The notes under the pieces: generated by a model | Databases searched by the model: none | Told to the model about the DNA's origin: nothing | The model's input: only the letters and a program-made list of their open reading frames with translations | Part shown: in pieces, positions 1 through 64,000 of the stretch | How positions within the stretch are numbered: the first letter of the stretch is position 1 | Layout of the letters: the number at the start of each line of letters is the position of its first letter | DNA from: Aquipuribacter sp. SD81 | Lineage (GTDB): Bacteria; Actinomycetota; Actinomycetes; Actinomycetales; JBBAYJ01 | Direction of reading: 5' to 3' | Assembly (NCBI RefSeq): GCF_037153975.1 | Contig: NZ_JBBAYJ010000012.1 | Span: forward strand, 1-64,000 | DNA length: 64,000 bases | Made by a program: the position numbers and the translations under genes

Positions 1-118
1 CATGCAGCGTCTGCCGCGACACCCGCCACTGCACCGCCACCTCCGTGACGGTCCGCCCCTCCGCCACGACCTCCAGCACCGCCCGATACCGCTGCTCCAC
101 CACCGACAGCTCCCTCAT
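1..118 (-). CDS. IS481-family transposase, N-terminal fragment (runs off window)
   Basis: The reverse strand opens with ATG at 118 and stays open to the window edge for 39 codons. The visible protein begins MRELSVVEQRYRAVLEV and continues into a helix-turn-helix ending VSRQTLH. This is the typical N-terminal HTH of IS481-family DDE transposases. The catalytic domain would lie outside the window, so whether the gene is intact cannot be judged. Family recognition is from memory of the N-terminal pattern. Confidence 0.72.
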   Translation of the reverse strand, partial: MRELSVVEQRYRAVLEVVAEGRTVTEVAVQWRVSRQTLH

Positions 119-128
119 GATCAGGAGC

Positions 129-217
129 GTCAAGGATCAGCCGAAACAGGTGTCAAGCATCAGCCGAAACACCGTCAACCATCACCCGACGACGAAACGT
201 CAAGGATGAGGCGAAGG
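129..217. repeat. Four related 19-25-bp direct repeats in the IS end
   Basis: Copies lie at 129-147, 152-170, 174-198 and 199-217. The first two are GTCAAGGATCAGCCGAAAC and the same with one base changed. The third carries a 6-bp insertion (25 bp) and the fourth is diverged after GTCAAGGAT. They fill the space between the presumed IS terminus and the transposase start. They are probably transposase-binding iterons, or control sites for its promoter. Confidence 0.7.
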
Positions 218-232
218 TGCACACGGGTGCGG

Positions 233-305
233 AGCTGGCGGCGGGACTCGAACCCGCAACCGCCCGATTACAAGTCGGGTGCGCTACCAGTTGCGCCACG
301 CCAGC
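233..305 (-). tRNA. tRNA-Thr (anticodon UGU)
   Basis: The 73-nt minus-strand sequence folds into a full cloverleaf. The acceptor stem is GCTGGCG/CGCCAGC, the D stem GCGC/GCGC, and the anticodon stem CCCGA/TCGGG with loop CTTGTAA (anticodon TGT, reading ACA codons). The T stem is GCGGG/CCCGC with loop TTCGAGT. The discriminator is U and CCA is not encoded. Its 3' end faces the IS element. Confidence 0.97.
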
Positions 306-646
306 GGGACTTGGGGACTCTGATCGGGACAACGATAGGGACAGCAGCCCTGCGGTTCACCCGATCAGGCCAAGGCTCCTCGTCGACCCGCTGTGAGCGG
401 GAGCGACGTCGCCGAGGTTACCTCGTGACCCGTTCGAAGCCGGACTACCCACCTCCGCCGGAGAGCCCGGGCGCGCGGTCCGGACGGCGGTCGTGGCCGG
501 CCGGCTCAGCGGGGACCGCTGGGCCGGCTACCTCAGGCTGCAGCGTGAGTGTGGCTTCGAGGCCACCGCGACGATCGAGGCGGGGTCCGCGCGGATGCGC
601 GGCCCCCGCCCCGATCGTGCGGATGACGGTGTCTAGCCGGCGACGG
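306..646. other. Gene-free spacer between tRNA-Thr and the fasciclin gene
   Basis: I see no supportable gene here. The part next to 306 must hold the tRNA promoter. A short plus-strand reading around 500-630 is open but has no recognisable start, ribosome site or family. One strong hairpin at 500-528 is listed separately. Confidence 0.5.
500..528 (-). terminator. Hairpin downstream of the fasciclin gene
   Basis: The arms GCCGGCTCAGCGG (500-512) and CCGCTGGGCCGGC (516-528) pair over 13 positions with one wobble and a 3-nt loop. The hairpin lies about 120 bp past the fasciclin stop on the minus strand. It has no T tract, as is usual for GC-rich actinomycete terminators. Confidence 0.4.
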
Positions 647-1297
647 TCACTCGACCAGGGCCGCCGGGTCGACGCCCTCAGGCAGCAGGACGGCGTCGAT
701 CGCGTGGATGACGCCGTTCGACGCCTCGACGTCCGCGGTCACCACGGTGGCGCCGTTGACGGTCACGCCACCGTCGGTGGCCAGGGTCACCGGGTCGCCC
801 TGGACGGTCTCGACCTCACCCGCGGTGATCATGTCGGACGTCACCTCACTGTCCAGGACGTGGTAGGTGAGGATGTCGGTCAGGACCTCCTGGTTCTCGG
901 GCAGCAGCAGCGCGTCGAGCACGCCCTCGGGCAGCGCGTCGAACGCCTCGTTCGTCGGCGCGAAGACGGTGAACGGGCCGGCGCCGCTGAGGGTCTCGAC
1001 CAGGCCGGCCGCCTCGACGGCGGTGACCAGCGTGCTGAAGTCGGGGTTGCTCGCGGCGACGTCGACGATCGTGTCGGCCGCGGCCTCCTCGGTCATCTCC
1101 TCGGTCATCTCCGCGGTGGCCTCGTCCGTCATCTCCTCGGTCTCCTCGGCCACCTCCTCGGTGGCCTCGGCGGCCTCCTCGGTGGCCTCGACCGCGGCGT
1201 CCGTGGCCTCGTCGACGGGGTCGGCGTCATCCCCGCACGCGGCGAGGACCAGGGCGGCCGAGAGGGCGACCGCGGGGCCGGCGATTCGGATCTTCAT
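647..1297 (-). CDS. Fasciclin (FAS1)-domain lipoprotein
   Basis: This is a 216-residue exported protein anchored as a lipoprotein, with a signal peptide and lipobox LAAC (Cys21). Residues about 28-75 form an acidic Ala/Thr/Glu/Met-rich low-complexity stalk. A single FAS1 domain follows (about 78-210), with the hallmark GPFTVFAPTNEAF and a C-terminal NGVIHAIDAVLLP. FAS1 proteins such as mycobacterial MPT70/MPT83 act at the cell surface in adhesion, but no specific partner can be read here. ATG at 1297 is preceded by GGAGGA. A longer upstream reading lacks a signal peptide at its start and was discarded. It is divergent from the intradiol dioxygenase gene. Confidence 0.93.
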   Translation of the reverse strand: MKIRIAGPAVALSAALVLAACGDDADPVDEATDAAVEATEEAAEATEEVAEETEEMTDEATAEMTEEMTEEAAADTIVDVAASNPDFSTLVTAVEAAGLVETLSGAGPFTVFAPTNEAFDALPEGVLDALLLPENQEVLTDILTYHVLDSEVTSDMITAGEVETVQGDPVTLATDGGVTVNGATVVTADVEASNGVIHAIDAVLLPEGVDPAALVE

Positions 1298-1599
1298 GGT
1301 GTCCTCCAACTGGTGGGCGTGCGTACACAAGGCGCTTCCTGGTGACGGACCGCGACAGATGCGGTCAAACCGGAGCGTTATCGAAGCGTGACGCAACGCT
1401 CCGGGTGAGGGCCCGCCCGCCCGTGCAACGCGGACGGCGGACCCGACCACCCGCTCGTGCCGCGGCCTCGTCGTGCACAGCACGACCGGCGAGGTCCTCA
1501 CCCACAGGCACAGGCGAGGCACAGGACGACCACAGCAGGGCCCTCGGTCGAGGACGGACGGTCGTCCCCGTCCCCGCCGTCCGACCGAGGAGCCGTACC
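1298..1599. promoter_or_regulatory. Divergent intergenic region with a 10-bp-arm palindrome (1370-1404)
   Basis: The region separates the outward-reading fasciclin and dioxygenase genes and must hold both promoters. CCGGAGCGTT at 1370-1379 is repeated perfectly inverted as AACGCTCCGG at 1395-1404, with 15 bp between. This could be an operator or a leader hairpin of the dioxygenase transcript. No regulator gene is adjacent, and nothing else stands out in the interval. Confidence 0.45.
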
Positions 1600-2565
1600 G
1601 TGCCTGCCCCCACTGCCCGTCCTGCCCACCCCGACAGCCCGGCCGCTGCGTCGTACGAGGGCCGACCGCTCGCGAAGCCGACGGAGGAGGTCGTCGACCA
1701 GGGCCTCGCCTTCGACGTCGTCACCCTGCTCGACCGTCGCCGCGTCCTCGGGCTGCTCGGGCTCGGCGGCGGCGCGCTCGCGCTCGGTGCGTGCGGTGCC
1801 GCGGCCGGGGCCACCGGCACGACGTCGAGCAGCCCCACGGCCGGCACGAGCGCGACGGCCGCCTCGCTCACCGAGATCCCGGACGAGACGGCCGGCCCCT
1901 ACCCCGGCGACGGCTCCAACGGCCCCGACGTCCTGGAGGAGAGCGGCGTCGTGCGCTCCGACCTCACGTCGAGCTTCGGGGGGCCGAGCGGCGTCGCCGA
2001 GGGCGTCCCGCTCACCATCGAGCTCGAGGTCGTCGACCTCGCCGGGGGCGGCGTGCCGTTCGAGGACGCGGCGGTCTACCTGTGGCACTGCGACCGCGAG
2101 GGGCGGTACTCGATGTACTCCAGCGGCGTCGAGGGCGAGAACTACCTGCGCGGCGTGCAGGTGGTCGACGGCGCGGGCCTCGTCCGCTTCACCAGCATCT
2201 TCCCCGCGTGCTACTCCGGGCGCTGGCCGCACCTCCACTTCGAGGTGTACCCCGACCTGGCGTCCACGACCGACTCGGCGAACGCCGTCGCGACGAGCCA
2301 GGTCGCGCTGCCGGAGGACGTGTGCGACGCCGTCTACGCGACCGCCGGCTACGAGTCGTCGGTGGCCACGCGCGCGCAGGTGAGCCTCGACACCGACGGC
2401 GTCTTCGGCGACGACGGCGGCGCGTCGCAGCTGGGGACGGTGACGGGCTCGGTGGAGGACGGTCTGACGGTCCGGCTGCGCGTCGGGGTCGACACGACGA
2501 CGGTCCCCACGGGCGGTGGCATCGCAGGCGGCCCGGGCGGCCCGGGCGGTGGGCCCCGGCCCTGA
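1600..2565 (+). CDS. Exported intradiol ring-cleavage dioxygenase-like lipoprotein
   Basis: The 321-residue protein has a late twin-arginine signal: DRRRVLGLLG at about 45-54, followed by a hydrophobic stretch and lipobox LGAC (Cys65). This suggests Tat export and lipid anchoring. The mature part carries the intradiol fold with likely Fe(III) ligands Tyr170, Tyr205 (CYSGRW), His211 and His213 (HLH). Family members use non-haem iron to open catecholic rings; the substrate of exported forms is unknown. The C terminus is a Gly/Pro tail. GTG at 1600 sits 7-8 nt after GAGGAG. The unusually long stretch before the RR motif leaves the start slightly uncertain. Confidence 0.88.
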   Translation: MPAPTARPAHPDSPAAASYEGRPLAKPTEEVVDQGLAFDVVTLLDRRRVLGLLGLGGGALALGACGAAAGATGTTSSSPTAGTSATAASLTEIPDETAGPYPGDGSNGPDVLEESGVVRSDLTSSFGGPSGVAEGVPLTIELEVVDLAGGGVPFEDAAVYLWHCDREGRYSMYSSGVEGENYLRGVQVVDGAGLVRFTSIFPACYSGRWPHLHFEVYPDLASTTDSANAVATSQVALPEDVCDAVYATAGYESSVATRAQVSLDTDGVFGDDGGASQLGTVTGSVEDGLTVRLRVGVDTTTVPTGGGIAGGPGGPGGGPRP

Positions 2566-2593
2566 GCGCCGGCGCCTGGGGCAGGCTGTGCCG

Positions 2594-3352
2594 GTGAGCG
2601 CGTGGCAGGAGCTCGACGACGGCGTCCTCGTGCGCCGCTACGCCGAGCTCGACCAGAACATCGGCCTCGTCCTCGGCGACGGCGGGCTGCTGGTGGTCGA
2701 CTCCCGCTCGCACCCTCACCACGCCCGCGTGCTCGCCGAGCACGTCCGCGAGGTGTCGCGGCTGCCGGTCCGGTGGCTCGTCAACACGCACTGGCACTGG
2801 GACCACTGCTTCGGCAACAGCGTGTTCACCGACGCCGTGGTGGTCGGGCACCGGGCCTGCCGCGCCGCGCTCCTCACCGAGGGCGCCGAGCGGCTGGCTC
2901 GTCTGCGCCGCTCCGACGCCCTGCCGGCCGACGAGCGGCACCACCTCGACGAGGTCGAGATCGTGCCGCCGACCGTCACGTTCGAGCGCTCGACGTCGCT
3001 GTGGCTCGGCGACCGCGAGGTGCACGTCTCCTGGTACGGCCGCGGCCACACCGACGCCGACGTCGTGGTGCGCACCGGCGACGTCAGCTTCGCGGGCGAC
3101 CTCGTCGAGCAGGGCGCGCCGCCGTCGTTCACCGACGCGTTCCCCCGGGCGTGGGTCGAGACCGTCCGCCGGATGGCGGGCGACCTCGCCCCCGTCGTCG
3201 TGCCCGGCCACGGGGCGGTCGTCGACCCCGATTTCGCCCTCGCGCAGGCCGCCGACATCGTCGACGCCCTCGACGGCGGCCGCCCGTTCCCCGACGACAC
3301 GATGGCGACCCTGCTGACGCGAGCGCGGGCGGAGGGCAGGCTGGCGCCATGA
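2594..3352 (+). CDS. MBL-fold metallo-hydrolase
   Basis: The 252-residue protein has the metallo-beta-lactamase signature HWHWDH (His66, His68, Asp70, His71), a downstream GRGHTDADVVV and GDLVEQG (third metal-ligand region), and a late PGHG. It is a probable dinuclear zinc hydrolase, with substrate not predictable. No signal peptide is seen, so it is probably cytoplasmic. I chose GTG 2594 because GGCAGG lies 8 nt upstream; GTG 2588 is too close to it. The stop overlaps the next ATG (ATGA), implying translational coupling. Confidence 0.88.
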   Translation: MSAWQELDDGVLVRRYAELDQNIGLVLGDGGLLVVDSRSHPHHARVLAEHVREVSRLPVRWLVNTHWHWDHCFGNSVFTDAVVVGHRACRAALLTEGAERLARLRRSDALPADERHHLDEVEIVPPTVTFERSTSLWLGDREVHVSWYGRGHTDADVVVRTGDVSFAGDLVEQGAPPSFTDAFPRAWVETVRRMAGDLAPVVVPGHGAVVDPDFALAQAADIVDALDGGRPFPDDTMATLLTRARAEGRLAP

Positions 3353-3870
3353 CGACGCCCCCCGAGGTCCCCGGCGGCTGGATCCGGCTGCTCGTGCGCA
3401 GCAAGCTCGCGGTCGGCCGCGACTTCCGCGTGCTCGACCCCGACACCGACGAGCAGCGCTACCTCGTCGACGGCAAGCTCAGCCTGCTCGGCGCCAAGGC
3501 CGAGGTGCACGACGCCGCCGGGCGCGTGCTGCTGCGCCTGGCGAGCCAGCCGCTCGACCTCGCCAAGCGCTTCACCATCACCGGGCCGGGCGGTGAGCCG
3601 GTCGCCGAGATCCGAGGCAAGCGCTTCTCCCCGATCCGCGAGCGGATGACGCTCACCACCGCGACCGGCGCCACCTGGGAGGTGGCGGGCTCGCTGCTGG
3701 AGAAGGACTACGCCGTCACCGCCCCGACCGGACCGGTCGCCCGCATCTCCCAGAAGTGGCTCGCGCTCCGCGACACGTACGCCGTGGACGTCGCGGCCGG
3801 CACCGACCCCGCGCTCGTGCTCGCCGTCCTGTGGTGCGTGGACCACTGGGTCGAGCAGCGCGACCGCTGA
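3349..3870 (+). CDS. LURP-one-related (Tubby-like) family protein
   Basis: The 173-residue protein resembles the LURP-one/scramblase-like beta-barrel family. It shows repeated strands with the pattern VLDPDTDEQRYLVDGKLS, then a GKLS..G.KAEVHDAAGR unit, and a C-terminal hydrophobic helix (DPALVLAVLWCVDHW). The biochemical role in bacteria is unknown. It starts inside the stop of the MBL gene (ATGA), so the two are cotranscribed. The gene ends close to the convergent DUF1080 gene. Confidence 0.75.
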   Translation: MTTPPEVPGGWIRLLVRSKLAVGRDFRVLDPDTDEQRYLVDGKLSLLGAKAEVHDAAGRVLLRLASQPLDLAKRFTITGPGGEPVAEIRGKRFSPIRERMTLTTATGATWEVAGSLLEKDYAVTAPTGPVARISQKWLALRDTYAVDVAAGTDPALVLAVLWCVDHWVEQRDR

Positions 3871-3892
3871 GGCCGGCGCGCCGGTCGCGCCG

Positions 3893-4897
3893 TCAGCGGG
3901 TGCAGCCCAGCTCGCGGATGCGCACGTCACGGAACGAGACGACGTCGGGAGCGCTGCCGTGCGCCTGCAGGCCGACGTGCCCGACGAGGCCGCGGCTGGA
4001 GGAGTCGGGGTCGTCCGGACGGTCCGGGAACGGCACCCCCGGCACGTTCTCGTAGGAGTTGATGACGACCCCGTTGCGGATCACCGTGTAGTGCTGGTCG
4101 ACCACCCGGATCTCGAGGTCGTTCCACACGCCCTTGGGCGTCGGGTTCGCCTCCTCGAGCGTGAGGTCGGCGAAGCCGTAGATCGAGCCCGTCTTGCGGG
4201 GGTCTCCGTCGGGCGAGTCATTGACCTGCACCTCGTGGCCGCAGTTCACGGCGATCCACGACAGGTTGTTGGTCTCCGCCCCGTTGAACGTGGTCGGGCA
4301 GCCCTCGACCGGACCGTCCAGGGCCGGGAAGCGGACCTGCACGCCGCTGTTGGCCCGCACGTCGGGCCCGCCGGGCGCGTCGTCGCGGAACTGCAGCCGC
4401 AGCGAGAAGTCGCCGTACTCCTCCTCGGCGTACCAGAGGGTGCCGAAGCCGCCCGGCTGCGACCGGAGCAGCCCGTCGACGAGCTCGAAGCCGCCGTCGC
4501 CGGCGTAGTCCCAGCCCTCGAGGCTCTCGGCGGTGCCGTCGAAGAGCACCTCGTACCCGGCGACCCGGCCGACGTCCGAGCGCGCCGCCGCCGAGCGAAG
4601 CGCGCCCGCCTCGCGGCGGTCCACGACACCGTCGGCGACGAGGTCGTCGACGACGTCGCGGACGTGCCGGACGAAGGCTCCGTGGCCGCCCCACGACGAC
4701 TCGTCGTCGATCAGGTCGTTGATCGTGCACCCGCCTCCCGCGTCGGCGTTGGCGACGCGGGAGGCGGTGTCGAGGAAGCGGACGGTCGGCCGGCTGTCCG
4801 GCGCGTCGCACGTCGCGGCGGACGCGGGGGCCGACGCGGTGAGGGCGCCGGCGCCCAGCACGAGCGCGACACCGACGGCGAGGTGGGAACGAGTCAC
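3893..4897 (-). CDS. Secreted DUF1080 (3-keto-disaccharide hydrolase-like) protein
   Basis: The 334-residue protein has a Sec signal peptide ending ASAPASA (about residue 28). An N-terminal region of roughly 90 residues is of unknown fold. A DUF1080 domain (about 115-330) carries LFDGTAESLEGW, the SGVQVRF strand, WNDLEIRV and GHVGLQAHG. DUF1080 is a concanavalin-like fold, and some members hydrolyse 3-keto-glycosides; the substrate here is inferred only from the family. GTG at 4897 follows AGGAGGG. It converges on the LURP-one gene with about 22 bp between stops. Confidence 0.85.
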   Translation of the reverse strand: MTRSHLAVGVALVLGAGALTASAPASAATCDAPDSRPTVRFLDTASRVANADAGGGCTINDLIDDESSWGGHGAFVRHVRDVVDDLVADGVVDRREAGALRSAAARSDVGRVAGYEVLFDGTAESLEGWDYAGDGGFELVDGLLRSQPGGFGTLWYAEEEYGDFSLRLQFRDDAPGGPDVRANSGVQVRFPALDGPVEGCPTTFNGAETNNLSWIAVNCGHEVQVNDSPDGDPRKTGSIYGFADLTLEEANPTPKGVWNDLEIRVVDQHYTVIRNGVVINSYENVPGVPFPDRPDDPDSSSRGLVGHVGLQAHGSAPDVVSFRDVRIRELGCTR

Positions 4898-5059
4898 GGG
4901 ATGCCCTCCTGACGGTCCGGCGACGACGTCGGTGTCGTCGCCGTCTCGACCCTAACGCGACATACCGGACATCGACAGGCCACGAGCGGCCCCCCCCCGG
5001 CCGGATGTCGGCGGCCGGCCGGGTGGCGGGCGAGCGGCCCAGCGGTGAGGGTCGAGGGC

Positions 5060-6268
5060 ATGACCCCCGCCCCGCACGACCCGCACCGCACCGACGTGCT
5101 CGTGGTGGGCGGGGGCAACGCCGGCATCTCGCTGGCGGCCCGGCTGCTGCGCACCGGCACCGCCCGCGACGTCGCGCTCGTCGAGCCCTCCCCGGTGCAC
5201 CGATACCGGCCGCTGCTCAACTACGTCGGCGGCGGGGAGGCGACGACCGCCGACCTCGAGCGGCCGATGGTCGACGTCGTACCCGACGGCGTGCGCTGGG
5301 TGCGCGATGCGGTCGACGGCGTCGACCTCGACGCCCGGACCGTCACCACGCGCCGCGGCCGCACGCTCGCCTGGTCGCGGCTCGTGCTGTGCCCGGGCCT
5401 CGACGAGGACTGGGCCGCGACCCCCGGCCTGCAGGACGCGTACGCGGCCGGGTGGGCGTTCTCCACCTACGTGCCGGCGGCGGCGCCGTTGGTGTGGCCG
5501 GCGCTGCGCCGGCTGCGTGAGGGCACGGTGCTCTTCACCGTGCCGCCCGAGCCGGCCGGGTGCGCGCCGACCGCGCTCAAGCCGCTGCTCATGGCGTGCG
5601 GGCACTGGCAGCGCCGCGGCGTGCTCGACGACCTGCGGGTCGTGCTCGCGCTGCCCCTACGGCACGCCATCGGGGTGCCGGACGCCGACGCCCGGCTCGA
5701 GGAGGTGCTCGCGGGCTACGGCGTCGAGGTGTGGCGGGAGGCGACCGTCGAGAGCGTGGACCCGGTGGTCCGCACCGTCGAGGTCCGGACGCCGACCCTC
5801 ACCCGGCGGCTCGAGGACCTCGCCCTCGCCCACGCCGTGCCGCACTACACGGCGCCGGGCTGGATCGAGGCCTCCGGCCTCGCCGACGGCGATCCGGCGG
5901 GCCTCGTCGACATCGACCCCGAGACGCTGCGCGCGCGGGCCCACCCGGACGTGTGGGCGATCGGCGACGCGGCGGCCCTGCGCACCACGTCGTCCGGTGG
6001 CGCGCTGCGCAAGCAGGTCGACGTGCTCGTGCACAACCTGGCCGCGGCCGCCGCCGGCGGCCGGCTGCGCCGCTACGACGGCTACACCGTCGCCCCGATC
6101 ACGACGAGCCGCCGGCGGCTGCTGCTCGTGGAGACCGACCGCAGCGGCGCCCGGCGACGGCGCCTGCCGCTGCTCAGCCGCGCGAGGCCACGCCTGTCGG
6201 CGTGGCTGCTCGACCGCTACGTGCTGCCGCGCTGGTACTGGCGGGGGATCCTGCGCGGACGGGTCTGA
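5060..6268 (+). CDS. FAD/NAD(P)-binding oxidoreductase, sulfide:quinone oxidoreductase-like
   Basis: The 402-residue flavoprotein has an N-terminal Rossmann motif (VVGGGNAGISLAARLL). The segment PPEPAGCAPTALKPL resembles the SQR region carrying a redox cysteine. VWAIGDAA is the second FAD site. The second catalytic cysteine of true SQRs is not evident in the C-terminal half, so sulfide oxidation is doubtful and another quinone-linked activity is possible. I use ATG 5060, with GAGGG about 8 nt upstream; an in-frame GTG at 5045 has no ribosome site. It is a single gene, convergent with the DUF1772 gene. Confidence 0.8.
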   Translation: MTPAPHDPHRTDVLVVGGGNAGISLAARLLRTGTARDVALVEPSPVHRYRPLLNYVGGGEATTADLERPMVDVVPDGVRWVRDAVDGVDLDARTVTTRRGRTLAWSRLVLCPGLDEDWAATPGLQDAYAAGWAFSTYVPAAAPLVWPALRRLREGTVLFTVPPEPAGCAPTALKPLLMACGHWQRRGVLDDLRVVLALPLRHAIGVPDADARLEEVLAGYGVEVWREATVESVDPVVRTVEVRTPTLTRRLEDLALAHAVPHYTAPGWIEASGLADGDPAGLVDIDPETLRARAHPDVWAIGDAAALRTTSSGGALRKQVDVLVHNLAAAAAGGRLRRYDGYTVAPITTSRRRLLLVETDRSGARRRRLPLLSRARPRLSAWLLDRYVLPRWYWRGILRGRV

Positions 6269-6287
6269 GCTCCGCCCCGGAGACGCG

Positions 6288-6791
6288 TCACACCAGCGCG
6301 AGGGCGAGCAGCACGACCGTCACCGTCGCCGCCACCGTCCGCACCCGGTTCCACCGGTTCCAGCGCGGCTCGAACGCGGCCCGGGCGCGGGCGGCACCGG
6401 GCTCGTCGAGCCCGGCAACGTCGACGCCCTGCAGCCGGTTGTTCGCCGGCACGTTGACGACGACCGTCGGCAGGTGGACGCCGAGGAGCACGACGACGGC
6501 CGCCGCGACCAGCAGCGGCGCACTCGGGCCGTCGTCGGCCAGGAACCGCATGACGGCGGCGGCCAGCGGCAGCACCGCCGAGCCCGCCCACACGAGACCG
6601 AACAGCGGTGAGCCGCGCTGGATGACCCCGTCGACCACCTGGAAGGCGCGCAGGAAGTCGCGGTCGGGCAGGTCGGCGAGGCCCGGCATGACGACGACCG
6701 CGAAACCGAGGAGCAGGCCCGCGACCAGGCCGCACGCGACCACGGCGCCGACAGCGAGCACGAGGGACGCGACCACCACGTGCCCGATCAT
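6288..6791 (-). CDS. DUF1772 (anthrone oxygenase-like) membrane protein
   Basis: The 167-residue protein has four predicted transmembrane helices (about 8-32, 65-85, 93-112, 150-167). The DUF1772 hallmarks are the loop VVVNVPANNRL and a Trp-rich WNRWNRVR before the last helix. The biochemical role in bacteria is not established. ATG at 6791 is divergent from the GntR operon, across a control region holding two operator-like repeats. Confidence 0.78.
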   Translation of the reverse strand: MIGHVVVASLVLAVGAVVACGLVAGLLLGFAVVVMPGLADLPDRDFLRAFQVVDGVIQRGSPLFGLVWAGSAVLPLAAAVMRFLADDGPSAPLLVAAAVVVLLGVHLPTVVVNVPANNRLQGVDVAGLDEPGAARARAAFEPRWNRWNRVRTVAATVTVVLLALALV

Positions 6792-6848
6792 GCTCCTTCA
6801 CCGACGCCGACCCGCCGACGCAGCCGGAAGGCTGCGCGCGGACGAACC

Positions 6849-6918
6849 TTGTACCGGCACATTGACACAATGCTGCCTGCGGCGTCATGCTCCCGCTTGT
6901 ACCAGCAGTCCGATACAA
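6849..6918 (+). promoter_or_regulatory. Twin 22-bp operators and promoter for the GntR/membrane-protein operon
   Basis: Two inverted repeats share exactly the same architecture, TTGTACC-N8-GAYACAA. One is at 6849-6870 (right arm GACACAA) and the other at 6897-6918 (right arm GATACAA), 48 bp apart. TTGACA at 6862-6867 lies inside the first and could be the -35 box. The second abuts the ribosome site of the 6935 gene. The layout fits autorepression by the YtrA-type GntR protein encoded at 7867. Confidence 0.7.
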
Positions 6919-6934
6919 AGCTGTGGAGGCCCCC

Positions 6935-7870
6935 ATGCGTCTCGTCGTTCTCGCCGTGCTCGGCCTCGTCCCGCTCGCGGCCGTCGGCCTGCTCGTGTGC
7001 GTGCTCGTCCTCGCCACCCGCGCCCGCAGGGTGCCCGCCGCCGCGGTCCGCCGCCTCGACGGCCGACGGGCCTGGCTCCGCCCGATCGGCGCGGCGCTCG
7101 GCGTCGCCGCCGGCGCGGCCGTGGCCGCGTGGGACCCGCTCGGCCGGGGCGTGCTGCTGGCGCCCGCGGTCGTGGCGACCGGTGTCCTCGTCGGCGTCCT
7201 CGTCGCCGAGCTCGTCGTGGCACCGCCGCGCGGGCCCCGCCGGAGCGCCGGGCTCGCGACCCGACGCGTCCGCGACGTGCTGCCGCGACGGCTCTCCGTC
7301 GCGGTGGGCGTCGCCGCGGTGGGGCTCCTCGTGCTCTGCTCCGCGACGGCGCTCGCCGCGTCCCCGGACGACCTGGGCCGGGCCGGGCGAGCGCTGCGCG
7401 GGGTCTGCACCGACGGCTCGGTGACGACCACGACACCCTGGCCGGGAAGCTGGTACGTGGTGCCGCTGCTGCTGCTCGTGGGGCTCGGCCTCGTGCTCGC
7501 TCTCGCGGTCCTCACCGCCGTCGTGCGGCGCCCGCCGCTGGCGAGCCCCGACGGCTCCACCTACGCCGACGCCCACGTCGACGCGGAGCTGAGGGCCCAG
7601 TCCGCGCGCACCGTCACCGCGGCCGTCGGCCTGCTCGTCGGGGTGCCGTACCTCGGGGTGGCCCTCGTCGCGGCCACGACCGTGCACCCGTGCGTCCCGT
7701 CCCCCGGGCTGGTGCTCCTGCTCCTGCTCGCCCCGCTGCCGCTCGTCACCGCCCTGGTCGTGTGGTGCACCGCCCTGCTCCTCACCGGCCGTCACGCCCC
7801 CGCCCACCACGCCACGACGGCCGGGCGCGCCACGGTGGCGGCCCCGCCGGTCGCGGGGAGCCGGGCGTGA
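6935..7870 (+). CDS. Multi-pass membrane protein in a GntR-regulated operon
   Basis: The 311-residue protein has about six to seven predicted transmembrane segments: residues 1-28, about 48-65, 70-90, a pair near 130-150, 170-195 and 225-290. I do not recognise the family. ATG 6935 follows GTGGAGG. Its last codons overlap the GntR start (GTGA), so the two are translated together. YtrA-type repressors usually sit next to the membrane transport or envelope genes they control, making this the likely target. It lacks Walker motifs and is not an ATPase. Confidence 0.7.
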   Translation: MRLVVLAVLGLVPLAAVGLLVCVLVLATRARRVPAAAVRRLDGRRAWLRPIGAALGVAAGAAVAAWDPLGRGVLLAPAVVATGVLVGVLVAELVVAPPRGPRRSAGLATRRVRDVLPRRLSVAVGVAAVGLLVLCSATALAASPDDLGRAGRALRGVCTDGSVTTTTPWPGSWYVVPLLLLVGLGLVLALAVLTAVVRRPPLASPDGSTYADAHVDAELRAQSARTVTAAVGLLVGVPYLGVALVAATTVHPCVPSPGLVLLLLLAPLPLVTALVVWCTALLLTGRHAPAHHATTAGRATVAAPPVAGSRA

Positions 7871-8322
7871 GCGACGACGGCCCCCAGCTGGTCGTCGACG
7901 ACCGCGACCCGGTGCCGCCGTACGAGCAGCTGCGCCGCCAGCTCGCGACGGCGATCCTCGACGGCACCCTGCCGGACGGCCGGCGGCTGCCGCCCATCCG
8001 CCAGATCGCCCGCGACCTGCGGCTCGCGTCGGGCACGGTGGCCCGCACCTACCGCGAGCTGGAGTCCGCCGGGCTCGTCGTCACCTCTCGCGGGGGTGGC
8101 ACCAAGGTCCAGGCGCCGCGCGTCGCGCCCGACGAGCGACGACAGCTGGCCGCGGAACGGGCCGAGGCGCTGCGCGGGGCCGCGGCGCGCTACCTGCACG
8201 AGTGCCGCCTGCTCGGCGCCGACGAGACGGAGGCGGCGCGGGCCGTGCTCGACGTCGCCGGGGCCGCTCGACCGTCCGGGACGGCGTTGGACCGTACGGG
8301 GCAGGGTCCGTACACCTCCTGA
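7867..8322 (+). CDS. GntR-family transcriptional regulator (YtrA-like)
   Basis: The 151-residue protein has an N-terminal GntR winged helix (about 12-85): PPYEQLRRQLATAILDG, LPPIRQIARDL, then GTVARTYRELESAGLV. A short helical C-terminal segment follows, in place of the large effector domain of FadR or HutC types. This size fits the YtrA subfamily, whose members repress small membrane-transport operons. It starts at GTG 7867, overlapping the upstream stop. Its likely operators are the paired TTGTACC repeats at 6849-6918. Confidence 0.9.
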   Translation: MSDDGPQLVVDDRDPVPPYEQLRRQLATAILDGTLPDGRRLPPIRQIARDLRLASGTVARTYRELESAGLVVTSRGGGTKVQAPRVAPDERRQLAAERAEALRGAAARYLHECRLLGADETEAARAVLDVAGAARPSGTALDRTGQGPYTS

Positions 8323-8354
8323 CGGTCCCTGACGCCTTCCGCCACCATGGCGCC

Positions 8355-9875
8355 GTGGCCGGGGGACTGGATCGGGACGCCGGGTGCGACAGGCCGGGCA
8401 GCAGCGGTGCCCGGCGACGCCTGACCCGTGCCGCCCTCGCCGTCGACGCCGCCACCCCCACCTCGCGCGACCGCTACCTCGACCTGCTGCGGCTGGTGTC
8501 GCTCGTCGTCGTGGTGCTCGCCCACTGGGCGCTCGTGCTCGTCGTGCTGGACGGCACCCAGGACCTCGCCCGGTCCCCCCTCGCGGTGGCGAGCACGTGG
8601 CTGCTCATGGTCATGCCGCTGTTCTTCGCCGTCGGCGGCGCCACGCACGCCCGGACGCTGTCGCGCGCCGACCGCCCGCCCTACGCGCGGTTCGTGCTCG
8701 CCCGGGCGGAGCGGCTGCTCGGCCCGGTCGTCGCGCTGCTGGGGGTGTGGGCGGCCGCGAGCGCGCTCGCGAGCGGGGCGGTCGCGCTCGGCGTGGTCGG
8801 CTCGCTGCCCGCACCGGTCGCGCTCGCGGTCGACAACGTGAGCACGCCGCTGTGGTTCGTGGGGGTGTACCTGCTCGTCGTCGTCCTCGCCCCGGCGATG
8901 CACGCGCTGCACCGCCGCCACCGGGTCGCCACGCTGCTCGCGCTCGTCGCGGCGGTGGTCGCGGTCGACGCCGTCCGCTTCGGCTGGCTCGCCGGCGACG
9001 GCGTGCCCGTCGCCGGCCTCGCGGACCTCGTGCTCGTGTGGCTGACGATCCACCAGCTCGGCTTCGTCTGGTACGACCGGACCGCCCTGCCGGCGATCCG
9101 ACCCGACGGGAGCCGGCCCCGCCCCACCGGCAGCGTGCGCGTGGGCCTCGTGCTCCTGCTGCTCGGCTGGGGCACCGCCGGTGTGCTCGCGGCGACCGGC
9201 GCCTACCCGGCCGACATGCAGGGCCTGCCCGGCAACGAGGACGTGGCGGGGAACAACTTCCTGCCGCCCACCGCGGCGCTGCTCGCGCACGGCGTCGGCC
9301 TGCTCGGGCTCGCGCTCGTGCTGCGCCCCGTCCTCACCCGGGTCCTGCGCGTGCCGGTGGTGTGGCTGACGGTGGTGAGCGGCTCGCGCGTGCTCATGAC
9401 GCTGTTCTGCTGGCACCTGACGGCGGCCTACCTCGTGGTCGGCGTGCTGCTCCTGACCGGCCTCGCCCTCCCCGCGGCGGGGAGCGTCGCCTGGTGGTGG
9501 CTGCTGCTCGGCGTCGAGGTCGCGTGCGCGGCGGTGCTCGCCGGCCTCGTGGCCCTCGCGCGCCGCGGCGAGGACTGGGCGCTGCTCGGTGCGGCCCGCT
9601 CGACGGTCGGTGGCCGACGGGCGGCGCTCGTCGCGGTCGCCGCCGCGACGACCACCGCGGTAGGGGTGTACCTCGTGTCGCAGGTCGGCCTCGACGGCTG
9701 GCTCGACGGCACCCCCGAGGCGCTGCGCGCCGCGCCGGGCCTGAGCGTGAGCTCGACGGTCGGCGTCGTCGTGCTCGGTCTCGGCGTCCTCGGGCTGCGC
9801 GCGCTCGCCGGGTCGACCTCGCGCCCTCAGCCGCCGGCGCGGTCGGTGTCGGCGTCCCGCTCGACGTCGACCTGA
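8355..9875 (+). CDS. Acyltransferase family 3-like integral membrane protein
   Basis: The roughly 506-residue protein has about ten to twelve transmembrane helices. It shows the acyltransferase-3 opening RDRYLDLLRLVSLVVVVLAHWA, whose H corresponds to the conserved early histidine, and FFAVGGATHART. Such proteins transfer acyl groups to exported polysaccharides or lipids; the substrate is unknown. GTG 8355 is the best available start but has no clear Shine-Dalgarno. The longer reading from 8202 overlaps the GntR gene. The 3' end overlaps the convergent gene by 49 bp. Confidence 0.78.
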   Translation: MAGGLDRDAGCDRPGSSGARRRLTRAALAVDAATPTSRDRYLDLLRLVSLVVVVLAHWALVLVVLDGTQDLARSPLAVASTWLLMVMPLFFAVGGATHARTLSRADRPPYARFVLARAERLLGPVVALLGVWAAASALASGAVALGVVGSLPAPVALAVDNVSTPLWFVGVYLLVVVLAPAMHALHRRHRVATLLALVAAVVAVDAVRFGWLAGDGVPVAGLADLVLVWLTIHQLGFVWYDRTALPAIRPDGSRPRPTGSVRVGLVLLLLGWGTAGVLAATGAYPADMQGLPGNEDVAGNNFLPPTAALLAHGVGLLGLALVLRPVLTRVLRVPVVWLTVVSGSRVLMTLFCWHLTAAYLVVGVLLLTGLALPAAGSVAWWWLLLGVEVACAAVLAGLVALARRGEDWALLGAARSTVGGRRAALVAVAAATTTAVGVYLVSQVGLDGWLDGTPEALRAAPGLSVSSTVGVVVLGLGVLGLRALAGSTSRPQPPARSVSASRSTST

Positions 9876-10951
9876 GCGCTCCGGGCGGCGTAGGCGGCCG
9901 CGCGGACCGTGTCGTCGTCCTCCAGGCCGGCACCGAGCGCACCCGCGACGGTCGCGAGCGTCGTCGTGAACCACGCGAGGCGCAGCAGGTCGACCGGGCC
10001 GACGTCCGAGCCGACGGTGTCGGCCATGACCGACGGCACCACGAGCGCGAAGGACGCCGCGACCGACAGCACGAGCAGCGCGGCGTACAGCGCCGTCACG
10101 CCGATGAGGACGGTCACCGTCGTCGCGGTGTTGAACAGCGCGACCTGGCGCCGCGCGCCCGGACGCCCGCGCCCCTCGGGCGCCCGCTCCCACAGCCGCG
10201 CGCCGACCAGGAGGGTGACGGCCGTGACGACGACGGACCCGACCGCGAGCAGGGCGAGCCGCACGGGGCCGTAGGCGTCCGCGAGGACCCACACGTCGGG
10301 GGTGATGAGGGCGAGCACCGCGGCCGCGACGGCGGCGGTCAGCGCCCGCGAGAGCCCGAGGGCGAGCCGCCAGGGCTGGTTGACGCGCACCATGCCGAGC
10401 AGGACCCGAAGGTTGCCGCCGAGCACGCGAGCGGTGAGGACGACCGGGTTGCCCGAGTCCTCGACGTCGTCGTCGTCCTGCAGCTCGCGCACCCTGGCCG
10501 CGACGGCGTCGGGGTCGGTGCCGTCCCCACCGAGCAGGGCCTCGACGAGACGCACGGTGCCGCGCCGCGCGCCGCGACGCAGGCCGACCGGCCCGAGCGC
10601 CGGCACGCTCAGCAGCCCGACGCCGTGCAGCGGGCTCGCGGACGTGACCACGGTGCGCCGGCCCACCTCCAGCGGGAGGTCGGTGAGCACGACGACGAGG
10701 TCCCAGCCCTCCTGCACGAGGCGCTCGCGGGCGGCCCGGACGAGGTCGTCGACCCCGCTCGTGGGCGGGACCAGCGGGTCCTGCACGACGATGACGTCCC
10801 AGCCGGGCACGCCGAGCCGGTCGGCGAGGTCGCCCGGCAGCTCACGGGCGAGGCCCTCGAGCCCTCCCGGTCCCGTGGCCCGGTCGGCCGCCGCGCCGGG
10901 CGGCAGGACGACGCCGAGGCGCACCGTCCGCGCGGGGCTCTCCGTCGTCAC
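9827..10951 (-). CDS. Conserved actinobacterial membrane protein, function unknown
   Basis: The 374-residue protein has a soluble N-terminal half (about 1-170) with alternating strands and helices (WDVIVVQDPLVPP, WDLVVVLTDLPLEVG). Four to five transmembrane segments follow (about 205-225, 232-255, 275-310, 325-350). The first half resembles a nucleotide- or sugar-binding fold, but I see no catalytic motif and assign no function. GTG 10951 opens VTTESPARTV with a weak ribosome site. A long upstream in-frame reading through other genes on this strand is spurious. It is probably cotranscribed with the EamA gene 11 bp upstream. Confidence 0.72.
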   Translation of the reverse strand: MTTESPARTVRLGVVLPPGAAADRATGPGGLEGLARELPGDLADRLGVPGWDVIVVQDPLVPPTSGVDDLVRAARERLVQEGWDLVVVLTDLPLEVGRRTVVTSASPLHGVGLLSVPALGPVGLRRGARRGTVRLVEALLGGDGTDPDAVAARVRELQDDDDVEDSGNPVVLTARVLGGNLRVLLGMVRVNQPWRLALGLSRALTAAVAAAVLALITPDVWVLADAYGPVRLALLAVGSVVVTAVTLLVGARLWERAPEGRGRPGARRQVALFNTATTVTVLIGVTALYAALLVLSVAASFALVVPSVMADTVGSDVGPVDLLRLAWFTTTLATVAGALGAGLEDDDTVRAAAYAARSAQVDVERDADTDRAGG

Positions 10952-10962
10952 AGCCAGGCACC

Positions 10963-11916
10963 CTACGCAGGCCGGCGCGGGCGGGCGTGGGCGACGACCG
11001 CGACGACGTTCACCACGACGACCACGACGACGCCCACCCACTCGTGCAGCTCGAGCACCTGCCCGAGCACGACGAGCCCCGCGAGGGCCGCGAACAGGGG
11101 GTGCGCGCTCGTCAGCACCCCGAAGTAGCGGGCCGGCAGGTGTCGCAGCGCCGTCGCGTCGGCCGCGTACGGCACGACCGAGGCGAGCACGCCCGCCGCG
11201 ACGGCCTGCCCGAGCGTCGCGCCGACGAGCCGGCCGTCGGCGAGCAGCGCGGCCAGCAGCGGGAGGAAGGCGAGCCCCGACAGGGTGCACGCCGCGGCCG
11301 GACCATGGAGCCCGGGAAGCCGCGTCCCGATGAGCCGGTTGAGCAGGATGTAGGAGGCCCAGCACGTGGCCGCGGTGAGGGCGAGCCCCACGCCGACCCA
11401 GTCGCTGGAGGGGCCGGGGAGCACGAGCACGTAGACCCCGAGCGCCGCGCCCGCCGCGATGAGCAGGTCCCCGCGCGAGCGCGAGCCGAGCAGCGCGACC
11501 GCGAGCGGGCCGAGGAACTCCAGGGTGACGGCGAGCCCCAGGCCGACGCGCTCGACCGCGGCGTACAGCGACAGGTTCATGCCGGCGAACACGACCGCGA
11601 GCAGCAGGACGGGCCACCACTGCCGCCACGTGAACCGGTGCAGCGGCGGACGGACGGCGGCGAGCAGCACCGCCCCGGCCAGCACCTGCCGCACGGCGAC
11701 GACGCCCGCCGGGCCGACGGCGGCGAAGGCCTGCGCACCGACCGCCGCGCCCGTCTGGTTGACGCCCGCGCTGCCGAGGGCGAGCAGCGCACCGCGCACC
11801 GGGCTCGGGACGGGTGCGTCCGGCGCGTGCCTCGTCGAGGCGGCCGTGACGACCGCCGGTGCGGGTGCCACGTCGCGCGGGGCCGTGACGGTGGTGCCGG
11901 CGGCGGGTGTGCTCAT
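10963..11916 (-). CDS. EamA/DMT-family exporter, RhtA-like
   Basis: The 317-residue protein has ten predicted transmembrane helices in two EamA repeats (about 45-175 and 180-315). The run GLGLAVTLEFLGPLAVALLG and the second-repeat TCWASYILLNRLIG are typical of RhtA-like amino-acid (threonine/homoserine) exporters. The substrate is inferred. ATG 11916 opens MSTPAAGTTV. It is divergent from the LysR regulator, which probably controls it. Confidence 0.87.
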   Translation of the reverse strand: MSTPAAGTTVTAPRDVAPAPAVVTAASTRHAPDAPVPSPVRGALLALGSAGVNQTGAAVGAQAFAAVGPAGVVAVRQVLAGAVLLAAVRPPLHRFTWRQWWPVLLLAVVFAGMNLSLYAAVERVGLGLAVTLEFLGPLAVALLGSRSRGDLLIAAGAALGVYVLVLPGPSSDWVGVGLALTAATCWASYILLNRLIGTRLPGLHGPAAACTLSGLAFLPLLAALLADGRLVGATLGQAVAAGVLASVVPYAADATALRHLPARYFGVLTSAHPLFAALAGLVVLGQVLELHEWVGVVVVVVVNVVAVVAHARPRRPA

Positions 11917-11984
11917 GCGACGAGGCTGCCGTCGGCGTGGGCATACGAGAAATGCACCCGCCGTCGGCGCCATACGCTGAGCGC

Positions 11985-12836
11985 ATGACGGTCGAGTCGC
12001 TGCGGGCGTTCGTCGCGGTGGCGGACGAGGGCACCTTCACCGACGCGGCCCTCGCGCTCGGCACGTCGCAGGCCGCGGTGTCGCGGCGGGTGGCCGCGCT
12101 CGAGGACCGGCTCGGTGTCCGCCTGCTGCAGCGCGGCCCGCGGGGGGCGACCCCCACAGCGACCGGCACACGGCTGCTCGCGCACGCCCGGCGGGTGCTC
12201 GACGAGCTCGCCGCGCTCGAGCGCGTCGCCGCCGACGCGGGCAGCGAGACCCGGGTCGGTTTCGCGTGGTCCGCGCTCGGCCGGCACACCACGACGCTGC
12301 AGCGCCGGTGGGTCGCGGAGCACCCCGGTCGTCGCCTGGTGCTCGTGCAGGCCGGCACCCCGAGCGCCGGGCTGCTCGAGGGCCTCGTCGACGTCGCGGT
12401 CGTCCGGCGGGAGGTGGCCGACGAGCGGCTGCGGGCGGCGCTCGTCGGCGTCGAACGGCGGCTGGCGTGCCTGCCGTCGGACGACCCGCTCGCCCGGCGG
12501 CGCGTGCTGCGCCTCGCCGACTTCGACGGCCGCACCGTCGCCGTCGACCTCCGCACCGGCACCACGACGCGGGACCTGTGGCCCGCGGGCGGCGGACCCG
12601 CGACCACACGGGAGGTGCACGGGGTCGACGAGTGGCTCACCGCCGTCGCCGCGGGCGAGGCGCTGGGGCTGACGTCCGAGGCGACCGCCGCGCAGTTCCC
12701 GCGGCCCGGCGTCGTGTACCGGCCCGTGCAAGACGCCCCGCCCGTGCCGGTCCACCTCGTGTGGTGGCACGACGACCCGCCCTCGCACGTCGCCGAGCTG
12801 GTCGGCCTGGTCCGCGCGCTGTACGCCGCGGGATAG
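11985..12836 (+). CDS. LysR-family transcriptional regulator
   Basis: The 283-residue protein has a LysR winged helix at 1-60 (ESLRAFVAVADEGTFTDAALALGTSQAAVSRRVAALE, read as segments) and a periplasmic-binding-like effector domain from about 90. ATG 11985 lacks a strong Shine-Dalgarno, and the transcript may be nearly leaderless. The 68-bp gap to the divergent EamA exporter contains two CATACG elements (11941-11946 and 11971-11976) that may be part of the LysR site. Divergent LysR/exporter pairs usually form a regulator-target unit. Confidence 0.92.
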   Translation: MTVESLRAFVAVADEGTFTDAALALGTSQAAVSRRVAALEDRLGVRLLQRGPRGATPTATGTRLLAHARRVLDELAALERVAADAGSETRVGFAWSALGRHTTTLQRRWVAEHPGRRLVLVQAGTPSAGLLEGLVDVAVVRREVADERLRAALVGVERRLACLPSDDPLARRRVLRLADFDGRTVAVDLRTGTTTRDLWPAGGGPATTREVHGVDEWLTAVAAGEALGLTSEATAAQFPRPGVVYRPVQDAPPVPVHLVWWHDDPPSHVAELVGLVRALYAAG

Positions 12837-12840
12837 GCCG

Positions 12841-13788
12841 TCAGGCGGCGCTGGTGTCGCCGGCGGTCTGGCGCTCGGAGACCTCCCAGACCCGGCGCGC
12901 CTCGGCGGTGTCGCGCAGCGGCCGGTACAGCGGCTGCGGGGCGGGCGGGCCGCTCGTGCGGCCCGGGCCGCGGGGGCCGAACAGGCGCTCGTCGCCGGGG
13001 AACGCGTCGACGGTCGCCGCCAGCAGGGCGGGCAGGGCCGCCGACTCGACGGTGCCCGCACCGACTCCCAGGCGCGACAGCGCCGCGATGACCCGTCGGG
13101 CGCCCACCGCCCGCTCGCGGTCGAGCTCGGGCCGGACGTCGAGCAGGCTCGTCGGCGCGACCCCCGGGTGGGACAGCACGCTCGTGACGCCCCAGCCCTC
13201 CTGCTCGCTGCGCCGGCTCAGCTCGAGACCGAAGAGCCCGAGCGCGATCTTGGACGAGCGGTACGCGGCCATGCCGTCGTACGAGCGCTCCCAGTCCAGG
13301 TCCTCCCAGTGCACGCGCCCGCGGGCAGCGGCCACGCTCACCTGGGAGACGACGCGGGCCCGGCCGGCCCGCAGCAGCGGCAGCAGCTGCAGCACGAGCG
13401 CGGCGTGCCCGAGGTGGTTGGTCGCCCACTGCAGCTCGTGGCCGTCGGTGCTGGTGCGCCGCTCCGGCGGCGTCATGACGCCCGCGTTGTTGACGAGCAG
13501 GTGCACGGGCCGGCCGTCCTCGCGCAGTGCCTCCCCGAGCGCCGCGACGGAGGCCAGCGACGACAGCTCGAGGTCGCGCAGCTCGATGGCGGTGCCGGGC
13601 ACGGCGGCGCGGAGGCGCTGCGCGGCCGCCTCGCCCTTGTCGCGGTTGCGGACGGGCAGCACGAGGTCGGCGCCGGCCGCGGCGAGCCGACGGGCCAGGA
13701 CGAGGCCGACGCCGTCGCTGGCGCCGGTGACGACGGCGCGGGTGCCGGTGAGGTCGGGCAGGTCGAGGTCGACGGGTCGACGGGTCAT
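12841..13788 (-). CDS. Short-chain dehydrogenase/reductase
   Basis: The 315-residue protein is a classical-type SDR. The cofactor motif TGASDGVG is near residue 20, NNAG lies near 98, and the catalytic Ser, Tyr and Lys are present ([10 protein letters not shown], then Y in YRSSK). The long form with HWEDLDWE resembles retinol-dehydrogenase/WW-oxidoreductase-like SDRs. It is NAD(P)H dependent with unknown substrate. ATG 13788 follows GAGGAG. It converges on the LysR gene four bases away. Confidence 0.9.
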
Positions 13789-13920
13789 GGCGGTGCTCCT
13801 CGGCGGTGGTGGCGGTTCACCGCGCCGGGCGGCGCGGTGGCAGCACCGACACTCCGCGCCGGCCGAGAGCGCAACAAGGACCCGCCGGTCCCTGGCTCGC
13901 CGGTCCCCCGCGACGGCGCT

Positions 13921-13990
13921 CACGAGCAGGCCGTCACGAGCAGGCCGTCACGAGCAGGCCGTCACGAGCAGGCCGTCACGAGCAGGCCGT
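13921..13990. repeat. Five perfect tandem copies of a 14-bp unit
   Basis: The unit CACGAGCAGGCCGT is repeated five times without change (13921-13934, 13935-13948, 13949-13962, 13963-13976, 13977-13990). The last base belongs to the HxlR stop codon (13990-13992). Identical copies suggest a recent slippage expansion, and the number may vary between strains. Confidence 0.97.
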
Positions 13991-14328
13991 CAGGCGGGCA
14001 GGTGCTCCCGTGCCCAGTCGCCCAGGTCCCGCAGCACGGGCGCAAGGGCCTCCCCCGGCGGCGCGAGGCGGTACCGCACTGCGACCGGGGGACCCGGGTC
14101 GACGTCCCGCACGACGATCCCGGCCTCGGCCAGCTGTCCCAGCCGCTCGGACAGGACCGAGTCGCTGATGCCCCCGGTCGCGCGCCTCAGCTCGGCGAAG
14201 CCCGCCGGGCCGTCGACGAGCGCACCGATGATGACGCCGTTCCAGCGCCTGCCGAGCAGGCCGAAGGCGTGCGTGAGCGCGGCGTCGCACGCAGGCGCCG
14301 AGTGCGCCACCGCCTGCCGCTCCGTCAC
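13990..14328 (-). CDS. HxlR-family transcriptional regulator
   Basis: The 112-residue single-domain winged helix has the HxlR pattern CDAALTHAFGLLGRRWNGVIIGAL, then FAELRRATGGISDSVLSERL and VRYRLAPPGEAL. A cysteine near residue 14 (APACDAA) could be a redox sensor, as in YodB/HxlR thiol regulators. GTG 14328 has a weak ribosome site. It is divergent from the azoreductase gene across a 23-bp palindrome and so is its likely regulator, as YodB regulates azoR1 in Bacillus. Confidence 0.9.
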   Translation of the reverse strand: MTERQAVAHSAPACDAALTHAFGLLGRRWNGVIIGALVDGPAGFAELRRATGGISDSVLSERLGQLAEAGIVVRDVDPGPPVAVRYRLAPPGEALAPVLRDLGDWAREHLPA

Positions 14329-14382
14329 GACCCCGAGGATATGCCGCCGGCCCGCCGAGGACGAGGTGCTTCTTGCGACGGT

Positions 14383-14405
14383 GTGACTAGTATTCTAGAA
14401 GTCAC
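14383..14405. promoter_or_regulatory. 23-bp palindromic operator between hxlR-like and azoreductase genes
   Basis: GTGACT at 14383-14388 and AGTCAC at 14400-14405 are exact inverted arms around an AT-rich centre (AGTATTCTAGA). The AT-rich core stands out in this GC-rich sequence and probably also holds promoter elements. It lies 32 bp before the azoreductase ATG and 55 bp from the regulator start. Confidence 0.7.
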
Positions 14406-14436
14406 TACCGAAAAACACGTGCACAAGGAGACGTCC

Positions 14437-15084
14437 ATGACCCTGTTCCGGCTCGACGCGAGCATCCTCCCCGCCACCTCCAGCAGCCGTGAGATCGCCG
14501 ACCTCGTGGAGGAGGGCTGGCGGGCCACCCACCCCCACGCCGAGGTCGTCCGGCGCCACCTCGGCACCCAGCCGCTGCCGTCGGGAGCCTGGGCCGAGGC
14601 CGTCACGGCGGCCCACGTCGACGAGGCCGCCCGTACGCCCGAGCAGCGTGCCGCCGTCGCCCTGTCGGCGGAGCTCGTCGAGGAGCTGACCACCGCCGAC
14701 GCCGTCCTGCTCGCCGTGCCGCTGTACAACTTCGGCGTCTCCCAGCACGTGAAGACGTGGATCGACCTCGTCGTCGCCGGCGCGGAGGCGGGCGCCCCGC
14801 TGCTGCAGGGGACGCCGACCGTGCTGGCGACGGTGCGGGGCGGCGCGTACGGCGCGGGCACCCCGCGCGAGGGCTGGGACCACTCGACCGCCTACCTGCG
14901 GCGCATCCTCGCCGACGTCTGGCAGGCCGACCTCACCGTCGTCGAGCGCGAGTTCACCCTCGTCGGGGTCAACCCCGCCCTCGACGAGTTCACCGAGCTC
15001 GCCGCCGAGATGCACGAGAAGGCGCTGTCGGCGGCCCGGGAGGCCGGCACCGCCCTCGGGGGCGCGGTCCGCCGGGCCGCCTGA
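14437..15084 (+). CDS. azoR: FMN-dependent NADH-azoreductase
   Basis: The 215-residue flavodoxin-like protein starts LFRLDASILPATSSSREIADL. The FMN phosphate loop includes SSS, and the conserved VPLYNFGVSQHVKTWIDLV is an AzoR signature. It reduces quinones and azo dyes with NADH via bound FMN in the cytoplasm, and protects against electrophiles. ATG 14437 follows AAGGAG with 6 nt spacing. It is a single gene, likely repressed by the divergent HxlR protein and followed by a terminator hairpin. Confidence 0.92.
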   Translation: MTLFRLDASILPATSSSREIADLVEEGWRATHPHAEVVRRHLGTQPLPSGAWAEAVTAAHVDEAARTPEQRAAVALSAELVEELTTADAVLLAVPLYNFGVSQHVKTWIDLVVAGAEAGAPLLQGTPTVLATVRGGAYGAGTPREGWDHSTAYLRRILADVWQADLTVVEREFTLVGVNPALDEFTELAAEMHEKALSAAREAGTALGGAVRRAA

Positions 15085-15092
15085 GCCCCGCG

Positions 15093-15124
15093 CGCGGGTC
15101 CCTGCGAGGAAGGGGGGACCCGCG
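15093..15124 (+). terminator. Terminator after azoR
   Basis: CGCGGGTCCC (15093-15102) pairs perfectly with GGGACCCGCG (15115-15124) across a 12-nt loop, just after the azoreductase stop. No T tract follows. Confidence 0.65.
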
Positions 15125-15200
15125 GACCGTGGTTGCCACCCCCGGCCGGGCGCTAGAACAGGTCCGTGCCCCGAGGGGTGTCACGGGAGGGGACCACGCG

Positions 15201-16055
15201 ATGATCGACAGGGCCGGGCTGGCCTCGTTCCTGCGGCAGCGGCGCGAGGCGCTGCAGCCGGAGGACGTCGGCATGCCGCGCGGGCAGCGCCGCCGCACCA
15301 GCGGGCTGCGGCGCGAGGAGGTCGCGGTGCTGTGCCACATGTCGACGGACTACTACTCCCGGCTGGAGCAGGAGCGCGGCCCGCAGCCGTCGGAGCAGAT
15401 GACGGCCGCCATCGCCCAGGGCCTGCACCTCTCCCTCGACGAGCGCGACCACCTGTTCCGCCTCGCCGGGCACACCCCGCCCACCCGCGCCGCGGCCGGG
15501 GAGCACGTCAGCCCCGGGCTGCTCCGCATCCTCGACCGCCTCGAGGACACCCCCGCGGAGGTCGTGAGCGAGCTCGGCGAGACGCTGCGGCAGACCCCCC
15601 TCGCGGTCGCGCTGTTCGGCGACGCCTCGCGCCACACCGGGGCGGCGCGCAGCCGCGGCTACCGCTGGTTCACCGACCCGGACGAGCGCCGGCTCTACCC
15701 GCCGGAGCAGCACGACCTGCACTCGCGGGTCCTCGTGGCCAACCTCCGCCAGGTGATCGCGGTGCGGGGACCGGGCTCGCGCGCGGCGCGGCTCGCCGAG
15801 CTGCTGCTGCCACGCAGCGAGGAGTTCCGGACCCTGTGGGCGGTGCACGACGTCGGGGCGCGCTTCGACGACCTGAAGGTCTTCACGCATCCCGAGGTCG
15901 GCCGCCTGGAGCTCACGTGCCAGCGCCTGCACGACCCGGAGCAGTCGCACATGCTGCTCGTCTACACCGCGGTCCCGGGCAGCGAGAGCCACGAGAGGCT
16001 CCGGCTGCTCGCCGCGGTCCGCGGCTACCCCGTGACGGTGGGCGCGCCCGACTGA
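15201..16055 (+). CDS. XRE-family regulator with MmyB-like C-terminal domain
   Basis: The 284-residue protein has an N-terminal HTH (about 5-85: LASFLRQRREALQPEDVG, RRTSGLRREEVAVLCHMSTDYYSRLEQ) and a C-terminal MmyB-like ligand-binding domain (about 105-280: VALFGDASR, RGYRWFTDP, FRTLWAVHDV). This architecture is abundant in actinomycetes, and the ligand is thought to be a fatty-acid-like molecule in the structurally studied case. ATG 15201 follows GGGAGGGG. No divergent partner gene identifies its target. Confidence 0.92.
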   Translation: MIDRAGLASFLRQRREALQPEDVGMPRGQRRRTSGLRREEVAVLCHMSTDYYSRLEQERGPQPSEQMTAAIAQGLHLSLDERDHLFRLAGHTPPTRAAAGEHVSPGLLRILDRLEDTPAEVVSELGETLRQTPLAVALFGDASRHTGAARSRGYRWFTDPDERRLYPPEQHDLHSRVLVANLRQVIAVRGPGSRAARLAELLLPRSEEFRTLWAVHDVGARFDDLKVFTHPEVGRLELTCQRLHDPEQSHMLLVYTAVPGSESHERLRLLAAVRGYPVTVGAPD

Positions 16056-16149
16056 CGCGTCCCCCTGCGCCGGACCGGGGACCGCCACGGGAACTGGCCG
16101 GGCTACCCTCGCCGCGCGAGGCGGGCGGACCGGTACAGGGGAGTGAGCG

Positions 16150-17361
16150 GTGGGACGGCGTGGTGGGGCGGTGCTCGCCGTCACCGCCTGCGCCCTCGCG
16201 GTGGCCGTCGTGCTCGTCCGCCCCGGGACCGAGGTGGCACCGGACGAGCTCGCAGGACCCACGCCACCCTCGACGCCTCCCTCTCCCTCCTCCGCCCCGC
16301 CGGAGCCCACCGCGACCTACGAGCCGCTCACCCGCCCGCTCGAGCTCGGCGCGCTGACCCTGGCGGACATCGCCCCGACGACGTCCGGCGCCGGGCCCCT
16401 GGTCCTCGGCGCGCCGGAGGCGGCCCTCGCCGCCTCCGGCTGGACCACCGTCGCGGGCGAGGACGACGGCTGCCGCCGGGTGCGGGAGGCGGTCACGAGC
16501 ACGGGCGACGTGCTCACCGGCTGGGTGCGCGACGGTCGGCTCGTCTCGGTGCAGGTCACGGCCGGCGCCGCAGAGCTCGACCTCCCCCGGCTCGGCCTGG
16601 CGTTCGGGCGCCCGGTCGAGGAGGTGCGGAGTGCCGGCAGACTCGCGGTGAGCGGCAGTCCGGACGCGGAGGTCAAGACCGTCACCTCCCCGGTGGCCGA
16701 CGGCGTGGAGGCGCTGGCGAGCGACCTCGGCACGCCGGGGATCCGGTGGGTCGAGGTCCGGCTGCCCCCAGGCGGCGACTGCGTGCTGGACGGCCGGACG
16801 GCCGACGGGTCGCTGGGACCGGTCGAGCTCGATGCCCTGAGCCCGCCCGCCGGCCCGGAGGCCCAGGCCCCGGGCGAGGTGTCGGACGCGGTCGCCCGGC
16901 TCCAGCCGCTGCTCGGGGCCGCTCCCGGCGACGACGTCCTCACCGACGCCGGCTACCTGACGGCGTCCGACGCGGACCCCGGGTCGTGCACCCGGGTGGG
17001 GCTGGCGGGCGCCCGGCCGGGCGAAGCAGGAGCCACCTGGGTCGATGTCGCGGGCGGGGAGGTCGTGCGGGCGGGACTCACGCTCCTCGCCGGCCGCCCG
17101 GCGGCGGACCCGGGCCCGGTGCCCGGGCCGGTCCCCGGCTCACCGGGCGAGCGCACCCTCGTGCGCACCTCGACGCTGTCCGCGCTCTCGTCCGACGTCG
17201 ACGGGGGCGACCTCGCCGTCGAGACGGAGACCCGGCTCACCGCCTGGCTGCCGCCCGGCGTCGACGCCTTCGCCGCCACGTCCGCGCCGGTCGTGCGAGC
17301 GGTCGCCGTGGTGCGCGAGGGCGCCGGCGTCGTCCCGGGCTGCTCGTCCCTGCTGCCCTGA
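16150..17361 (+). CDS. Secreted or anchored actinobacterial protein, function unknown
   Basis: The 403-residue protein has an N-terminal signal/anchor helix (about 7-24) followed by a Pro/Ser/Thr-rich linker (about 35-60). The large extracytoplasmic region has several isolated cysteines (near 109, 216, 280 and 398) that could form disulfides. No domain is recognised. GTG 16150 follows GGGGAG. A second Pro/Gly-rich stretch at about 322-336 splits the extracytoplasmic part into two lobes. Confidence 0.7.
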   Translation: MGRRGGAVLAVTACALAVAVVLVRPGTEVAPDELAGPTPPSTPPSPSSAPPEPTATYEPLTRPLELGALTLADIAPTTSGAGPLVLGAPEAALAASGWTTVAGEDDGCRRVREAVTSTGDVLTGWVRDGRLVSVQVTAGAAELDLPRLGLAFGRPVEEVRSAGRLAVSGSPDAEVKTVTSPVADGVEALASDLGTPGIRWVEVRLPPGGDCVLDGRTADGSLGPVELDALSPPAGPEAQAPGEVSDAVARLQPLLGAAPGDDVLTDAGYLTASDADPGSCTRVGLAGARPGEAGATWVDVAGGEVVRAGLTLLAGRPAADPGPVPGPVPGSPGERTLVRTSTLSALSSDVDGGDLAVETETRLTAWLPPGVDAFAATSAPVVRAVAVVREGAGVVPGCSSLLP

Positions 17362-17436
17362 GCGGGCGACGGACGCCCGGCCGGCGATCGCGGCCCGCAC
17401 GCACCCACCGGGTGCACCTCGTGGCACCGTGTCCCC

Positions 17437-18249
17437 GTGACGACGACCCGCCTCGTCTGCGTGGGCGACTCCTTCACCGAGGGCATGTCCGACGTGCTCC
17501 GCCCGGACGGGCACCACACGGGCTGGGCGGACCGGGTCGCGGTCGCCCTCGCCGTGCACGAGCGCCGCCGCGCCGGCGGCACGGTCGAGTACGCGAACCT
17601 CGCCGTGCGGGGCAAGCTGCTCGACCAGGTGCTCGTCGAGCAGCTGCCCGCCGCGCTCGACCTCGACCCGACCGTCCTCACCTTCCACGCCGGGCCGAAC
17701 GACGTGCTGCGCCGCGGCACGGATCTGCCCGACCTCGCCCGGCGCTACGAGAGCGCGGTCGCCCGCGCGGCCGGCGCGGTGAGCCGGCTCGTGCTCTTCA
17801 CCGCGATCGGCCGGGCCGGTGGCAGCGGCCGCCTCGCGGACTGGCTCGCCGACCGCTTCGCGCGCTTCAACGACACCGTGCGCGCCGTCGCCGACCGGCA
17901 CGGCGCGACCCTCGTCGACATGGGGCGCGTGCCGACGCTCACCGACATCCGCATGTGGCACGTGGACCGGCTGCACCTCAACGCCGGCGGCCACACGCGC
18001 GTCGCCGCCGGGGTGCTCGAGCAGCTCGGCGTCACCGACGAGGACCTCCTCGGCGGCCCGCCCGGCTGGTGGACCGAGCCGCTGCCGCCCGCGACGCTCG
18101 TGCCGCGCCACCAGCAGGTCGCCACCGACGTGCGGTGGGCGCGCGAGCACCTGGCCCCGTGGGTGGGCCGCCGGCTCCGCGGTGTGTCCAGCGGCGACGG
18201 CCGCGTCCCGAAGGACGCCCGGCCGCGGGTCGTCGAGGTGCCGTCCTAG
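17437..18249 (+). CDS. SGNH/GDSL hydrolase
   Basis: The 270-residue esterase or lipase-like enzyme has block I GDSFTEG with nucleophile Ser12, an early Gly (NLAVRGK), block III GPND near 88, and block V DRLHLN supplying the catalytic Asp and His. No signal peptide is seen, so it is probably cytoplasmic. The substrate is unknown. The start is GTG 17437, with no strong ribosome site. The C-terminal 50 residues are basic and Trp-rich and extend beyond the catalytic fold. Confidence 0.9.
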   Translation: MTTTRLVCVGDSFTEGMSDVLRPDGHHTGWADRVAVALAVHERRRAGGTVEYANLAVRGKLLDQVLVEQLPAALDLDPTVLTFHAGPNDVLRRGTDLPDLARRYESAVARAAGAVSRLVLFTAIGRAGGSGRLADWLADRFARFNDTVRAVADRHGATLVDMGRVPTLTDIRMWHVDRLHLNAGGHTRVAAGVLEQLGVTDEDLLGGPPGWWTEPLPPATLVPRHQQVATDVRWAREHLAPWVGRRLRGVSSGDGRVPKDARPRVVEVPS

Positions 18250-18286
18250 GGGACGAACCGGGCGCCGTCCGGCGTTGTACCCGTCG

Positions 18287-19399
18287 ATGACGAGCCTCCC
18301 GACCGAGCCCGCCGCCCAGCCGCAGCGCGCCGAGCGTGCCCGCCGGCCGCTGCTCGACGTCCGCCGCATCTACCTCGAGCCGGAGGCGGCGGAGCTGCCG
18401 CGCGGGCAGGAGGTGCTCGCCCGCTGGCCCGACGCCGAGCGCGTCGAGGTCGCGAGCCACTGGCGCATCCCCGAGCTGGCGGGCGACGAGGCGAACGTGC
18501 GCCGCTGGGTGCGCATCAAGACCGAGGCACTCGTCCTCGGGGTCAAGAAGTCCCTGACGGCGCGGCGCAACGGCCGCTCGAGCGACTGGGTCGCCCCGTC
18601 GACGGCGAACGGCTGCGCCATGGCGTGCGCGTACTGCTACGTGCCGCGGCGCAAGGGCTACAGCAACCCCGTCACCGTGTTCGCCAACATCGACCAGATC
18701 ACCGGCTACCTCGCCCGCCACGTGGCCCGGCAGGGCACCAAGCCGGAGCCGGACCAGGTCGACCCCCACGCGTGGGTGTACGACATCGGCGAGAACAGCG
18801 ACTGCTCGGTCGACGCGCGCCTGTCGGACAACGTCCGCGACCTCGTCGACCTGTTCCGGGGCCTGCCGACGGCCAAGGCCTCGTTCGCGACCAAGCACGT
18901 CAACCGGGACCTGCTCGACTGGGACCCGCAGGGCCGCACACGGGTCCGTCTCAGCCTCATGCCCGAGGACGTGTCACGGCTCCTCGACGTGCGCACCGAC
19001 CCGGTCGCCGACCGGCTCGCCGCGGTCGACGACTTCGTCGGGGCCGGGTACGAGGTCCACGTCAACCTCTCCCCCGTCGTCGTGCAGGACGGGTGGCTGC
19101 AGGCGTGGGACGGGCTGCTGCAGCAGCTCGACGACACCACGGGTCCTGCGTTCAAGGCGCAGGCCGCCGCCGAGGTGATCATGCTGACCCACAACGCGGG
19201 CCTGCACGAGGTCAACCTCGGCTGGCACCCGAAGGCCGAGGACGTGCTGTGGCGCCCGGACCTGCAGGAGACGAAGCGGTCGCAGACCGGCGGGGCCAAC
19301 GTGCGGTACCGGACCGGGGACAAGGGCCGCTACGTCCGACAGCTGCTCGACCTCGTCGAGCGCCGCACGCCGTGGCTGCGCGTGCGCTACGCGTTCTGA
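18287..19399 (+). CDS. Spore photoproduct lyase family radical SAM protein
   Basis: The 370-residue protein carries a radical-SAM cluster motif C-x3-C-x2-C (Cys110, Cys114, Cys117: CAMACAYCY) in the setting WVAPSTANGC, typical of the SPL-like family found in actinomycetes. True SPL repairs the thymine spore photoproduct using a 4Fe-4S cluster and SAM, and this relative may act on UV-damaged DNA. It lacks an obvious Shine-Dalgarno before ATG 18287. It is convergent with the kinase gene. Confidence 0.85.
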   Translation: MTSLPTEPAAQPQRAERARRPLLDVRRIYLEPEAAELPRGQEVLARWPDAERVEVASHWRIPELAGDEANVRRWVRIKTEALVLGVKKSLTARRNGRSSDWVAPSTANGCAMACAYCYVPRRKGYSNPVTVFANIDQITGYLARHVARQGTKPEPDQVDPHAWVYDIGENSDCSVDARLSDNVRDLVDLFRGLPTAKASFATKHVNRDLLDWDPQGRTRVRLSLMPEDVSRLLDVRTDPVADRLAAVDDFVGAGYEVHVNLSPVVVQDGWLQAWDGLLQQLDDTTGPAFKAQAAAEVIMLTHNAGLHEVNLGWHPKAEDVLWRPDLQETKRSQTGGANVRYRTGDKGRYVRQLLDLVERRTPWLRVRYAF

Positions 19400-19407
19400 G
19401 CCGGGGC

Positions 19408-21243
19408 TCAGGCCTGCTGCGTGACGACGAGCAGGGCCGCGACCACGACGAGCCCGCCCAGCCCCGCCGCCACGAACCGCCCGTTGCGGTGACGCAGCGC
19501 CGGCTCCGTCATCGCCCGTGAGCCCTGCCGCACGGCGCGACCGCCCGGCCCCCACCACGCGACGAGGCCTGTGAGCACCGCGGCCACCGACAGCACGAGC
19601 GGCTCGGTGAGGGTCGCCCGCACCGCGTCGAGGTTCGACCACGGCACGCCGCGGGCCTCCAGCAGCAGCGCACCGGCCAGCAGCAGCGCCGGGGACAGCG
19701 CGAGCACGCCGAGCACCACGTAGCCGACGCTCGTGAGCAGCGCGCCGACGACACGGAACGGGTAGGCGAACACCTGCCCGGTCCACGTGCCGGCCCCGAC
19801 CCGGCCGTCCCGCACGCGCACGCGGGCGACGGCGATGCGGGACCACTGCACGGCGCGGGCCAGGCCGGCCCACGCCAGCGTGACGACCGCCGCCCCGAGC
19901 GGGCTCACCGCCGCGACGGCGACGAGCACCGCCCCCGCGACCAGGGCAAGGAGGGGACGGCGCGGCAGGTCCGGCACCGGGGCGCCCCAGCGCTGCTGGG
20001 GCTGCACGCTAGCGGGCGGCGCCGGCAGGGCGGGTGGACCCCCGTCCCCCGACGGCGCCGGGGAGCCCGGACCCACCGGCCCGACCGGCGCGGGGGGCCC
20101 CGCCTGACGTGCGGGCCCGGTGGCGGACGTCGGGACGTACGCGACGCCCGGCAGCGGCGCCGTCGTGTCCGGGGCCGGGACGGGCCGCGACGGGGCCGCC
20201 GTCCGGGGCGCCGCGCCCGCCGGTTGCGCTGCGGCCGGGGTGACCGCGGTACGACGCGGCGGCCGGGCCGGGGGCGGGCGCTCCACGACCCGGGTCTCGG
20301 GTGCGTCGGGTGGCACGGTCGGCAGCGACGCGGTCGCGACGTCGACCCGGGTGAGCGGGCGGGTCAGCGGCGCCCCGGGTCCGCGGCCCCCGCCCGGGAC
20401 GACCGGCGCGGCGGCGCCCGTCCCCGGCGGTACGAGGCGCGGCCGGCGTCCCGTCAGCCGGGCGACGGCGTCGGCGAGGTCGTCCGGTCCCGGTCGGGCC
20501 GCCGGGTCGGGGCGCAGCGCGGCCGCGAGCAGGCGCGCCAGCGGCTCCGGCACGCCGTCGAGGTCGGCGCTGCCGCGGCGGACGCGGTCGAAGACGGCCT
20601 CCATGGGGCCACCCCGGAACGGCGCGCGACCGGTGGCGGCGAAGGCGACGACCGCCCCCCAGCCCCACCAGTCGGCGGCCTCGCCCACGTCGGTGCCCTC
20701 CAGCACCTCCGGCGCGAGGTAGCCGGGCGTGCCGACCATGAGGCCGGTCGACGTCAGCTGCGCGTCGTCGGCGGCCCGGGCGATGCCGAAGTCGATGAGC
20801 ACCGGCGCGCCGTCGAGGAGCAGCACGTTGCCGGGCTTGAGGTCGCGGTGGACGACGCCGACCGCGTGCACCGCCGACAGCGCCTCCACGAGCCCGACCA
20901 TGAGCTCGTCGAGGGCCGGACGGCGCAGCGGACCGCGCGAGCGCACGACGGCGTCGAGCGCGTCGCCGGGCACGAAGCGCATGACGACGTACGGCAGGTC
21001 GGCGTCGAAGTCGGCGTCGAGCACCTCCGCGACCCGGGGGTGGCGCACCTTGGACAGCGTGCGCACCTCGCGCGCGAGCCGCTCGCGGGTCTGCGGGTCC
21101 GTCGCCACGTGGGGGCGCACGACCTTGACCGCGACCGCACGCTCGTCGGGGTCCATCGCGAGGTGCACGACGCCCATGCCGCCCTCGCCGATGACGCGGA
21201 GCAGGCGGTACGGACCGAGGCTCTGCCCCGGGCCCACGCTCAC
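19408..21243 (-). CDS. Ser/Thr protein kinase with C-terminal multi-pass membrane domain
   Basis: The 611-residue protein has a PknB-like kinase domain (about 10-270): GEGGMG loop, catalytic Lys40, HRDLKPGN near 132-139, DFG at 151-153 and APE near 172. A Pro/Ala/Thr-rich linker of about 165 residues follows, then a C-terminal part with about five to six hydrophobic helices (from about 435). Unlike PknB it has no PASTA repeats or single anchor, so the membrane domain itself may sense or be a target. GTG 21243 or GTG 21237 are both possible starts; the latter has a better spaced GGTGAGG. Confidence 0.88.
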   Translation of the reverse strand: MSVGPGQSLGPYRLLRVIGEGGMGVVHLAMDPDERAVAVKVVRPHVATDPQTRERLAREVRTLSKVRHPRVAEVLDADFDADLPYVVMRFVPGDALDAVVRSRGPLRRPALDELMVGLVEALSAVHAVGVVHRDLKPGNVLLLDGAPVLIDFGIARAADDAQLTSTGLMVGTPGYLAPEVLEGTDVGEAADWWGWGAVVAFAATGRAPFRGGPMEAVFDRVRRGSADLDGVPEPLARLLAAALRPDPAARPGPDDLADAVARLTGRRPRLVPPGTGAAAPVVPGGGRGPGAPLTRPLTRVDVATASLPTVPPDAPETRVVERPPPARPPRRTAVTPAAAQPAGAAPRTAAPSRPVPAPDTTAPLPGVAYVPTSATGPARQAGPPAPVGPVGPGSPAPSGDGGPPALPAPPASVQPQQRWGAPVPDLPRRPLLALVAGAVLVAVAAVSPLGAAVVTLAWAGLARAVQWSRIAVARVRVRDGRVGAGTWTGQVFAYPFRVVGALLTSVGYVVLGVLALSPALLLAGALLLEARGVPWSNLDAVRATLTEPLVLSVAAVLTGLVAWWGPGGRAVRQGSRAMTEPALRHRNGRFVAAGLGGLVVVAALLVVTQQA

Positions 21244-21329
21244 CTCACCCGCTCCCCGCTCACCCCTCCACGGTAGAGCGTGGGCCCCGGCTCGGCCGCC
21301 GCGCTCGCGCGCGGGCTAGCGTCGGGACC

Positions 21330-22094
21330 GTGCCCGACGCCCTCACCTGCCGCGCGCTGACGAAGCGCTTCGGCGCGACGCTGGCGGTCGACGCGCTCGA
21401 CCTCGTCGTTCCGACGGGGTCGATGTTCGGCCTCGTCGGGCCGAACGGGGCCGGCAAGACGACGACGCTGTCGATGGCGACGGGCCTGCTGCGCCCGGAC
21501 GGCGGGCAGGTGCTCGTGGACGGCGGCGACGTGTGGGCGGACCTGCGCCGGGCGCACCGGCTGCTCGGCGTGCTGCCGGACGGCCTGCCGACGCTGGACC
21601 GCCTGAGCGGGCCGGAGCTCGTCGAGCACACCGCCCGCCTGCACGGCCTGCCGCGGGCGGTCGCCGCCTCGCGCGCCGCGGACCTGCTCGACGTGCTCGA
21701 CCTCGCGACGGCCGGGCGCACGCTCGTCGTCGACTACTCCGCCGGCATGCGGAAGAAGGTCGGGCTCGCGTGCGCGCTCGTCCACGCCCCGCGGGTGCTC
21801 GTGCTCGACGAGCCGTTCGAGGCCGTCGACCCGGTGTCGGCGACGACCATCCGCGAGCTGCTCCGGCGCTTCGCCGCCGACGGCGGCACCGTCGTCGTCA
21901 GCAGCCACGTCATGGCGCTCGTCGAGCAGCTGTGCGACCACGTCGGCGTCATCGTGTCCGGCCGGGTGGTCGCCGCCGGGACCGTCGCGGAGGTCCGGGG
22001 CGGCGGGAGCCTCGAGGAGCGCTTCGTCGCGCTGTCCGGGGGCACGCGCGGCATCGGGGAGGGGCTCACGTGGTTGGCGTCCTCGTCGGACTGA
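21330..22094 (+). CDS. ABC transporter ATP-binding protein (ABC-2 exporter type)
   Basis: The 254-residue ATPase has Walker A GPNGAGKTT, signature YSAGMRKKV, Walker B VLVLDEPFEAVDP and switch His in SSHVM. The order and the DALTCRALTKRFG opening fit CcmA/DRA-type exporters. It energises the permease encoded immediately downstream, whose GTG start overlaps this gene by 25 bp. The substrate is not predictable. GTG 21330 has no strong ribosome site, and the gene is divergent from the kinase. Confidence 0.92.
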   Translation: MPDALTCRALTKRFGATLAVDALDLVVPTGSMFGLVGPNGAGKTTTLSMATGLLRPDGGQVLVDGGDVWADLRRAHRLLGVLPDGLPTLDRLSGPELVEHTARLHGLPRAVAASRAADLLDVLDLATAGRTLVVDYSAGMRKKVGLACALVHAPRVLVLDEPFEAVDPVSATTIRELLRRFAADGGTVVVSSHVMALVEQLCDHVGVIVSGRVVAAGTVAEVRGGGSLEERFVALSGGTRGIGEGLTWLASSSD

Positions 22095-23683
22095 GGTGGC
22101 GGCTGCTGCGCAACCAGCTGCGGGGCGGCACCGAGCAGGTGCTCCTCCTCGTGCTCGGCAGCATCGTCGCGCTGTCGGTGCTCGTCGTCGCCGTGGGCTC
22201 GCTCGTGGCCCTCCGCTTCGCCCCCGTCGACCTGGCCGCGGCCGCCGTCGTCGCCTTCGGCTCCCTCGTGGTGGTCGCGTGGGTCCTGCTGCCGCTGCTC
22301 ATGAGCACCGACGACGTCATGAGCGACCCCGTCCGCTTCGCGCTGCTGCCCGTGCGGCCGCGCACCCTGGCGGCCGGCCTGCTGGCCGGCTCGGCGGTGA
22401 CGCCGTTCGCGGTCGCCACCGCGCTCGCCTCCCTCGCCCTCGTCGTCACCTTCGGCCGCGGTCCGGTGACGGTCGTGGCGGCCCTGCTCGCGGCGGCGCT
22501 CGGCACCGCGACGTGCCTGCTGGCCTCCCGCGCGACGCTGACCGCCGCGGCCTCGCTGGTGTCCGGTCGTCGCGGGCGGGAGGCGACCATCGCCGTCGGC
22601 GTGGTCGTGCTGTCCCTCTTCGGCTTCACCGGACCGCTGCTCGCCGCGCTCGGCCAGCAGCTGCGCACGGGCGCGGTGGACGCCCTCGTCGAGGTGCTGG
22701 CGTGGAGCCCGCTCGGCGCGGCGTGGTCGCTCCCCGGCACGGCGGCGCAGGAACGGTGGGCCGTGCTCGCCGGCCGCGGCGTGGTCGTCCTGCTGACGCT
22801 GGCGGTGCTGTGGTGGGTGTACGAGCGGGCGCTGGTCGCCCGGCTCCGCCCGAGCGGCTCGGGGCGCCGGGGCCGCCTGTCCCGCCCGGGGCGGTCCGCC
22901 CCCGGGCCCGTCGGCGCCGAGCGCGCGAGCGCGTCCCCGGGCCCGCTCGCGCGCCTGGTCCCGGACCGGCCCGTCGGGGCGCTGCTCGAGCGCAGCCTGC
23001 GCTACTGGCGGCGCGACACCCGCTACGCGGTGTCGGTCGTCGCGCTGCCCGTCATCGTCCTGCTGCTGCTGTCGCTGCCGCGGCTCACCGAGGCACCCTC
23101 GGCCTTCGCCCTCGGCGCCGGCCCCCTCGTCGGGCTGCTGCTCGGCTTCACCATGCTCAACGAGCTGGCCTTCGACGGCGGGGCGCTGTGGGTGAGCCTG
23201 AGCGCGGGGGTGCGGGGCCGGGACGACCGCACCGCCCGCTCCCTCGGGATGCTCGTGTGGGGCGCCCCGCTGACCCTGGCGGTCGCGGTCGCCGGGGCGG
23301 TCATGGGCGGGCGCCCCGGGCTCGCGCCGGCGCTCGCCGGCGCCTCGCTCGCCGTGCTGCTCGTGGGGACGGCCGTCGCCGCGGTGTCGTCGGTGGTCTA
23401 CCCGTTCCCGGTGCCGCCGGCGGGCTCGAACCCGTTCTCCGGCAGCAACGGCGGCGGCGTCGCGGCGCTCGTGCAGCAGGGCGTGAGCGGTCTGGTGCTG
23501 CTGCCGCTGCTGGTGCTGCCGGCTGCGCTGCTGGTCGGGGCGTGGTTCGTGCCGGCGCTCGGCTGGGTCCTCGCGGTAGCGGGCCCGGCCTACGGCGCCG
23601 GGCTGCTCGCGCTCGGCGTGCACCTCGGCGCCCGGGTCTACGACCGCCGGGGCCCCGACCTGCTGGCCCGGCTCCGCCGCTGA
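22070..23683 (+). CDS. ABC-2 type transporter permease
   Basis: The 537-residue protein has about twelve hydrophobic segments and a central cytoplasmic Arg/Pro-rich region (about 255-305). It is larger than the usual 250-residue ABC-2 permease, so it looks like two permease halves in one chain. GTG 22070 follows GGGGAGGGG inside the ATPase gene, indicating coupled translation. The partner is the ATPase at 21330. The substrate is unknown. Confidence 0.85.
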   Translation: MVGVLVGLRWRLLRNQLRGGTEQVLLLVLGSIVALSVLVVAVGSLVALRFAPVDLAAAAVVAFGSLVVVAWVLLPLLMSTDDVMSDPVRFALLPVRPRTLAAGLLAGSAVTPFAVATALASLALVVTFGRGPVTVVAALLAAALGTATCLLASRATLTAAASLVSGRRGREATIAVGVVVLSLFGFTGPLLAALGQQLRTGAVDALVEVLAWSPLGAAWSLPGTAAQERWAVLAGRGVVVLLTLAVLWWVYERALVARLRPSGSGRRGRLSRPGRSAPGPVGAERASASPGPLARLVPDRPVGALLERSLRYWRRDTRYAVSVVALPVIVLLLLSLPRLTEAPSAFALGAGPLVGLLLGFTMLNELAFDGGALWVSLSAGVRGRDDRTARSLGMLVWGAPLTLAVAVAGAVMGGRPGLAPALAGASLAVLLVGTAVAAVSSVVYPFPVPPAGSNPFSGSNGGGVAALVQQGVSGLVLLPLLVLPAALLVGAWFVPALGWVLAVAGPAYGAGLLALGVHLGARVYDRRGPDLLARLRR

Positions 23684-23693
23684 GCGGCGTGCC

Positions 23694-24179
23694 TCAGCCG
23701 ACCGGCGCGCCGTCGGCCGCCGCCCGCATCGCCGCGACGTCCAGGCGGGTCATGCCGAGCATGGCCTCGGTCGCGCGCCGGGCCCGCTCCGGGTCCGCGT
23801 CGGCCATGAGGGCGACGGCCTCCTTCGGCACGACCTGCCACGACAGGCCGAAGCGGTCCTTGAGCCAGCCGCACGGGCCCTCCTCGCCTCCCTCGGACAG
23901 CCGGTCCCAGTAGTGGTCGGCCTCCGCCTGGTCCTCGCACATGACCTGGAAGCTGACGGCCTCGGAGAACGTGAACTGCGGGCCCCCGTTGAGGCCGGTG
24001 TACGGCTGCCCGTCGAGCGTGAACTCGACGACCATGACGTAGCCCGCGGGACCGCTCGGGGTGTCGGCGGGTGCGCGCTGGACGCTCGTCACCTCGGAGT
24101 TGGGGAAGATCGAGACGTAGTGGGCGGCGGCGGCCTCCGCCTGGCCGTCGAACCACAGGCACGGCACGGTCCTGGGCAT
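23694..24179 (-). CDS. VOC-family protein, PhnB/DUF-type glyoxalase fold
   Basis: The 161-residue protein opens CLWFDGQAEAAAAHYVSIFPNSEV and includes GLNGGPQFTFSEAVSFQV and EGGEEGPCGWLKDRFGLSWQVVP. These are hallmarks of the PhnB-like VOC family, often misannotated as 3-demethylubiquinone methyltransferase. The function is unknown and no metal set is confirmed. ATG 24179 follows AGGAGGA. It is convergent with the ABC-2 permease (10 bp apart) and lies downstream of a palindrome-rich control region. Confidence 0.88.
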   Translation of the reverse strand: MPRTVPCLWFDGQAEAAAAHYVSIFPNSEVTSVQRAPADTPSGPAGYVMVVEFTLDGQPYTGLNGGPQFTFSEAVSFQVMCEDQAEADHYWDRLSEGGEEGPCGWLKDRFGLSWQVVPKEAVALMADADPERARRATEAMLGMTRLDVAAMRAAADGAPVG

Positions 24180-24515
24180 CTGTTCCTCCTGGGTCGTCGC
24201 TCGGCGCCGCCGGTCGGCGCCTGGCACCCGTGAGACCGCGGTCGACCGCCGGAGTCATCGGCGGGCCGTCGCCCCTCGTGCCGCCGCTCGGTGCGACGCA
24301 CCTCCCCGCCCCCGGAGCGGCTCCGCGACAGGTCGTGCACGACCACCTGGAGGAGAGGTCGGCACGGAACGAGTCGTGCACGACCGTGTAGCGGACGACC
24401 GTGTCGCGCACGACACGGTCGTGTGCGACACACAGCGGACCGCACCCGTCCCAGAACCCGTCGCGCACGACACGGTCGTGCACGACCGACGCACGCGACC
24501 CCGACCGCGCGCTCC
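24180..24515. repeat. Gene-free interval holding a palindrome cluster (24331-24488)
   Basis: Three perfect palindromes share the core GTCGTGCACGAC: 14 bp at 24331-24344, 12 bp at 24373-24384 and 16 bp at 24473-24488. A 21-bp sequence (GTCGCGCACGACACG then GTCGTG) occurs identically at 24403-24423 and 24460-24480. The cluster lies upstream of the VOC gene and just past the end of the peptide ABC operon, both on the minus strand. It could be multiple binding sites for one regulator, or a folded terminator region. Confidence 0.75.
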
Positions 24516-25547
24516 TCAGTCGCGGACCAGCGACCGGTCGTCGGCGTCCTCGACCGGCGTGCCCTCGCGGCCGTGCAGCAGGCACGCGGCGGCGTGGTCC
24601 GGCCCGACCGTCATGAGGACCGGGTCGATTGTCGGGCACGCGTCGAAGGCCTCGGGGCAGCGCGTGCGGAACCTGCACCCGCTCGGCACGGCGGTCGGGC
24701 TCGGCACGTCGCCGGTGAGCAGGACCGGCTCGCGCCGCCGCTCGGCGGCCGGGTCGGGGCGAGGGACCGACGACAGCAGCGCGCGCGTGTACGGGTGCTG
24801 CGGGTCGCTCACGACCTCGTGGGCGGGGCCGACCTCGACCACGCGACCGAGGTACATGACGGCGATCCGGTCGCTGACGTGCCGCACCGCGGCGAGGTCG
24901 TGGCTGACGAACAGCAGGGTGAGGCCGAGGTCGCGCTGCAGCCGCCGCAACAGGTTCATGACCTGCGCCTGGATCGACACGTCGAGGCTCGCGACGGCCT
25001 CGTCGGCGACGATGAGGTCCGGCTCGCCGGCGAGCGCGCGGGCGATGCCGACCCGCTGCCGCTGCCCGCCGGAGAACTCGTGCGGGAAGCGGTCGGCGGC
25101 CGCCGCGGGGATGCCGACCATCTCCAGCAGCTCCTCGACCCGGCGGCGGCGGTCCCGCGCCCCGCCGTGAAGGCCGTGCACGACGAGCGGCTCCTCGACG
25201 GCGTCGGCGATGCTGTGCCGCGGGTCGAGGCTCGCGTACGGGTCCTGGAAGACCATGACGGCGCGGCGGCGCATCTCCCGCAGCCGGCGCCGGGGCAGGC
25301 CGGTGACCTCGGTGCCGTCGATGACGACCGTGCCGCCCGTGGGCTCCACGAGCCGCAGCACGGCGTTGCCGAGCGTCGACTTGCCGCACCCGGACTCCCC
25401 CACGAGGCCGAGGGTCTCCCCGCGGCGGATGTCGAGGTCCACGCCGTCGACGGCCCGGACCGGCCGCTTCGCCGGACCGAAGTGGACCTCGAGCCCGCGG
25501 ACGCTGACGAGCGCGTCGTCGACCGTCCCGGCCACCTGCTCAGCCAC
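24516..25547 (-). CDS. Peptide-type ABC importer ATPase (OppF/DppF)
   Basis: The 343-residue ATPase has Walker [10 protein letters not shown], signature FSGGQRQRV and Walker [14 protein letters not shown]. The C-terminal oligopeptide-transporter extension is present, with [20 protein letters not shown] supplying the cysteines typical of OppD/F (possible Fe-S ligands). It is the last gene of a five-gene importer operon, pairing with OppD to power dipeptide, oligopeptide or similar solute uptake. GTG 25547 lies inside the end of the preceding ATPase gene, giving 8 bp overlap. Confidence 0.93.
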
Positions 25548-26658
25548 CGGCCACCTCCGTGCGCTCGTCGCCGCGCCCGGTCGGGGAGGGCACGGGGCAG
25601 TGCGTCGCCGCGAGGTGGGAGGGGTCGGCGGACGAGCGGTCGACGCCGTCCACCTCGGCGACGGGGCGCAGCCGCTGCGGGTGCGCGACGCACTCGGGGT
25701 GCGCCACGGGGCACCGCGGCGCGAAGGCGCAGCCGGGCGGCGGGTCGACCGGGTCCGGGGGCAGGCCCGGCATGGCGACGAGGTCGTCGCGCGCGTCGCC
25801 GGTCGCCGGGTCGTCGATGTCCGGCAGCGAGGCGAGGAGGCCGCGCGTGTACGGGTGCGTCGGCTGCGAGAACAGCGCGTCGGTGGGACCGGTCTCCACG
25901 ACGCGGCCTGCGTACATGACGGCGACCCGGTCGGCGGTCCCGGCGACCACGCCCAGGTCGTGGGTGATCCACACGACCGCGGTGCCGTGCTCGGACTGCA
26001 GCCGCTGCACGAGCCGGAGGATCTGCGCCTGCACGGTGACGTCGAGAGCGGTCGTCGCCTCGTCGGCCACGAGCACGGCCGGGTCGTGCGCGAGCGCGAT
26101 GGCGATCATGACGCGCTGGCGCTGGCCGCCGGACAGCTGGTGCGGGTACGACCGCAGCGCCCGGTCGGGGTCGGGCAGCCCGACCTCGCCGAGCAGGTCC
26201 CGCGCCCGGGCGAGGAGGACGTCCTTGCCCCGTCGCGCGCCGTCCCGGCCGGCGTGGGCGCGGAGCCCCTCGAGCAGCTGCCGCCTGATCGTCAGCACGG
26301 GGTTGAGCGAGGTCATGGGGTCCTGGAAGACCATGCCGATGCCGGGCCCACGCAGCCGGCGCAGGCGCTCCTCGCTCGCGCCGACCAGCTGCTCGCCCCG
26401 CAGCTGCGCCTCGCCCTCGACCCGCGCCGAGGCCGGCAGCAGCCCGAGCACCGCGAGCATGCTCACGCTCTTGCCCGACCCGGACTCCCCGACGACCGCG
26501 AGGGTCTCCCCCGGGGCCACCTCGAGGTCGACGCCGCGCACGACCGTCGCCGGGCCGCGGGAGGTGGGGAACGTGACCCGCAGGTCGGACACCCGCAGCG
26601 CGGGGCCGTCGTGGTCGTGGTCGCGCCCGGTCGTGCGCGTCGCCGTCGCCTCGCTCAC
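25540..26658 (-). CDS. Peptide-type ABC importer ATPase (OppD/DppD)
   Basis: The 372-residue ATPase has Walker A GESGSGKS, signature LSGGQRQRV and Walker [16 protein letters not shown]-terminal cysteine-containing segment [15 protein letters not shown] is typical of this family. It is the partner of the ATPase encoded next. GTG 26658 lies 4 bp after the permease gene. The N terminus carries a short His/Asp-rich stretch (RDHDHDG) of no known meaning. Confidence 0.93.
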
Positions 26659-26662
26659 ACCC

Positions 26663-27670
26663 TCACCCCGCTCCCGTCGAGCCGGCGTCCGGCCCGCTCG
26701 CGCTCGACGTCAGCAGCGCGCGGCGACGCGGGTCGAGCACGTCGCGCAGCGCGTCACCGAGCAGGTTGAACGCGAGCACCGTCAGGAAGATCGCGAGGCC
26801 GGGGAACACGGCCATCCACCAGGCCTGCTCCATGAAGGCCCGGCCCTCGCTCAGCATGAGTCCCCACGAGGAGTTCGGCGGCTGCGTCGCGAGCCCGAGG
26901 AACGACAGCGCCGCCTCCGACAGGATCGCGAAGGCGAGGCTCACCGACGTCTGCACGATGATCGGCGCCGCCGCGTTCGGCAGGACGTGGTGGAAGAGGA
27001 TCCGGCGGTCGGGCGCCCCCACGGACCGGGAGGCGCGCACGTACACCTCCTCGCTCACCGAGAGCACCGCGGCGCGCGTCACCCGGGCGAAGATCGGCAC
27101 GTAGACGATGCCGATGGCGATCATGGCGTTGCCGGTACCGGGCCCGAGCAGGGCGAGGACGGCGATGGCCATGAGGACCGCGGGGAAGGCGAAGAGCACG
27201 TCCATGAACCGCATGAGGACGGCGTCGAGCGGGCCGCGGTAGTAGCCGGCGAGCAGCCCGATGAGCACCCCGGCCACGAGCGAGATGCCGACGGCCACGA
27301 AGCCGACCTGCAGGCTGACGGTCGCGCCGAGCACGACGCGGTCGAGCACGTCCCGGCCGAGGTCGTCGGTGCCGAAGGGGTGTTCCAGCGAGGGCGGCAT
27401 GAGCCGAGCGGCGATGTCGACGTCGTTGGGCCCGTCGGGCGCGATGACGTCGTCGAGGAGCGCGACGACGACCACGACACCGATGACGAGCAGCCCGAAC
27501 GCCCCGCCCGCGCGGTGGGCGACCAGCACGAGCGTCCGCCAGGCCCGGGCGAGCCCGCCGTTGGCGAGCCGGTCCCGCCGGCCGGCGCGGGCGGCCCGCT
27601 CCTCCGCGTCCGCCGGCCCGGGCCCGTCCGGACCGGCGCCGTCGGGGCGGTCCGTCGCCGGCGCGCTCAC
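26663..27670 (-). CDS. Peptide-type ABC importer permease (OppC/DppC)
   Basis: The 335-residue protein has a long polar N-terminal tail (about 50 residues), one lead helix (about 55-75), the [15 protein letters not shown] loop typical of DppC, and five further helices. The EAA-like loop [20 protein letters not shown] contacts the ATPases. GTG 27670 overlaps the OppB stop (GTGA). It forms the translocation pore with the 27667-28608 product. Confidence 0.92.
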
Positions 27671-28608
27671 CGGGTGCCCACCCGCGGGTCGAGGGCGGCG
27701 TAGGACAGGTCGACGAGGAGGTTGACGACGAGGAAGACGGCGGCGAAGAGCAGCACCGCCCCCTGCAGCAGCGGGAAGTCGCGGCTCTGCACGGCCTGCA
27801 GCGCGAGCTCGCCGAGGCCCGGGTAGCTGAACACGATCTCCACGACGACCACTCCGGACAGCAGGTAGGCGAGCTGGACGCCGACGACGGTGACGAAGGG
27901 CAGCAGCGCGTTGCGCATGACGTGCCAGCCGAGGACCGTCGGGCGACCGAGGCCCTTCGACCGCGCGGTGCGGACGTGCTCGGCGTCGGAGGCCTCGAGC
28001 AGCGACGAGCGGACGAAGCGCGTGAGGATGCTGCCGCTGGTCACCCCGACCGTCACCGCCGGGAGGATGACGCTGCGCAGCCAGCCGGCCGGGTCCTCGC
28101 TGAGCGGCGTGTACCCGCCTACGGGCAGGGACACGAGCGGGGCGACGAACACGATGAGGAGGATGCCCATCCAGAAGTCGGGGATGGAGATGCCCGCCTG
28201 GCTGACGACCGTCGCGACGCCGTCGACGACGCTGCGCGGCCGCAGCGCCGAGATCGTGCCGAGCGGGATCGCGACGAGCAGGGCGACGAGGATCGACATG
28301 CCCGCGAGGCTGAGCGTCGCGGGCAGCCGCTCGAGGATGAGCTCGGTGACGGGGTCGCCGCTGCGGAAGCTGACGCCGAGGTCGCCGGTGAGGGCGCCGG
28401 AGAACCACGACCAGAACTGCACGAGCACCGGCTGGTCGAGACCCGCCCGCGCACGCAGCGCGTCGCCGGTCTCCTCGGTGTAGCGGCTGCCGAGCGCGAT
28501 GCGCACCGGGTCGCCCGGCACGAGCTGGAGGATGGCGAAGACGAGCACCGCCACCCCCAGCAGCACCGCGGCCGCCTGAGCGACCCGGGACAGGACGTAC
28601 GTCCTCAT
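27667..28608 (-). CDS. Peptide-type ABC importer permease (OppB/DppB)
   Basis: The 313-residue protein has six transmembrane helices. It opens with YVLSRVAQAAAVLLGVAVLVF followed by LVPGDPVRIALG, the standard OppB/DppB N terminus. The EAA-like loop ARSKGLGRPTVLGWHVMRN is present. ATG 28608 is followed by the overlapping OppC start at the other end. The gene lies 76 bp after the binding-protein gene, the only sizeable gap in the operon. Confidence 0.93.
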   Translation of the reverse strand: MRTYVLSRVAQAAAVLLGVAVLVFAILQLVPGDPVRIALGSRYTEETGDALRARAGLDQPVLVQFWSWFSGALTGDLGVSFRSGDPVTELILERLPATLSLAGMSILVALLVAIPLGTISALRPRSVVDGVATVVSQAGISIPDFWMGILLIVFVAPLVSLPVGGYTPLSEDPAGWLRSVILPAVTVGVTSGSILTRFVRSSLLEASDAEHVRTARSKGLGRPTVLGWHVMRNALLPFVTVVGVQLAYLLSGVVVVEIVFSYPGLGELALQAVQSRDFPLLQGAVLLFAAVFLVVNLLVDLSYAALDPRVGTR

Positions 28609-28684
28609 CGCCGGGCCGCGCAGGCGCTCGGTGCCGTCACGGCCGGGGGCTCGGCCGCCGGGTGCGCCGTCACCCGCCCGTCCC

Positions 28685-30310
28685 TCAGCCGCCGAGCTCG
28701 ACGGTCTCGAAGTTGATGGCGCGGTCCGGGCGGACCGTGTAGCCCGTCAGGTCGCTGCTCCACGCCTGCAGCACGTCGGGGTTGTAGTAGTAGAGGTACG
28801 ACACCTCGTCGACGATGATCTCGACGGCCTGGTCGTACAGCTCCTTGCGGGCGTCCTGGTCGGTCTCGGTGGAGCCCTGTGTGAGCAGCTCGTCGACCTC
28901 GGGGTTGCTGTAGCCCTGGAAGTTGAACCCGCCGTCGGTGATGTGCTGCGCGTGGTAGTACCCGAACGGGTCGAGGTTGCCGATCCACGACCACGAGAAG
29001 GCGTCGAAGTCGCCCTCGCCCTGCCGGGTGAGGAACGCGCCCTCCTCGACGGTGTCGGGCGTCATGGTGACGCCGATCTCGGCGAGCTGGCTCGCGAGGA
29101 CCTCGGCCGCGGTCACCGCCTGCGGGGCGGTCGCGGGGACCATGAGGGAGAACTCCAGGCCCTCGGCGCCGGCGTCGGCGAGCAGCTGCTCGGCCTCGGC
29201 CGGGTCACCGGAGAACGGGGCGTAGTCGGTGGCGAAGAACGAGCTCTCGGGGATCGCCGTCTGGTTCGCCGAGCCGGCGCCGAAGGTCGCGGCCTCGGCG
29301 ATGGCCTCGCGGTCGACCGCCGTCGCGATCGCCCGGCGCACGTCGACGTCGTCGAAGGGCGGCTCGGTGAGGTCGAAGGCGAGGTAGTAGTAGTCCGTCG
29401 AGCCGACCTGGCCGAGCTCGACGCCCTCCTCGTCCACGAGGCCGGCGAGGTCCTGCGGCGGCACGTTGTCGGTCCAGTCGATGTCGCCGTTGCGCAGGGC
29501 CGTCAGCGCGGCCGCGGACTCCGGCACGTACTGGAACTCCACGCCCTCGACGAAGGGACCGTCGCCCCAGTACCCGTCGAAGGCGGCGAGCTCGGCGCCG
29601 CCCGCGCTCGTGGACTCCAGCGTGAACGGGCCGGTGCCGTTGGCCTCGTTGGCGAGGTCGAGGTCCTCCGCGGCGCCCTCGGGGAGGATCGCCATGCCCT
29701 TGAACCCGCCGATGTTCGCGAGCAGGTTCGGCGTCGGCGCCGTGAGGTTCATGACGACCGTCTGCGGGTCCGGCGTCTCGATCGACTCGACGTTGGCGAA
29801 GCGGAACGCGTTCGCCAGCTGCTCGTCGATGATGCGGTTGAACGAGTACGCGACGTCCGCGGAGTCGAGCTCGCTGCCGTCGTGGAAGGTCACGCCCTCG
29901 CGGAGGGTGAACGTCCACGTGAGGCCGTCCTCGCTCGTCTCCCACGACTCCGCGAGCGAGGGCTCGAACGTCAGGTCCTCGGCGTTCGGCACGACGAGGG
30001 TGTCGTAGACGTTCTCGAGCACCTGGAAGCTCGCGTACGCGCTCGTCGAGTGCGGGTCGAACTGGTCGGGCGTGCCGGTGATGGCGGCGACGAGCGTGCC
30101 GCCCGCCGACGCCTCGGCGTCGCCCGGCTCGGCGGACGCGCCGGCGTCCGGGGCCTCCTCGAGGCCCTCGCCCTCGACCCCGCCGCCGCTGGAGCACGCG
30201 GCGAGCGTGAGGGCGGCGACGGCGAGCAGGGGGACGGTCCGCAGGGCGCCCGAGGCGCGACGGGCGCCGGGAGCGGGGGTCAGGTACCGGGAGCGCGTGG
30301 GGAGTCGCAC
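28685..30310 (-). CDS. Extracellular solute-binding lipoprotein, family 5 (peptide/nickel type)
   Basis: The 541-residue lipoprotein has lipobox LAAC (Cys39) after a signal helix. An acidic Gly/Ala/Glu linker leads to an SBP_bac_5 domain: GTLVAAITGTPDQFDP, FEPSLAESWETSEDGLTWTF, LREGVTFHDGSELDSADVAYSF. It captures peptides or comparable solutes for the OppBCDF pore encoded downstream. GTG 30310 follows AAGGAG. It is the first gene of the operon and divergent from the ugpC-like gene. The exact ligand cannot be read from sequence. Confidence 0.93.
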   Translation of the reverse strand: MRLPTRSRYLTPAPGARRASGALRTVPLLAVAALTLAACSSGGGVEGEGLEEAPDAGASAEPGDAEASAGGTLVAAITGTPDQFDPHSTSAYASFQVLENVYDTLVVPNAEDLTFEPSLAESWETSEDGLTWTFTLREGVTFHDGSELDSADVAYSFNRIIDEQLANAFRFANVESIETPDPQTVVMNLTAPTPNLLANIGGFKGMAILPEGAAEDLDLANEANGTGPFTLESTSAGGAELAAFDGYWGDGPFVEGVEFQYVPESAAALTALRNGDIDWTDNVPPQDLAGLVDEEGVELGQVGSTDYYYLAFDLTEPPFDDVDVRRAIATAVDREAIAEAATFGAGSANQTAIPESSFFATDYAPFSGDPAEAEQLLADAGAEGLEFSLMVPATAPQAVTAAEVLASQLAEIGVTMTPDTVEEGAFLTRQGEGDFDAFSWSWIGNLDPFGYYHAQHITDGGFNFQGYSNPEVDELLTQGSTETDQDARKELYDQAVEIIVDEVSYLYYYNPDVLQAWSSDLTGYTVRPDRAINFETVELGG

Positions 30311-30637
30311 GACGGCTCCTTCCGGGGGCAGGCGGCAGGATGCTGATCACTGGCCTATCGGGGAGCCGCGGGCCGGGCCACCCAGGACGCGCGAACCGGA
30401 CGATTCGTTACCCGTTCTTTACCCTCCGCCCCCCTCTGCCCGCCCGCGCCGGTGGACCGGACCTGGCCCCGTGAGGCAGGATCGGCACCGTCGGGACGCA
30501 GCCGTCCGACACCGTGCGACGGAGCATGCGCCCCCTCGCCGGCCGACGACGGCTCCCGGCGGGAGGCCCGGGACCCCGGGCCGCCTTCACGACGGATCGT
30601 CCGGCACGTACCTGCCGGTGAAGGGAATGGCACAGCC
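30311..30637. promoter_or_regulatory. Divergent control region between the peptide importer and the UgpC-type ATPase
   Basis: No gene is seen in these 327 bp. The most notable element is GTTACCC at 30407-30413 and TTTACCC at 30418-30424, an 11-bp-spaced pair in an AT-richer patch. It could be a weak PHO-type half-site pair or simply promoter sequence. The remainder is GC-rich without a clear operator. Confidence 0.4.
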
Positions 30638-31762
<1,125 letters not shown>

Positions 31763-31797
31763 GGTGGTCCCCGGCCCGCTGAGGAGGGTCTGACGTG

Positions 31798-31832
31798 CGA
31801 CGGGCGCCCCGCTCACCGTGGGGCGCCCGTCG
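31798..31832 (+). terminator. Strong hairpin terminator after the UgpC-type gene
   Basis: CGACGGGCGCCCC (31798-31810) pairs perfectly over 13 bp with GGGGCGCCCGTCG (31820-31832), with a 9-nt loop. It lies 36 bp after the stop and has no T tract. Confidence 0.8.
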
Positions 31833-31877
31833 CCGTCGTGGCGGCGGCGAGGGTCGCCGTCGGGAAGGATGGGCACC

Positions 31878-33131
31878 GTGAGCACGGCCCTGGAGATCAC
31901 GTCGACGACGCCCGAGAGCGGGCTCCTCGACCTGCCGTGGGAGCTGCCGCTGGAGACGTGGCCGGAGGAGCGCATCGCCGCGCTCCCCCGCGGCATCAGC
32001 CGCCACATCGTGCGCTTCGTGCGGCTCGGGCACCGCGTGTACGCCATCAAGGAGATCAACGAGCCCATCGCGCGGCGCGAGTACCAGATGCTGCGGAACC
32101 TGCGGCGCCTCCAGGTGCCCTCGGTCGAGCCGGCCGCGGTCGTGGCGGGCCGGCAGGGCACCGACGGCGAGCCGCTGGAGGCCGCCCTCGTCACCAGGCA
32201 CCTGCAGTTCTCGCTGCCGTACCGGGCGCTGTTCAGCCAGACGCTGCGGCCGGACACCGCGACCCGGCTCATCGACGCGCTCGCGGTGCTGCTCGTGCGC
32301 CTGCACCTGCAGGGCTTCTACTGGGGTGACGTGTCGCTGTCGAACACGCTGTTCCGGCGTGACGCCGGCGAGTTCGCCGCGTACCTCGTGGACGCCGAGA
32401 CCGGCGAGCTGTACCCGCAGCTGTCGCCCGGGCAGCGGTCGTACGACCTCGACCTCGCCCGGGTCAACATCGCCGGGGAGATGTTCGACCTGCAGGCCGG
32501 CGGTCTGCTCGACGAGGACTTCGACCCCATCGCGGCGAGCAACCGGATCGTCGAGCGCTACGAGTCGCTGTGGGCGGAGCTCACCGACGAGGAGGAGTTC
32601 GACCGCGGCGAGCGCTGGCGGGTCGACGCCCGCATCCGGCGGCTCAACGAGCTCGGCTTCGACGTGGGCGAGCTGTCGATCACGACCGACTTCACGGGCA
32701 CGACGGTCCACATCCAGCCGAAGGTCGTCGACGCCGGCCACCACACGCGCCGGCTGCTGCGCCTGACGGGTCTCGACGTGGAGGAGAACCAGGCACGGCG
32801 CCTGCTCAACGACATGGACTCCTTCGCCGCCGCCAACGACCTGCAGGGCGAGGACGAGGAGATCGTCGCCCACACGTGGCTCGCGACGGTGTTCGAGCCG
32901 GTGACGCGCGCGGTCCCGCCCGCGCTGAAGGGCAAGCTCGAGCCCGCCGAGGTGTTCCACGAGGTGCTGCAGCACCGCTGGTTCCTCAGCGAGTCCGCCG
33001 GGCACGACGTCGGCACCGAGCAGGCGATCCGCTCCTACCTCGCCGACGAGCTCGCCCACCGCCGCGACGAGAAGTCCGTCCTCGGCGGCATCGACACCGA
33101 GCCCATCCCCATCGTCGGCGACACCTGGTAG
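31878..33131 (+). CDS. DUF4032-domain protein with kinase-like N-terminal fold
   Basis: The 417-residue protein has a lipopolysaccharide-kinase/aminoglycoside-kinase-like N-terminal part. It includes YAIKEINEPIARREYQML (ATP-site Lys and helix C Glu), RLHLQGFYWGDVSLSNTLF (catalytic-loop-like) and AYLVDAETGEL. The DUF4032 region follows (about 205-370). The resemblance suggests a small-molecule or protein kinase, but the canonical HRD is replaced by YWGD. GTG 31878 is chosen because GGGAAGG lies 9 nt upstream; ATG 31869 directly abuts it. Confidence 0.82.
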   Translation: MSTALEITSTTPESGLLDLPWELPLETWPEERIAALPRGISRHIVRFVRLGHRVYAIKEINEPIARREYQMLRNLRRLQVPSVEPAAVVAGRQGTDGEPLEAALVTRHLQFSLPYRALFSQTLRPDTATRLIDALAVLLVRLHLQGFYWGDVSLSNTLFRRDAGEFAAYLVDAETGELYPQLSPGQRSYDLDLARVNIAGEMFDLQAGGLLDEDFDPIAASNRIVERYESLWAELTDEEEFDRGERWRVDARIRRLNELGFDVGELSITTDFTGTTVHIQPKVVDAGHHTRRLLRLTGLDVEENQARRLLNDMDSFAAANDLQGEDEEIVAHTWLATVFEPVTRAVPPALKGKLEPAEVFHEVLQHRWFLSESAGHDVGTEQAIRSYLADELAHRRDEKSVLGGIDTEPIPIVGDTW

Positions 33132-33204
33132 CGGCGACCCCTCCGTCCGCCCGGCGCCCCCGCCCCCCGCGTCCCCGCCTCCGCCCTCCGCGCCCCCGCC
33201 GGTT

Positions 33205-33340
33205 GTGGGACGCCACGCACCCCACCGGGCGTGCGGACGTGCGCGACGTCCCACGACCGGGGCGGACCTCCGGGTGGTGGGACGTCGCGCACCCCTCTGG
33301 CCGCACGTCCGTGCGCGCGACGTCCCACGACCGGGGCGGG
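33205..33340. terminator. Two tandem long hairpins between convergent genes
   Basis: Hairpin 1 pairs GTGGGACGCCACGCAC (33205-33220) with GTGCGCGACGTCCCAC (33239-33254) at 14 of 16 positions. Hairpin 2 pairs GTGGGACGTCGCGC (33277-33290) with GCGCGACGTCCCAC (33315-33328) perfectly. Each is followed by the same ACGACCGGGGCGG. The two halves are diverged direct copies of one unit. Their place between the convergent DUF4032 and slipin genes fits a bidirectional terminator. Confidence 0.65.
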
Positions 33341-33358
33341 CCGGGCCTCGACCGCGTC

Positions 33359-34030
33359 CTAGCCAGGCGGCGGGGCCACCGTGAGGCGGACCTCGCCGCC
33401 GGTGCGGGCCGCCGTCTCGACGGTCCGCAGCTGCAGCAGGGCAGGGTTGTCCGCGAGCATGCGACCCGCGTTCTGCAGGGCCCGGAGCGCCGCCACCTCG
33501 CCGCGGGCGCGCTCGAGCTGGGCGCGGCCCTCGAGCTGCGCGGTCGCGAGCGCCGTCACCGCCCGCCGCACCTCGCCGGGGACGACGACGTCGCGGACGA
33601 CGACTCCCTCGACCGCCACGCCGACGGCCTCGGCCGCGGCGCGGACCGCGGGCGCGACCGTCTCCCCGGCGCGGGCGCGGCCGGCGAGCAGCTCCTCGAG
33701 CGCGGCCGACGCCGCCCAGTCGCGCAGCGCGACCTGCAGGGCGAGGCGGACCTCGCCGAGCGGGTCGGCGGACACGTCGAGCCAGCGCTCGGCGTCCGCG
33801 ACACGCCACGTGAGCGCGGCCGAGAGACCGACGCCCGGGACGTCGGCCGCCGCGACCTCCTGGCCGGTGAGGAGCAGCGTCGCCCGGCGGGTGTCGACCC
33901 GCTCGACCTCGCGGCGCCACCAGCGCCACGCCATCGGCAGGCGGTGCCGGCCGGGCCCGAGGACGGCGGTGGTGCGCCCGTCGACACGGACGACGGCGAC
34001 GGTGCCGGGCGAGACGGTGGTCGTGGTCAT
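33359..34030 (-). CDS. Slipin/SPFH (band 7) domain protein
   Basis: The 223-residue SPFH-domain protein opens with VSPGTVAVVRVDGRTTAVLGPGRHRL, followed by VDTRRATLLLTGQEVAAADVPGV and LQVALRDWAASAALEELLAG, then EGVVVRDVVVPGEV. Unlike typical slipins it has no N-terminal hydrophobic hairpin, so membrane attachment is unclear. A short coiled helical segment (about 160-195) follows the domain. ATG 34030 follows GAGGAGG. The 5' leader contains a tRNA-like structure (34164-34229). Confidence 0.85.
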   Translation of the reverse strand: MTTTTVSPGTVAVVRVDGRTTAVLGPGRHRLPMAWRWWRREVERVDTRRATLLLTGQEVAAADVPGVGLSAALTWRVADAERWLDVSADPLGEVRLALQVALRDWAASAALEELLAGRARAGETVAPAVRAAAEAVGVAVEGVVVRDVVVPGEVRRAVTALATAQLEGRAQLERARGEVAALRALQNAGRMLADNPALLQLRTVETAARTGGEVRLTVAPPPG

Positions 34031-34163
34031 GGTGGCCTCCTCCCGGGGGCGCTCGGTGGTCGTGGTGGACGGGCTGGACGGGCCGCCGGTCGCGCCCACC
34101 GGCACCGACGGGCACCCGCACGGGTGCGGGCACGCAGGTCGACCCCGGCTGCCGGGCGCGGCC

Positions 34164-34229
34164 GACGGCCCTGAGGGAGTCGAACCCAGGGTGTTGACAG
34201 CACCTGCCACCAGAACGGCACGTCCCCAG
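34164..34229 (-). ncRNA. tRNA-like element in the slipin gene leader
   Basis: The minus strand folds into successive tRNA-like arms. A D-like arm TGCC/GGCA has the loop GTTCTGGT. An anticodon-like arm GGTG/CACC has the 7-nt loop CTGTCAA (would-be anticodon GUC). A T-like arm GGG/CCC has the perfect T-loop TTCGACT. The acceptor helix is poor: CTGGGGA/CCCTCAG would share the T-stem bases, and GACG-GCC/GGCCGTC needs a bulged T. It is therefore not a normal tRNA-Asp. It ends about 133 nt before the slipin ATG on the same strand. Nothing else in 34031-34344 looks like a gene. Confidence 0.5.
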
Positions 34230-34344
34230 GTGGAGCGCGGGACACCGGTCGGCTACGCCGTGGCGCCGCTCCCGAGGACGGCCGTGACGGTACGGGGCCG
34301 CCCCCGGGGCGCGCGACGCCTTTTCGCCACGGGTCGCCGAAGGG

Positions 34345-35706
34345 TCAGCAGCAGGCGGCCACGGCCGCTTCGCGCTCGGCGCTGCGACCGTGCGAGGAAC
34401 CGGTCACGAAGCCGCGGTCGGCCGAGGCCACACCGACCGAGCACACGCCTGTCTCCGGCAGGTCGAGCCGCACGTCGTCGGCCGCGGCGAGGTCCCCGGC
34501 GAGGGCTGCAGCCACGGAGCGGACCTGCTCGTAGCCGGTCGCGAGCAGGAACGTCGGCGCGCGGCCGTAGCTCTTGGCCCCGACGACGTAGAAGCCCGGC
34601 TCCGGGTGCGCGAGCAGGGCCGCCCCGTGCGGGGGCACCGTGCCGCAGGAGTGGGTCTCCGGGTCGACCAGCGGCGCGAGGCCCCGCGGGGCCTCCAGCC
34701 CGGGGTCGAGGTCGAGGCGCAGCTCGCGCAGCATGTCGAGGTCGGGCCGGAAGCCGGTGGCCGCGACGACGACGTCGGCGGCCAGGGTCCGCTCGTCGCC
34801 GTCACCCCCTGTACCGGTGAGCAGCACGCCACCGTCGCCCGCACGGACCCGCGTCGTGCGGAAGCCCGTCACGAGCTCGACGGCACCGGCCTGCACGGCC
34901 CGGCGCAGCCGCTCGCCCAGCAGGCCGCGCGCCGGCAGGCCGTCCCGGTCGCCGCCGCCGTAGACGCGCTCGGGCGAGGACCTGCGGACGGCCCACGTGA
35001 CCGTCGTCCCGGGCACCTCGCGGCCCAGTCGGGCGAGCTCGAGCAGGGTCGTGACGGCCGAGTGGCCCGCCCCCACGACCACGACGCGACGTCCGGCGAG
35101 GCGGGCACGGTCCCGCCCGAGGACGTCCGGCAGGGGACCGAGGACGGCGTCGCCCGCCTCGGCCTCGCCGAGCGCCGGGAGCCCGGACGTGCCGAGCGGG
35201 TTGGGACGGCTCCACGTGCCCGTCGCGTCGATGACGGCCCGCGCCCGCAGGTCCACCACCTGGCCGTCGCGACGCCGGGCCCGGACGACGAACGGCTGCC
35301 CGGCCCGGTCGGCGACGTGCGTCTTGTCGAGGCCCTCACGGGCGACGGCGAGGACGCGGTGGCCCGTGAGGACGCACGGCCGCAGCGCCGGGGTGTCGGC
35401 GAGCGGGGCGAGGTAGCGGCCGACGAGCTCCGCGCCGCTCGGCAGGGCGGTCGGCCTCGGCGCTTGCCAGCCGGTCGCGGCGAGGAGCCGCGCGGCCGCG
35501 GCGTCGACGTCGTAGCGCCAGGGGGAGAACAGCTGCACGTGCGACCACTGCCGCACCGAGGCGGCGACGTCGTCGCCGGCCTCCAGCACCAGCGGTTCCA
35601 GCCCCCGCTCGAGCAGGTGCGCGGCGGCGGCCAGGCCGACGGGGCCGGCCCCCAGCACGAGGACGGGCAGGTCGGCGGTGCGTGCGGTGGTGTCGGGGCT
35701 GCTCAT
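34345..35706 (-). CDS. FAD-dependent flavoprotein of the arsenic cluster (ArsO-like)
   Basis: The 453-residue protein has two Rossmann motifs, VLGAGPVGLAAAAHLL near 17-32 and VVVGAGHSAVTTLLEL near 190-205. VVVAATGFRPD and VVGAKSYGRAPTFLLATGYEQ are also present. This matches flavin-containing monooxygenase-like proteins encoded in ars operons (ArsO). The reaction is unproven. It ends with a CC pair that might bind metalloid. ATG 35706 is divergent from arsR across the ArsR operator. Confidence 0.8.
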   Translation of the reverse strand: MSSPDTTARTADLPVLVLGAGPVGLAAAAHLLERGLEPLVLEAGDDVAASVRQWSHVQLFSPWRYDVDAAAARLLAATGWQAPRPTALPSGAELVGRYLAPLADTPALRPCVLTGHRVLAVAREGLDKTHVADRAGQPFVVRARRRDGQVVDLRARAVIDATGTWSRPNPLGTSGLPALGEAEAGDAVLGPLPDVLGRDRARLAGRRVVVVGAGHSAVTTLLELARLGREVPGTTVTWAVRRSSPERVYGGGDRDGLPARGLLGERLRRAVQAGAVELVTGFRTTRVRAGDGGVLLTGTGGDGDERTLAADVVVAATGFRPDLDMLRELRLDLDPGLEAPRGLAPLVDPETHSCGTVPPHGAALLAHPEPGFYVVGAKSYGRAPTFLLATGYEQVRSVAAALAGDLAAADDVRLDLPETGVCSVGVASADRGFVTGSSHGRSAEREAAVAACC

Positions 35707-35725
35707 GGCGTGACGGAACCACACG

Positions 35726-35759
35726 CATCGATGTACGTCAATATTGACGAGCGTCGATG
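35726..35759. promoter_or_regulatory. ArsR operator between the ArsO-like and arsR genes
   Basis: A perfect 12-bp palindrome GTCAATATTGAC (35737-35748) is flanked by inverted arms CATCGA (35726-35731) and TCGATG (35754-35759). The AT-rich centre resembles known ArsR/SmtB-type sites. It lies 20 bp before both starts and should control both directions. Confidence 0.8.
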
Positions 35760-35780
35760 CCTTTCGGGTACCGTGCCGCC

Positions 35781-36140
35781 ATGCCCGCCTCCTCGGCCAC
35801 CGCCCGCCAGACGTCGCCGCTCGCGTGCTGCGCCCCGCTGGTCCGCGCGCCGCTCGACGCCGGGACCGCGGACACCGTCGCGCGGACGCTCAAGGCCGTC
35901 GCCGACCCCGCCCGGCTCCGGCTGCTGTCGCTGGTCGCCGCGTCGGAGGGACAGGAGGCGTGCGTGTGCGACCTGGTGGACGCGGTCGACCTGAGCCAGC
36001 CGACGGTCTCGCACCACCTCAAGGTCCTCGTCGAGGCGGGTCTGCTGGTCCGCGAGAAGCGCGGCGTGTGGGCGTGGTTCGGGCTGGTGCCCGAGGCTCT
36101 CGACGACCTCGCGCGGGTGCTGGCGGCACCCGCGACCTGA
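35781..36140 (+). CDS. arsR: ArsR-family metalloid-responsive repressor
   Basis: The 119-residue winged helix has the ArsR/SmtB core KAVADPARLRLLSLVAA and SQPTVSHHLKVLVEAGLL. Two thiol sites are visible: an N-terminal Cys16-Cys17 pair (LACCAPL), as in corynebacterial ArsR, and Cys61-x-Cys63 (ACVCDL) at the classical E. coli-type position. Binding of As(III) would release the operator at 35726-35759. ATG 35781 is used; a start at 35757 would lie inside the operator. Confidence 0.93.
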   Translation: MPASSATARQTSPLACCAPLVRAPLDAGTADTVARTLKAVADPARLRLLSLVAASEGQEACVCDLVDAVDLSQPTVSHHLKVLVEAGLLVREKRGVWAWFGLVPEALDDLARVLAAPAT

Positions 36141-36152
36141 GCCAGGGCCCCC

Positions 36153-36839
36153 TCAGGCGGCAGGCACCCCGATATCCTCGAGCAGCCGGCGGACGCGGCG
36201 CTCGATCTCGTCCCGGAGCGGGCGCACCTCGTCGACGGCCTTGCCCGCGGGGTCCTCGAGCACCCACTCCTCGTAACGCTTGCCCGGGAAGACCGGGCAC
36301 GCGTCCCCGCAGCCCATGGTGATGACGACGTCCGCCGCGCGCACGGTCTCGTCGGTCCACGGCTTGGGGAACTCGCCCGAGATGTCGACGCCGCGCTCGC
36401 GCATGGCCTGCACGGCGGCGGGGTTGACCACCGTCCCGGGCTCCGAGCCGCCGGACCACGCCACCGCACGGTCTCCCGCGAGCTGCTGGAAGAAGCCCAT
36501 GGCCATCTGCGACCGACCGGCGTTGTGCGTGCAGAGGAAGAGGACGGTGGGCAGGCCGTCGTCGTGGCGACCCTCGATCCGCGCCAGCGCGCGCAGCCGC
36601 TGCCGCGCGAAACGCTCGGCCATCAGGGGCAGGAACCGCGCGACGGTGGCGCGCTCGGCGAACTGGTCGTAGCTGGACACGAGGAACCGCTCGATGGTCC
36701 CGGCGCCGTAGACGCCCGCGAAGTCGTCCGCGAGCCGGGTCGCGGCGGTCCGCAGCGCGACCTGCTGGTCGAGGTCGATCCCGGCCCGACGGTGCAGCCG
36801 CGAGAGCGTCGCCCCCGAGTCGTGGTGGGTGTCGGTCAT
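36153..36839 (-). CDS. arsC: Arsenate reductase (LMW-phosphatase type) with three-helix N-terminal domain
   Basis: The 228-residue protein has an N-terminal helical domain (about 15-85), matching the three-helix-bundle dimerisation domain found in actinobacterial ArsCs. The LMW-phosphatase fold follows, with P-loop CTHNAGRS (Cys103 to Arg109), MGCGDACPVFPGKRYEEW and the DPAG acid loop. It probably reduces arsenate via mycothiol/mycoredoxin in the cytoplasm. ATG 36839 follows GAGGAG and lies 12 bp after the ArsR-ArsC fusion gene, so the two form an operon. Confidence 0.9.
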   Translation of the reverse strand: MTDTHHDSGATLSRLHRRAGIDLDQQVALRTAATRLADDFAGVYGAGTIERFLVSSYDQFAERATVARFLPLMAERFARQRLRALARIEGRHDDGLPTVLFLCTHNAGRSQMAMGFFQQLAGDRAVAWSGGSEPGTVVNPAAVQAMRERGVDISGEFPKPWTDETVRAADVVITMGCGDACPVFPGKRYEEWVLEDPAGKAVDEVRPLRDEIERRVRRLLEDIGVPAA

Positions 36840-36851
36840 GGTGCGGGCTCC

Positions 36852-37538
36852 TCAGGTGGGTGGGTCCGCGAGGGCCCGGCCGAGCCGGTCGACGCGGGCG
36901 GTGATGTCGAGGAGCGCGTCCTCGAAGGCGTCGTCGGTGCCGACCCGGACGGGGTCCGGCACCGACCAGTGCAGGTCGACGGGTCGTGCGGCGGCGAGCG
37001 AGGTCTCGTAGGCGCCGTCGCAGACCGCGACCACGAGGTCGTCCGCCCGCACGACGTCGTCGACGTGCGCCGGAGTGCGACCGGTGAGGTCGAGGCCGTG
37101 CCGGGCGGCCGCCGCGACCGCCCCCGGGTGCACCTCCGGTGCGGGCTCGGTGCCGGCGCTCGCCGCCGCCAGCCGCGAGGCACGCGTGAAGGCGACCGCG
37201 GCGAGGTGGGAGCGCGCGGAGCTGTGGGTGCAGACGAACACGACCCGCGGGGCGCTGCGCGCGGTGGGCACCGCGAGCGAGGCGTCGAGGAGCGTCACGT
37301 ACGTGCGACGCCGGTCGCCCTCGGAGCGGCGCCGGGCCACGATTCCGGCCCCCTCGAGCACCTTGAGGTGGTGCGCGAGCAGGTTGCCGGGCACACCGAG
37401 CGCCGCCGCGAGCTCGCCCGGCGCGAGGTCACCGAGGGCGAGCAGGTCGACGGCATGCAGCCGCGTCGGGTCGGCGAGCGCGGCGTGCACCGCGGCCCGC
37501 CGCCGCAGGCCCGCCGCCGCGCTGTCGTCGCCACCCAC
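36852..37538 (-). CDS. ArsR-type regulator fused to an LMW-phosphatase (ArsC-like) domain
   Basis: The 228-residue fusion has a winged helix at about 10-88 (HAALADPTRLHAVDLLALGD, NLLAHHLKVLEGAGIVARRR). An LMW-phosphatase domain follows at about 97-225, with P-loop CTHSSARS (Cys103 to Arg109) and an acid-loop Asp in SVPDPVRV. The HTH part lacks the Cys pairs of the neighbouring ArsR, so any sensing may go through the phosphatase domain. GTG 37538 opens VGGDDSAAAG. A much longer upstream reading overlaps the aquaporin gene and is rejected. Confidence 0.88.
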   Translation of the reverse strand: MGGDDSAAAGLRRRAAVHAALADPTRLHAVDLLALGDLAPGELAAALGVPGNLLAHHLKVLEGAGIVARRRSEGDRRRTYVTLLDASLAVPTARSAPRVVFVCTHSSARSHLAAVAFTRASRLAAASAGTEPAPEVHPGAVAAAARHGLDLTGRTPAHVDDVVRADDLVVAVCDGAYETSLAAARPVDLHWSVPDPVRVGTDDAFEDALLDITARVDRLGRALADPPT

Positions 37539-37551
37539 GCGCCCAGCCTGA

Positions 37552-37586
37552 CGCTCAGCCGGTATTGAGTCAAGACTTGTTGAGCG
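37552..37586. promoter_or_regulatory. Operator-like repeats between the fusion and aquaporin genes
   Basis: CGCTCA (37552-37557) and TGAGCG (37581-37586) are exact inverted arms. Inside lies TTGAGTCAA (37565-37573), an odd-centred palindrome in an AT-richer stretch with TTGTTGAG beside it. It separates the divergent fusion and aquaporin genes and is a plausible site for the fusion's HTH domain. Confidence 0.55.
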
Positions 37587-37625
37587 AAATTGGACAGCCG
37601 TCCGTTCCTGCGGCAGCATCCGACC

Positions 37626-38381
37626 GTGCCCCTCGCGCCGGTCGACGACCTGTCCCCCGACGCCGTCGCCGGACGCCGACGGACGCTGCTGCGCAAGGCG
37701 CTCGCCGAGCTCGTGGGCACCGCGCTGCTCCTCGCGACCGTCGTCGGCTCGGGCGTCGCGGCCACCCGACTGACCCCCGACGACGTCGGCGCGCAGCTGC
37801 TGTACAACTCCGTCGCCACGGGCGCGGTCCTCACCGCCCTCATCCTCGCCCTCGGGCCCGTGTCGGCGGCGTTCAACCCGGTGGTGACGCTCGTCGAGCG
37901 AGCGCTCGGCGCCCTCGACAACCGCAGCGCAGCGGCGCTCGTCGCGGCGCAGTGCCTCGGCGGCGCCGGCGGCGTCGTGCTCGCCAACCTCATGTTCGAG
38001 CTGCCGGCCGTGTCGACCGCGACCACCGTCCGGTCCGGTCCGGGCATGTGGCTCGCCGAGGTCGTCGCCACCTTCGGGCTCGTCCTCGTGGTGTTCGGCG
38101 TCGTCCGCACGGGTCAGACCCGGCACGTCGCGGTCGCCGTCGGCGCGTACATCACCGCCGCGTACTGGTTCACCAGCTCCACGAGCTTCGCCAACCCCGC
38201 CGTCACGCTGGCCCGCACCCTCTCGGACACCTTCGCCGGCATCGCCCCGGCCTCGGTCCCGCCGTTCGTCCTCGCCCAGCTCGCCGGCGGCGCCGTCGCG
38301 CTGCTCGTCGTCCGCGTGCTCCACCCCGACCCCCGGGCGGCCGCGCGCGCGGTCGTCCACCACGCCGAGGAGGCCCCGTGA
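37626..38381 (+). CDS. Aquaporin/aquaglyceroporin (arsenic-cluster type)
   Basis: The 251-residue MIP channel has six transmembrane helices and two half-helix loops, NPV at 84-86 (AAFNPVVTL) and NPA at 190-192 (FANPAVTLAR). In the AqpS paradigm of Sinorhizobium, such a channel in an ars operon lets arsenite produced by ArsC flow out down its gradient. GTG 37626 is used, since the TTG at 37590 is unlikely. The GTGA overlap with the next arsC indicates coupling of reduction and exit. Confidence 0.9.
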   Translation: MPLAPVDDLSPDAVAGRRRTLLRKALAELVGTALLLATVVGSGVAATRLTPDDVGAQLLYNSVATGAVLTALILALGPVSAAFNPVVTLVERALGALDNRSAAALVAAQCLGGAGGVVLANLMFELPAVSTATTVRSGPGMWLAEVVATFGLVLVVFGVVRTGQTRHVAVAVGAYITAAYWFTSSTSFANPAVTLARTLSDTFAGIAPASVPPFVLAQLAGGAVALLVVRVLHPDPRAAARAVVHHAEEAP

Positions 38382-38812
38382 CCCACCCGCCCACCGACCG
38401 GCCCACCGACCGGCCCCGCCCGTCCGTCCTGTTCGCCTGCGTCCACAACGGCGGGCGCTCGCTCGCCGCGAAGGTGCTGACCGAGCACCACGCGGCCGGC
38501 GCCGTCGAGGTCCGCTCGGCCGGCTCGCAGCCCGGGACCGACCTCAACCCCGTCGTGGTCCAGGTCCTGCACGAGCGGGGCCTGTCGACCGAGGGCGAGC
38601 GACCGAGCCTGCTGACCCGCGAGGGCGTGGAGGCCGCGGACGTCGTCGTGACGATGGGCTGCGGGGAGGCGTGCCCGTTCGTGCCGGGGAAGCGGTACGA
38701 GGACTGGGAGCTCACCGACCCCAAGGGCCGGGACCTCGAGACGGTCCGGGGGATCGTCGAGGAGATCGACCGTCGGGTGCAGCGGCTCGTCGCCGAGCTC
38801 ACCGCCGGCTGA
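38378..38812 (+). CDS. arsC: Arsenate reductase (LMW-phosphatase type)
   Basis: The 144-residue single-domain enzyme has P-loop CVHNGGRS (Cys21 to Arg27), MGCGEACPFVPGKRYEDW and acid loop LTDPKG. The CGxAC pair is shared with the other cluster ArsC (36153) and resembles corynebacterial mycothiol-dependent ArsC. It starts with GTG overlapping the aquaporin stop. It is followed by a long inverted repeat that probably terminates transcription. Confidence 0.92.
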   Translation: MTHPPTDRPTDRPRPSVLFACVHNGGRSLAAKVLTEHHAAGAVEVRSAGSQPGTDLNPVVVQVLHERGLSTEGERPSLLTREGVEAADVVVTMGCGEACPFVPGKRYEDWELTDPKGRDLETVRGIVEEIDRRVQRLVAELTAG

Positions 38813-38852
38813 GCGCTCGGGCGGCGCGCACGGACCGAGGGCCCGGCCCGGC

Positions 38853-38931
38853 CCGGCCCGGACGAAGGACCCGACGCCCGGGCGCGACATCAGGACGGCC
38901 GTCCCGAGCACCGCTCCTTCGTCCGGGCCGG
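38853..38931. terminator. 17-bp perfect inverted repeat between convergent arsC and rlmB
   Basis: The left arm, 38853-38869 (CCGGCCCGGACGAAGGA), and right arm, 38915-38931, are exact reverse complements. They are separated by 45 nt that contain a smaller GACGGCCGTC palindrome. The position between converging genes fits bidirectional termination. Confidence 0.65.
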
Positions 38932-38966
38932 CAGCGGCAGCCCCGACCGGGCTGCCGCGCGGCGGG

Positions 38967-39991
38967 TCAGCGCTGCTGCGCGACCGCGTACAGCGCGATG
39001 CCCGCGGCCACGCCGGCGTTGAGCGACTCCGTCGCGGCGTGCATGGGGATCGACACCACCACGTCGCACGTGTCGCGCACGAGCCGCGACAGCCCCTCCC
39101 CCTCCGCCCCGACCACGAGGCACACGCCGGTGCCGGCCGTGTCGAGCTCGGGCAGGTTCATGTCGCCGCCGGCGTCGAGGCCGACGACCATGAGGCCGGC
39201 GTCCTTGTACTGCTGCAGCGCCCGCACGAGGTTCGCCGCCCGGGCGACGGGCACGCGCACGGCGGCGCCGGCGCTGGACTTCCACGCGCCCGCGGTCATG
39301 CTCGCGCTGCGCCGCGCCGGCACGACGACGCCGGCCGCGCCGAACGCCGCGGCCGAGCGCACGACCGCGCCCAGGTTGCGGGGGTCGGTGATGCCGTCGA
39401 GCGCGACCACGACGACGTCGGAGCGGCGCCGGCCCTGCAGCAGGTCGTCGGGGTGGGAGTAGGAGTACGCGGGGATCTGGAGCGCGACGCCCTGGTGCAC
39501 GGCACCGTCGGTGAGGCGGTCGAGGTCGTGCTTCGTGACGTTGAGCACCGACAGGCCCGCGTCGGCGGCGGCCTGCAGCGCCTCCTTGACCCGGGCGTCG
39601 GCCTCGACGGTGTCCTGCACGTAGAACCCGCTCGCGGGCACACCCGCCCGCAGCGCCTCGACGACGGAGTTGCGCCCGGCCACGTACTCCGCGCCCGTGC
39701 CGGCCCGGCGGCGCGGGCCGGTCGGGCGGCCGCCGGACGTGCGCCCACCGGTCGACCGCGAGCCGGCCGGGGCGCCCTTGCGCATGCCGGCGCGGGACTT
39801 CGCGTCGCGCTCCGCCTTCTTCGCCGCCTTCTCCCGCGCGACCTTCTTGTCGTGCGCGGGGTGGCTGACGCGGTCCTCGGCCTTGGGCGTCGGCCCGCGG
39901 CCCTCGAGCCCGCGACGGCGCTGGCCGCCGCTGCCGACGCCGCTGCGACCGGCCTTGCGCACCGCGCCGCGGCGCTGGGAGTTGCCCGCCA

Positions 39992-39992
<1 letters not shown>
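38967..39992 (-). CDS. rlmB: 23S rRNA (guanosine-2'-O-)-methyltransferase RlmB-like (SpoU/TrmH family)
   Basis: The 341-residue protein has a basic, low-complexity N-terminal extension (about 1-100), common in actinomycete RlmB. A substrate-binding domain ([11 protein letters not shown]) and a SPOUT methyltransferase follow: motif 1 [17 protein letters not shown], motif 2 [10 protein letters not shown], motif 3 [18 protein letters not shown]. It methylates a ribosomal guanosine using SAM through a knotted fold. The ATG overlaps the cysS stop (TGATG), a conserved actinobacterial pairing. Confidence 0.93.
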
Positions 39993-41458
<1,466 letters not shown>

Positions 41459-41493
41459 CGGCCAAGCCTACGGGCGCCGCGCCGCGCCTCCCC

Positions 41494-42474
41494 TCACGCG
41501 CCCGCGCCGCCGAGGGCCCGGGCGGCGGCCGTGCGCTGCGCGGCCGAGCGCGGGACCGCGCCGGTGCTCTCCGCCAGGGCGTCGGCCCGCGCGTGGAGCA
41601 GGTCGACGAGCGCGCGCACCGACCGGTCGTCGTCGTAGGCGGCGCGGTCGACGAGCACGCGCAGCTCCCGGGCCAGCGGACCGTAGGAGCCGTCGTCGAC
41701 GCTGCGCGCGTCCGACGCGACGCAGCCGTCGCCGAGGTCGACCGCGACCGCACGCACCCCCGCGGCACGCCCCGCGTACGACGAGGGCACGACGCCGACG
41801 CCGCCGGGGCTCGCGGCCACGCCCTCGACCACGACGGCGTCGTCCTCGCTGCGGGCGGCGTCGGGGCGCAGCGGACCGCCGTCGAGGACCTCGGCCGCGA
41901 ACACCTCGGCGGTGCCGCTCGCGGGCCCGGGCGCGTAGGGCGCGAGTGCGACCTCGGGCAGGCCGTCCCGCACCTCGGCCCACGTGGCGGGTGGGTCGTC
42001 GGACGACCACAGGCGGGCGAGCTCTGTCCCGGTGAGGCAGCGCACCCAGTCGTTGCGGGCCGGGACGACGACCGCGACGCCGTCGCGCGCGAGCACCACC
42101 TCGACCGGCTCGACGCCCGCCGCCTCGCACGCGGCCAGCTCCTCGGCGGTGGGCTCGCGCGAGGCCATGGCGACCTCGACGGCGTCGGGGGTCGCAGGCG
42201 CGCACAGCCGCCGGAGCCCGTCCGCGGTCCCGGTGACGGCGACGTCCACCTGCACGCCCGGCTCCACGTCGCCGACCAGGTCGGCGGCACCGGCCCGCAC
42301 GAGCGGCGCGAGGGACGACGACCCCGCGACCCGCACCGTGCCGGTGAGGCCCTGCGTCGCGGGCGGGCCGTCGCTGCAGGCGGCGAGCGCCACGGCCGTC
42401 GCGGACAGCAGCAGGGCCGCCACCGCCGGCCGGGACCGGCGCGTGGCGGCCCCACGGGGTGCCGCTGCGCTCAC
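41494..42474 (-). CDS. PstS-like phosphate-binding lipoprotein (second copy)
   Basis: The 326-residue protein has a signal with lipobox LAAC. A PBP-like domain follows, with GTVRVAGSSSLAPLVRAGAADL and GPASGTAEVF, comparable to phosphate-contacting loops of PstS. It is diverged from the pstS at 45619 and shorter. It lies downstream of pstB on the same strand, 46 bp away. It could be a PstS paralogue with different affinity, or a sensor. GTG 42474 is the start; a longer reading runs into pstB. Confidence 0.75.
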   Translation of the reverse strand: MSAAAPRGAATRRSRPAVAALLLSATAVALAACSDGPPATQGLTGTVRVAGSSSLAPLVRAGAADLVGDVEPGVQVDVAVTGTADGLRRLCAPATPDAVEVAMASREPTAEELAACEAAGVEPVEVVLARDGVAVVVPARNDWVRCLTGTELARLWSSDDPPATWAEVRDGLPEVALAPYAPGPASGTAEVFAAEVLDGGPLRPDAARSEDDAVVVEGVAASPGGVGVVPSSYAGRAAGVRAVAVDLGDGCVASDARSVDDGSYGPLARELRVLVDRAAYDDDRSVRALVDLLHARADALAESTGAVPRSAAQRTAAARALGGAGA

Positions 42475-42520
42475 GCGGAGCAGTATGCGGTGCCGCGCGT
42501 CGCCGCCCGGTCGACGCCGC

Positions 42521-43300
42521 TCAGCCGAAGCGGCCCGAGATGTAGTCGTTGGTCGCCTGCACCGACGGGTTGGAGAACATCGTCGTGGTCGTGTCCATCT
42601 CGATGAGCCGGCCGGGCTTGCCGGTCCCCGCGATGTTGAAGAACGCCGTCCGGTCGGACACGCGGGCGGCCTGCTGCATGTTGTGCGTGACGATGACGAT
42701 CGTGTACTGCTCCTTGAGCTCCTGGATGAGGTCCTCGATCGCGAGCGTCGAGATGGGGTCCAGGGCGGAGCACGGCTCGTCCATGAGCAGGACCTCGGGC
42801 TCGACCGCGATGGCGCGGGCGATGCACAGGCGCTGCTGCTGACCACCGGACAGGCTCGAGCCGGACTCGTCGAGGCGGTCCTTGACCTCGTTCCACAGGT
42901 TGGCGCCCTGGAGCGCCTTCTCGACCTTCTCGTCGGCCACCTTCTTGCTCATGCGCTTGGCGTTGAGCTTGTAGCCGGCGATGACGTTGTCGTAGATCGA
43001 CATCGTCGGGAACGGGTTCGGCCGCTGGAAGACCATGCCGATCTGGCGGCGCACGTCGACCGGGTCGGTCGTCGGGGCGTAGAGGTTCTGCCCGTCGACG
43101 AGGACCTCGCCCGTGACGTACGCGCCCTTGATGGCCTCGTGCATGCGGTTGAGGGACCGGATGAAGGTCGACTTGCCGCACCCGGACGGGCCGATGAAGG
43201 CCGTCACCGAGCGGGGCTCGATGACCATGGAGACGTCCTCGACGGCCTTGAACTTGCCGTAGTAGATGTCGAGGTCGTTGACCTCGATGCGCTTGGACAC
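42521..43300 (-). CDS. pstB: Phosphate ABC importer ATPase PstB
   Basis: The 259-residue ATPase has Walker [10 protein letters not shown], the PstB-specific [16 protein letters not shown], signature LSGGQQQRL and Walker [17 protein letters not shown] hydrolysis drives high-affinity phosphate uptake through PstC and PstA. GTG 43300 follows AGAGGA and lies 14 bp after pstA. Length is typical. Confidence 0.97.
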
Positions 43301-43314
43301 GGTGGGTGTTCCTC

Positions 43315-44526
43315 TCAGCGTCCGGTCTTCGGGGCGAACAGGAAGGCGATGAGGCGGCCGATGCCGTTGAGCAGCATCACGATGAGGATGAGGACGAGCG
43401 CCGCGGTCCACGCCCGGTCGAGGAACGCCTCCGGCGGCAGCCCGCGGCGCACGAACTGGTCGTAGGCGAAGACCGGGAGCGTCGACATGCGCCCGCCGAA
43501 CACGTCGAAGTTGAACCCCACGGTGAACCCGAGCGTGATGAGCAGCGGGGCGGTCTCGCCGATGATGCGGGCGATCGCGATCGTGATGCCCGCGACGATG
43601 CCGCCGATCGCGGTCGGCATGACGACCTTGACGATCGTGCGCCAGCGCGGGACGCCGAGGGCGTAGGAGGCCTCGCGGAGCTCGTCCGGCACGAGCTTGA
43701 GCATCTCCTCGCACGAGCGGATGACGACCGGCGTCATGAGCACCGACAGCGCCACCGCACCGGCGATGCCGGAGCGGTGGCCGGGGTCGCCCAGCAGGGT
43801 GGAGAACAGCGCGAAGGCGAACAGCCCGGCCACGATCGACGGGATTCCGGTCATGACGTCGACGAGGAAGGTGATGGCCGCCTTGAGCGGGCCGCGCCCG
43901 TACTCCACGAGCCACACGGCGGCGAGCAGGCCGACCGGCACGGAGATGAGGGCGGCGAGGCCGGTGACGACGAGCGTGCCGACGATCGCGTGCGCGGCAC
44001 CGCCGCCCTCGCCGACGACCCCGGCCATGGTCTGGGTGAAGAACGCGACGTCGAAGCGGGCGACGCCGTTGGTGACGACCGTCCACACGAGCGAGACCAG
44101 CGGCGCCATCGCGAGGACGAAGGCGATGGTGACGAGCGAGGTGACGACGCGGTCCTTCGCCCGGCGCGGCCCCTCGACGCTGCGGGCGAGCGCGAAGATC
44201 CCGACGGTGTAGACGAGCGCGGTGAGCGCCGCGAGGCCGGTCCAGCTGAACGCCCCGGCGAGGACGAGGCCCCCGGCGCTCAGGGCGGCCGCCACGAGCA
44301 GCAGCGCCTGCGGCAGCCGGCGCGGCAGGATGCCGGACCCGCCGAGACCGCCCGTGGCGGGTGGCGGGGTCGCGGGCGCGCCGCCCGGCACGCCGAAGCG
44401 CTCGGGCGTGAGGCCGCTCGTGTCGGCCGGGGCCGCGACCCGCTGGCCGGGCTGCTGCGGACGGGGGTCGGTGGACGGCCCGGCGTCGGCCGTGGTCCGG
44501 GCGTCGGTCCCGCGGTCGGTGCTCAT
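43315..44526 (-). CDS. pstA: Phosphate ABC importer permease PstA
   Basis: The 403-residue protein is longer than the usual 280-300 because of a disordered Pro/Ala N-terminal tail (about 1-70) plus two extra helices before the six-helix core. The core shows [13 protein letters not shown] and the EAA loop [25 protein letters not shown] 44526 overlaps the pstC stop by 4 bp. It forms the phosphate pore with PstC. Confidence 0.95.
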
Positions 44527-45479
44527 CCGGCGGCTCCCGAGAAGCCGCGCGAGGCGATCCAGCGCGCGGCGTAGTTGACGAGGAAGGTGAGGACGAAGAG
44601 GACGAGGCCGGAGGCGATGAGCTCGCTCACCCCGATGCCGGTCGCCTCGGGGAAGTTCAGCGCGATGTTCGCGGGGATCGTCGAGGGGTTCTCGGAGCTG
44701 ATGAGGTTCCACGTGAAGATCGCCGGGTTGACCGACAGCACGAGGGTGACGGCGAGCGTCTCGCCGAGCGCGCGGCCGAGGCCGAGCATGGCCCCCGAGA
44801 TCACGCCGGAGCGACCGTACGGCAGCACGGCCATCCTGATCATCTCCCAGCGCGTGGCGCCGAGCGCGAGCGCGGCCTCCTCGTGCAGGCGTGGCGTCTG
44901 CAGGAAGACCTCGCGGCAGACGGCCGTCATGATCGGCAGGATCATGACGGCGAGCACGAGGGACGCCGTCAGCATGACGCGACCGGACGTCGCGGTCGGA
45001 CCGGCGAAGAGCGGGACGAAGCCGAGGTTGGCCTCCAGCCACTGGAACGCGGGCACGAGGTACTGGCCGAACACGACGAAGCCCCAGAAGCCGAAGACGA
45101 CGCTGGGGATGGCGGCGAGCAGGTCGATGACGTAGCCGAAGGTCTTGGCGACCCGGCGCGGGGCGTAGTGCGAGATGTAGAGCGCGATGCCGACCGCGAC
45201 GGGCGCCGCGAACAGCAGCGCGAGCACGGACGCGAGGATCGTGCCCGCCAGGAGCGGCCAGACGTAGGCGGCGAAGCCCTGCTCGCGGGTGATCTCCTCG
45301 GGGTCGGCCGTGAGGGCGGGCAGCCCCTCGAGCGTGAGGAAGATCGCGACGCCCGCGAGGGTGAGCAGGATGAGCAGCGCCGCGACGAGCGTCGCGCCGG
45401 AGAAGATCCGGTCGCCGGGGCGCTGCGGCGCCTTCTGCTGCTCGGCGAGTGGTGCCGCCGGCTGGGTGTCAGTCGTCAT
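44523..45479 (-). CDS. pstC: Phosphate ABC importer permease PstC
   Basis: The 318-residue protein has six core transmembrane helices, PstC-typical [17 protein letters not shown], and the EAA loop [25 protein letters not shown] 45479 follows AAGGA. I prefer it to an in-frame alternative at 45500. It is separated from pstS by 139 bp that contain a strong hairpin, so it is probably expressed by readthrough from the pstS promoter. Confidence 0.95.
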
Positions 45480-45536
45480 GGGGGTGTCCTTCGGCCGCAA
45501 CGGGGAGGGGCGCGGGAGAGGGGGGCGGCGCAGGGA

Positions 45537-45566
45537 CGGGCGGCCACCGAAGATGGTGGCCGCCCG
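45537..45566 (-). terminator. Intra-operon hairpin between pstS and pstC
   Basis: CGGGCGGCCACC (45537-45548) and GGTGGCCGCCCG (45555-45566) pair perfectly over 12 bp around a 6-nt loop. It lies about 50 bp after the pstS stop. Its likely role is partial termination or 3'-end protection, giving more PstS than permease. Confidence 0.8.
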
Positions 45567-45618
45567 ACCCCCGTCCGGTCCAGAGACGTGTCAGCGGTTG
45601 GTCAGAACCGCGCCGGCG

Positions 45619-46782
45619 TCACTGGATGGAGTCGATGGCCGCCTGGACGTCGGTGCGGAGGGTGTCCGAGATGGGCGCGGAGCCCGCGTTGTCGGCCGCG
45701 GCCTGCTGGCCCTCGGTGCTCGAGACGTACGTGAGGTAGTCCTTGACGAGGGCGGCCTTCTCGTCGTCGGAGTAGTCCGCGCACGCGATGTGGTAGCTGA
45801 CGAGCACGATCGGGTAGGCGCCGGACTCCTGAGTGTCCCGGGCGAGGTCGATCGCGAGGTCGGTCTCGCCGCGCCCCTCGACCCGCTCCGACACGTCGAG
45901 TACGGTCGCCGCGGCCTCGGGCGAGAAGGCGACGAACTCCTCGCCGACGCCGACCGCGACGGTGCCGAGGTCGCCGGCCTGCGAGGCGTCGGCGTAGCCG
46001 ATGTAGCCGTCACCGGACTGGACGGCCTGCACGACGCCGGAGGTCTGCGGGGCCGCCTCGCCACCGAGCTCGCTCGGCCAGGTCTCGACCTCGCCGAAGG
46101 TCCACACGTCGCCGGCGACCACGTCGAGGTACGACGTGAAGTTCTCGGTGGTGCCGGAGTCGTCGGAGCGGTGCACGGGCGTGATGTTCGTGCTGGGGAG
46201 CTCGACGTCGGGGTTGGCCTCGGCGATCGCCGGGTCGTCCCACGTCGTGATCTCCTCGGCGAACACGCCGGCGATGACCTCCGGCGGCATGTTGACCGTG
46301 TCCACGCCCTCGAGGTTGAAGATGACGGCGACGGGCGAGATGTAGAGCGGGAGCTCCACGACGTCGGCGGAGGCGCAGGTGCCGTTGTCGGCGACCGCGG
46401 CGAGCTCCTCGTCGTCGAGGTAGGCGTCGGAGCCGGCGAAGTCGGAGCCGCCGCCGAGCCACAGCTCGCGGCCGCCGCCGGAGCCGATGGGGTCGTAGTT
46501 GACGGTCACGCCGGGCTGGACGCCGTTGTAGCCGGCGACCCAGGCCTGGACGGCCGCCTGCTGGGAGCTCGCGCCGGCACCGACCAGGGTGCCGGACAGC
46601 TCCTCGCCGGCGGCCGCGCCGTCCTCGGCGGTCGCGCCGTCGCCGGCGGCGGCGGTGTCCTCGGCGCCCGCGGCGCCGGTGGCGTCGTCGGAGCCGCCGT
46701 CGCCGCCACCGCACGCGGCGAGGGCGAGCGACATGACGACGGCGGCCGGGAGCAGGCCGCGGGAGAGCGTGGAGCGAGTCAC
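45619..46782 (-). CDS. pstS: Phosphate-binding lipoprotein PstS
   Basis: The 387-residue lipoprotein has lipobox LAAC, an acidic Ala/Gly/Asp/Glu linker (about 25-60), then PstS motifs: GAGASSQQAAVQAWV, GSGGGRELW with SDFAGSDAYLDDEE, and HRSDDSGTTENFTSYL. It captures inorganic phosphate at the cell surface. GTG 46782 follows AGGAGG. A perfect PHO box lies 85 bp upstream. It is the first gene of pstSCAB. Confidence 0.96.
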   Translation of the reverse strand: MTRSTLSRGLLPAAVVMSLALAACGGGDGGSDDATGAAGAEDTAAAGDGATAEDGAAAGEELSGTLVGAGASSQQAAVQAWVAGYNGVQPGVTVNYDPIGSGGGRELWLGGGSDFAGSDAYLDDEELAAVADNGTCASADVVELPLYISPVAVIFNLEGVDTVNMPPEVIAGVFAEEITTWDDPAIAEANPDVELPSTNITPVHRSDDSGTTENFTSYLDVVAGDVWTFGEVETWPSELGGEAAPQTSGVVQAVQSGDGYIGYADASQAGDLGTVAVGVGEEFVAFSPEAAATVLDVSERVEGRGETDLAIDLARDTQESGAYPIVLVSYHIACADYSDDEKAALVKDYLTYVSSTEGQQAAADNAGSAPISDTLRTDVQAAIDSIQ

Positions 46783-46866
46783 GGAGTACCTCCTGTGGGG
46801 GCCCGGGAACGGGCAGGGGCTCGTTGCGCTCCGACGCTAACCGCGCCCGCGGGGCCCTCCGGACCG

Positions 46867-46888
46867 CCCAGGTGAACCCCAGGTGAAC
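46867..46888 (-). promoter_or_regulatory. PHO box upstream of pstS
   Basis: On the minus strand the 11-mer GTTCACCTGGG occurs twice back to back without mismatch (46888-46878 and 46877-46867). This matches the actinomycete PhoP direct-repeat unit (G(G/T)TCAYYYR(G/C)G-like, 11-nt period). It predicts activation of pstSCAB under phosphate starvation. Confidence 0.9.
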
Positions 46889-46994
46889 GGTCGGGGAACC
46901 TTGGGCCCCCGCCGCTCGCACCGGTCACGGGACGGTAACGACCGCCCCGCACGGTGACCGCGGCTCACGTGCCGTCACCGGCGCGCGAGGCGCC

Positions 46995-49433
46995 TCAGCG
47001 GGCGGCCGCGCGCCCCGTCGACGGCCGGCCCCGCGAGCCCCCGTGCCGGCGCGAGGAGCGCCCGCCGTGCTGGGCGATGAGGACGGTCTGCAGGTCCGCG
47101 AGCGGCTCGCCGTCCTCGCCGCGTGCCTGCCGGACCCACTCGCCGTCGGCGCCGAGGTGCCACGACGCCGTCCCGGCGTCCATCGACAGGTCCAGCAGCG
47201 CGGTGAGCTGCTCGACGTGCCGCTCGTCGCGCAGCCGCACGAGCGCCTCGACCCTGCGGTCGAGGTTGCGGTGCATCATGTCGGCGCTGCCGATGTAGAC
47301 GACCGGCTCCCCGCCCGCCGCGAACCAGAAGATGCGCGAGTGCTCGAGGAAGCGGCCGAGGATGCTCCGGACCCGCACGTTCTCGCTGAGGCCGGGCACC
47401 CCGGGCCGGATCGCGCAGATCCCGCGCACGACGACGTCGACCGGGACGCCCGCCCGTGACGCGCGGTACAGCGCGTCGATGAGCACCTCGTCGACGATGG
47501 AGTTGACCTTCAGGCGCACGCCCGCGGGCAGCCCGCGGGCGTGGTTGGCGATCTCGCGCTCCACGAGGTCGACGAGGCCCTGCCGGACCGTCCGCGGCGC
47601 GACGAGCAGGCGGGTGTACCGCGAGCTCGGCGCGAAGCCGCTCAGCTGGTTGAACAGCACCGTCAGGTCGTCGGCGACCTGCGGGTCCTTGGTGAGCAGG
47701 CCGAGGTCCTCGTAGATGCGCGCCGTCTTCGGGTTGTAGTTGCCCGTGCCGACGTGGCAGTAGCGCGCGAGGCCCCCGGGCTCGCGGCGCACGACGAGGC
47801 TCAGCTTGGCGTGCGTCTTGAGCCCGACGATCCCGTACACGACGTGGACGCCGGCCTGCTCGAGCTTGCGCGCCCACGAGATGTTCGCCTGCTCGTCGAA
47901 GCGCGCCTTGATCTCGACGAGGGCGAGCACCTGCTTGCCCGCCTCGGCGGCGTCGATGAGGGCGTCGACGATCGGGCTGTCGCCGCTCGTGCGGTACAGC
48001 GTCTGCTTGATCGCGAGGACGTGCGGGTCGGCTGCGGCCTGCTCGAGGAACGCCTGCACGCTCGTGGAGAACGAGTCGTACGGGTGGTGCAGGAGGACGT
48101 CGCGACGGCTGACCGCCGCGAAGACGTCGCTCGCCTTGGCCGTCTCGACCTCGGCGAGGTCCCGGTGGGTGCGCGGCAGGAAGGTGGGGAACTGCAGCTC
48201 CGGCCGGTCGAGGTCGGCCATGACGGTGAGGCCGCGCAGGTCGAGCGGCTCCGGCAGGTGGTAGACCTCGTCGGCGGTGACGTCGAGCTCGCGGACCAGC
48301 AGGTCCTTGTCCTCCTCGGCCATCCCGTCGGCGAGCTCGAGCCGGACGGGCGGGCCGAACCGCCGGCGCAGGAGCTCCTTCTCCAGCGCCTGCAGGAGGT
48401 TCTCCGCGTCGTCCTCCTCCACCTCGAGGTCCTCGTTGCGGGTGACGCGGAAGGTGGAGTGCCGGACCACGTCCATGCCGGGGAAGAGCATGCCGAGGTG
48501 GGCGGCGATGACGTCCTCCAGCGGCACGAACCCGACGCTCACGTCGTCGCCGCTGCCGCCCTCGCGCGGCACCCGCAGGAACCGCGGCAGGACCGGCGGC
48601 ACCTTGACGCGGGCGAAGTGCTGCTTGCCGGTCGCGGGGTTGGAGACGACGACGGCGAGGTTGAGCGACAGCCCGGAGATGTAGGGGAACGGGTGCGCGG
48701 GGTCGACCGCGAGCGGCGTGAGCACGGGGAAGACCTGCTCGCGGAAGAGCTCGGACAGCCGCTCGCACGCGTGGTCGTCGAGCTCGTCCCAGCGCACCAC
48801 CGTGATGCCGTGCACGGCCATCTCCGGGCCGACGACGTCGCGGTACACCCGGGCGTGCCGCGCCATGAGCGACTCGGTGCGCACCGAGATCTCGTGGAGC
48901 ACCTCGCGCGGCTCCAGGCCGCTCGCGGCGCGCACCGCGATGCCGGTCGCGATGCGCCGCTTCAGGCCGGCGACGCGGACCATGTAGAACTCGTCGAGGT
49001 TGCTCGCGAAGATCGCGAGGAAGCGCGCCCGCTCGAGCAGCGGCACGTCGGGGTCCTCGGCGAGCTCCAGGACACGCTCGTTGAACGCGAGCCACGACAC
49101 CTCGCGGTCGGCGAAGCGGTCCTCGGGCAGCTCGTCGACGTCGTCCGGCTCGTGCTCGGGGGCCGCCTCGCCGAGGTGCTCGGCGATCTCCGCGGTCTCG
49201 CGCCGCTGCCGCCCGGGCCGCGGGGCCGCGGGGCCGCTGCCGGCCTCCCCGCGGTCGTCCCCACCGGCCGGGGCCTCGCCCGACCCGGCGCCGGTCGGTT
49301 CGGCGCCGTCGACCGCGCCGGACGCGTCGGCGGCGTCCTGCCCGGCCGCGGTGCGCGCGCGGGACGTGCGACGGGTCGGCGTCGCCGCACGCGCCGGGCG
49401 GGCGGGGCGGGCGGGACGTCGGGTGGTGGCCAT
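46995..49433 (-). CDS. ppk1: Polyphosphate kinase 1
   Basis: The 812-residue enzyme has a disordered Ala/Arg/Gly-rich N-terminal extension of about 100 residues. The PPK1 core starts [19 protein letters not shown]. Later motifs are [49 protein letters not shown] (catalytic His region) and [19 protein letters not shown]. It reversibly makes polyphosphate from ATP. ATG 49433 opens [10 protein letters not shown]. It is downstream of mshD on the same strand and follows the pst block in theme. Confidence 0.95.
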
Positions 49434-49503
49434 CGTGGGGGCTCCCGGGGAGTCGGACGAGGTCGTGGGTGTCGGTCGGGGTCGGTCGGCGTCGGGTGGT
49501 CGG

Positions 49504-50571
49504 TCAGCCGTCACGCGAGAACTGGACGTCGACGTCCCAGCGGGTGAAGCCGAGGGATGTGTACGTGCGCACGGCCGCGGTGTTGCCGGCGTCGACGTAC
49601 AGCATGGCCTGGTCCAGGCCGCGCGCGCGGAGGTGGTGCAGGCCGACGAGCGTGAGGACGCGCCCGAGGCCCCGGCCCTGCGCCAGCGGCGACACACCGA
49701 CGACGTACACCTCCCCGACCGGCTCGTGGCCGTGGTCCTGGTCGTGGTCGTGGTCGTCGGCCGGCCCGTCCGTCGCGCCGGTCGAGGGTCCGGACGCGTG
49801 GCCGTGCACCTTCGTCCAGTGGAAGCCGAGCAGCGCGCCCTCGGTGCCGTCGGCGCCGACCTCGTGGGCCAGGAAGAGCCCGGCGGGGTCGAACCACGCC
49901 TCGGCGAGGCGCGCGTCGACGTCGGCCCTCGTCCAGCGGCCCTGCTCCGGGTGGTCGGCGAAGGCGGCGGCGTTGACCGCGAGCACGGCGTCCGCGTCGG
50001 CGTCGAGGGCTGCCCGCGGCTCGGTGCGCAGCGTCCGGACCGCGACGCCGTCGGGCACGTCGGGGCGCGGCAGGGCCGCACGCAGGGACCGCCGCATCTG
50101 CCACAGCTCGCGGGCCCGGGTGAAGCCCATCGCGCTCGCGAGGGCCGCGGCGTCGGGGGACTCGCCGTGCGCCCAGAGCCGCAGCCGGCCGTCGGCGAGC
50201 TCGCCGGACAGGTCGAGCAGCGCGGCCACGAGCGCCCGCCCGAGGCCGCCACGGCGCGCGTCCGGGTCGACGACGAGCTCCGCCGACGACCCCGCGACGG
50301 CGTCGGTCGGGTCGAGGTGGGCGTACCCGAGCAGCGGGCCCTCGTCGGCAGCGGCGTCGGCGCCCCCCTCGCGGACGAGCAGGTGGACCCCGGGCTCCTC
50401 CCCGCCGCGGCGGAGGTGGAGCACGACGTGCTCGCTGAGCGGCGCCACCCCGTCCGCCTCGGTCGCCCGCCGCACGAGCTCCTCGACGGCGGCCACGTCC
50501 CGGGGCGTCAGCCGCGCCGCACGCCGCACGGCGGGGGCGCCGACGACGGCGCCGGCGGGCTCGCTCGGCAT
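49504..50571 (-). CDS. mshD: Mycothiol synthase
   Basis: The 355-residue protein has two GNAT domains. The N-terminal one shows [21 protein letters not shown]. The C-terminal active domain shows [28 protein letters not shown], then [23 protein letters not shown]. It acetylates Cys-GlcN-Ins with acetyl-CoA to complete mycothiol. A short His/Asp-rich insert ([13 protein letters not shown], about 285-297) precedes the second CoA-binding core and is unusual. ATG 50571 gives the usual length. It is near glnR, as in mycobacteria. Confidence 0.93.
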
Positions 50572-50695
50572 GGCCGCGAGCCTACGCCGCGGCCGCTCGG
50601 CTGCACCCGGATGCGGGTCCGCGGGGCTCACGGTCGGTGAGGGCGGCCGCACCGCATGTCAGGACACACCGGGCAGCCTGGCGCCGAGGGCCATA

Positions 50696-50728
50696 CTTCA
50701 CCGATCGTTCACCCGGTGCTCACCGGGG
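50696..50728 (+). promoter_or_regulatory. PHO box (three 11-nt units) upstream of the 5'-nucleotidase gene
   Basis: Three consecutive 11-mers follow the PHO pattern: CTTCACCGATC (50696-50706), GTTCACCCGGT (50707-50717) and GCTCACCGGGG (50718-50728). They lie 110 bp before the ATG. The TCACC core is kept at identical phase in all three units. Confidence 0.82.
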
Positions 50729-50838
50729 CGAAGGCGTCCCTGGTAGCAACGGTGCCGCACCGGGCGGGAACGGGGGGCGACCCGCCCGTACCGCCGTCCG
50801 GCCGGCACGACCCCGCACCCGACCCGATCTGGAGTGAC

Positions 50839-52629
50839 ATGTCCCAGGCACACCGCCGCGGCGCACTGGCCGCCGTGGCCGCAGTGGCGCTCGCCGCCGC
50901 CGGCACCGCGTCCGCCGGCGCCGCGTCCGCCGCGCCCCCGTCCGGCACGGGCGCCGGGAAGGCGCCCAAGGCCGCCTTCACCCTCACCATCGCCCACAAC
51001 AACGACGGCGAGTCCGCGCTCACGCCCACCGAGATCGACGGCGGCGAGTACGGCGGCGTCGCCCGCTTCGCCTCCGTCGTGGAGCGCATCGAGCGCGAGT
51101 CGCTGAGCGGCCGGCCCGCTCCGGGGCAGTCCGGCAAGCGGGGCTTCCTCCTGCTCAACTCCGGCGACAACTACCTGGCCGGCGCCGAGCTCAACGCCTC
51201 CCGCCAGGAGGGTGCGCCCTTCTACGACGCCGTGGCGGTCGACTACCTCGACTACGACGCCCTCGCCATCGGCAACCACGAGTTCGACTTCGGGCCCGAG
51301 ACGCTCGCCCGCTTCATCTCCTCGGTGCCGGACACGACGTTCGTGTCGGCCAACCTCGACGTGTCGGGCGTGCCCTCACTGGCGGCGCTGGCCGCGGACG
51401 GCTCGATCGCCGCCAGCACGGTCGTGCGCGAGCGCGGTGAGCGCATCGGCGTCATCGGCCTCACGACGCCCGAGCTGCCGACCATCTCCTCCCCCGGCGA
51501 CGTCGTCGCGCGGCCGGAGCTGGTCGACATCACCCAGGCGCAGGTCGACCTGCTCACCGACTCCGGCGTCGACATCATCGTGCTGCAGTCGCACCTGCAG
51601 GACATCAACGAGGAGCTCGAGCTCGTCACCGAGCTGAGCGGCGTCGACGTCGTGATCGGCGGTGGCGGTGCGGAGCTGCTGGCGGACGAGGACGACCTGC
51701 TCGTGCCCGGCGACACGCGCCTCGACGACTACCCGCTGTACTCCACGGACGCCGACGGCGTCGAGGTCCCGGTCGTCACCACGCTCGGCTCCTGGCGCTA
51801 CGTGGGCGCGCTGACGGTGAACTTCGACCGCAGCGGCGAGGTCCTCTCGGTCGACGAGGACGCCTCCGGCGTCCGCCGCGTGTCCTCGGTCGGCCCCGAC
51901 GCGGTCGAGCCCGACCCGTACCTGCTGGAGAACGTCGAGGAGCCCGTGCAGGACTACCTCGACGCGCTCGAGGCGAACGTCGTGGCGCAGAGCCAGGTCG
52001 TCCTCGACCTGCAGACCGTCGACGTCCGCACCGGCGAGTCCAACGGCGGCAACCTCATGGCCGACATGCAGCTCGCCATCGCCACGCAGCAGGCCGCCGA
52101 GTTCGGCACGCCCGTGCCGGACCTCGCCTTCCACAACGGCGGCGGCATCCGCGGCAACATCGACCAGCCCGAGGGCCCGATCACCGAGGCGGACACGTTC
52201 CGCATCGCGGCGTTCTCCAACTTCGTGTCGGTCGCGCCGGAGTACACCGCGGCGCAGCTCAAGCAGCTGCTGGAGACCGGTGCGGCGTCCTACCCGGCCG
52301 CCAACGGCGCGTTCGTGCAGATCGCCGGCGCGAGCTACACGATCGACGCGTCCCGCCCGGCCGGTGACCGCATCACCGAGCTCACGCTCGACGACGGCAC
52401 CGAGATCATCTCCGGCGGCGTCGTCCTCGACCCGACGAGCACGTACGCGGTCGCCTCGAACGACTTCTCGCTGGCCGGTGGCGACGGCTACCCGGCGGTC
52501 GACTTCGTGCGGCTCGGCGTGCAGTACCAGCAGGGGCTCGTCACGTACCTGAGCGAGGACCTCGGCGGCGTCGTGACCGCGGCGGACTACCCCCGCGGCG
52601 GCGAGGGCCGCATCACGATCCTGCCGTGA
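50839..52629 (+). CDS. Secreted 5'-nucleotidase / metallophosphatase
   Basis: The 596-residue protein has a Sec signal peptide ending ASAAP (about residue 33). A calcineurin-like metallophosphoesterase domain follows (LTIAHNNDGES, NSGDNYLAG, AIGNHEFDFGPE). The C-terminal 5'-nucleotidase substrate domain (about 390-570) includes AFHNGGGIRGNI and ASNDFSLAGGDGYP. It releases phosphate from extracellular nucleotides, which fits its PHO box. The usual HTND metal motif is changed to HNND. ATG 50839 follows GGAG. The gene ends in a strong terminator. Confidence 0.93.
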   Translation: MSQAHRRGALAAVAAVALAAAGTASAGAASAAPPSGTGAGKAPKAAFTLTIAHNNDGESALTPTEIDGGEYGGVARFASVVERIERESLSGRPAPGQSGKRGFLLLNSGDNYLAGAELNASRQEGAPFYDAVAVDYLDYDALAIGNHEFDFGPETLARFISSVPDTTFVSANLDVSGVPSLAALAADGSIAASTVVRERGERIGVIGLTTPELPTISSPGDVVARPELVDITQAQVDLLTDSGVDIIVLQSHLQDINEELELVTELSGVDVVIGGGGAELLADEDDLLVPGDTRLDDYPLYSTDADGVEVPVVTTLGSWRYVGALTVNFDRSGEVLSVDEDASGVRRVSSVGPDAVEPDPYLLENVEEPVQDYLDALEANVVAQSQVVLDLQTVDVRTGESNGGNLMADMQLAIATQQAAEFGTPVPDLAFHNGGGIRGNIDQPEGPITEADTFRIAAFSNFVSVAPEYTAAQLKQLLETGAASYPAANGAFVQIAGASYTIDASRPAGDRITELTLDDGTEIISGGVVLDPTSTYAVASNDFSLAGGDGYPAVDFVRLGVQYQQGLVTYLSEDLGGVVTAADYPRGGEGRITILP

Positions 52630-52664
52630 CCGGCAGGTCGTCGGCGGCAGGCCGCTGACACCGC

Positions 52665-52699
52665 GGAGGGGCCCCGACCGGACCGGTCGGGGCCCCTCC
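52665..52699. terminator. 16-bp perfect hairpin between the nucleotidase and glnR genes
   Basis: GGAGGGGCCCCGACCG (52665-52680) pairs exactly with CGGTCGGGGCCCCTCC (52684-52699) around a 3-nt loop. The two flanking genes converge, so it should terminate both. Confidence 0.88.
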
Positions 52700-52752
52700 T
52701 GCGTGCGTCTCGAGGACGGGGCGAACGCGCCCGCGGACCGGCGCCCGCGGCC

Positions 52753-53457
52753 TCAGTCCGTCGCGTCGTCCTCAACGGCGGCGCGGCCCACGACGAGGCG
52801 GTAGCCGACGTTGCGGACGGTGCCGATGAGGTGCTCGTGCTCCGCGCCGAGCTTCGCGCGCAGCCGGCGCACGTGGACGTCGACGGTGCGGGTGCCGCCG
52901 AAGTAGTCGTAGCCCCACACCTCCTGCAGCAGCTGTGCGCGGGTGAACACCCGGCCGGGGTGGGCGGCCAGGAACTTCAGCAGCTCGAACTCCTTGTACG
53001 TGAGGTCGAGGACGGTGCGCCGGACGCGGGCGGTGTACGTGCTCTCGTCGATGACGACGTCGCCCGCGACGATCTCCCCCGGCCCGTCCGCCGCGTCGTC
53101 GCGCGGCGCGACGGCCGCCGCCGCGAGCCGCACGCGCGCGTCGACCTCGGCCGGACCCGCGTCGTGGAGGACGACGTCCGTCACGCCCCAGTCACCGGAC
53201 ACCGCGGCGAGGCCGCCCTCGGTGAGCACGGCCAGCACGGGGGTGTCCGGCGCCGTCGTCCGCAGCAGCCGGCACAGCGCGCGCGCCGCGACGAGGTCGC
53301 GGAGGCAGTCGACGAGGACGACGTCGGCGTCACCCAGGTCGACGAGGGCACCCGGCACGCCCGGCAGGACGTCGACCCGGTGCGGGAGCAGCGCGAGGGC
53401 GGGCAGGGCGGAGGTGGAGGGGCTGAGGACGTCACCGAGCAGCACGAGTCGGGCCAC
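52753..53457 (-). CDS. glnR: Nitrogen-response regulator GlnR (OmpR-type orphan)
   Basis: The 234-residue protein has a receiver-like N-terminal domain (about 1-110) with [20 protein letters not shown] and [36 protein letters not shown], closely matching Streptomyces GlnR. The winged helix (about 130-225) contains [15 protein letters not shown] and RRLRAKLG. GlnR controls glnA, amtB and other nitrogen genes and acts without a partner kinase. GTG 53457 follows AGGAGG. The nearby mshD mirrors the mycobacterial order. Confidence 0.95.
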
Positions 53458-53565
53458 GCCTCGTCCTCCTGTCGCCGTCGGATGGCTCGGCTCGGAGGAT
53501 AGGGCGTGCCGGGCGCCGCCCCGGCGCTCGGTCCCGGTGCGTGCGGCCTCTGGCACGATGCCGGG

Positions 53566-54318
53566 GTGCTCGCCCGCGTGATCGTCCTGCTCGGCGCACT
53601 GGGGGCGGCCGCCGCTCTCACCCTCGTGCCGCTGCTGGCGGGCGGCCCGCTCGGGCCGTGGTGGACGTCGCTCGCCTTCGTCGCGGTCGTCGCGGCGGTC
53701 GGCTACGGGTGGACGCGGCTGCTCCAGGTGCCGGTCGGCTGGGGGGTCGGCTGGATCGTGGTGGGCACCGGCGTCACGGGGGCCGTCCTCGTGCAGCTCG
53801 ACGGCACCGACGACCTCGAGTGGGTGCCCGCGGTCTTCGCCGTCGGGGTCGTCGTCGCCTTCGTGCACCAGATGGGCCGGCGCGACGGCCGGCCGCGCCT
53901 GGTCGAGTCCGTGTCCGCGAGCGTGAGCGGCCAGGCGGTCGTCCTGCTCGGCACCGGCTGGCTCGCCGCCGACGCCGGCACCGGCTCCGTCGCGCCGCTG
54001 CTGGTCGGCGCGACGGGGTGCGTGAGCGCGGCCCTCGTCATGAGCGTCCCGTGGCCCCGCCCGGTCACCCTCCCGCTCGCCACGGTCGCGGGCGGGCTGC
54101 TCGCGGGCGCCCTCGGCGGCTGGGTCGTCGAGGGCACCGGCGTGCTGCCGGCGCTCGCGCTCGGCGCGGTCTCGGGCGCGACGACCGCGGGCCTGCACGT
54201 GCTGCTGTACCGGCAGCCGACGACCTCGCACCGCCGCGCGGCGGTGTCCGCGGGGGCCGCGTGCGTCATGGCCGCCGGCCTCGGCGTGCACGTCGGCGCC
54301 CGCCTCACCCTGGGCTGA
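53566..54318 (+). CDS. Conserved actinobacterial membrane protein, function unknown
   Basis: The 250-residue protein has about seven predicted transmembrane helices and a short polar loop ([13 protein letters not shown], about 103-115). No catalytic or transport motif is recognised. GTG 53566 gives an immediate first helix ([15 protein letters not shown]). It is divergent from glnR with about 108 bp between starts, so the two may share control elements. Confidence 0.72.
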
Positions 54319-54419
54319 GCGCCGGCCGCCGGGCGCCGCCCCTCAGGTGCGCCGCCCGGCTGCCGATCGACGGGGTGGCCGCGGCGCTCCGACCGCGGCG
54401 GCAGCGACGGGGGGACGTC

Positions 54420-54917
54420 ATGACCGGCACGCCGCAGCACCGCGCCGCCGTCGGCCGCGCACGCGGCACGAGGGCCCGTCGCCGCGCGTCCCTGGTCGCC
54501 TGGGTCGTCGCCCTCGCGCTGCCGGCGGCCGCGGCCGCGGCCCTGTGGACCGTCGGCGGCGCCGGGGTCGGCGGGGGCCGGGCGACGACCGCGCAGGACC
54601 TCGTCGTGACGCCCGGCACGGCCGGCGCGCAGCTGTTCCCGGGCGGCTCCGGCGACGTCGTGTTCGCCGTGTCGAACCCCAACCCGTTCCCGGTGCGCGT
54701 CACGGGCGTCACCCTCGGCGCCGTCACCGGCCAGGGCGCGTGCGGCGCGTCGAACTTCACCACCTCCGCCGGCACGGTCGCGCCGGTGACCCTGGCGGCC
54801 GGCGCCTCCGGCGACGTCACCGTGGTCGGCGGCCTCACGATGGTGGCCGCGGCGGGTGACGCGTGCCAGGGCGTCACCGTCCAGGTCGCGGGCACGCTGG
54901 TCGCCGCACAGGTCTGA
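54420..54917 (+). CDS. Exported or membrane-anchored small protein, function unknown
   Basis: The 165-residue protein has a basic N terminus, one transmembrane or signal helix (about 25-45), then a beta-rich extracytoplasmic domain with two cysteines (CGASNF and DACQG) likely to form a disulfide. NPNPFPVRVTGVTLG suggests an immunoglobulin-like fold. ATG 54420 follows a GGGGGGAC stretch. It is followed after 8 bp by another exported-protein gene, which is frameshifted. Confidence 0.7.
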   Translation: MTGTPQHRAAVGRARGTRARRRASLVAWVVALALPAAAAAALWTVGGAGVGGGRATTAQDLVVTPGTAGAQLFPGGSGDVVFAVSNPNPFPVRVTGVTLGAVTGQGACGASNFTTSAGTVAPVTLAAGASGDVTVVGGLTMVAAAGDACQGVTVQVAGTLVAAQV

Positions 54918-54925
54918 GGCGGGCC

Positions 54926-55380
54926 GTGACCCGCCGCGCGCCGCGGGTGGGGCCCGCCCGCTCGGGGGCGCGCCTGCTCGCCGCGCTGCTCGCGTGGGTG
55001 CTGGTCTGGCTCGTGAACGCCGGCGCGGCGCACGCGTGGACCACGCCGGGTGCGGGGGCGGGGTCGGCCGGGGCCGCCACGCTCGCCGCGCCGAGCGCGG
55101 TGACCGCCCGGTGCTCGCTGCTGCTGCCGAGCGGCGTCGACGTCGCGTGGAGCCGGGCACCCCGGCCGTGCCCGGCACGCGCCACGTGGTCGCCCGCTCC
55201 GCCGACGGCGGGACGACGTGGACCGTGCTCGCGACGACCACCGCCACGTCCCTCGTCGACCAGCCAGGCCTCCTCGGCACGTACCGCTACCGCGTGACGT
55301 CGGTCGTCGGCGGCTGGAGCCGTGCGGCGGCGGCGCCCTACCCCACGCGGAACCTGACCCTCGGCCTGCTCTGCACGTGA
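54926..55380 (+). pseudogene. Exported fibronectin-III-like protein split by an apparent 1-nt frameshift
   Basis: From GTG 54926 one frame encodes a signal peptide (ending AAHAW) and the start of a beta-sandwich (SAVTARCSLLLPSGVDVAWS). The continuation sits in another frame: GTPAVPGTRHVVARSADGGTTWTVLA, then YRYRVTSVVGGWSRAAAAPYPTRNLTLGLLCT. Inserting one C near 55153-55157 would join them into a 151-residue protein with an FN3-like VAWSPGTP strand. Either a sequencing error in a C/G run or a real inactivation explains this. It pairs with the upstream 54420 gene. Confidence 0.72.
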
Positions 55381-55486
55381 AGGCGCGTGCCGTGCGCCGC
55401 CCGGTTCGTCGCGCACGAGGCGGCCCGCGGATCCGCATGCCGGACGGCCCGGGAACACGCGCGCCCCGCCACCGCTTGGTTCGGTC

Positions 55487-55984
55487 GTGGACCCCCTGCT
55501 CGCGCGCGCGCTGCTGCTCGCCGCCGTCATGGCCGCGGTCGTCGTGGCCGGCCTGGTCGTGCGTGCCCGGGAGCGGCGCGTCCGGCGCCGCGACCTCGCG
55601 CCCACGACCGCGGCCGTCTCCCTGCCCGACCTCGCCGCCGGGACGCTCGACCGGCCGGCGGGGACCGTCGCGACCGTCGTGGTCGTCGGCACCCGGGCCT
55701 GCTCGGACTGCGCCCGTACCCTCGCCGCGCTCCGGGCCGCCCTCGGCGCACGTCCGGGCGTGACGGTCGCGCACGTGCTCGCCGAGCGCGTGCCGGACCT
55801 CGTCGAGCGGCTCGACGTCCGCACCGCCCCGACCGTCCTCCTTGCCGACGCGGCCGGCGTCGTCGTGGTCTCGCACCCCGGCGCGGTCGACGCCGACCGG
55901 GTCGCCGCGGCGCTCGACGTGCTCGCGGCCGGCCGCCGCCCCTCGCTGGACGCGGCGCCGCCGGCGACCCGGAGCGCGGCGTGA
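55487..55984 (+). CDS. Membrane-anchored thioredoxin-like protein
   Basis: The 165-residue protein has an N-terminal anchor helix (about 7-26) and a thioredoxin-like fold with a CSDC redox motif (Cys72, Cys75). TAPTVLLADAAG carries the cis-Pro loop. It probably carries out thiol-disulfide exchange outside the membrane. The GTG 55487 start is near the anchor. Its stop overlaps the DUF4395 start (GTGA), the usual partner of such proteins in actinomycetes. Confidence 0.82.
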   Translation: MDPLLARALLLAAVMAAVVVAGLVVRARERRVRRRDLAPTTAAVSLPDLAAGTLDRPAGTVATVVVVGTRACSDCARTLAALRAALGARPGVTVAHVLAERVPDLVERLDVRTAPTVLLADAAGVVVVSHPGAVDADRVAAALDVLAAGRRPSLDAAPPATRSAA

Positions 55985-56472
55985 CGGGCACGGCGATCGC
56001 GCCCGGCACGGCGGCCGGCCCGCGCCCGCCGGGAGCGGTCGACCCCCGCGGCCCGCGCGTCGCCGCGGCCGGCACCTCGCTCGTCCTCGCCGCGACCGTG
56101 CTCACCGGGTCGGTGTGGCTGCTCGCGCTCCAGGCGGTCGTCTTCGCGCTCACGGTCGTGCTCGGTCCGGGCCGCGGCCCGTGGGGCGCCCTGTTCCGGG
56201 TCGCCGTGCGACCGCGGCTCGGCCCGCCCGCGTTCTGGGAGGACGCCGCCGCGCCGCGCTTCGCCCAGCTCGTGGGGCTCGGAGTCGTCGGCGCGGGCCT
56301 CGCGCTGTGGGCGCTGGGCGTGCCGGGAGCGGTCGTCGGCTCCGCCGCGGCGGCGCTCGTCGCCGCGGGCCTCAACGCCGGCTTCGGCATCTGCCTCGGC
56401 TGCGCGCTGTACCGGGCCGGCCTGCGCCGGCGGCGCCTCAGTAGACGAGCGAGCGGGCGCCCGGCGCCATGA
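55981..56472 (+). CDS. DUF4395 membrane protein
   Basis: The 163-residue protein has four predicted helices in two pairs (about 27-60 and 96-140). The DUF4395 ending GLNAGFGICLGCALYRAGL carries a CLGC motif. The motif and the coupled thioredoxin-like gene suggest a role in redox or sulfur handling at the membrane, but no activity is proven. The 3' end overlaps the convergent DsrE-like gene by 35 bp. Confidence 0.85.
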   Translation: MTGTAIAPGTAAGPRPPGAVDPRGPRVAAAGTSLVLAATVLTGSVWLLALQAVVFALTVVLGPGRGPWGALFRVAVRPRLGPPAFWEDAAAPRFAQLVGLGVVGAGLALWALGVPGAVVGSAAAALVAAGLNAGFGICLGCALYRAGLRRRRLSRRASGRPAP

Positions 56473-56821
56473 CCTCCTGCACGAGCACGGCGGCGCCGGC
56501 GATGCGCGCCCCCGGCACGAGGTCGGCCTCGGTGAGCGAGCGGCGCGCCGCGCACTGCGAGCAGACCGTCACCGTCCCCTCGGTCGCGACGAGCGCGAGG
56601 AGCTCGAGCGGGTCGGCCGCGTGCTCGAGCACGAACCCCTCGGCGCCGCGCACCGCGAGCCGGGTCGCCTCGCCGGTCAGCCAGAGCGACACCGCCACCC
56701 CGGCGGCGACCGCGGTCGAGGCGACCGTCAGGGCCTGGCTGCAGCGCTCGGGCGCCTCCGCCCCGCACGTGACCTTGACCACGAGGGAGGCCGGCGCGGG
56801 GTCCGGGGAGAGCTCGTCCAC
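56438..56821 (-). CDS. DsrE-like family protein
   Basis: The 127-residue cytoplasmic protein has the DsrE/F-like alpha/beta fold: VVKVTCGAEAPERCSQAL, WLTGEATRLA, VTVCSQCAARR. Four cysteines (19, 27, 87 and 90, the last two as CSQC) could relay sulfur. DsrE-type proteins are persulfide carriers, but the specific pathway is not visible. GTG 56821 is divergent from the small membrane peptide gene by 23 bp. Confidence 0.82.
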   Translation of the reverse strand: MDELSPDPAPASLVVKVTCGAEAPERCSQALTVASTAVAAGVAVSLWLTGEATRLAVRGAEGFVLEHAADPLELLALVATEGTVTVCSQCAARRSLTEADLVPGARIAGAAVLVQEVMAPGARSLVY

Positions 56822-56844
56822 GCCGCCGAGGCTACGATGGCCGC

Positions 56845-56946
56845 ATGCTCGAGGCCGTCTTCACGGGGCTCCTGGTCCTCTCGTCGCTCGCGATCGGCTG
56901 GGTCGGCCTCGTCGTCCTCTACAAGCTCTTCGCGGGTCAGCGCTGA
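56845..56946 (+). CDS. 33-residue single-pass membrane peptide
   Basis: ATG 56845 to TGA 56946 encodes one hydrophobic helix flanked by an acidic start (MLEAVF) and basic end (YKLFAGQR). It lies just upstream of the nitrobindin gene on the same strand. The balanced hydrophobic pattern and tight packing support a real gene. No function is known to me. It falls below the usual gene-finder size limit. Confidence 0.6.
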   Translation: MLEAVFTGLLVLSSLAIGWVGLVVLYKLFAGQR

Positions 56947-56974
56947 GGCGCGGCCGCACCCGGACCGGCACCCC

Positions 56975-57505
56975 GTGAGCCCCGCCCGACCCATCGAGAT
57001 CCCCGCCGACCTCGCGCGCCCGCTCGTGGCCGTCGGCTGGCTCGTCGGCACGTGGCAGGGCGCCGGCGAGGTCACGTACCCGACCATGGACCGCGCGGTG
57101 CCCTTCGGGCAGGAGGTCCGGGTCACGCACGACGGCCGGCCGTTCCTGCGGTGGGACTCCCGCACGTGGCAGCTCGACGAGGCCGGCGCGCTCGGCCAGC
57201 CGCTCGCGACGGAGACCGGCTTCTGGCGCGTGCCCGGCGGCGAGGCCGGCGTCGACGGCACCGACGTCGAGCTCCTGCTCGTGCACCCCATGGGCTACCT
57301 CGAGCAGTACCTCGGCCGCGCCCACGCCGGGAAGATCGAGCTGAGCACCGAGCTGGTCGCCCGCTCCACGGACGCCGCGGAGTACTCCGCCGCGCAGCGG
57401 CTGTACGGCTACGTGCAGGGCGACCTGCTGTGGGCCATGGACATGGTCGCCGTCGGGCAGCCGATGGGCTCGCACGCCTCGGCCCGCCTCAAGAAGGTCG
57501 CGTGA
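56975..57505 (+). CDS. Nitrobindin-like heme-binding beta-barrel (FABP family)
   Basis: The 176-residue protein has the signature LVGTWQGAGEVTYP (GTWxGxGxxxYP) near 24-37. The strand FLRWDSRTWQLDEAG and a late MVAVGQPMGSHASARLKK segment follow. Nitrobindins bind ferric heme in a ten-stranded barrel and may detoxify peroxynitrite. GTG 56975 gives an intact N terminus. The stop overlaps the YgfZ-like start (GTGA). Confidence 0.9.
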   Translation: MSPARPIEIPADLARPLVAVGWLVGTWQGAGEVTYPTMDRAVPFGQEVRVTHDGRPFLRWDSRTWQLDEAGALGQPLATETGFWRVPGGEAGVDGTDVELLLVHPMGYLEQYLGRAHAGKIELSTELVARSTDAAEYSAAQRLYGYVQGDLLWAMDMVAVGQPMGSHASARLKKVA

Positions 57506-58533
57506 GCACCGCCGCCGGGATGCCGTCGAGCTCCGCCGGAGCGGTCCTCGTCGCCGACGGACCGGACGCGGGTGTGCCCGCGCACTACGGCGACCCGGTC
57601 CGCGAGCAGCGGCTGCTCGAGGAGGGCCTCGCCCACGTCGACCTGTCGACCCGCGGCGTCGTCACGGTGACCGGCCCCGACCGGCTCACGTGGCTGCACT
57701 CCCTGACGACGCAGGACCTGCGCACGCTGCCGCCGCGCACCTCGACCGAGGCGCTGCTGCTGAGCCCCAAGGGCCACGTCGAGCACGAGCTCCACGTGGT
57801 CGACGACGGCAGCACCACGTGGCTCGTCGTGGAGCCCGGGACGGCACCGGACCTCGTCGCCTTCCTCGACAGCATGCGCTTCATGCTTCGGGTGGAGGTC
57901 GCCGACGTCACCGCGGACTGGGCGGTCGTCGGCGAGCCCGTCGCGCGGGAGTCCGGCGAGGGCGAGCCGCTCGCCTGGGTCGACCCGTGGCCGCGGACGG
58001 GCGCGGTGAGCGCGGGCTACGGCAGCGACGACGCGAGCCACCCGGGACGCGAGCGCGCCTGGCGCGAGGTCCTCGTCCCCCGCGACCGGCTCGAGGCGGT
58101 GCTCGCCGAGCGCCCGCGCGCGGGGGTGTGGGCGGCCGAGGCGCTGCGCGTGGCGGCCGGGCGGCCGCGCCACCTGCGCGAGACCGACCACCGCACCATC
58201 CCCCACGAGCTCGACTGGCTCCGCACCGCCGTGCACCTGCAGAAGGGCTGCTACCGCGGGCAGGAGACCGTCGCCCGGGTCCACAACCTCGGCCGACCGC
58301 CCCGGCGCGTCGTGCTCCTGCACCTCGACGGGTCCGGTCACACGCTGCCCGCCGAGGGCGCGGAGCTGCACGCCGTCGACGGCGGGCGCGCCGTCGGGCG
58401 GCTCACGACCGTCGTGCGGCACCACGAGCTCGGGCCGATCGCGCTCGGCGTGGTCAAACGGAGCACGCCGGTCGACGCGGTGCTCGTCGCCGACGGGGTC
58501 GCCGCCTCGCAGGACGTGCTCGTCCGGCCGTAG
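57502..58533 (+). CDS. ygfZ: YgfZ/GcvT-domain folate-binding protein
   Basis: The 343-residue protein has an aminomethyltransferase-like fold and the diagnostic KGCYRGQETVARVHNLG motif near 247-263, whose Cys defines YgfZ. The family supports assembly or repair of certain Fe-S enzymes using tetrahydrofolate. The GTG 57502 start is coupled to nitrobindin. Neighbouring small thiol and heme proteins fit an oxidative-stress theme. Confidence 0.93.
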   Translation: MSTAAGMPSSSAGAVLVADGPDAGVPAHYGDPVREQRLLEEGLAHVDLSTRGVVTVTGPDRLTWLHSLTTQDLRTLPPRTSTEALLLSPKGHVEHELHVVDDGSTTWLVVEPGTAPDLVAFLDSMRFMLRVEVADVTADWAVVGEPVARESGEGEPLAWVDPWPRTGAVSAGYGSDDASHPGRERAWREVLVPRDRLEAVLAERPRAGVWAAEALRVAAGRPRHLRETDHRTIPHELDWLRTAVHLQKGCYRGQETVARVHNLGRPPRRVVLLHLDGSGHTLPAEGAELHAVDGGRAVGRLTTVVRHHELGPIALGVVKRSTPVDAVLVADGVAASQDVLVRP

Positions 58534-58555
58534 CCGAGCACTAGGGTCTGCGGCC

Positions 58556-59431
58556 GTGAGCCGCTTCCTGCGCCCGCCCGCCGGCACCATGATCACCGTC
58601 GCACCGACCGGGGCGGAGTCGCGCCGGGCGGACGTGCCGAACCTCCCGACGACACCGGAGGAGATCGCGGCCGAGGCCGCCGCGTGCGAGCGGGCCGGCG
58701 CGGCCATGGTGCACGTCCACGTGCGCGACGCCGAGCACGCGCCGACCCTCGACCTGCCGCGGGTGCGCGAGACCCTGGCCGCGGTGCGGGAGGCGTGCGG
58801 CCTCGTCGTGCAGCTGTCGACCGGCGGCAGCGTCCACGACCCGCTCGACGCCCGTCTCGCGGTCCTGGACGCGGAGCCGGACTCGTGCTCGCTCACGCTC
58901 GGCACCGTCAACTTCGGCGACGACGTGTTCATGAACCCGTGGGGCTTCGTCGTCGACCTGTTCCGCGCGGCGCGCGAGCGCGGCATCGTGCCGGAGTTCG
59001 AGGTCTTCGACCTCGGCCAGCTCGCGACGCTGCGCCGGCTCCTGGACCGCGAGGGCCTGCCCGCCGGGGGGAAGGTGCACGTCGACCTCGTCATGGGCGT
59101 GCCCGGCGGCATGCCCGGCACGGCCGACACGCTCGTCGCGTGCGTCGCGGCGCTGCCGCCGGAGGTGACGTCGTGGTCGGCCACGGGCATCGGCCGCTCG
59201 CACCTCACCGTCCTCGCCGCCGCGCTGGCGGCGGGCGGGCACCTGCGCGTCGGCATGGAGGACGTGCTCGTGTGGTCCCGCGGGCCGGAGGGGGCCGTGC
59301 CGGTCGGGTCCAACGCCGACCTCGTCGCGCGCGCCGCCGGGGTGGCGACGCAGCTGCAGCGCCCGCCGCTGCCCGTGGCCGCCGCGCGCGAGCTGCTCGG
59401 GCTCGACGCCGCCCGCGCGTCGGTCGCCTGA
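58556..59431 (+). CDS. BKACE family protein (3-keto-5-aminohexanoate cleavage enzyme-like)
   Basis: The 291-residue TIM barrel has MITVAPTGAE, AAMVHVHVRD (metal-binding His pair), VVQLSTGGS, FMNPWGF and a late GHLRVGMEDVLV. BKACE enzymes condense or cleave beta-keto acids with acetyl-CoA using Zn or Co. The substrate is not predictable. GTG 58556 has no good ribosome site. It is close to ygfZ (22 bp) and possibly cotranscribed. Confidence 0.9.
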   Translation: MSRFLRPPAGTMITVAPTGAESRRADVPNLPTTPEEIAAEAAACERAGAAMVHVHVRDAEHAPTLDLPRVRETLAAVREACGLVVQLSTGGSVHDPLDARLAVLDAEPDSCSLTLGTVNFGDDVFMNPWGFVVDLFRAARERGIVPEFEVFDLGQLATLRRLLDREGLPAGGKVHVDLVMGVPGGMPGTADTLVACVAALPPEVTSWSATGIGRSHLTVLAAALAAGGHLRVGMEDVLVWSRGPEGAVPVGSNADLVARAAGVATQLQRPPLPVAAARELLGLDAARASVA

Positions 59432-59472
59432 GCCCGGCCCGCAGCCGGGCGCGAGCGCCTAGGCTGCGGGAC

Positions 59473-60066
59473 ATGTCGTCGTCCGGTACGCCGTCGCCCG
59501 TGGAGCCGCAGCCCGGTGGGCGGCGCCGTCTCGACCACGTCCTCGCCGAGGACTTCCTCGACGGGCTCGGCGAGATGCCCGTCGAGGACCTGCGCGCCCG
59601 GCGCGCGGAGGCCGAGCAGGAGGAGACCGACCTCAGCTACGCGCGGCGGCTGCTGCACGGCCGGCTCGACCTGCTGCGCGCCGAGCAGCGGGCGCGCCAG
59701 GAGGGCGCGAGCCTCGCCGAGCGCTCGACCGAGGAGCTCGTCGCGAGGCTGGCCCGCACCCTCGCCGACCCGCCCGGGCAGAGCCACGGCCTCGGCCGGC
59801 ACGGGCTGGCCGAGCCGAGCCGCGTCGGGGAGCACCGGCGCGCCGCCGAGGCGGCGGTCGCCGACCCGTCGATCAGCGACCCCGGCTCCCTCGACGACGC
59901 GGGGCTCGCGGCGGCGGTCGAGCGGCTCCAGGCCCTCGCGGACGCCGTCGGCCGCCAGCGGACCGCGGTCCAGCACGCCGCCGACGCCCTCAAGGACGAG
60001 ATCGGGCGCCGCTACCGCGACGGGCTCATGACCGTGGAGGACGCTCTTCCCACGTCCCGCGACTGA
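59473..60066 (+). CDS. RsiG-like helical protein (putative c-di-GMP-linked anti-sigma factor)
   Basis: The 197-residue all-helical protein matches the RsiG family, which in Streptomyces sequesters sigma WhiG when bound to c-di-GMP. The binding motif there is E-x3-S-x2-R-x3-Q-x3-D in each of two helices. Here the first copy reads Glu51, Ser55, Arg58, His62, Asp66, with His in place of Gln. The second reads Ala156, Gly160, Arg163, Gln167, Asp171, so the first two positions are lost. Ligand binding is therefore uncertain. ATG 59473 lacks a strong ribosome site. Confidence 0.8.
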   Translation: MSSSGTPSPVEPQPGGRRRLDHVLAEDFLDGLGEMPVEDLRARRAEAEQEETDLSYARRLLHGRLDLLRAEQRARQEGASLAERSTEELVARLARTLADPPGQSHGLGRHGLAEPSRVGEHRRAAEAAVADPSISDPGSLDDAGLAAAVERLQALADAVGRQRTAVQHAADALKDEIGRRYRDGLMTVEDALPTSRD

Positions 60067-60098
60067 GTCCGCGCCGCGCCCGCGCGCGCGCCATCCGG

Positions 60099-60533
60099 CC
60101 GGATTCCGGACGTCCCGACCACCCGCGGCCCTCATCGCGCGCGTCTCCCCCGGAATCCGGACGTCCCGACCACCCGCGGCCCTCCTCACGCGCGTCTCCC
60201 CCGGAATCCGGACGTCCCGACCACACGCCGCCCTCCTCACGCACGTCTCCCCCGGAATCCGGACGTCCCGACCACCCGGGGCCCTCATCGCGCGCGTCTC
60301 CCCCCGGAATCCGGACGTCCCGACCGCGGGCGACCCTCCTCACGCGTCCCTCCCCCGGAATCCGGACGTCCCGACCACCCACGGCCCCCCTCACGTGCGT
60401 CTCCCCCCGGAATCCGGACGTCCCGACCACACGCGGCCCTCATCGCGCGCGTCACCCCCGGAATCCGGACGTCCCGACCACACGCGGCCCTCATCACGCG
60501 CCACCTCGCCCGGAATCCGGACGCCCCGACCAC
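60099..60533. repeat. Nine-copy 51/52-bp tandem repeat with a conserved 24-bp core
   Basis: Cores begin at 60099, 60150, 60201, 60252, 60304, 60355, 60407, 60458 and 60510. The core starts CCGGAATCCGG (a near-palindrome; the first copy has ATT) and continues ACGTCCCGACCAC. The 27-28-bp segments between cores are related to each other (GCGGCCCTCATCGCGCGCG-like) but drift. This rules out CRISPR spacers and marks a degenerate minisatellite between the RsiG-like and XRE genes. Confidence 0.95.
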
Positions 60534-60598
60534 ACGCGCCCGCGGCCACGACCGCACGAGCGCCAGGTGTCGGCGGTCACACCTCTGCCGCTTGCAAT

Positions 60599-60617
60599 TG
60601 CTAGCACTCTGCTAGCA
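60599..60617 (+). promoter_or_regulatory. Double TGCTAGCA palindrome before the XRE gene
   Basis: The 8-bp palindrome TGCTAGCA occurs at 60599-60606 and 60610-60617 with CTC between. The whole 19 bp is also symmetric apart from its centre. TTGCAATTG immediately upstream makes this the only AT-rich spot in the interval. It ends 11 bp before the GTG, so it probably overlaps the promoter or transcription start. The XRE protein is the obvious candidate binder. Confidence 0.65.
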
Positions 60618-60628
60618 GGCTGGACCAC

Positions 60629-61171
60629 GTGAGCAGGAAGCAGCCGCGCGCGGACGGGACGGTCGGTCCCGGGTCCCGTCGGGTTGCGGTCACGGGGTCC
60701 GTCCAGGGCGTCGTGAGCGATGCCGTCACGGAGGCCGTCACGGCCGTCGGTGGCGCGGTCGGTGGGGCGCGGACACGCGTCGGCGACCTCGGCGGCTTCC
60801 TGCGCGAGCAGCGGCAGCAGGCGCGCATGTCCCTGCGGCAGCTGGCCGACGCCGCCGGCGTCAGCAACCCCTACCTCAGCCAGGTCGAGCGCGGTCTGCG
60901 CCGGCCGAGTGCGGAGGTGCTCCAGCAGATCGCCAAGGGGCTCGAGATCTCGGCCGAGGCGCTGTACGTGCGCGCCGGCCTGCTCGAGCAGGCCGAGGCC
61001 TCCGAGGTGCCGGCCGCCGTCGCGGCGGACCCGCACCTGAGCGAGCGGCAGAAGCGCGTGCTGCTCGACGTCTACGCCAGCTTCGTCACGGCCGGCCCGG
61101 CCGAGGCGCCACCCGCCGAGCGGGCCGGAACCACCGGCACCACCCCCGACATCCCACGGAGGAACGCATGA
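60629..61171 (+). CDS. XRE-family HTH regulator upstream of the HbhA-like gene
   Basis: The 180-residue protein has an N-terminal Val/Gly/Thr-rich segment (about 15-50) and a helix-turn-helix at about 56-112 (LGGFLREQRQQARMSLRQLADAAGVSNPYLSQVERGLRRPS, seen as segments). A helical tail follows with LSERQKRVLLDVYASF. It matches the regulator preceding hbhA in mycobacteria (Rv0474-like). GTG 60629 has no clear ribosome site. The stop overlaps the next ATG (ATGA), so the pair is coupled. Confidence 0.88.
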   Translation: MSRKQPRADGTVGPGSRRVAVTGSVQGVVSDAVTEAVTAVGGAVGGARTRVGDLGGFLREQRQQARMSLRQLADAAGVSNPYLSQVERGLRRPSAEVLQQIAKGLEISAEALYVRAGLLEQAEASEVPAAVAADPHLSERQKRVLLDVYASFVTAGPAEAPPAERAGTTGTTPDIPRRNA

Positions 61172-62019
61172 GCACCACCACCACCGACCAGACCCGCAAG
61201 GCCGTCGTCGACGCCGCCACCACCGGCGCGTACCTCGCCATCGGCGCGACGGACCTCGTCGTCGCGCGGCTGCGCGAGGCGGCCGGCGCCGCCGACAAGG
61301 CCCGCGAGCAGGTCCACGCCGTCGACACCCGCGAGCTGCCCGCCAAGGTCTCGCAGTCGCTCCAGCAGCTGCCGACCCGGGCCGTGAGCGCGGCCCTCGA
61401 CCTCGCCGGCCGCGCCGAGAAGCAGGTCGACACCCTCGCCGCGCGCGGCAAGGACGTGGCCGTCCGCATCCGCCGCCAGCGCGCGTCGGAGGAGCTCGTC
61501 CGCCGCAGCAAGGTCGCGGTCAGCCGCACCAAGGCGGCCGTCACCACCGTGCGGGGCGCGGCCACCAGCACCGCCGCCGCCGGTGTCGCCACGGTCGCGG
61601 CCGAGGTCGCCGACACCGCGTCGGAGGCCGCGGGCGCCGCGACGACCACGACGGGCCGCGCTCGGCGCACCGCGCGCACCGGCACCTCGGGCACGGGCAG
61701 CCGCACCACCGCCAGCAAGACCACCGCCACGAAGACCACCGCGAGGAAGACCACCGCCAAGTCGACGACCCCGCGGACCACCGCCGCCGGGAAGTCGACG
61801 GCCCGGACCGACGGCACCCCGGCCGCGAAGCGCACGACGACGCGCACGGGCACCGCGCGCACCGGCTCCCGGGCCGCCGCGGCCGAGGCGCGAGAGGCGG
61901 CCGCCGAGCGGAGCTCGCAGGCGCGTTCGGCGGTCAAGGCCGCGGCGACCAGCGCGAGCAAGGCCGCCGAAGCCGCGGGCGACGCCGTCACCGCGGGCTC
62001 GGAGAAGCTCGGCGACTGA
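61168..62019 (+). CDS. HbhA-like heparin-binding/coiled-coil protein with Lys/Thr/Ala-rich tail
   Basis: The 283-residue protein has an amphipathic helical N-terminal half (about 8-130, including ATDLVVARLREAAGAADKAREQV) resembling mycobacterial HbhA. A low-complexity tail of KTTA/RTG/TAS repeats and Ala-rich helices follows. HbhA is a surface adhesin and lipid-body protein in mycobacteria, while relatives elsewhere may organise membranes or DNA. There is no signal peptide. ATG 61168 follows GGAGGA and overlaps the XRE gene. Confidence 0.82.
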   Translation: MSTTTTDQTRKAVVDAATTGAYLAIGATDLVVARLREAAGAADKAREQVHAVDTRELPAKVSQSLQQLPTRAVSAALDLAGRAEKQVDTLAARGKDVAVRIRRQRASEELVRRSKVAVSRTKAAVTTVRGAATSTAAAGVATVAAEVADTASEAAGAATTTTGRARRTARTGTSGTGSRTTASKTTATKTTARKTTAKSTTPRTTAAGKSTARTDGTPAAKRTTTRTGTARTGSRAAAAEAREAAAERSSQARSAVKAAATSASKAAEAAGDAVTAGSEKLGD

Positions 62020-62020
62020 C

Positions 62021-62092
62021 CCGGCGACCGGCCCGGCGACCGGCCCGGCGACCGGCCCGGCGACCGGCCCGGCGACCGGCCCGGCGACCGGC
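62021..62092. repeat. Six perfect tandem copies of a 12-bp unit
   Basis: CCGGCGACCGGC is repeated six times starting two bases after the hbhA-like stop. Decayed GGCGACCGA units follow to about 62123. The unit is multiple-of-three in length and could have extended a reading frame, but the hbhA stop precedes it. Confidence 0.97.
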
Positions 62093-62155
62093 CGGGCGAA
62101 CGACGGCGACCGACGGCGACCGACCGGACGACCGTCGGCCGCAACCGGACCCTCA

Positions 62156-62185
62156 GGCCCCGCGCACCGCCCGGTGCGCGGGGCC
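62156..62185 (+). terminator. Terminator after the hbhA-like gene
   Basis: GGCCCCGCGCACC (62156-62168) and GGTGCGCGGGGCC (62173-62185) pair perfectly over 13 bp with a 4-nt loop, followed by TT. It lies upstream of the DUF2516 gene. Confidence 0.85.
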
Positions 62186-62225
62186 TTCCCGTGCCGTCGG
62201 GACCGGCTCGCCTACCCTGACCGTC

Positions 62226-62546
62226 GTGGACTTCCTCGGCACCGCGCAGGGCCTCGTGCTGTACGCGCTCACGCTCGCGGCCTTCGCGATCTGCGTGTGG
62301 GCCCTCGTCGACGCGCTGCGCCGGCCCGCGGCGGCCTTCGAGTACGCCGGCAAGCGGACCAAGCGGTTCTGGTCGATCCTGCTCGCCGTCGCGGTCGCGC
62401 TCGCCTTCGTGTCGATCGGCGGCGGCTTCTTCTTCGTCGTCATCGCCGTGGTCGCCGCGGGGGTGTACCTCGCCGACGTCCGGCCGGCCGTGCGCACGTA
62501 CGGCGGCGGCGGGGCGGGCGGTCGCGGGCCCTACGGCGGCTGGTGA
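62226..62546 (+). CDS. DUF2516 membrane protein
   Basis: The 106-residue protein has two to three hydrophobic helices (about 8-28, 45-80) around the conserved DALRRPAAAFEYAGKRTKRFWSILLA loop of DUF2516. It sits after XRE and hbhA as in mycobacteria (Rv0476-like). No function is known. GTG 62226 is the start. The Gly/Tyr-rich C terminus is polar. Confidence 0.88.
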   Translation: MDFLGTAQGLVLYALTLAAFAICVWALVDALRRPAAAFEYAGKRTKRFWSILLAVAVALAFVSIGGGFFFVVIAVVAAGVYLADVRPAVRTYGGGGAGGRGPYGGW

Positions 62547-62556
62547 CCCGGCCGCC

Positions 62557-63003
62557 GTGCGCGCCGTCGTCCAGCGGGTGACCCGCGCGGCCGTCGACGT
62601 CGTCCACCCCGACGGCCGCGTCGAGCGGACCGGTGAGCTCGACGGGCCGGGACTGCTCGTGCTGGTCGGCGTCGGACACGACGACGGTCCCGAGCAGGTC
62701 CGCTGGCTCGCCGACAAGCTGAGCGGGCTGCGCGTGCTGCGCGAGGAGCGCTCGGTCCTCGACCCGCCGGGCGCGGGGGTGCTCCTCGTCAGCCAGTTCA
62801 CGCTCCTGGGGGACGTCCGTCGCGGTCGCCGCCCGACGTGGGCGGCGGCGGCCCCGCCGCCGGTCGCCGCCCCGCTCGTCGACGCCCTCGCCGACGCGCT
62901 GCGCTCGCGCGGCGTCGAGGTCGCCACCGGGCGGTTCGGGGCCGACATGCGCGTCGACCTCGTCAACGACGGCCCCGTCACCCTCGTCGTCGACACCCCC
63001 TGA
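62557..63003 (+). CDS. dtd: D-aminoacyl-tRNA deacylase
   Basis: The 148-residue enzyme opens MRAVVQRVTRAAVDV and contains LLVSQFTLLGDVRRGRRP (SQFTL active-site motif). The C-terminal cross-subunit loop reads NDGPVTLVVDTP, where most family members have NxGPVT. It removes D-amino acids from mischarged tRNA as a homodimer. GTG 62557 starts 10 bp after DUF2516. Confidence 0.96.
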   Translation: MRAVVQRVTRAAVDVVHPDGRVERTGELDGPGLLVLVGVGHDDGPEQVRWLADKLSGLRVLREERSVLDPPGAGVLLVSQFTLLGDVRRGRRPTWAAAAPPPVAAPLVDALADALRSRGVEVATGRFGADMRVDLVNDGPVTLVVDTP

Positions 63004-63125
63004 GCCGGGCGGTCGGCCCGCGTCCCCCAAAGAGAGGACACGGTGACGACGGTGTGACTCTCCCGTTCCCGCAACGTCCGACATATGCTTGTGACACCAG
63101 CCGGCAGGCAGGGGCAAGGGGAAGC

Positions 63126-63166
63126 AAGGGCGGTACCCGGACCGGGGGGTCACGGGTACCGCCCTT
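63126..63166. other. 14-bp perfect hairpin between dtd and the response regulator
   Basis: AAGGGCGGTACCCG (63126-63139) pairs exactly with CGGGTACCGCCCTT (63153-63166). The 13-nt loop contains a G6 run, which is C6 on the minus strand. A possible -10 box TATGCT (63084-63089) lies about 40 bp upstream. It could be the dtd terminator, a leader attenuator for the response regulator gene, or the 3' end of a small RNA. Confidence 0.55.
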
Positions 63167-63264
63167 CTCCGTGCCGGGCCTGCCGTGTCCGTGCGCGACG
63201 GACCACCCCGGTGGCAGGCTGAGGCGCAGACCGAACGTCCCGAGGCCCCCCAGGAGCAGCACGT

Positions 63265-63960
63265 ATGTCCCCGCTCGACGAGGACCGGACCGTCGTGGTG
63301 GCGGCCGTGGACGACCACGTGCCCGTGCGACGGGGTCTCGCGGCGATGCTCGACGACGCGCCCGGGATCACCGTCGCCGCGACCGCCGACAGCGTCACCG
63401 CCCTGCTCGCCGCGACCGACGGCCTCACGGGGGTCGACGTCGTGCTGCTCGACCTCCACCTCGACGACGGGTCGCGTCCCGCTGCCAACGTCGCGGTGCT
63501 CGTGGCGGCCGGCGCCGACGTCCTCGTCTACTCCAGCCTCACCGACCCGGGACTGCTGCGGGAGGCGCTGGTCGCGGGTGCGCTCGGGGTCGTCCACAAG
63601 GGCCAGGACGCCGACGTCCTCGTCGCCGCCGTGCGCGACGCGGCCGCCGGTCAGCCGCTGCTCACCACCGAGTGGGCCGCCACTCTCGACGCGGCACGCG
63701 GGTCCGGGCGTCCCGCGCTGTCCGAGCGCGAGACCGAGGCGCTGTCGCTGTACGCGAGCGGCCTGCCGATGAAGTCCGCGGCCCGGCGCATGGACATCAG
63801 CCTCGGGTCGTTCCGCGAGTACCTCCTGCGCGTGCGACGCAAGTACGCCGACGTCGACCGACCCGCCACGACGAAGCTCGACCTCTACCACCGGGCGGTC
63901 GAGGACGGCTACGTCGCCACCCCCCGCCACGGGGGCGGCGGCGCGGGCGCCGCGGGCTGA
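63265..63960 (+). CDS. NarL/FixJ-type response regulator
   Basis: The 231-residue protein has a receiver domain (about 8-125): acidic pair in VDDHVPVRRGL, phospho-acceptor Asp in VVLLDLHLDDG, and VHKG with the conserved Lys. A LuxR-like HTH follows (about 150-215): LSERETEALSLYASGLPMKSAARRM, then SLGSFREYLLRVRRKYADV. It probably regulates transcription with a sensor kinase that may be encoded just beyond the window. ATG 63265 follows AGGAG. Confidence 0.93.
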   Translation: MSPLDEDRTVVVAAVDDHVPVRRGLAAMLDDAPGITVAATADSVTALLAATDGLTGVDVVLLDLHLDDGSRPAANVAVLVAAGADVLVYSSLTDPGLLREALVAGALGVVHKGQDADVLVAAVRDAAAGQPLLTTEWAATLDAARGSGRPALSERETEALSLYASGLPMKSAARRMDISLGSFREYLLRVRRKYADVDRPATTKLDLYHRAVEDGYVATPRHGGGGAGAAG

Positions 63961-63970
63961 CAGGACGACC

Positions 63971-64000
63971 GTGGCCTCCTCCGCGCAGGCGCCCGCTGCC
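63971..64000 (+). CDS. Possible start of the next gene (partial, runs off window)
   Basis: GTG at 63971, ten bases after the response-regulator stop, opens a frame that stays open to the window end (VASSAQAPAA). Its position suggests a cotranscribed gene, perhaps the partner sensor kinase. Ten codons cannot confirm identity. Confidence 0.25.
   Translation, partial: MASSAQAPAA

What the first reader, a model, noticed from the sequence alone, without database searches (positions are those of the whole stretch)
34164..34229. tRNA-like structure in the 5' leader of a slipin/SPFH gene
The minus strand shows three successive tRNA-like arms, including a perfect T-loop TTCGACT and a 7-nt loop CTGTCAA. 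The element lacks a clean acceptor helix and ends about 133 nt before the slipin ATG. A decayed tRNA would be trivial. A structured tRNA mimic in an mRNA leader, for example cut by RNase P or sensing tRNA-processing enzymes, would be a new type of control for an SPFH gene.
Basis: partly seen in the sequence, partly recalled or inferred. Interest (0 to 1): 0.62.

Follow-up and report, generated by a model that had tools for sequence, protein, structure and literature searches.

The report
Conserved tRNA-like RNA before slipin
A stretch of RNA that imitates part of a transfer RNA lies just in front of a slipin (SPFH) gene, and the same RNA precedes the same kind of gene across many actinobacteria, so it looks like a real, apparently undescribed RNA element rather than a broken tRNA gene.

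Summary
Read alone it is weak: no tRNA or Rfam call, and a fold no better than shuffles. Comparison decides. Of 47 genomes with this slipin subfamily, 42 have an exact tRNA T-loop motif upstream, 4 a variant and 1 none; none of 33 valid other-slipin leaders has it. The T-stem and the neighbouring anticodon-like hairpin covary (0 of 500 shuffles). Upstream are two more hairpins; downstream is a ~90-nt rod with a recurrent internal loop. The whole, about 180 nt, ends 50 nt before the slipin start. A covariance model found no comparable copy away from this gene in 394 genomes, and no other neighbour gene is widely shared. In two relatives outside the class the element follows a row of tRNA genes. 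Rfam 15 does not match it, and my searches of the held papers found no such RNA. Best reading: a leader or partner RNA of the slipin acting through tRNA mimicry. Conservation and linkage are shown; transcription, processing and mechanism are inferred.

The parts
34287..34292 (-). candidate -10-like hexamer TACCGT, 27 nt before P1
   Evidence: Read. The post hoc pattern TA[GC][GC][CGA]T occurs upstream in 17 of 38 leaders against 1 of 38 control stretches. The sigma-70 consensus scan found no promoter here.
34250..34260 (-). P1 hairpin CGGC-GTA-GCCG
   Evidence: Read by eye across leaders; not scored statistically
34229..34246 (-). P2 hairpin GGTG-TCCCGCGCTC-CACC; its loop is the most conserved stretch outside the T-arm
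   Evidence: Loop conservation; the stem was read by eye and not scored
34205..34220 (-). D-like hairpin TGCC-GTTCTGGT-GGCA with CTGG in the loop
   Evidence: Sequence; a TGG or similar motif recurs at this place in many leaders, the stem varies; not scored
34190..34204 (-). P3, anticodon-like hairpin GGTG-CTGTCAA-CACC
   Evidence: Covariation: all 4 pairs with double changes in A3, 93.4% of cells paired
34173..34189 (-). P4, tRNA T-arm CTGGG-TTCGACT-CCCTC
   Evidence: Loop UUCRANU in 38 of 41 leaders; stem pairs 1 to 5 paired in 41, 41, 41, 34 and 11 of 41
34080..34171 (-). P5 rod, a long bulged hairpin with a recurrent internal loop (about CCUGC opposite CC)
   Evidence: median fold z -3.25 over 41 leaders, but only -0.58 for this window; own-partner pairing test
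34036..34041 (-). AGGAGG, likely ribosome-binding site of the slipin
   Evidence: Read
33359..34030 (-). slipin/SPFH gene, 223 aa
   Evidence: Pfam Band_7, E 1.3e-23; stomatin-like predicted fold

Best explanation
It is a conserved structured RNA of about 180 nt that goes with one subfamily of SPFH/slipin gene. In order: hairpin P1; hairpin P2 with a conserved loop; a D-like hairpin with CTGG; an anticodon-like hairpin; a tRNA T-arm; a long rod with a recurrent internal loop; then 50 nt to the slipin start. Shown by comparison: the T-arm, the anticodon-like hairpin and the rod, their conservation, and their linkage to this gene. Inferred: it is transcribed with the slipin as its 5' leader, folds with a tRNA-like elbow (CTGG against the T-loop), and is bound by the slipin itself or by a tRNA-binding protein, so that tRNA mimicry controls how much slipin is made. 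Autoregulation by the slipin is my first choice of mechanism.
For: T-loop motif upstream in 42 of 47 subfamily genomes, variant in 4; 0 of 33 valid leaders of other slipins. Covariation in P3 and T-arm: 96.4% of cells paired, 41 double-change cells, score 0.543 against 0.141 in shuffles, 0 of 500; same direction on the MAFFT-only alignment. Rod: median z -3.25 against -0.46 upstream; own strand best partner in 18 of 39. No CM hit of 44 bits or more away from this gene in 394 genomes. Neighbouring genes are otherwise not conserved. Same strand, with the rod ending 50 nt before the start codon. Precedent: tRNA-like leaders raise translation (PMC9142559).
Against: No transcript data. No conserved terminator or pairing with the ribosome-binding site was found, so there is no evident switch. 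Single-sequence fold statistics are poor for the window (z +0.75; rod -0.58) and for the 5' domain in general (median -0.15). The T-loop sequence has drifted in L050, L059 and L060; L075 lacks the element. No RNA binding by this slipin is known to me. Model scores outside the class are weak except L199 at 34 bits.
Confidence: 0.45

Rival explanations
1. A separate stable noncoding RNA, cut out of the transcript like a tRNA, that works in trans with the slipin as an RNA-protein particle (in logic like a Y RNA with Ro60/Rsr).
For: Large conserved fold with no evident switch; found with one protein family only; in G797 and G808 it directly follows a row of tRNA genes, so it sits like one more unit of the row; SPFH proteins form rings and cages, and the model also matches major vault protein.
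Against: Always on the slipin strand and close to its start; no copy away from the gene was detected; no data on processing.
Confidence: 0.3
2. A ligand-sensing riboswitch with a tRNA-like fold, as reported for yjdF.
For: T-loop and D-like CTGG segments recur; yjdF is a leader with a tRNA-like fold (abstract and one section).
Against: No Rfam match; restricted to one gene family in the genomes searched, whereas riboswitches commonly serve several genes of a pathway (general knowledge); no conserved expression platform seen.
Confidence: 0.1
3. A processing or stability signal: the T-arm recruits RNase P, TruB or another tRNA enzyme to the slipin transcript.
For: Loop UUCRANU as in tRNA.
Against: No acceptor helix; the T-stem is often only 4 pairs; nothing here tests enzyme action.
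Confidence: 0.12
4. A decayed tRNA gene or a chance resemblance.
For: In the window alone: no tRNA call, weak fold, no acceptor helix.
Against: Conserved with compensatory changes and tied to one gene family; own tRNA-Asp not similar beyond chance.
Confidence: 0.02

Closest known systems
yjdF riboswitch (tRNA-like leader; PMC9142559, abstract and one section read)
   Same: tRNA-like structure in a bacterial mRNA leader, with D-loop-like and T-loop-like loops; tRNA-like leaders raised translation in vitro
   Different: Reported in Firmicutes (table in PMC2864571); no Rfam yjdF match here; here there is a long rod, no evident base pairing of the T-arm with the ribosome-binding site, and one SPFH gene family
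YrlA-type Y RNA with Rsr/Ro60 (passages of PMC7790460; the primary paper is not held)
   Same: Bacterial RNA with a tRNA-like domain, genetically tied to one protein
   Different: The partner here is an SPFH protein; no Ro60/Rsr gene recurs among neighbours (no TROVE profile was run); Y RNA motifs were not tested
tRNA array units of Mycobacterium (passages of PMC5966550)
   Same: Dense rows of tRNA genes with other noncoding RNA in actinobacteria, compare G797 and G808
   Different: slipin and SPFH occur 0 times in that paper's main text; most of our loci have no array
Soluble SPFH subfamilies SPFH8 and SPFH9 (passages of PMC2636767)
   Same: SPFH proteins without a predicted membrane segment
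   Different: No RNA partner described there ('rna' occurs 0 times); membership of our protein in SPFH8 or SPFH9 was not tested

Membership tests
tRNA (RF00005) | Scores as a tRNA with ARAGORN or the Rfam model | tested here: not met
tRNA (RF00005) | T-arm with loop UUCRANU and a stem that keeps pairing | tested here: met
   the fifth stem pair holds in only 11 of 41
tRNA (RF00005) | Seven-pair acceptor helix that closes the cloverleaf | tested here: not met
   Not found by the tRNA programs; the strand after the T-arm pairs within the rod
yjdF riboswitch (RF01764) | Match to the Rfam family | tested here: not met
   Window; 12 relatives
yjdF riboswitch (RF01764) | Ligand-driven D-loop/T-loop contact that controls translation | not testable with these tools
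   Needs probing and reporters
YrlA-type Y RNA | tRNA-like domain | tested here: inconclusive
   T-arm clear; D-like arm and elbow not tested
YrlA-type Y RNA | Rsr/Ro60 gene nearby | tested here: inconclusive
   No recurrent neighbour besides the slipin and a generic ATPase cluster; no TROVE profile search
SPFH/Band 7 protein | Band_7 domain and stomatin-like fold | tested here: met

The most novel reading that the evidence does not exclude
The slipin and this tRNA-like RNA form a new kind of RNA-protein particle, an SPFH ring or cage assembled with a tRNA mimic (echoing vault and Ro60-Y RNA particles), that stores, guards or repairs tRNAs; the tRNA rows that end in this RNA before the slipin in two relatives would be a form of the module that still carries its tRNAs.
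Probability: 0.15. Interest if true: 0.92.

Novelty: new variant of a known kind. Interest (0 to 1): 0.75.

Why it matters
SPFH proteins (stomatins, prohibitins, flotillins) are studied as scaffolds of membranes and proteins. A structured RNA with a true tRNA T-arm, tied to one SPFH subfamily across a phylum, points to RNA as a regulator or partner of an SPFH protein, which I do not know to be established. It is a defined RNA-gene pair that can be tested directly, a large new case of tRNA mimicry in a bacterial leader, and the tRNA-row form hints at a link to tRNA biology.

Tried and rejected
Single-sequence tests suggested an ordinary or chance feature; I dropped that view after comparing leaders. 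DNA similarity searches with the element in the own genome and 38 others gave short matches with no recognisable homologue. Decayed tRNA-Asp: rejected (30 of 45 tRNA matches). A tmRNA/SmpB link: ssrA lies near the slipin in 3 of 35 loci, with smpB confirmed by Pfam in two; not general, so not adopted. Any tRNA or tmRNA gene within about 1.5 kb: 5 of 35. Mobile element: one 50-residue match on one plasmid record, none in phages. A conserved CAG motif before P1 was not convincing (21 of 38 against 13 of 38). Stability of the 5' domain: no signal. CM hits between 28 and 37 bits away from slipins: the best, L154, lies inside an open reading frame; the others were not checked against genes. I recalled that Burroughs and Aravind 2016 discuss Band-7 genes in RNA-repair operons; it is not held, so an earlier mention there cannot be excluded.

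Full report
First checks. Alone they are weak evidence: ARAGORN reports only a tRNA-Thr elsewhere in the window, Rfam 15 has no gathering match there and in permissive mode only mascRNA at 14.1 bits, E 4.8, and the 66-nt interval folds slightly worse than the mean of its shuffles (z +0.75). The gene encodes a Band_7/SPFH protein of 223 aa.

Conservation. Relatives of the protein were collected and their leaders read on the sense strand. Order: 24 of 396 genomes at E 1e-20 or better. Class: 17 further genomes, taken as the subfamily because of a gap in E-value (6.8e-36, then 4.4e-30). Phylum: 3 more. Order of one of those: 3 more. Together 47 genomes. The motif GTTCRANTC lies about 155 to 295 nt before the protein match in 42 of them (20 of 24, 17 of 17, 2 of 3, 3 of 3). 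Four have variants: L050, L059 and L060, close to Quadrisphaera, keep the GAGG/CCTC stem with loops TTCGAGA, CTCGACT and CTCAGGA, and L174 has TGCGAAT. L075 has nothing recognisable. Controls, leaders of other slipins: 0 of 12, 0 of 18 valid windows of 19, and 0 of 4, one of them the same gene as a control; 33 distinct valid controls. Quadrisphaera sp. INWT6 (L058) is a named carrier; its leader is identical to that of G142 in the stretch compared and it is not counted separately.

Structure of the tRNA-like part. In 41 T-arms aligned without gaps, 38 have the loop UUCRANU; the stem pairs counted from the loop hold in 41, 41, 41, 34 and 11 of 41. Eleven leaders were aligned with MAFFT (A2) and made into a covariance model. 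Of 29 other subfamily leaders searched with it, 17 score above every tRNA gene in the set (26.0 to 57.4 bits against at most 22.1), 7 are found in place but lower, and 5 are not found. With a stricter limit 29 of 38 loci align (A3, 11 of them the seed). On A3 96.4% of cells are paired, 6 of 7 pairs have double changes, 41 cells in all, and the covariation score is 0.543 against 0.141 in shuffles (0 of 500) and at most 0.148 with slid partners. A3 was fitted to the structure and so leans towards it; A2, aligned without structure, gives 92.7%, 12 double-change cells and 0.345 against 0.104 (0 of 500). The anticodon-like hairpin and the T-arm are only about 0 to 2 nt apart, where a tRNA has its variable loop, and the hairpin loop, often seven nt such as CTGTCAA or CTCTCAA, varies in sequence and length. 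G1105 (L200) seems to lack this hairpin.

The element is larger. After the T-arm comes a long bulged hairpin with a recurrent internal loop, about CCUGC opposite CC. Over 41 leaders the 130 nt after the T-arm have a median fold z of -3.25, against -0.46 for 40 upstream stretches; the window's own value is only -0.58, and the 5' domain shows nothing (-0.15). When the left strand of each rod is paired with the right-hand regions of 38 other leaders, its own partner is the best in 18 of 39 and among the best three in 27 of 39 (chance about 1 and 3); L093, L053, L061 and L091 fit poorly. The visibly AT-richer leader of G1105 keeps a five-pair T-arm, the rod and the internal loop; the T-arm-to-gene stretch folds at z -2.51. 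P1 and P2 were read by eye only. A -10-like pattern, chosen after looking, occurs upstream in 17 of 38 leaders and 1 of 38 control stretches, but the sigma-70 scan of the window finds nothing.

Linkage. A second model, built from A3, was run on 394 genomes of the class. All 12 hits of 44 bits or more lie at subfamily slipins, but all 12 are members of the model's own alignment, so their recovery is by construction; the information is that nothing comparable appears elsewhere. The next hit, 36.9 bits, lies inside an open reading frame. Of the 18 slipin-subfamily genomes in the set, 13 are recovered, so diverged copies are missed. Outside the class the model is weak: L199 34.0 bits, L198 21.5, L174 17.8, L173 16.8, and in L200 only the T-arm; there the claim rests on position, T-arm and rod read from the sequence. 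Among predicted proteins of 38 regions (36 wider loci, part of the window, and L058) the slipin recurs in 36; the next cluster, of generic ATPases, in 12; others in at most 4. RNA and slipin therefore look like a unit.

tRNA rows. In G797 twelve tRNA genes, 2 to 8 nt apart with one gap of 30, run directly into the element and the slipin. They are 12 of 47 tRNA matches in that 82% complete genome and score 30.9 to 69.9 bits. Whether each duplicates a tRNA elsewhere was not determined. G808, same genus, shows five on a short contig. G1000, G1088, G1021 and G1105 show none in the stretches read.

Protein. The predicted model (12-sequence alignment, pLDDT 88.7, pTM 0.67) matches stomatin best, then other SPFH assemblies, and at rank 46 major vault protein. 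The SPFH strands begin at residue 3 and I see no N-terminal membrane segment; no membrane predictor was run, so 'soluble' is a reading.

Meaning. Shown: a conserved structured RNA with a true tRNA T-arm, linked to one SPFH subfamily. Mimicry is clear for the T-arm, suggestive elsewhere, and incomplete, since the acceptor helix is absent and the anticodon position is not conserved. Inferred: co-transcription, an elbow between CTGG and the T-loop, and control of the slipin, by itself or another tRNA-binding protein. The closest functional precedent is yjdF, where tRNA-like leaders raised translation in vitro (PMC9142559, abstract and section 8 read). The main rival is a separate RNA partner of the slipin.

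Literature. Listings were seen for searches combining slipin or SPFH with tRNA-like, RtcB, ncRNA, tRNA array, tRNA mimic and structured RNA and band-7 with YrlA and RNA repair; none showed this link. Passages only were searched in PMC7790460, PMC5966550, PMC2636767 and PMC2864571. The library lacks most subscription papers, including one I recall as relevant.

Noticed in passing
L195:10197-11164 (G797); L196:22-417 (G808): A row of tRNA genes (12 in G797; 5 seen in G808 on a short contig) runs directly into the tRNA-like element and the slipin.
   Followed up: partly
L106, L125, L127, L058: tmRNA gene (and smpB, confirmed by Pfam in L106 and L125) close to the slipin in Quadrisphaera-type genomes and in G721.
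   Followed up: partly
L050, L059, L060 (leaders): Within one group of close relatives the T-loop letters drift while the GAGG/CCTC stem stays, which may show that the stem matters more than the loop there.
   Followed up: no
34080-34171 and 34229-34246: The P2 loop and the rod's internal loop often carry a similar CCUGCG-like string, perhaps two sites for one binding partner.
   Followed up: no
30576-30632: msiK leader RNA (Rfam RF01747, 56.9 bits), a known motif.
   Followed up: no
34345-38812: Upstream of the slipin: a flavin oxidoreductase (Pfam), then open frames that read like an ArsR regulator, low-molecular-weight phosphatase/arsenate reductase and an aquaporin, perhaps an arsenic cluster (read, not tested).
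   Followed up: no
L172 (Methylobacterium bullatum plasmid): A 50-residue match to the slipin C-terminus (54% identity) outside the phylum; its leader was not studied.
   Followed up: no
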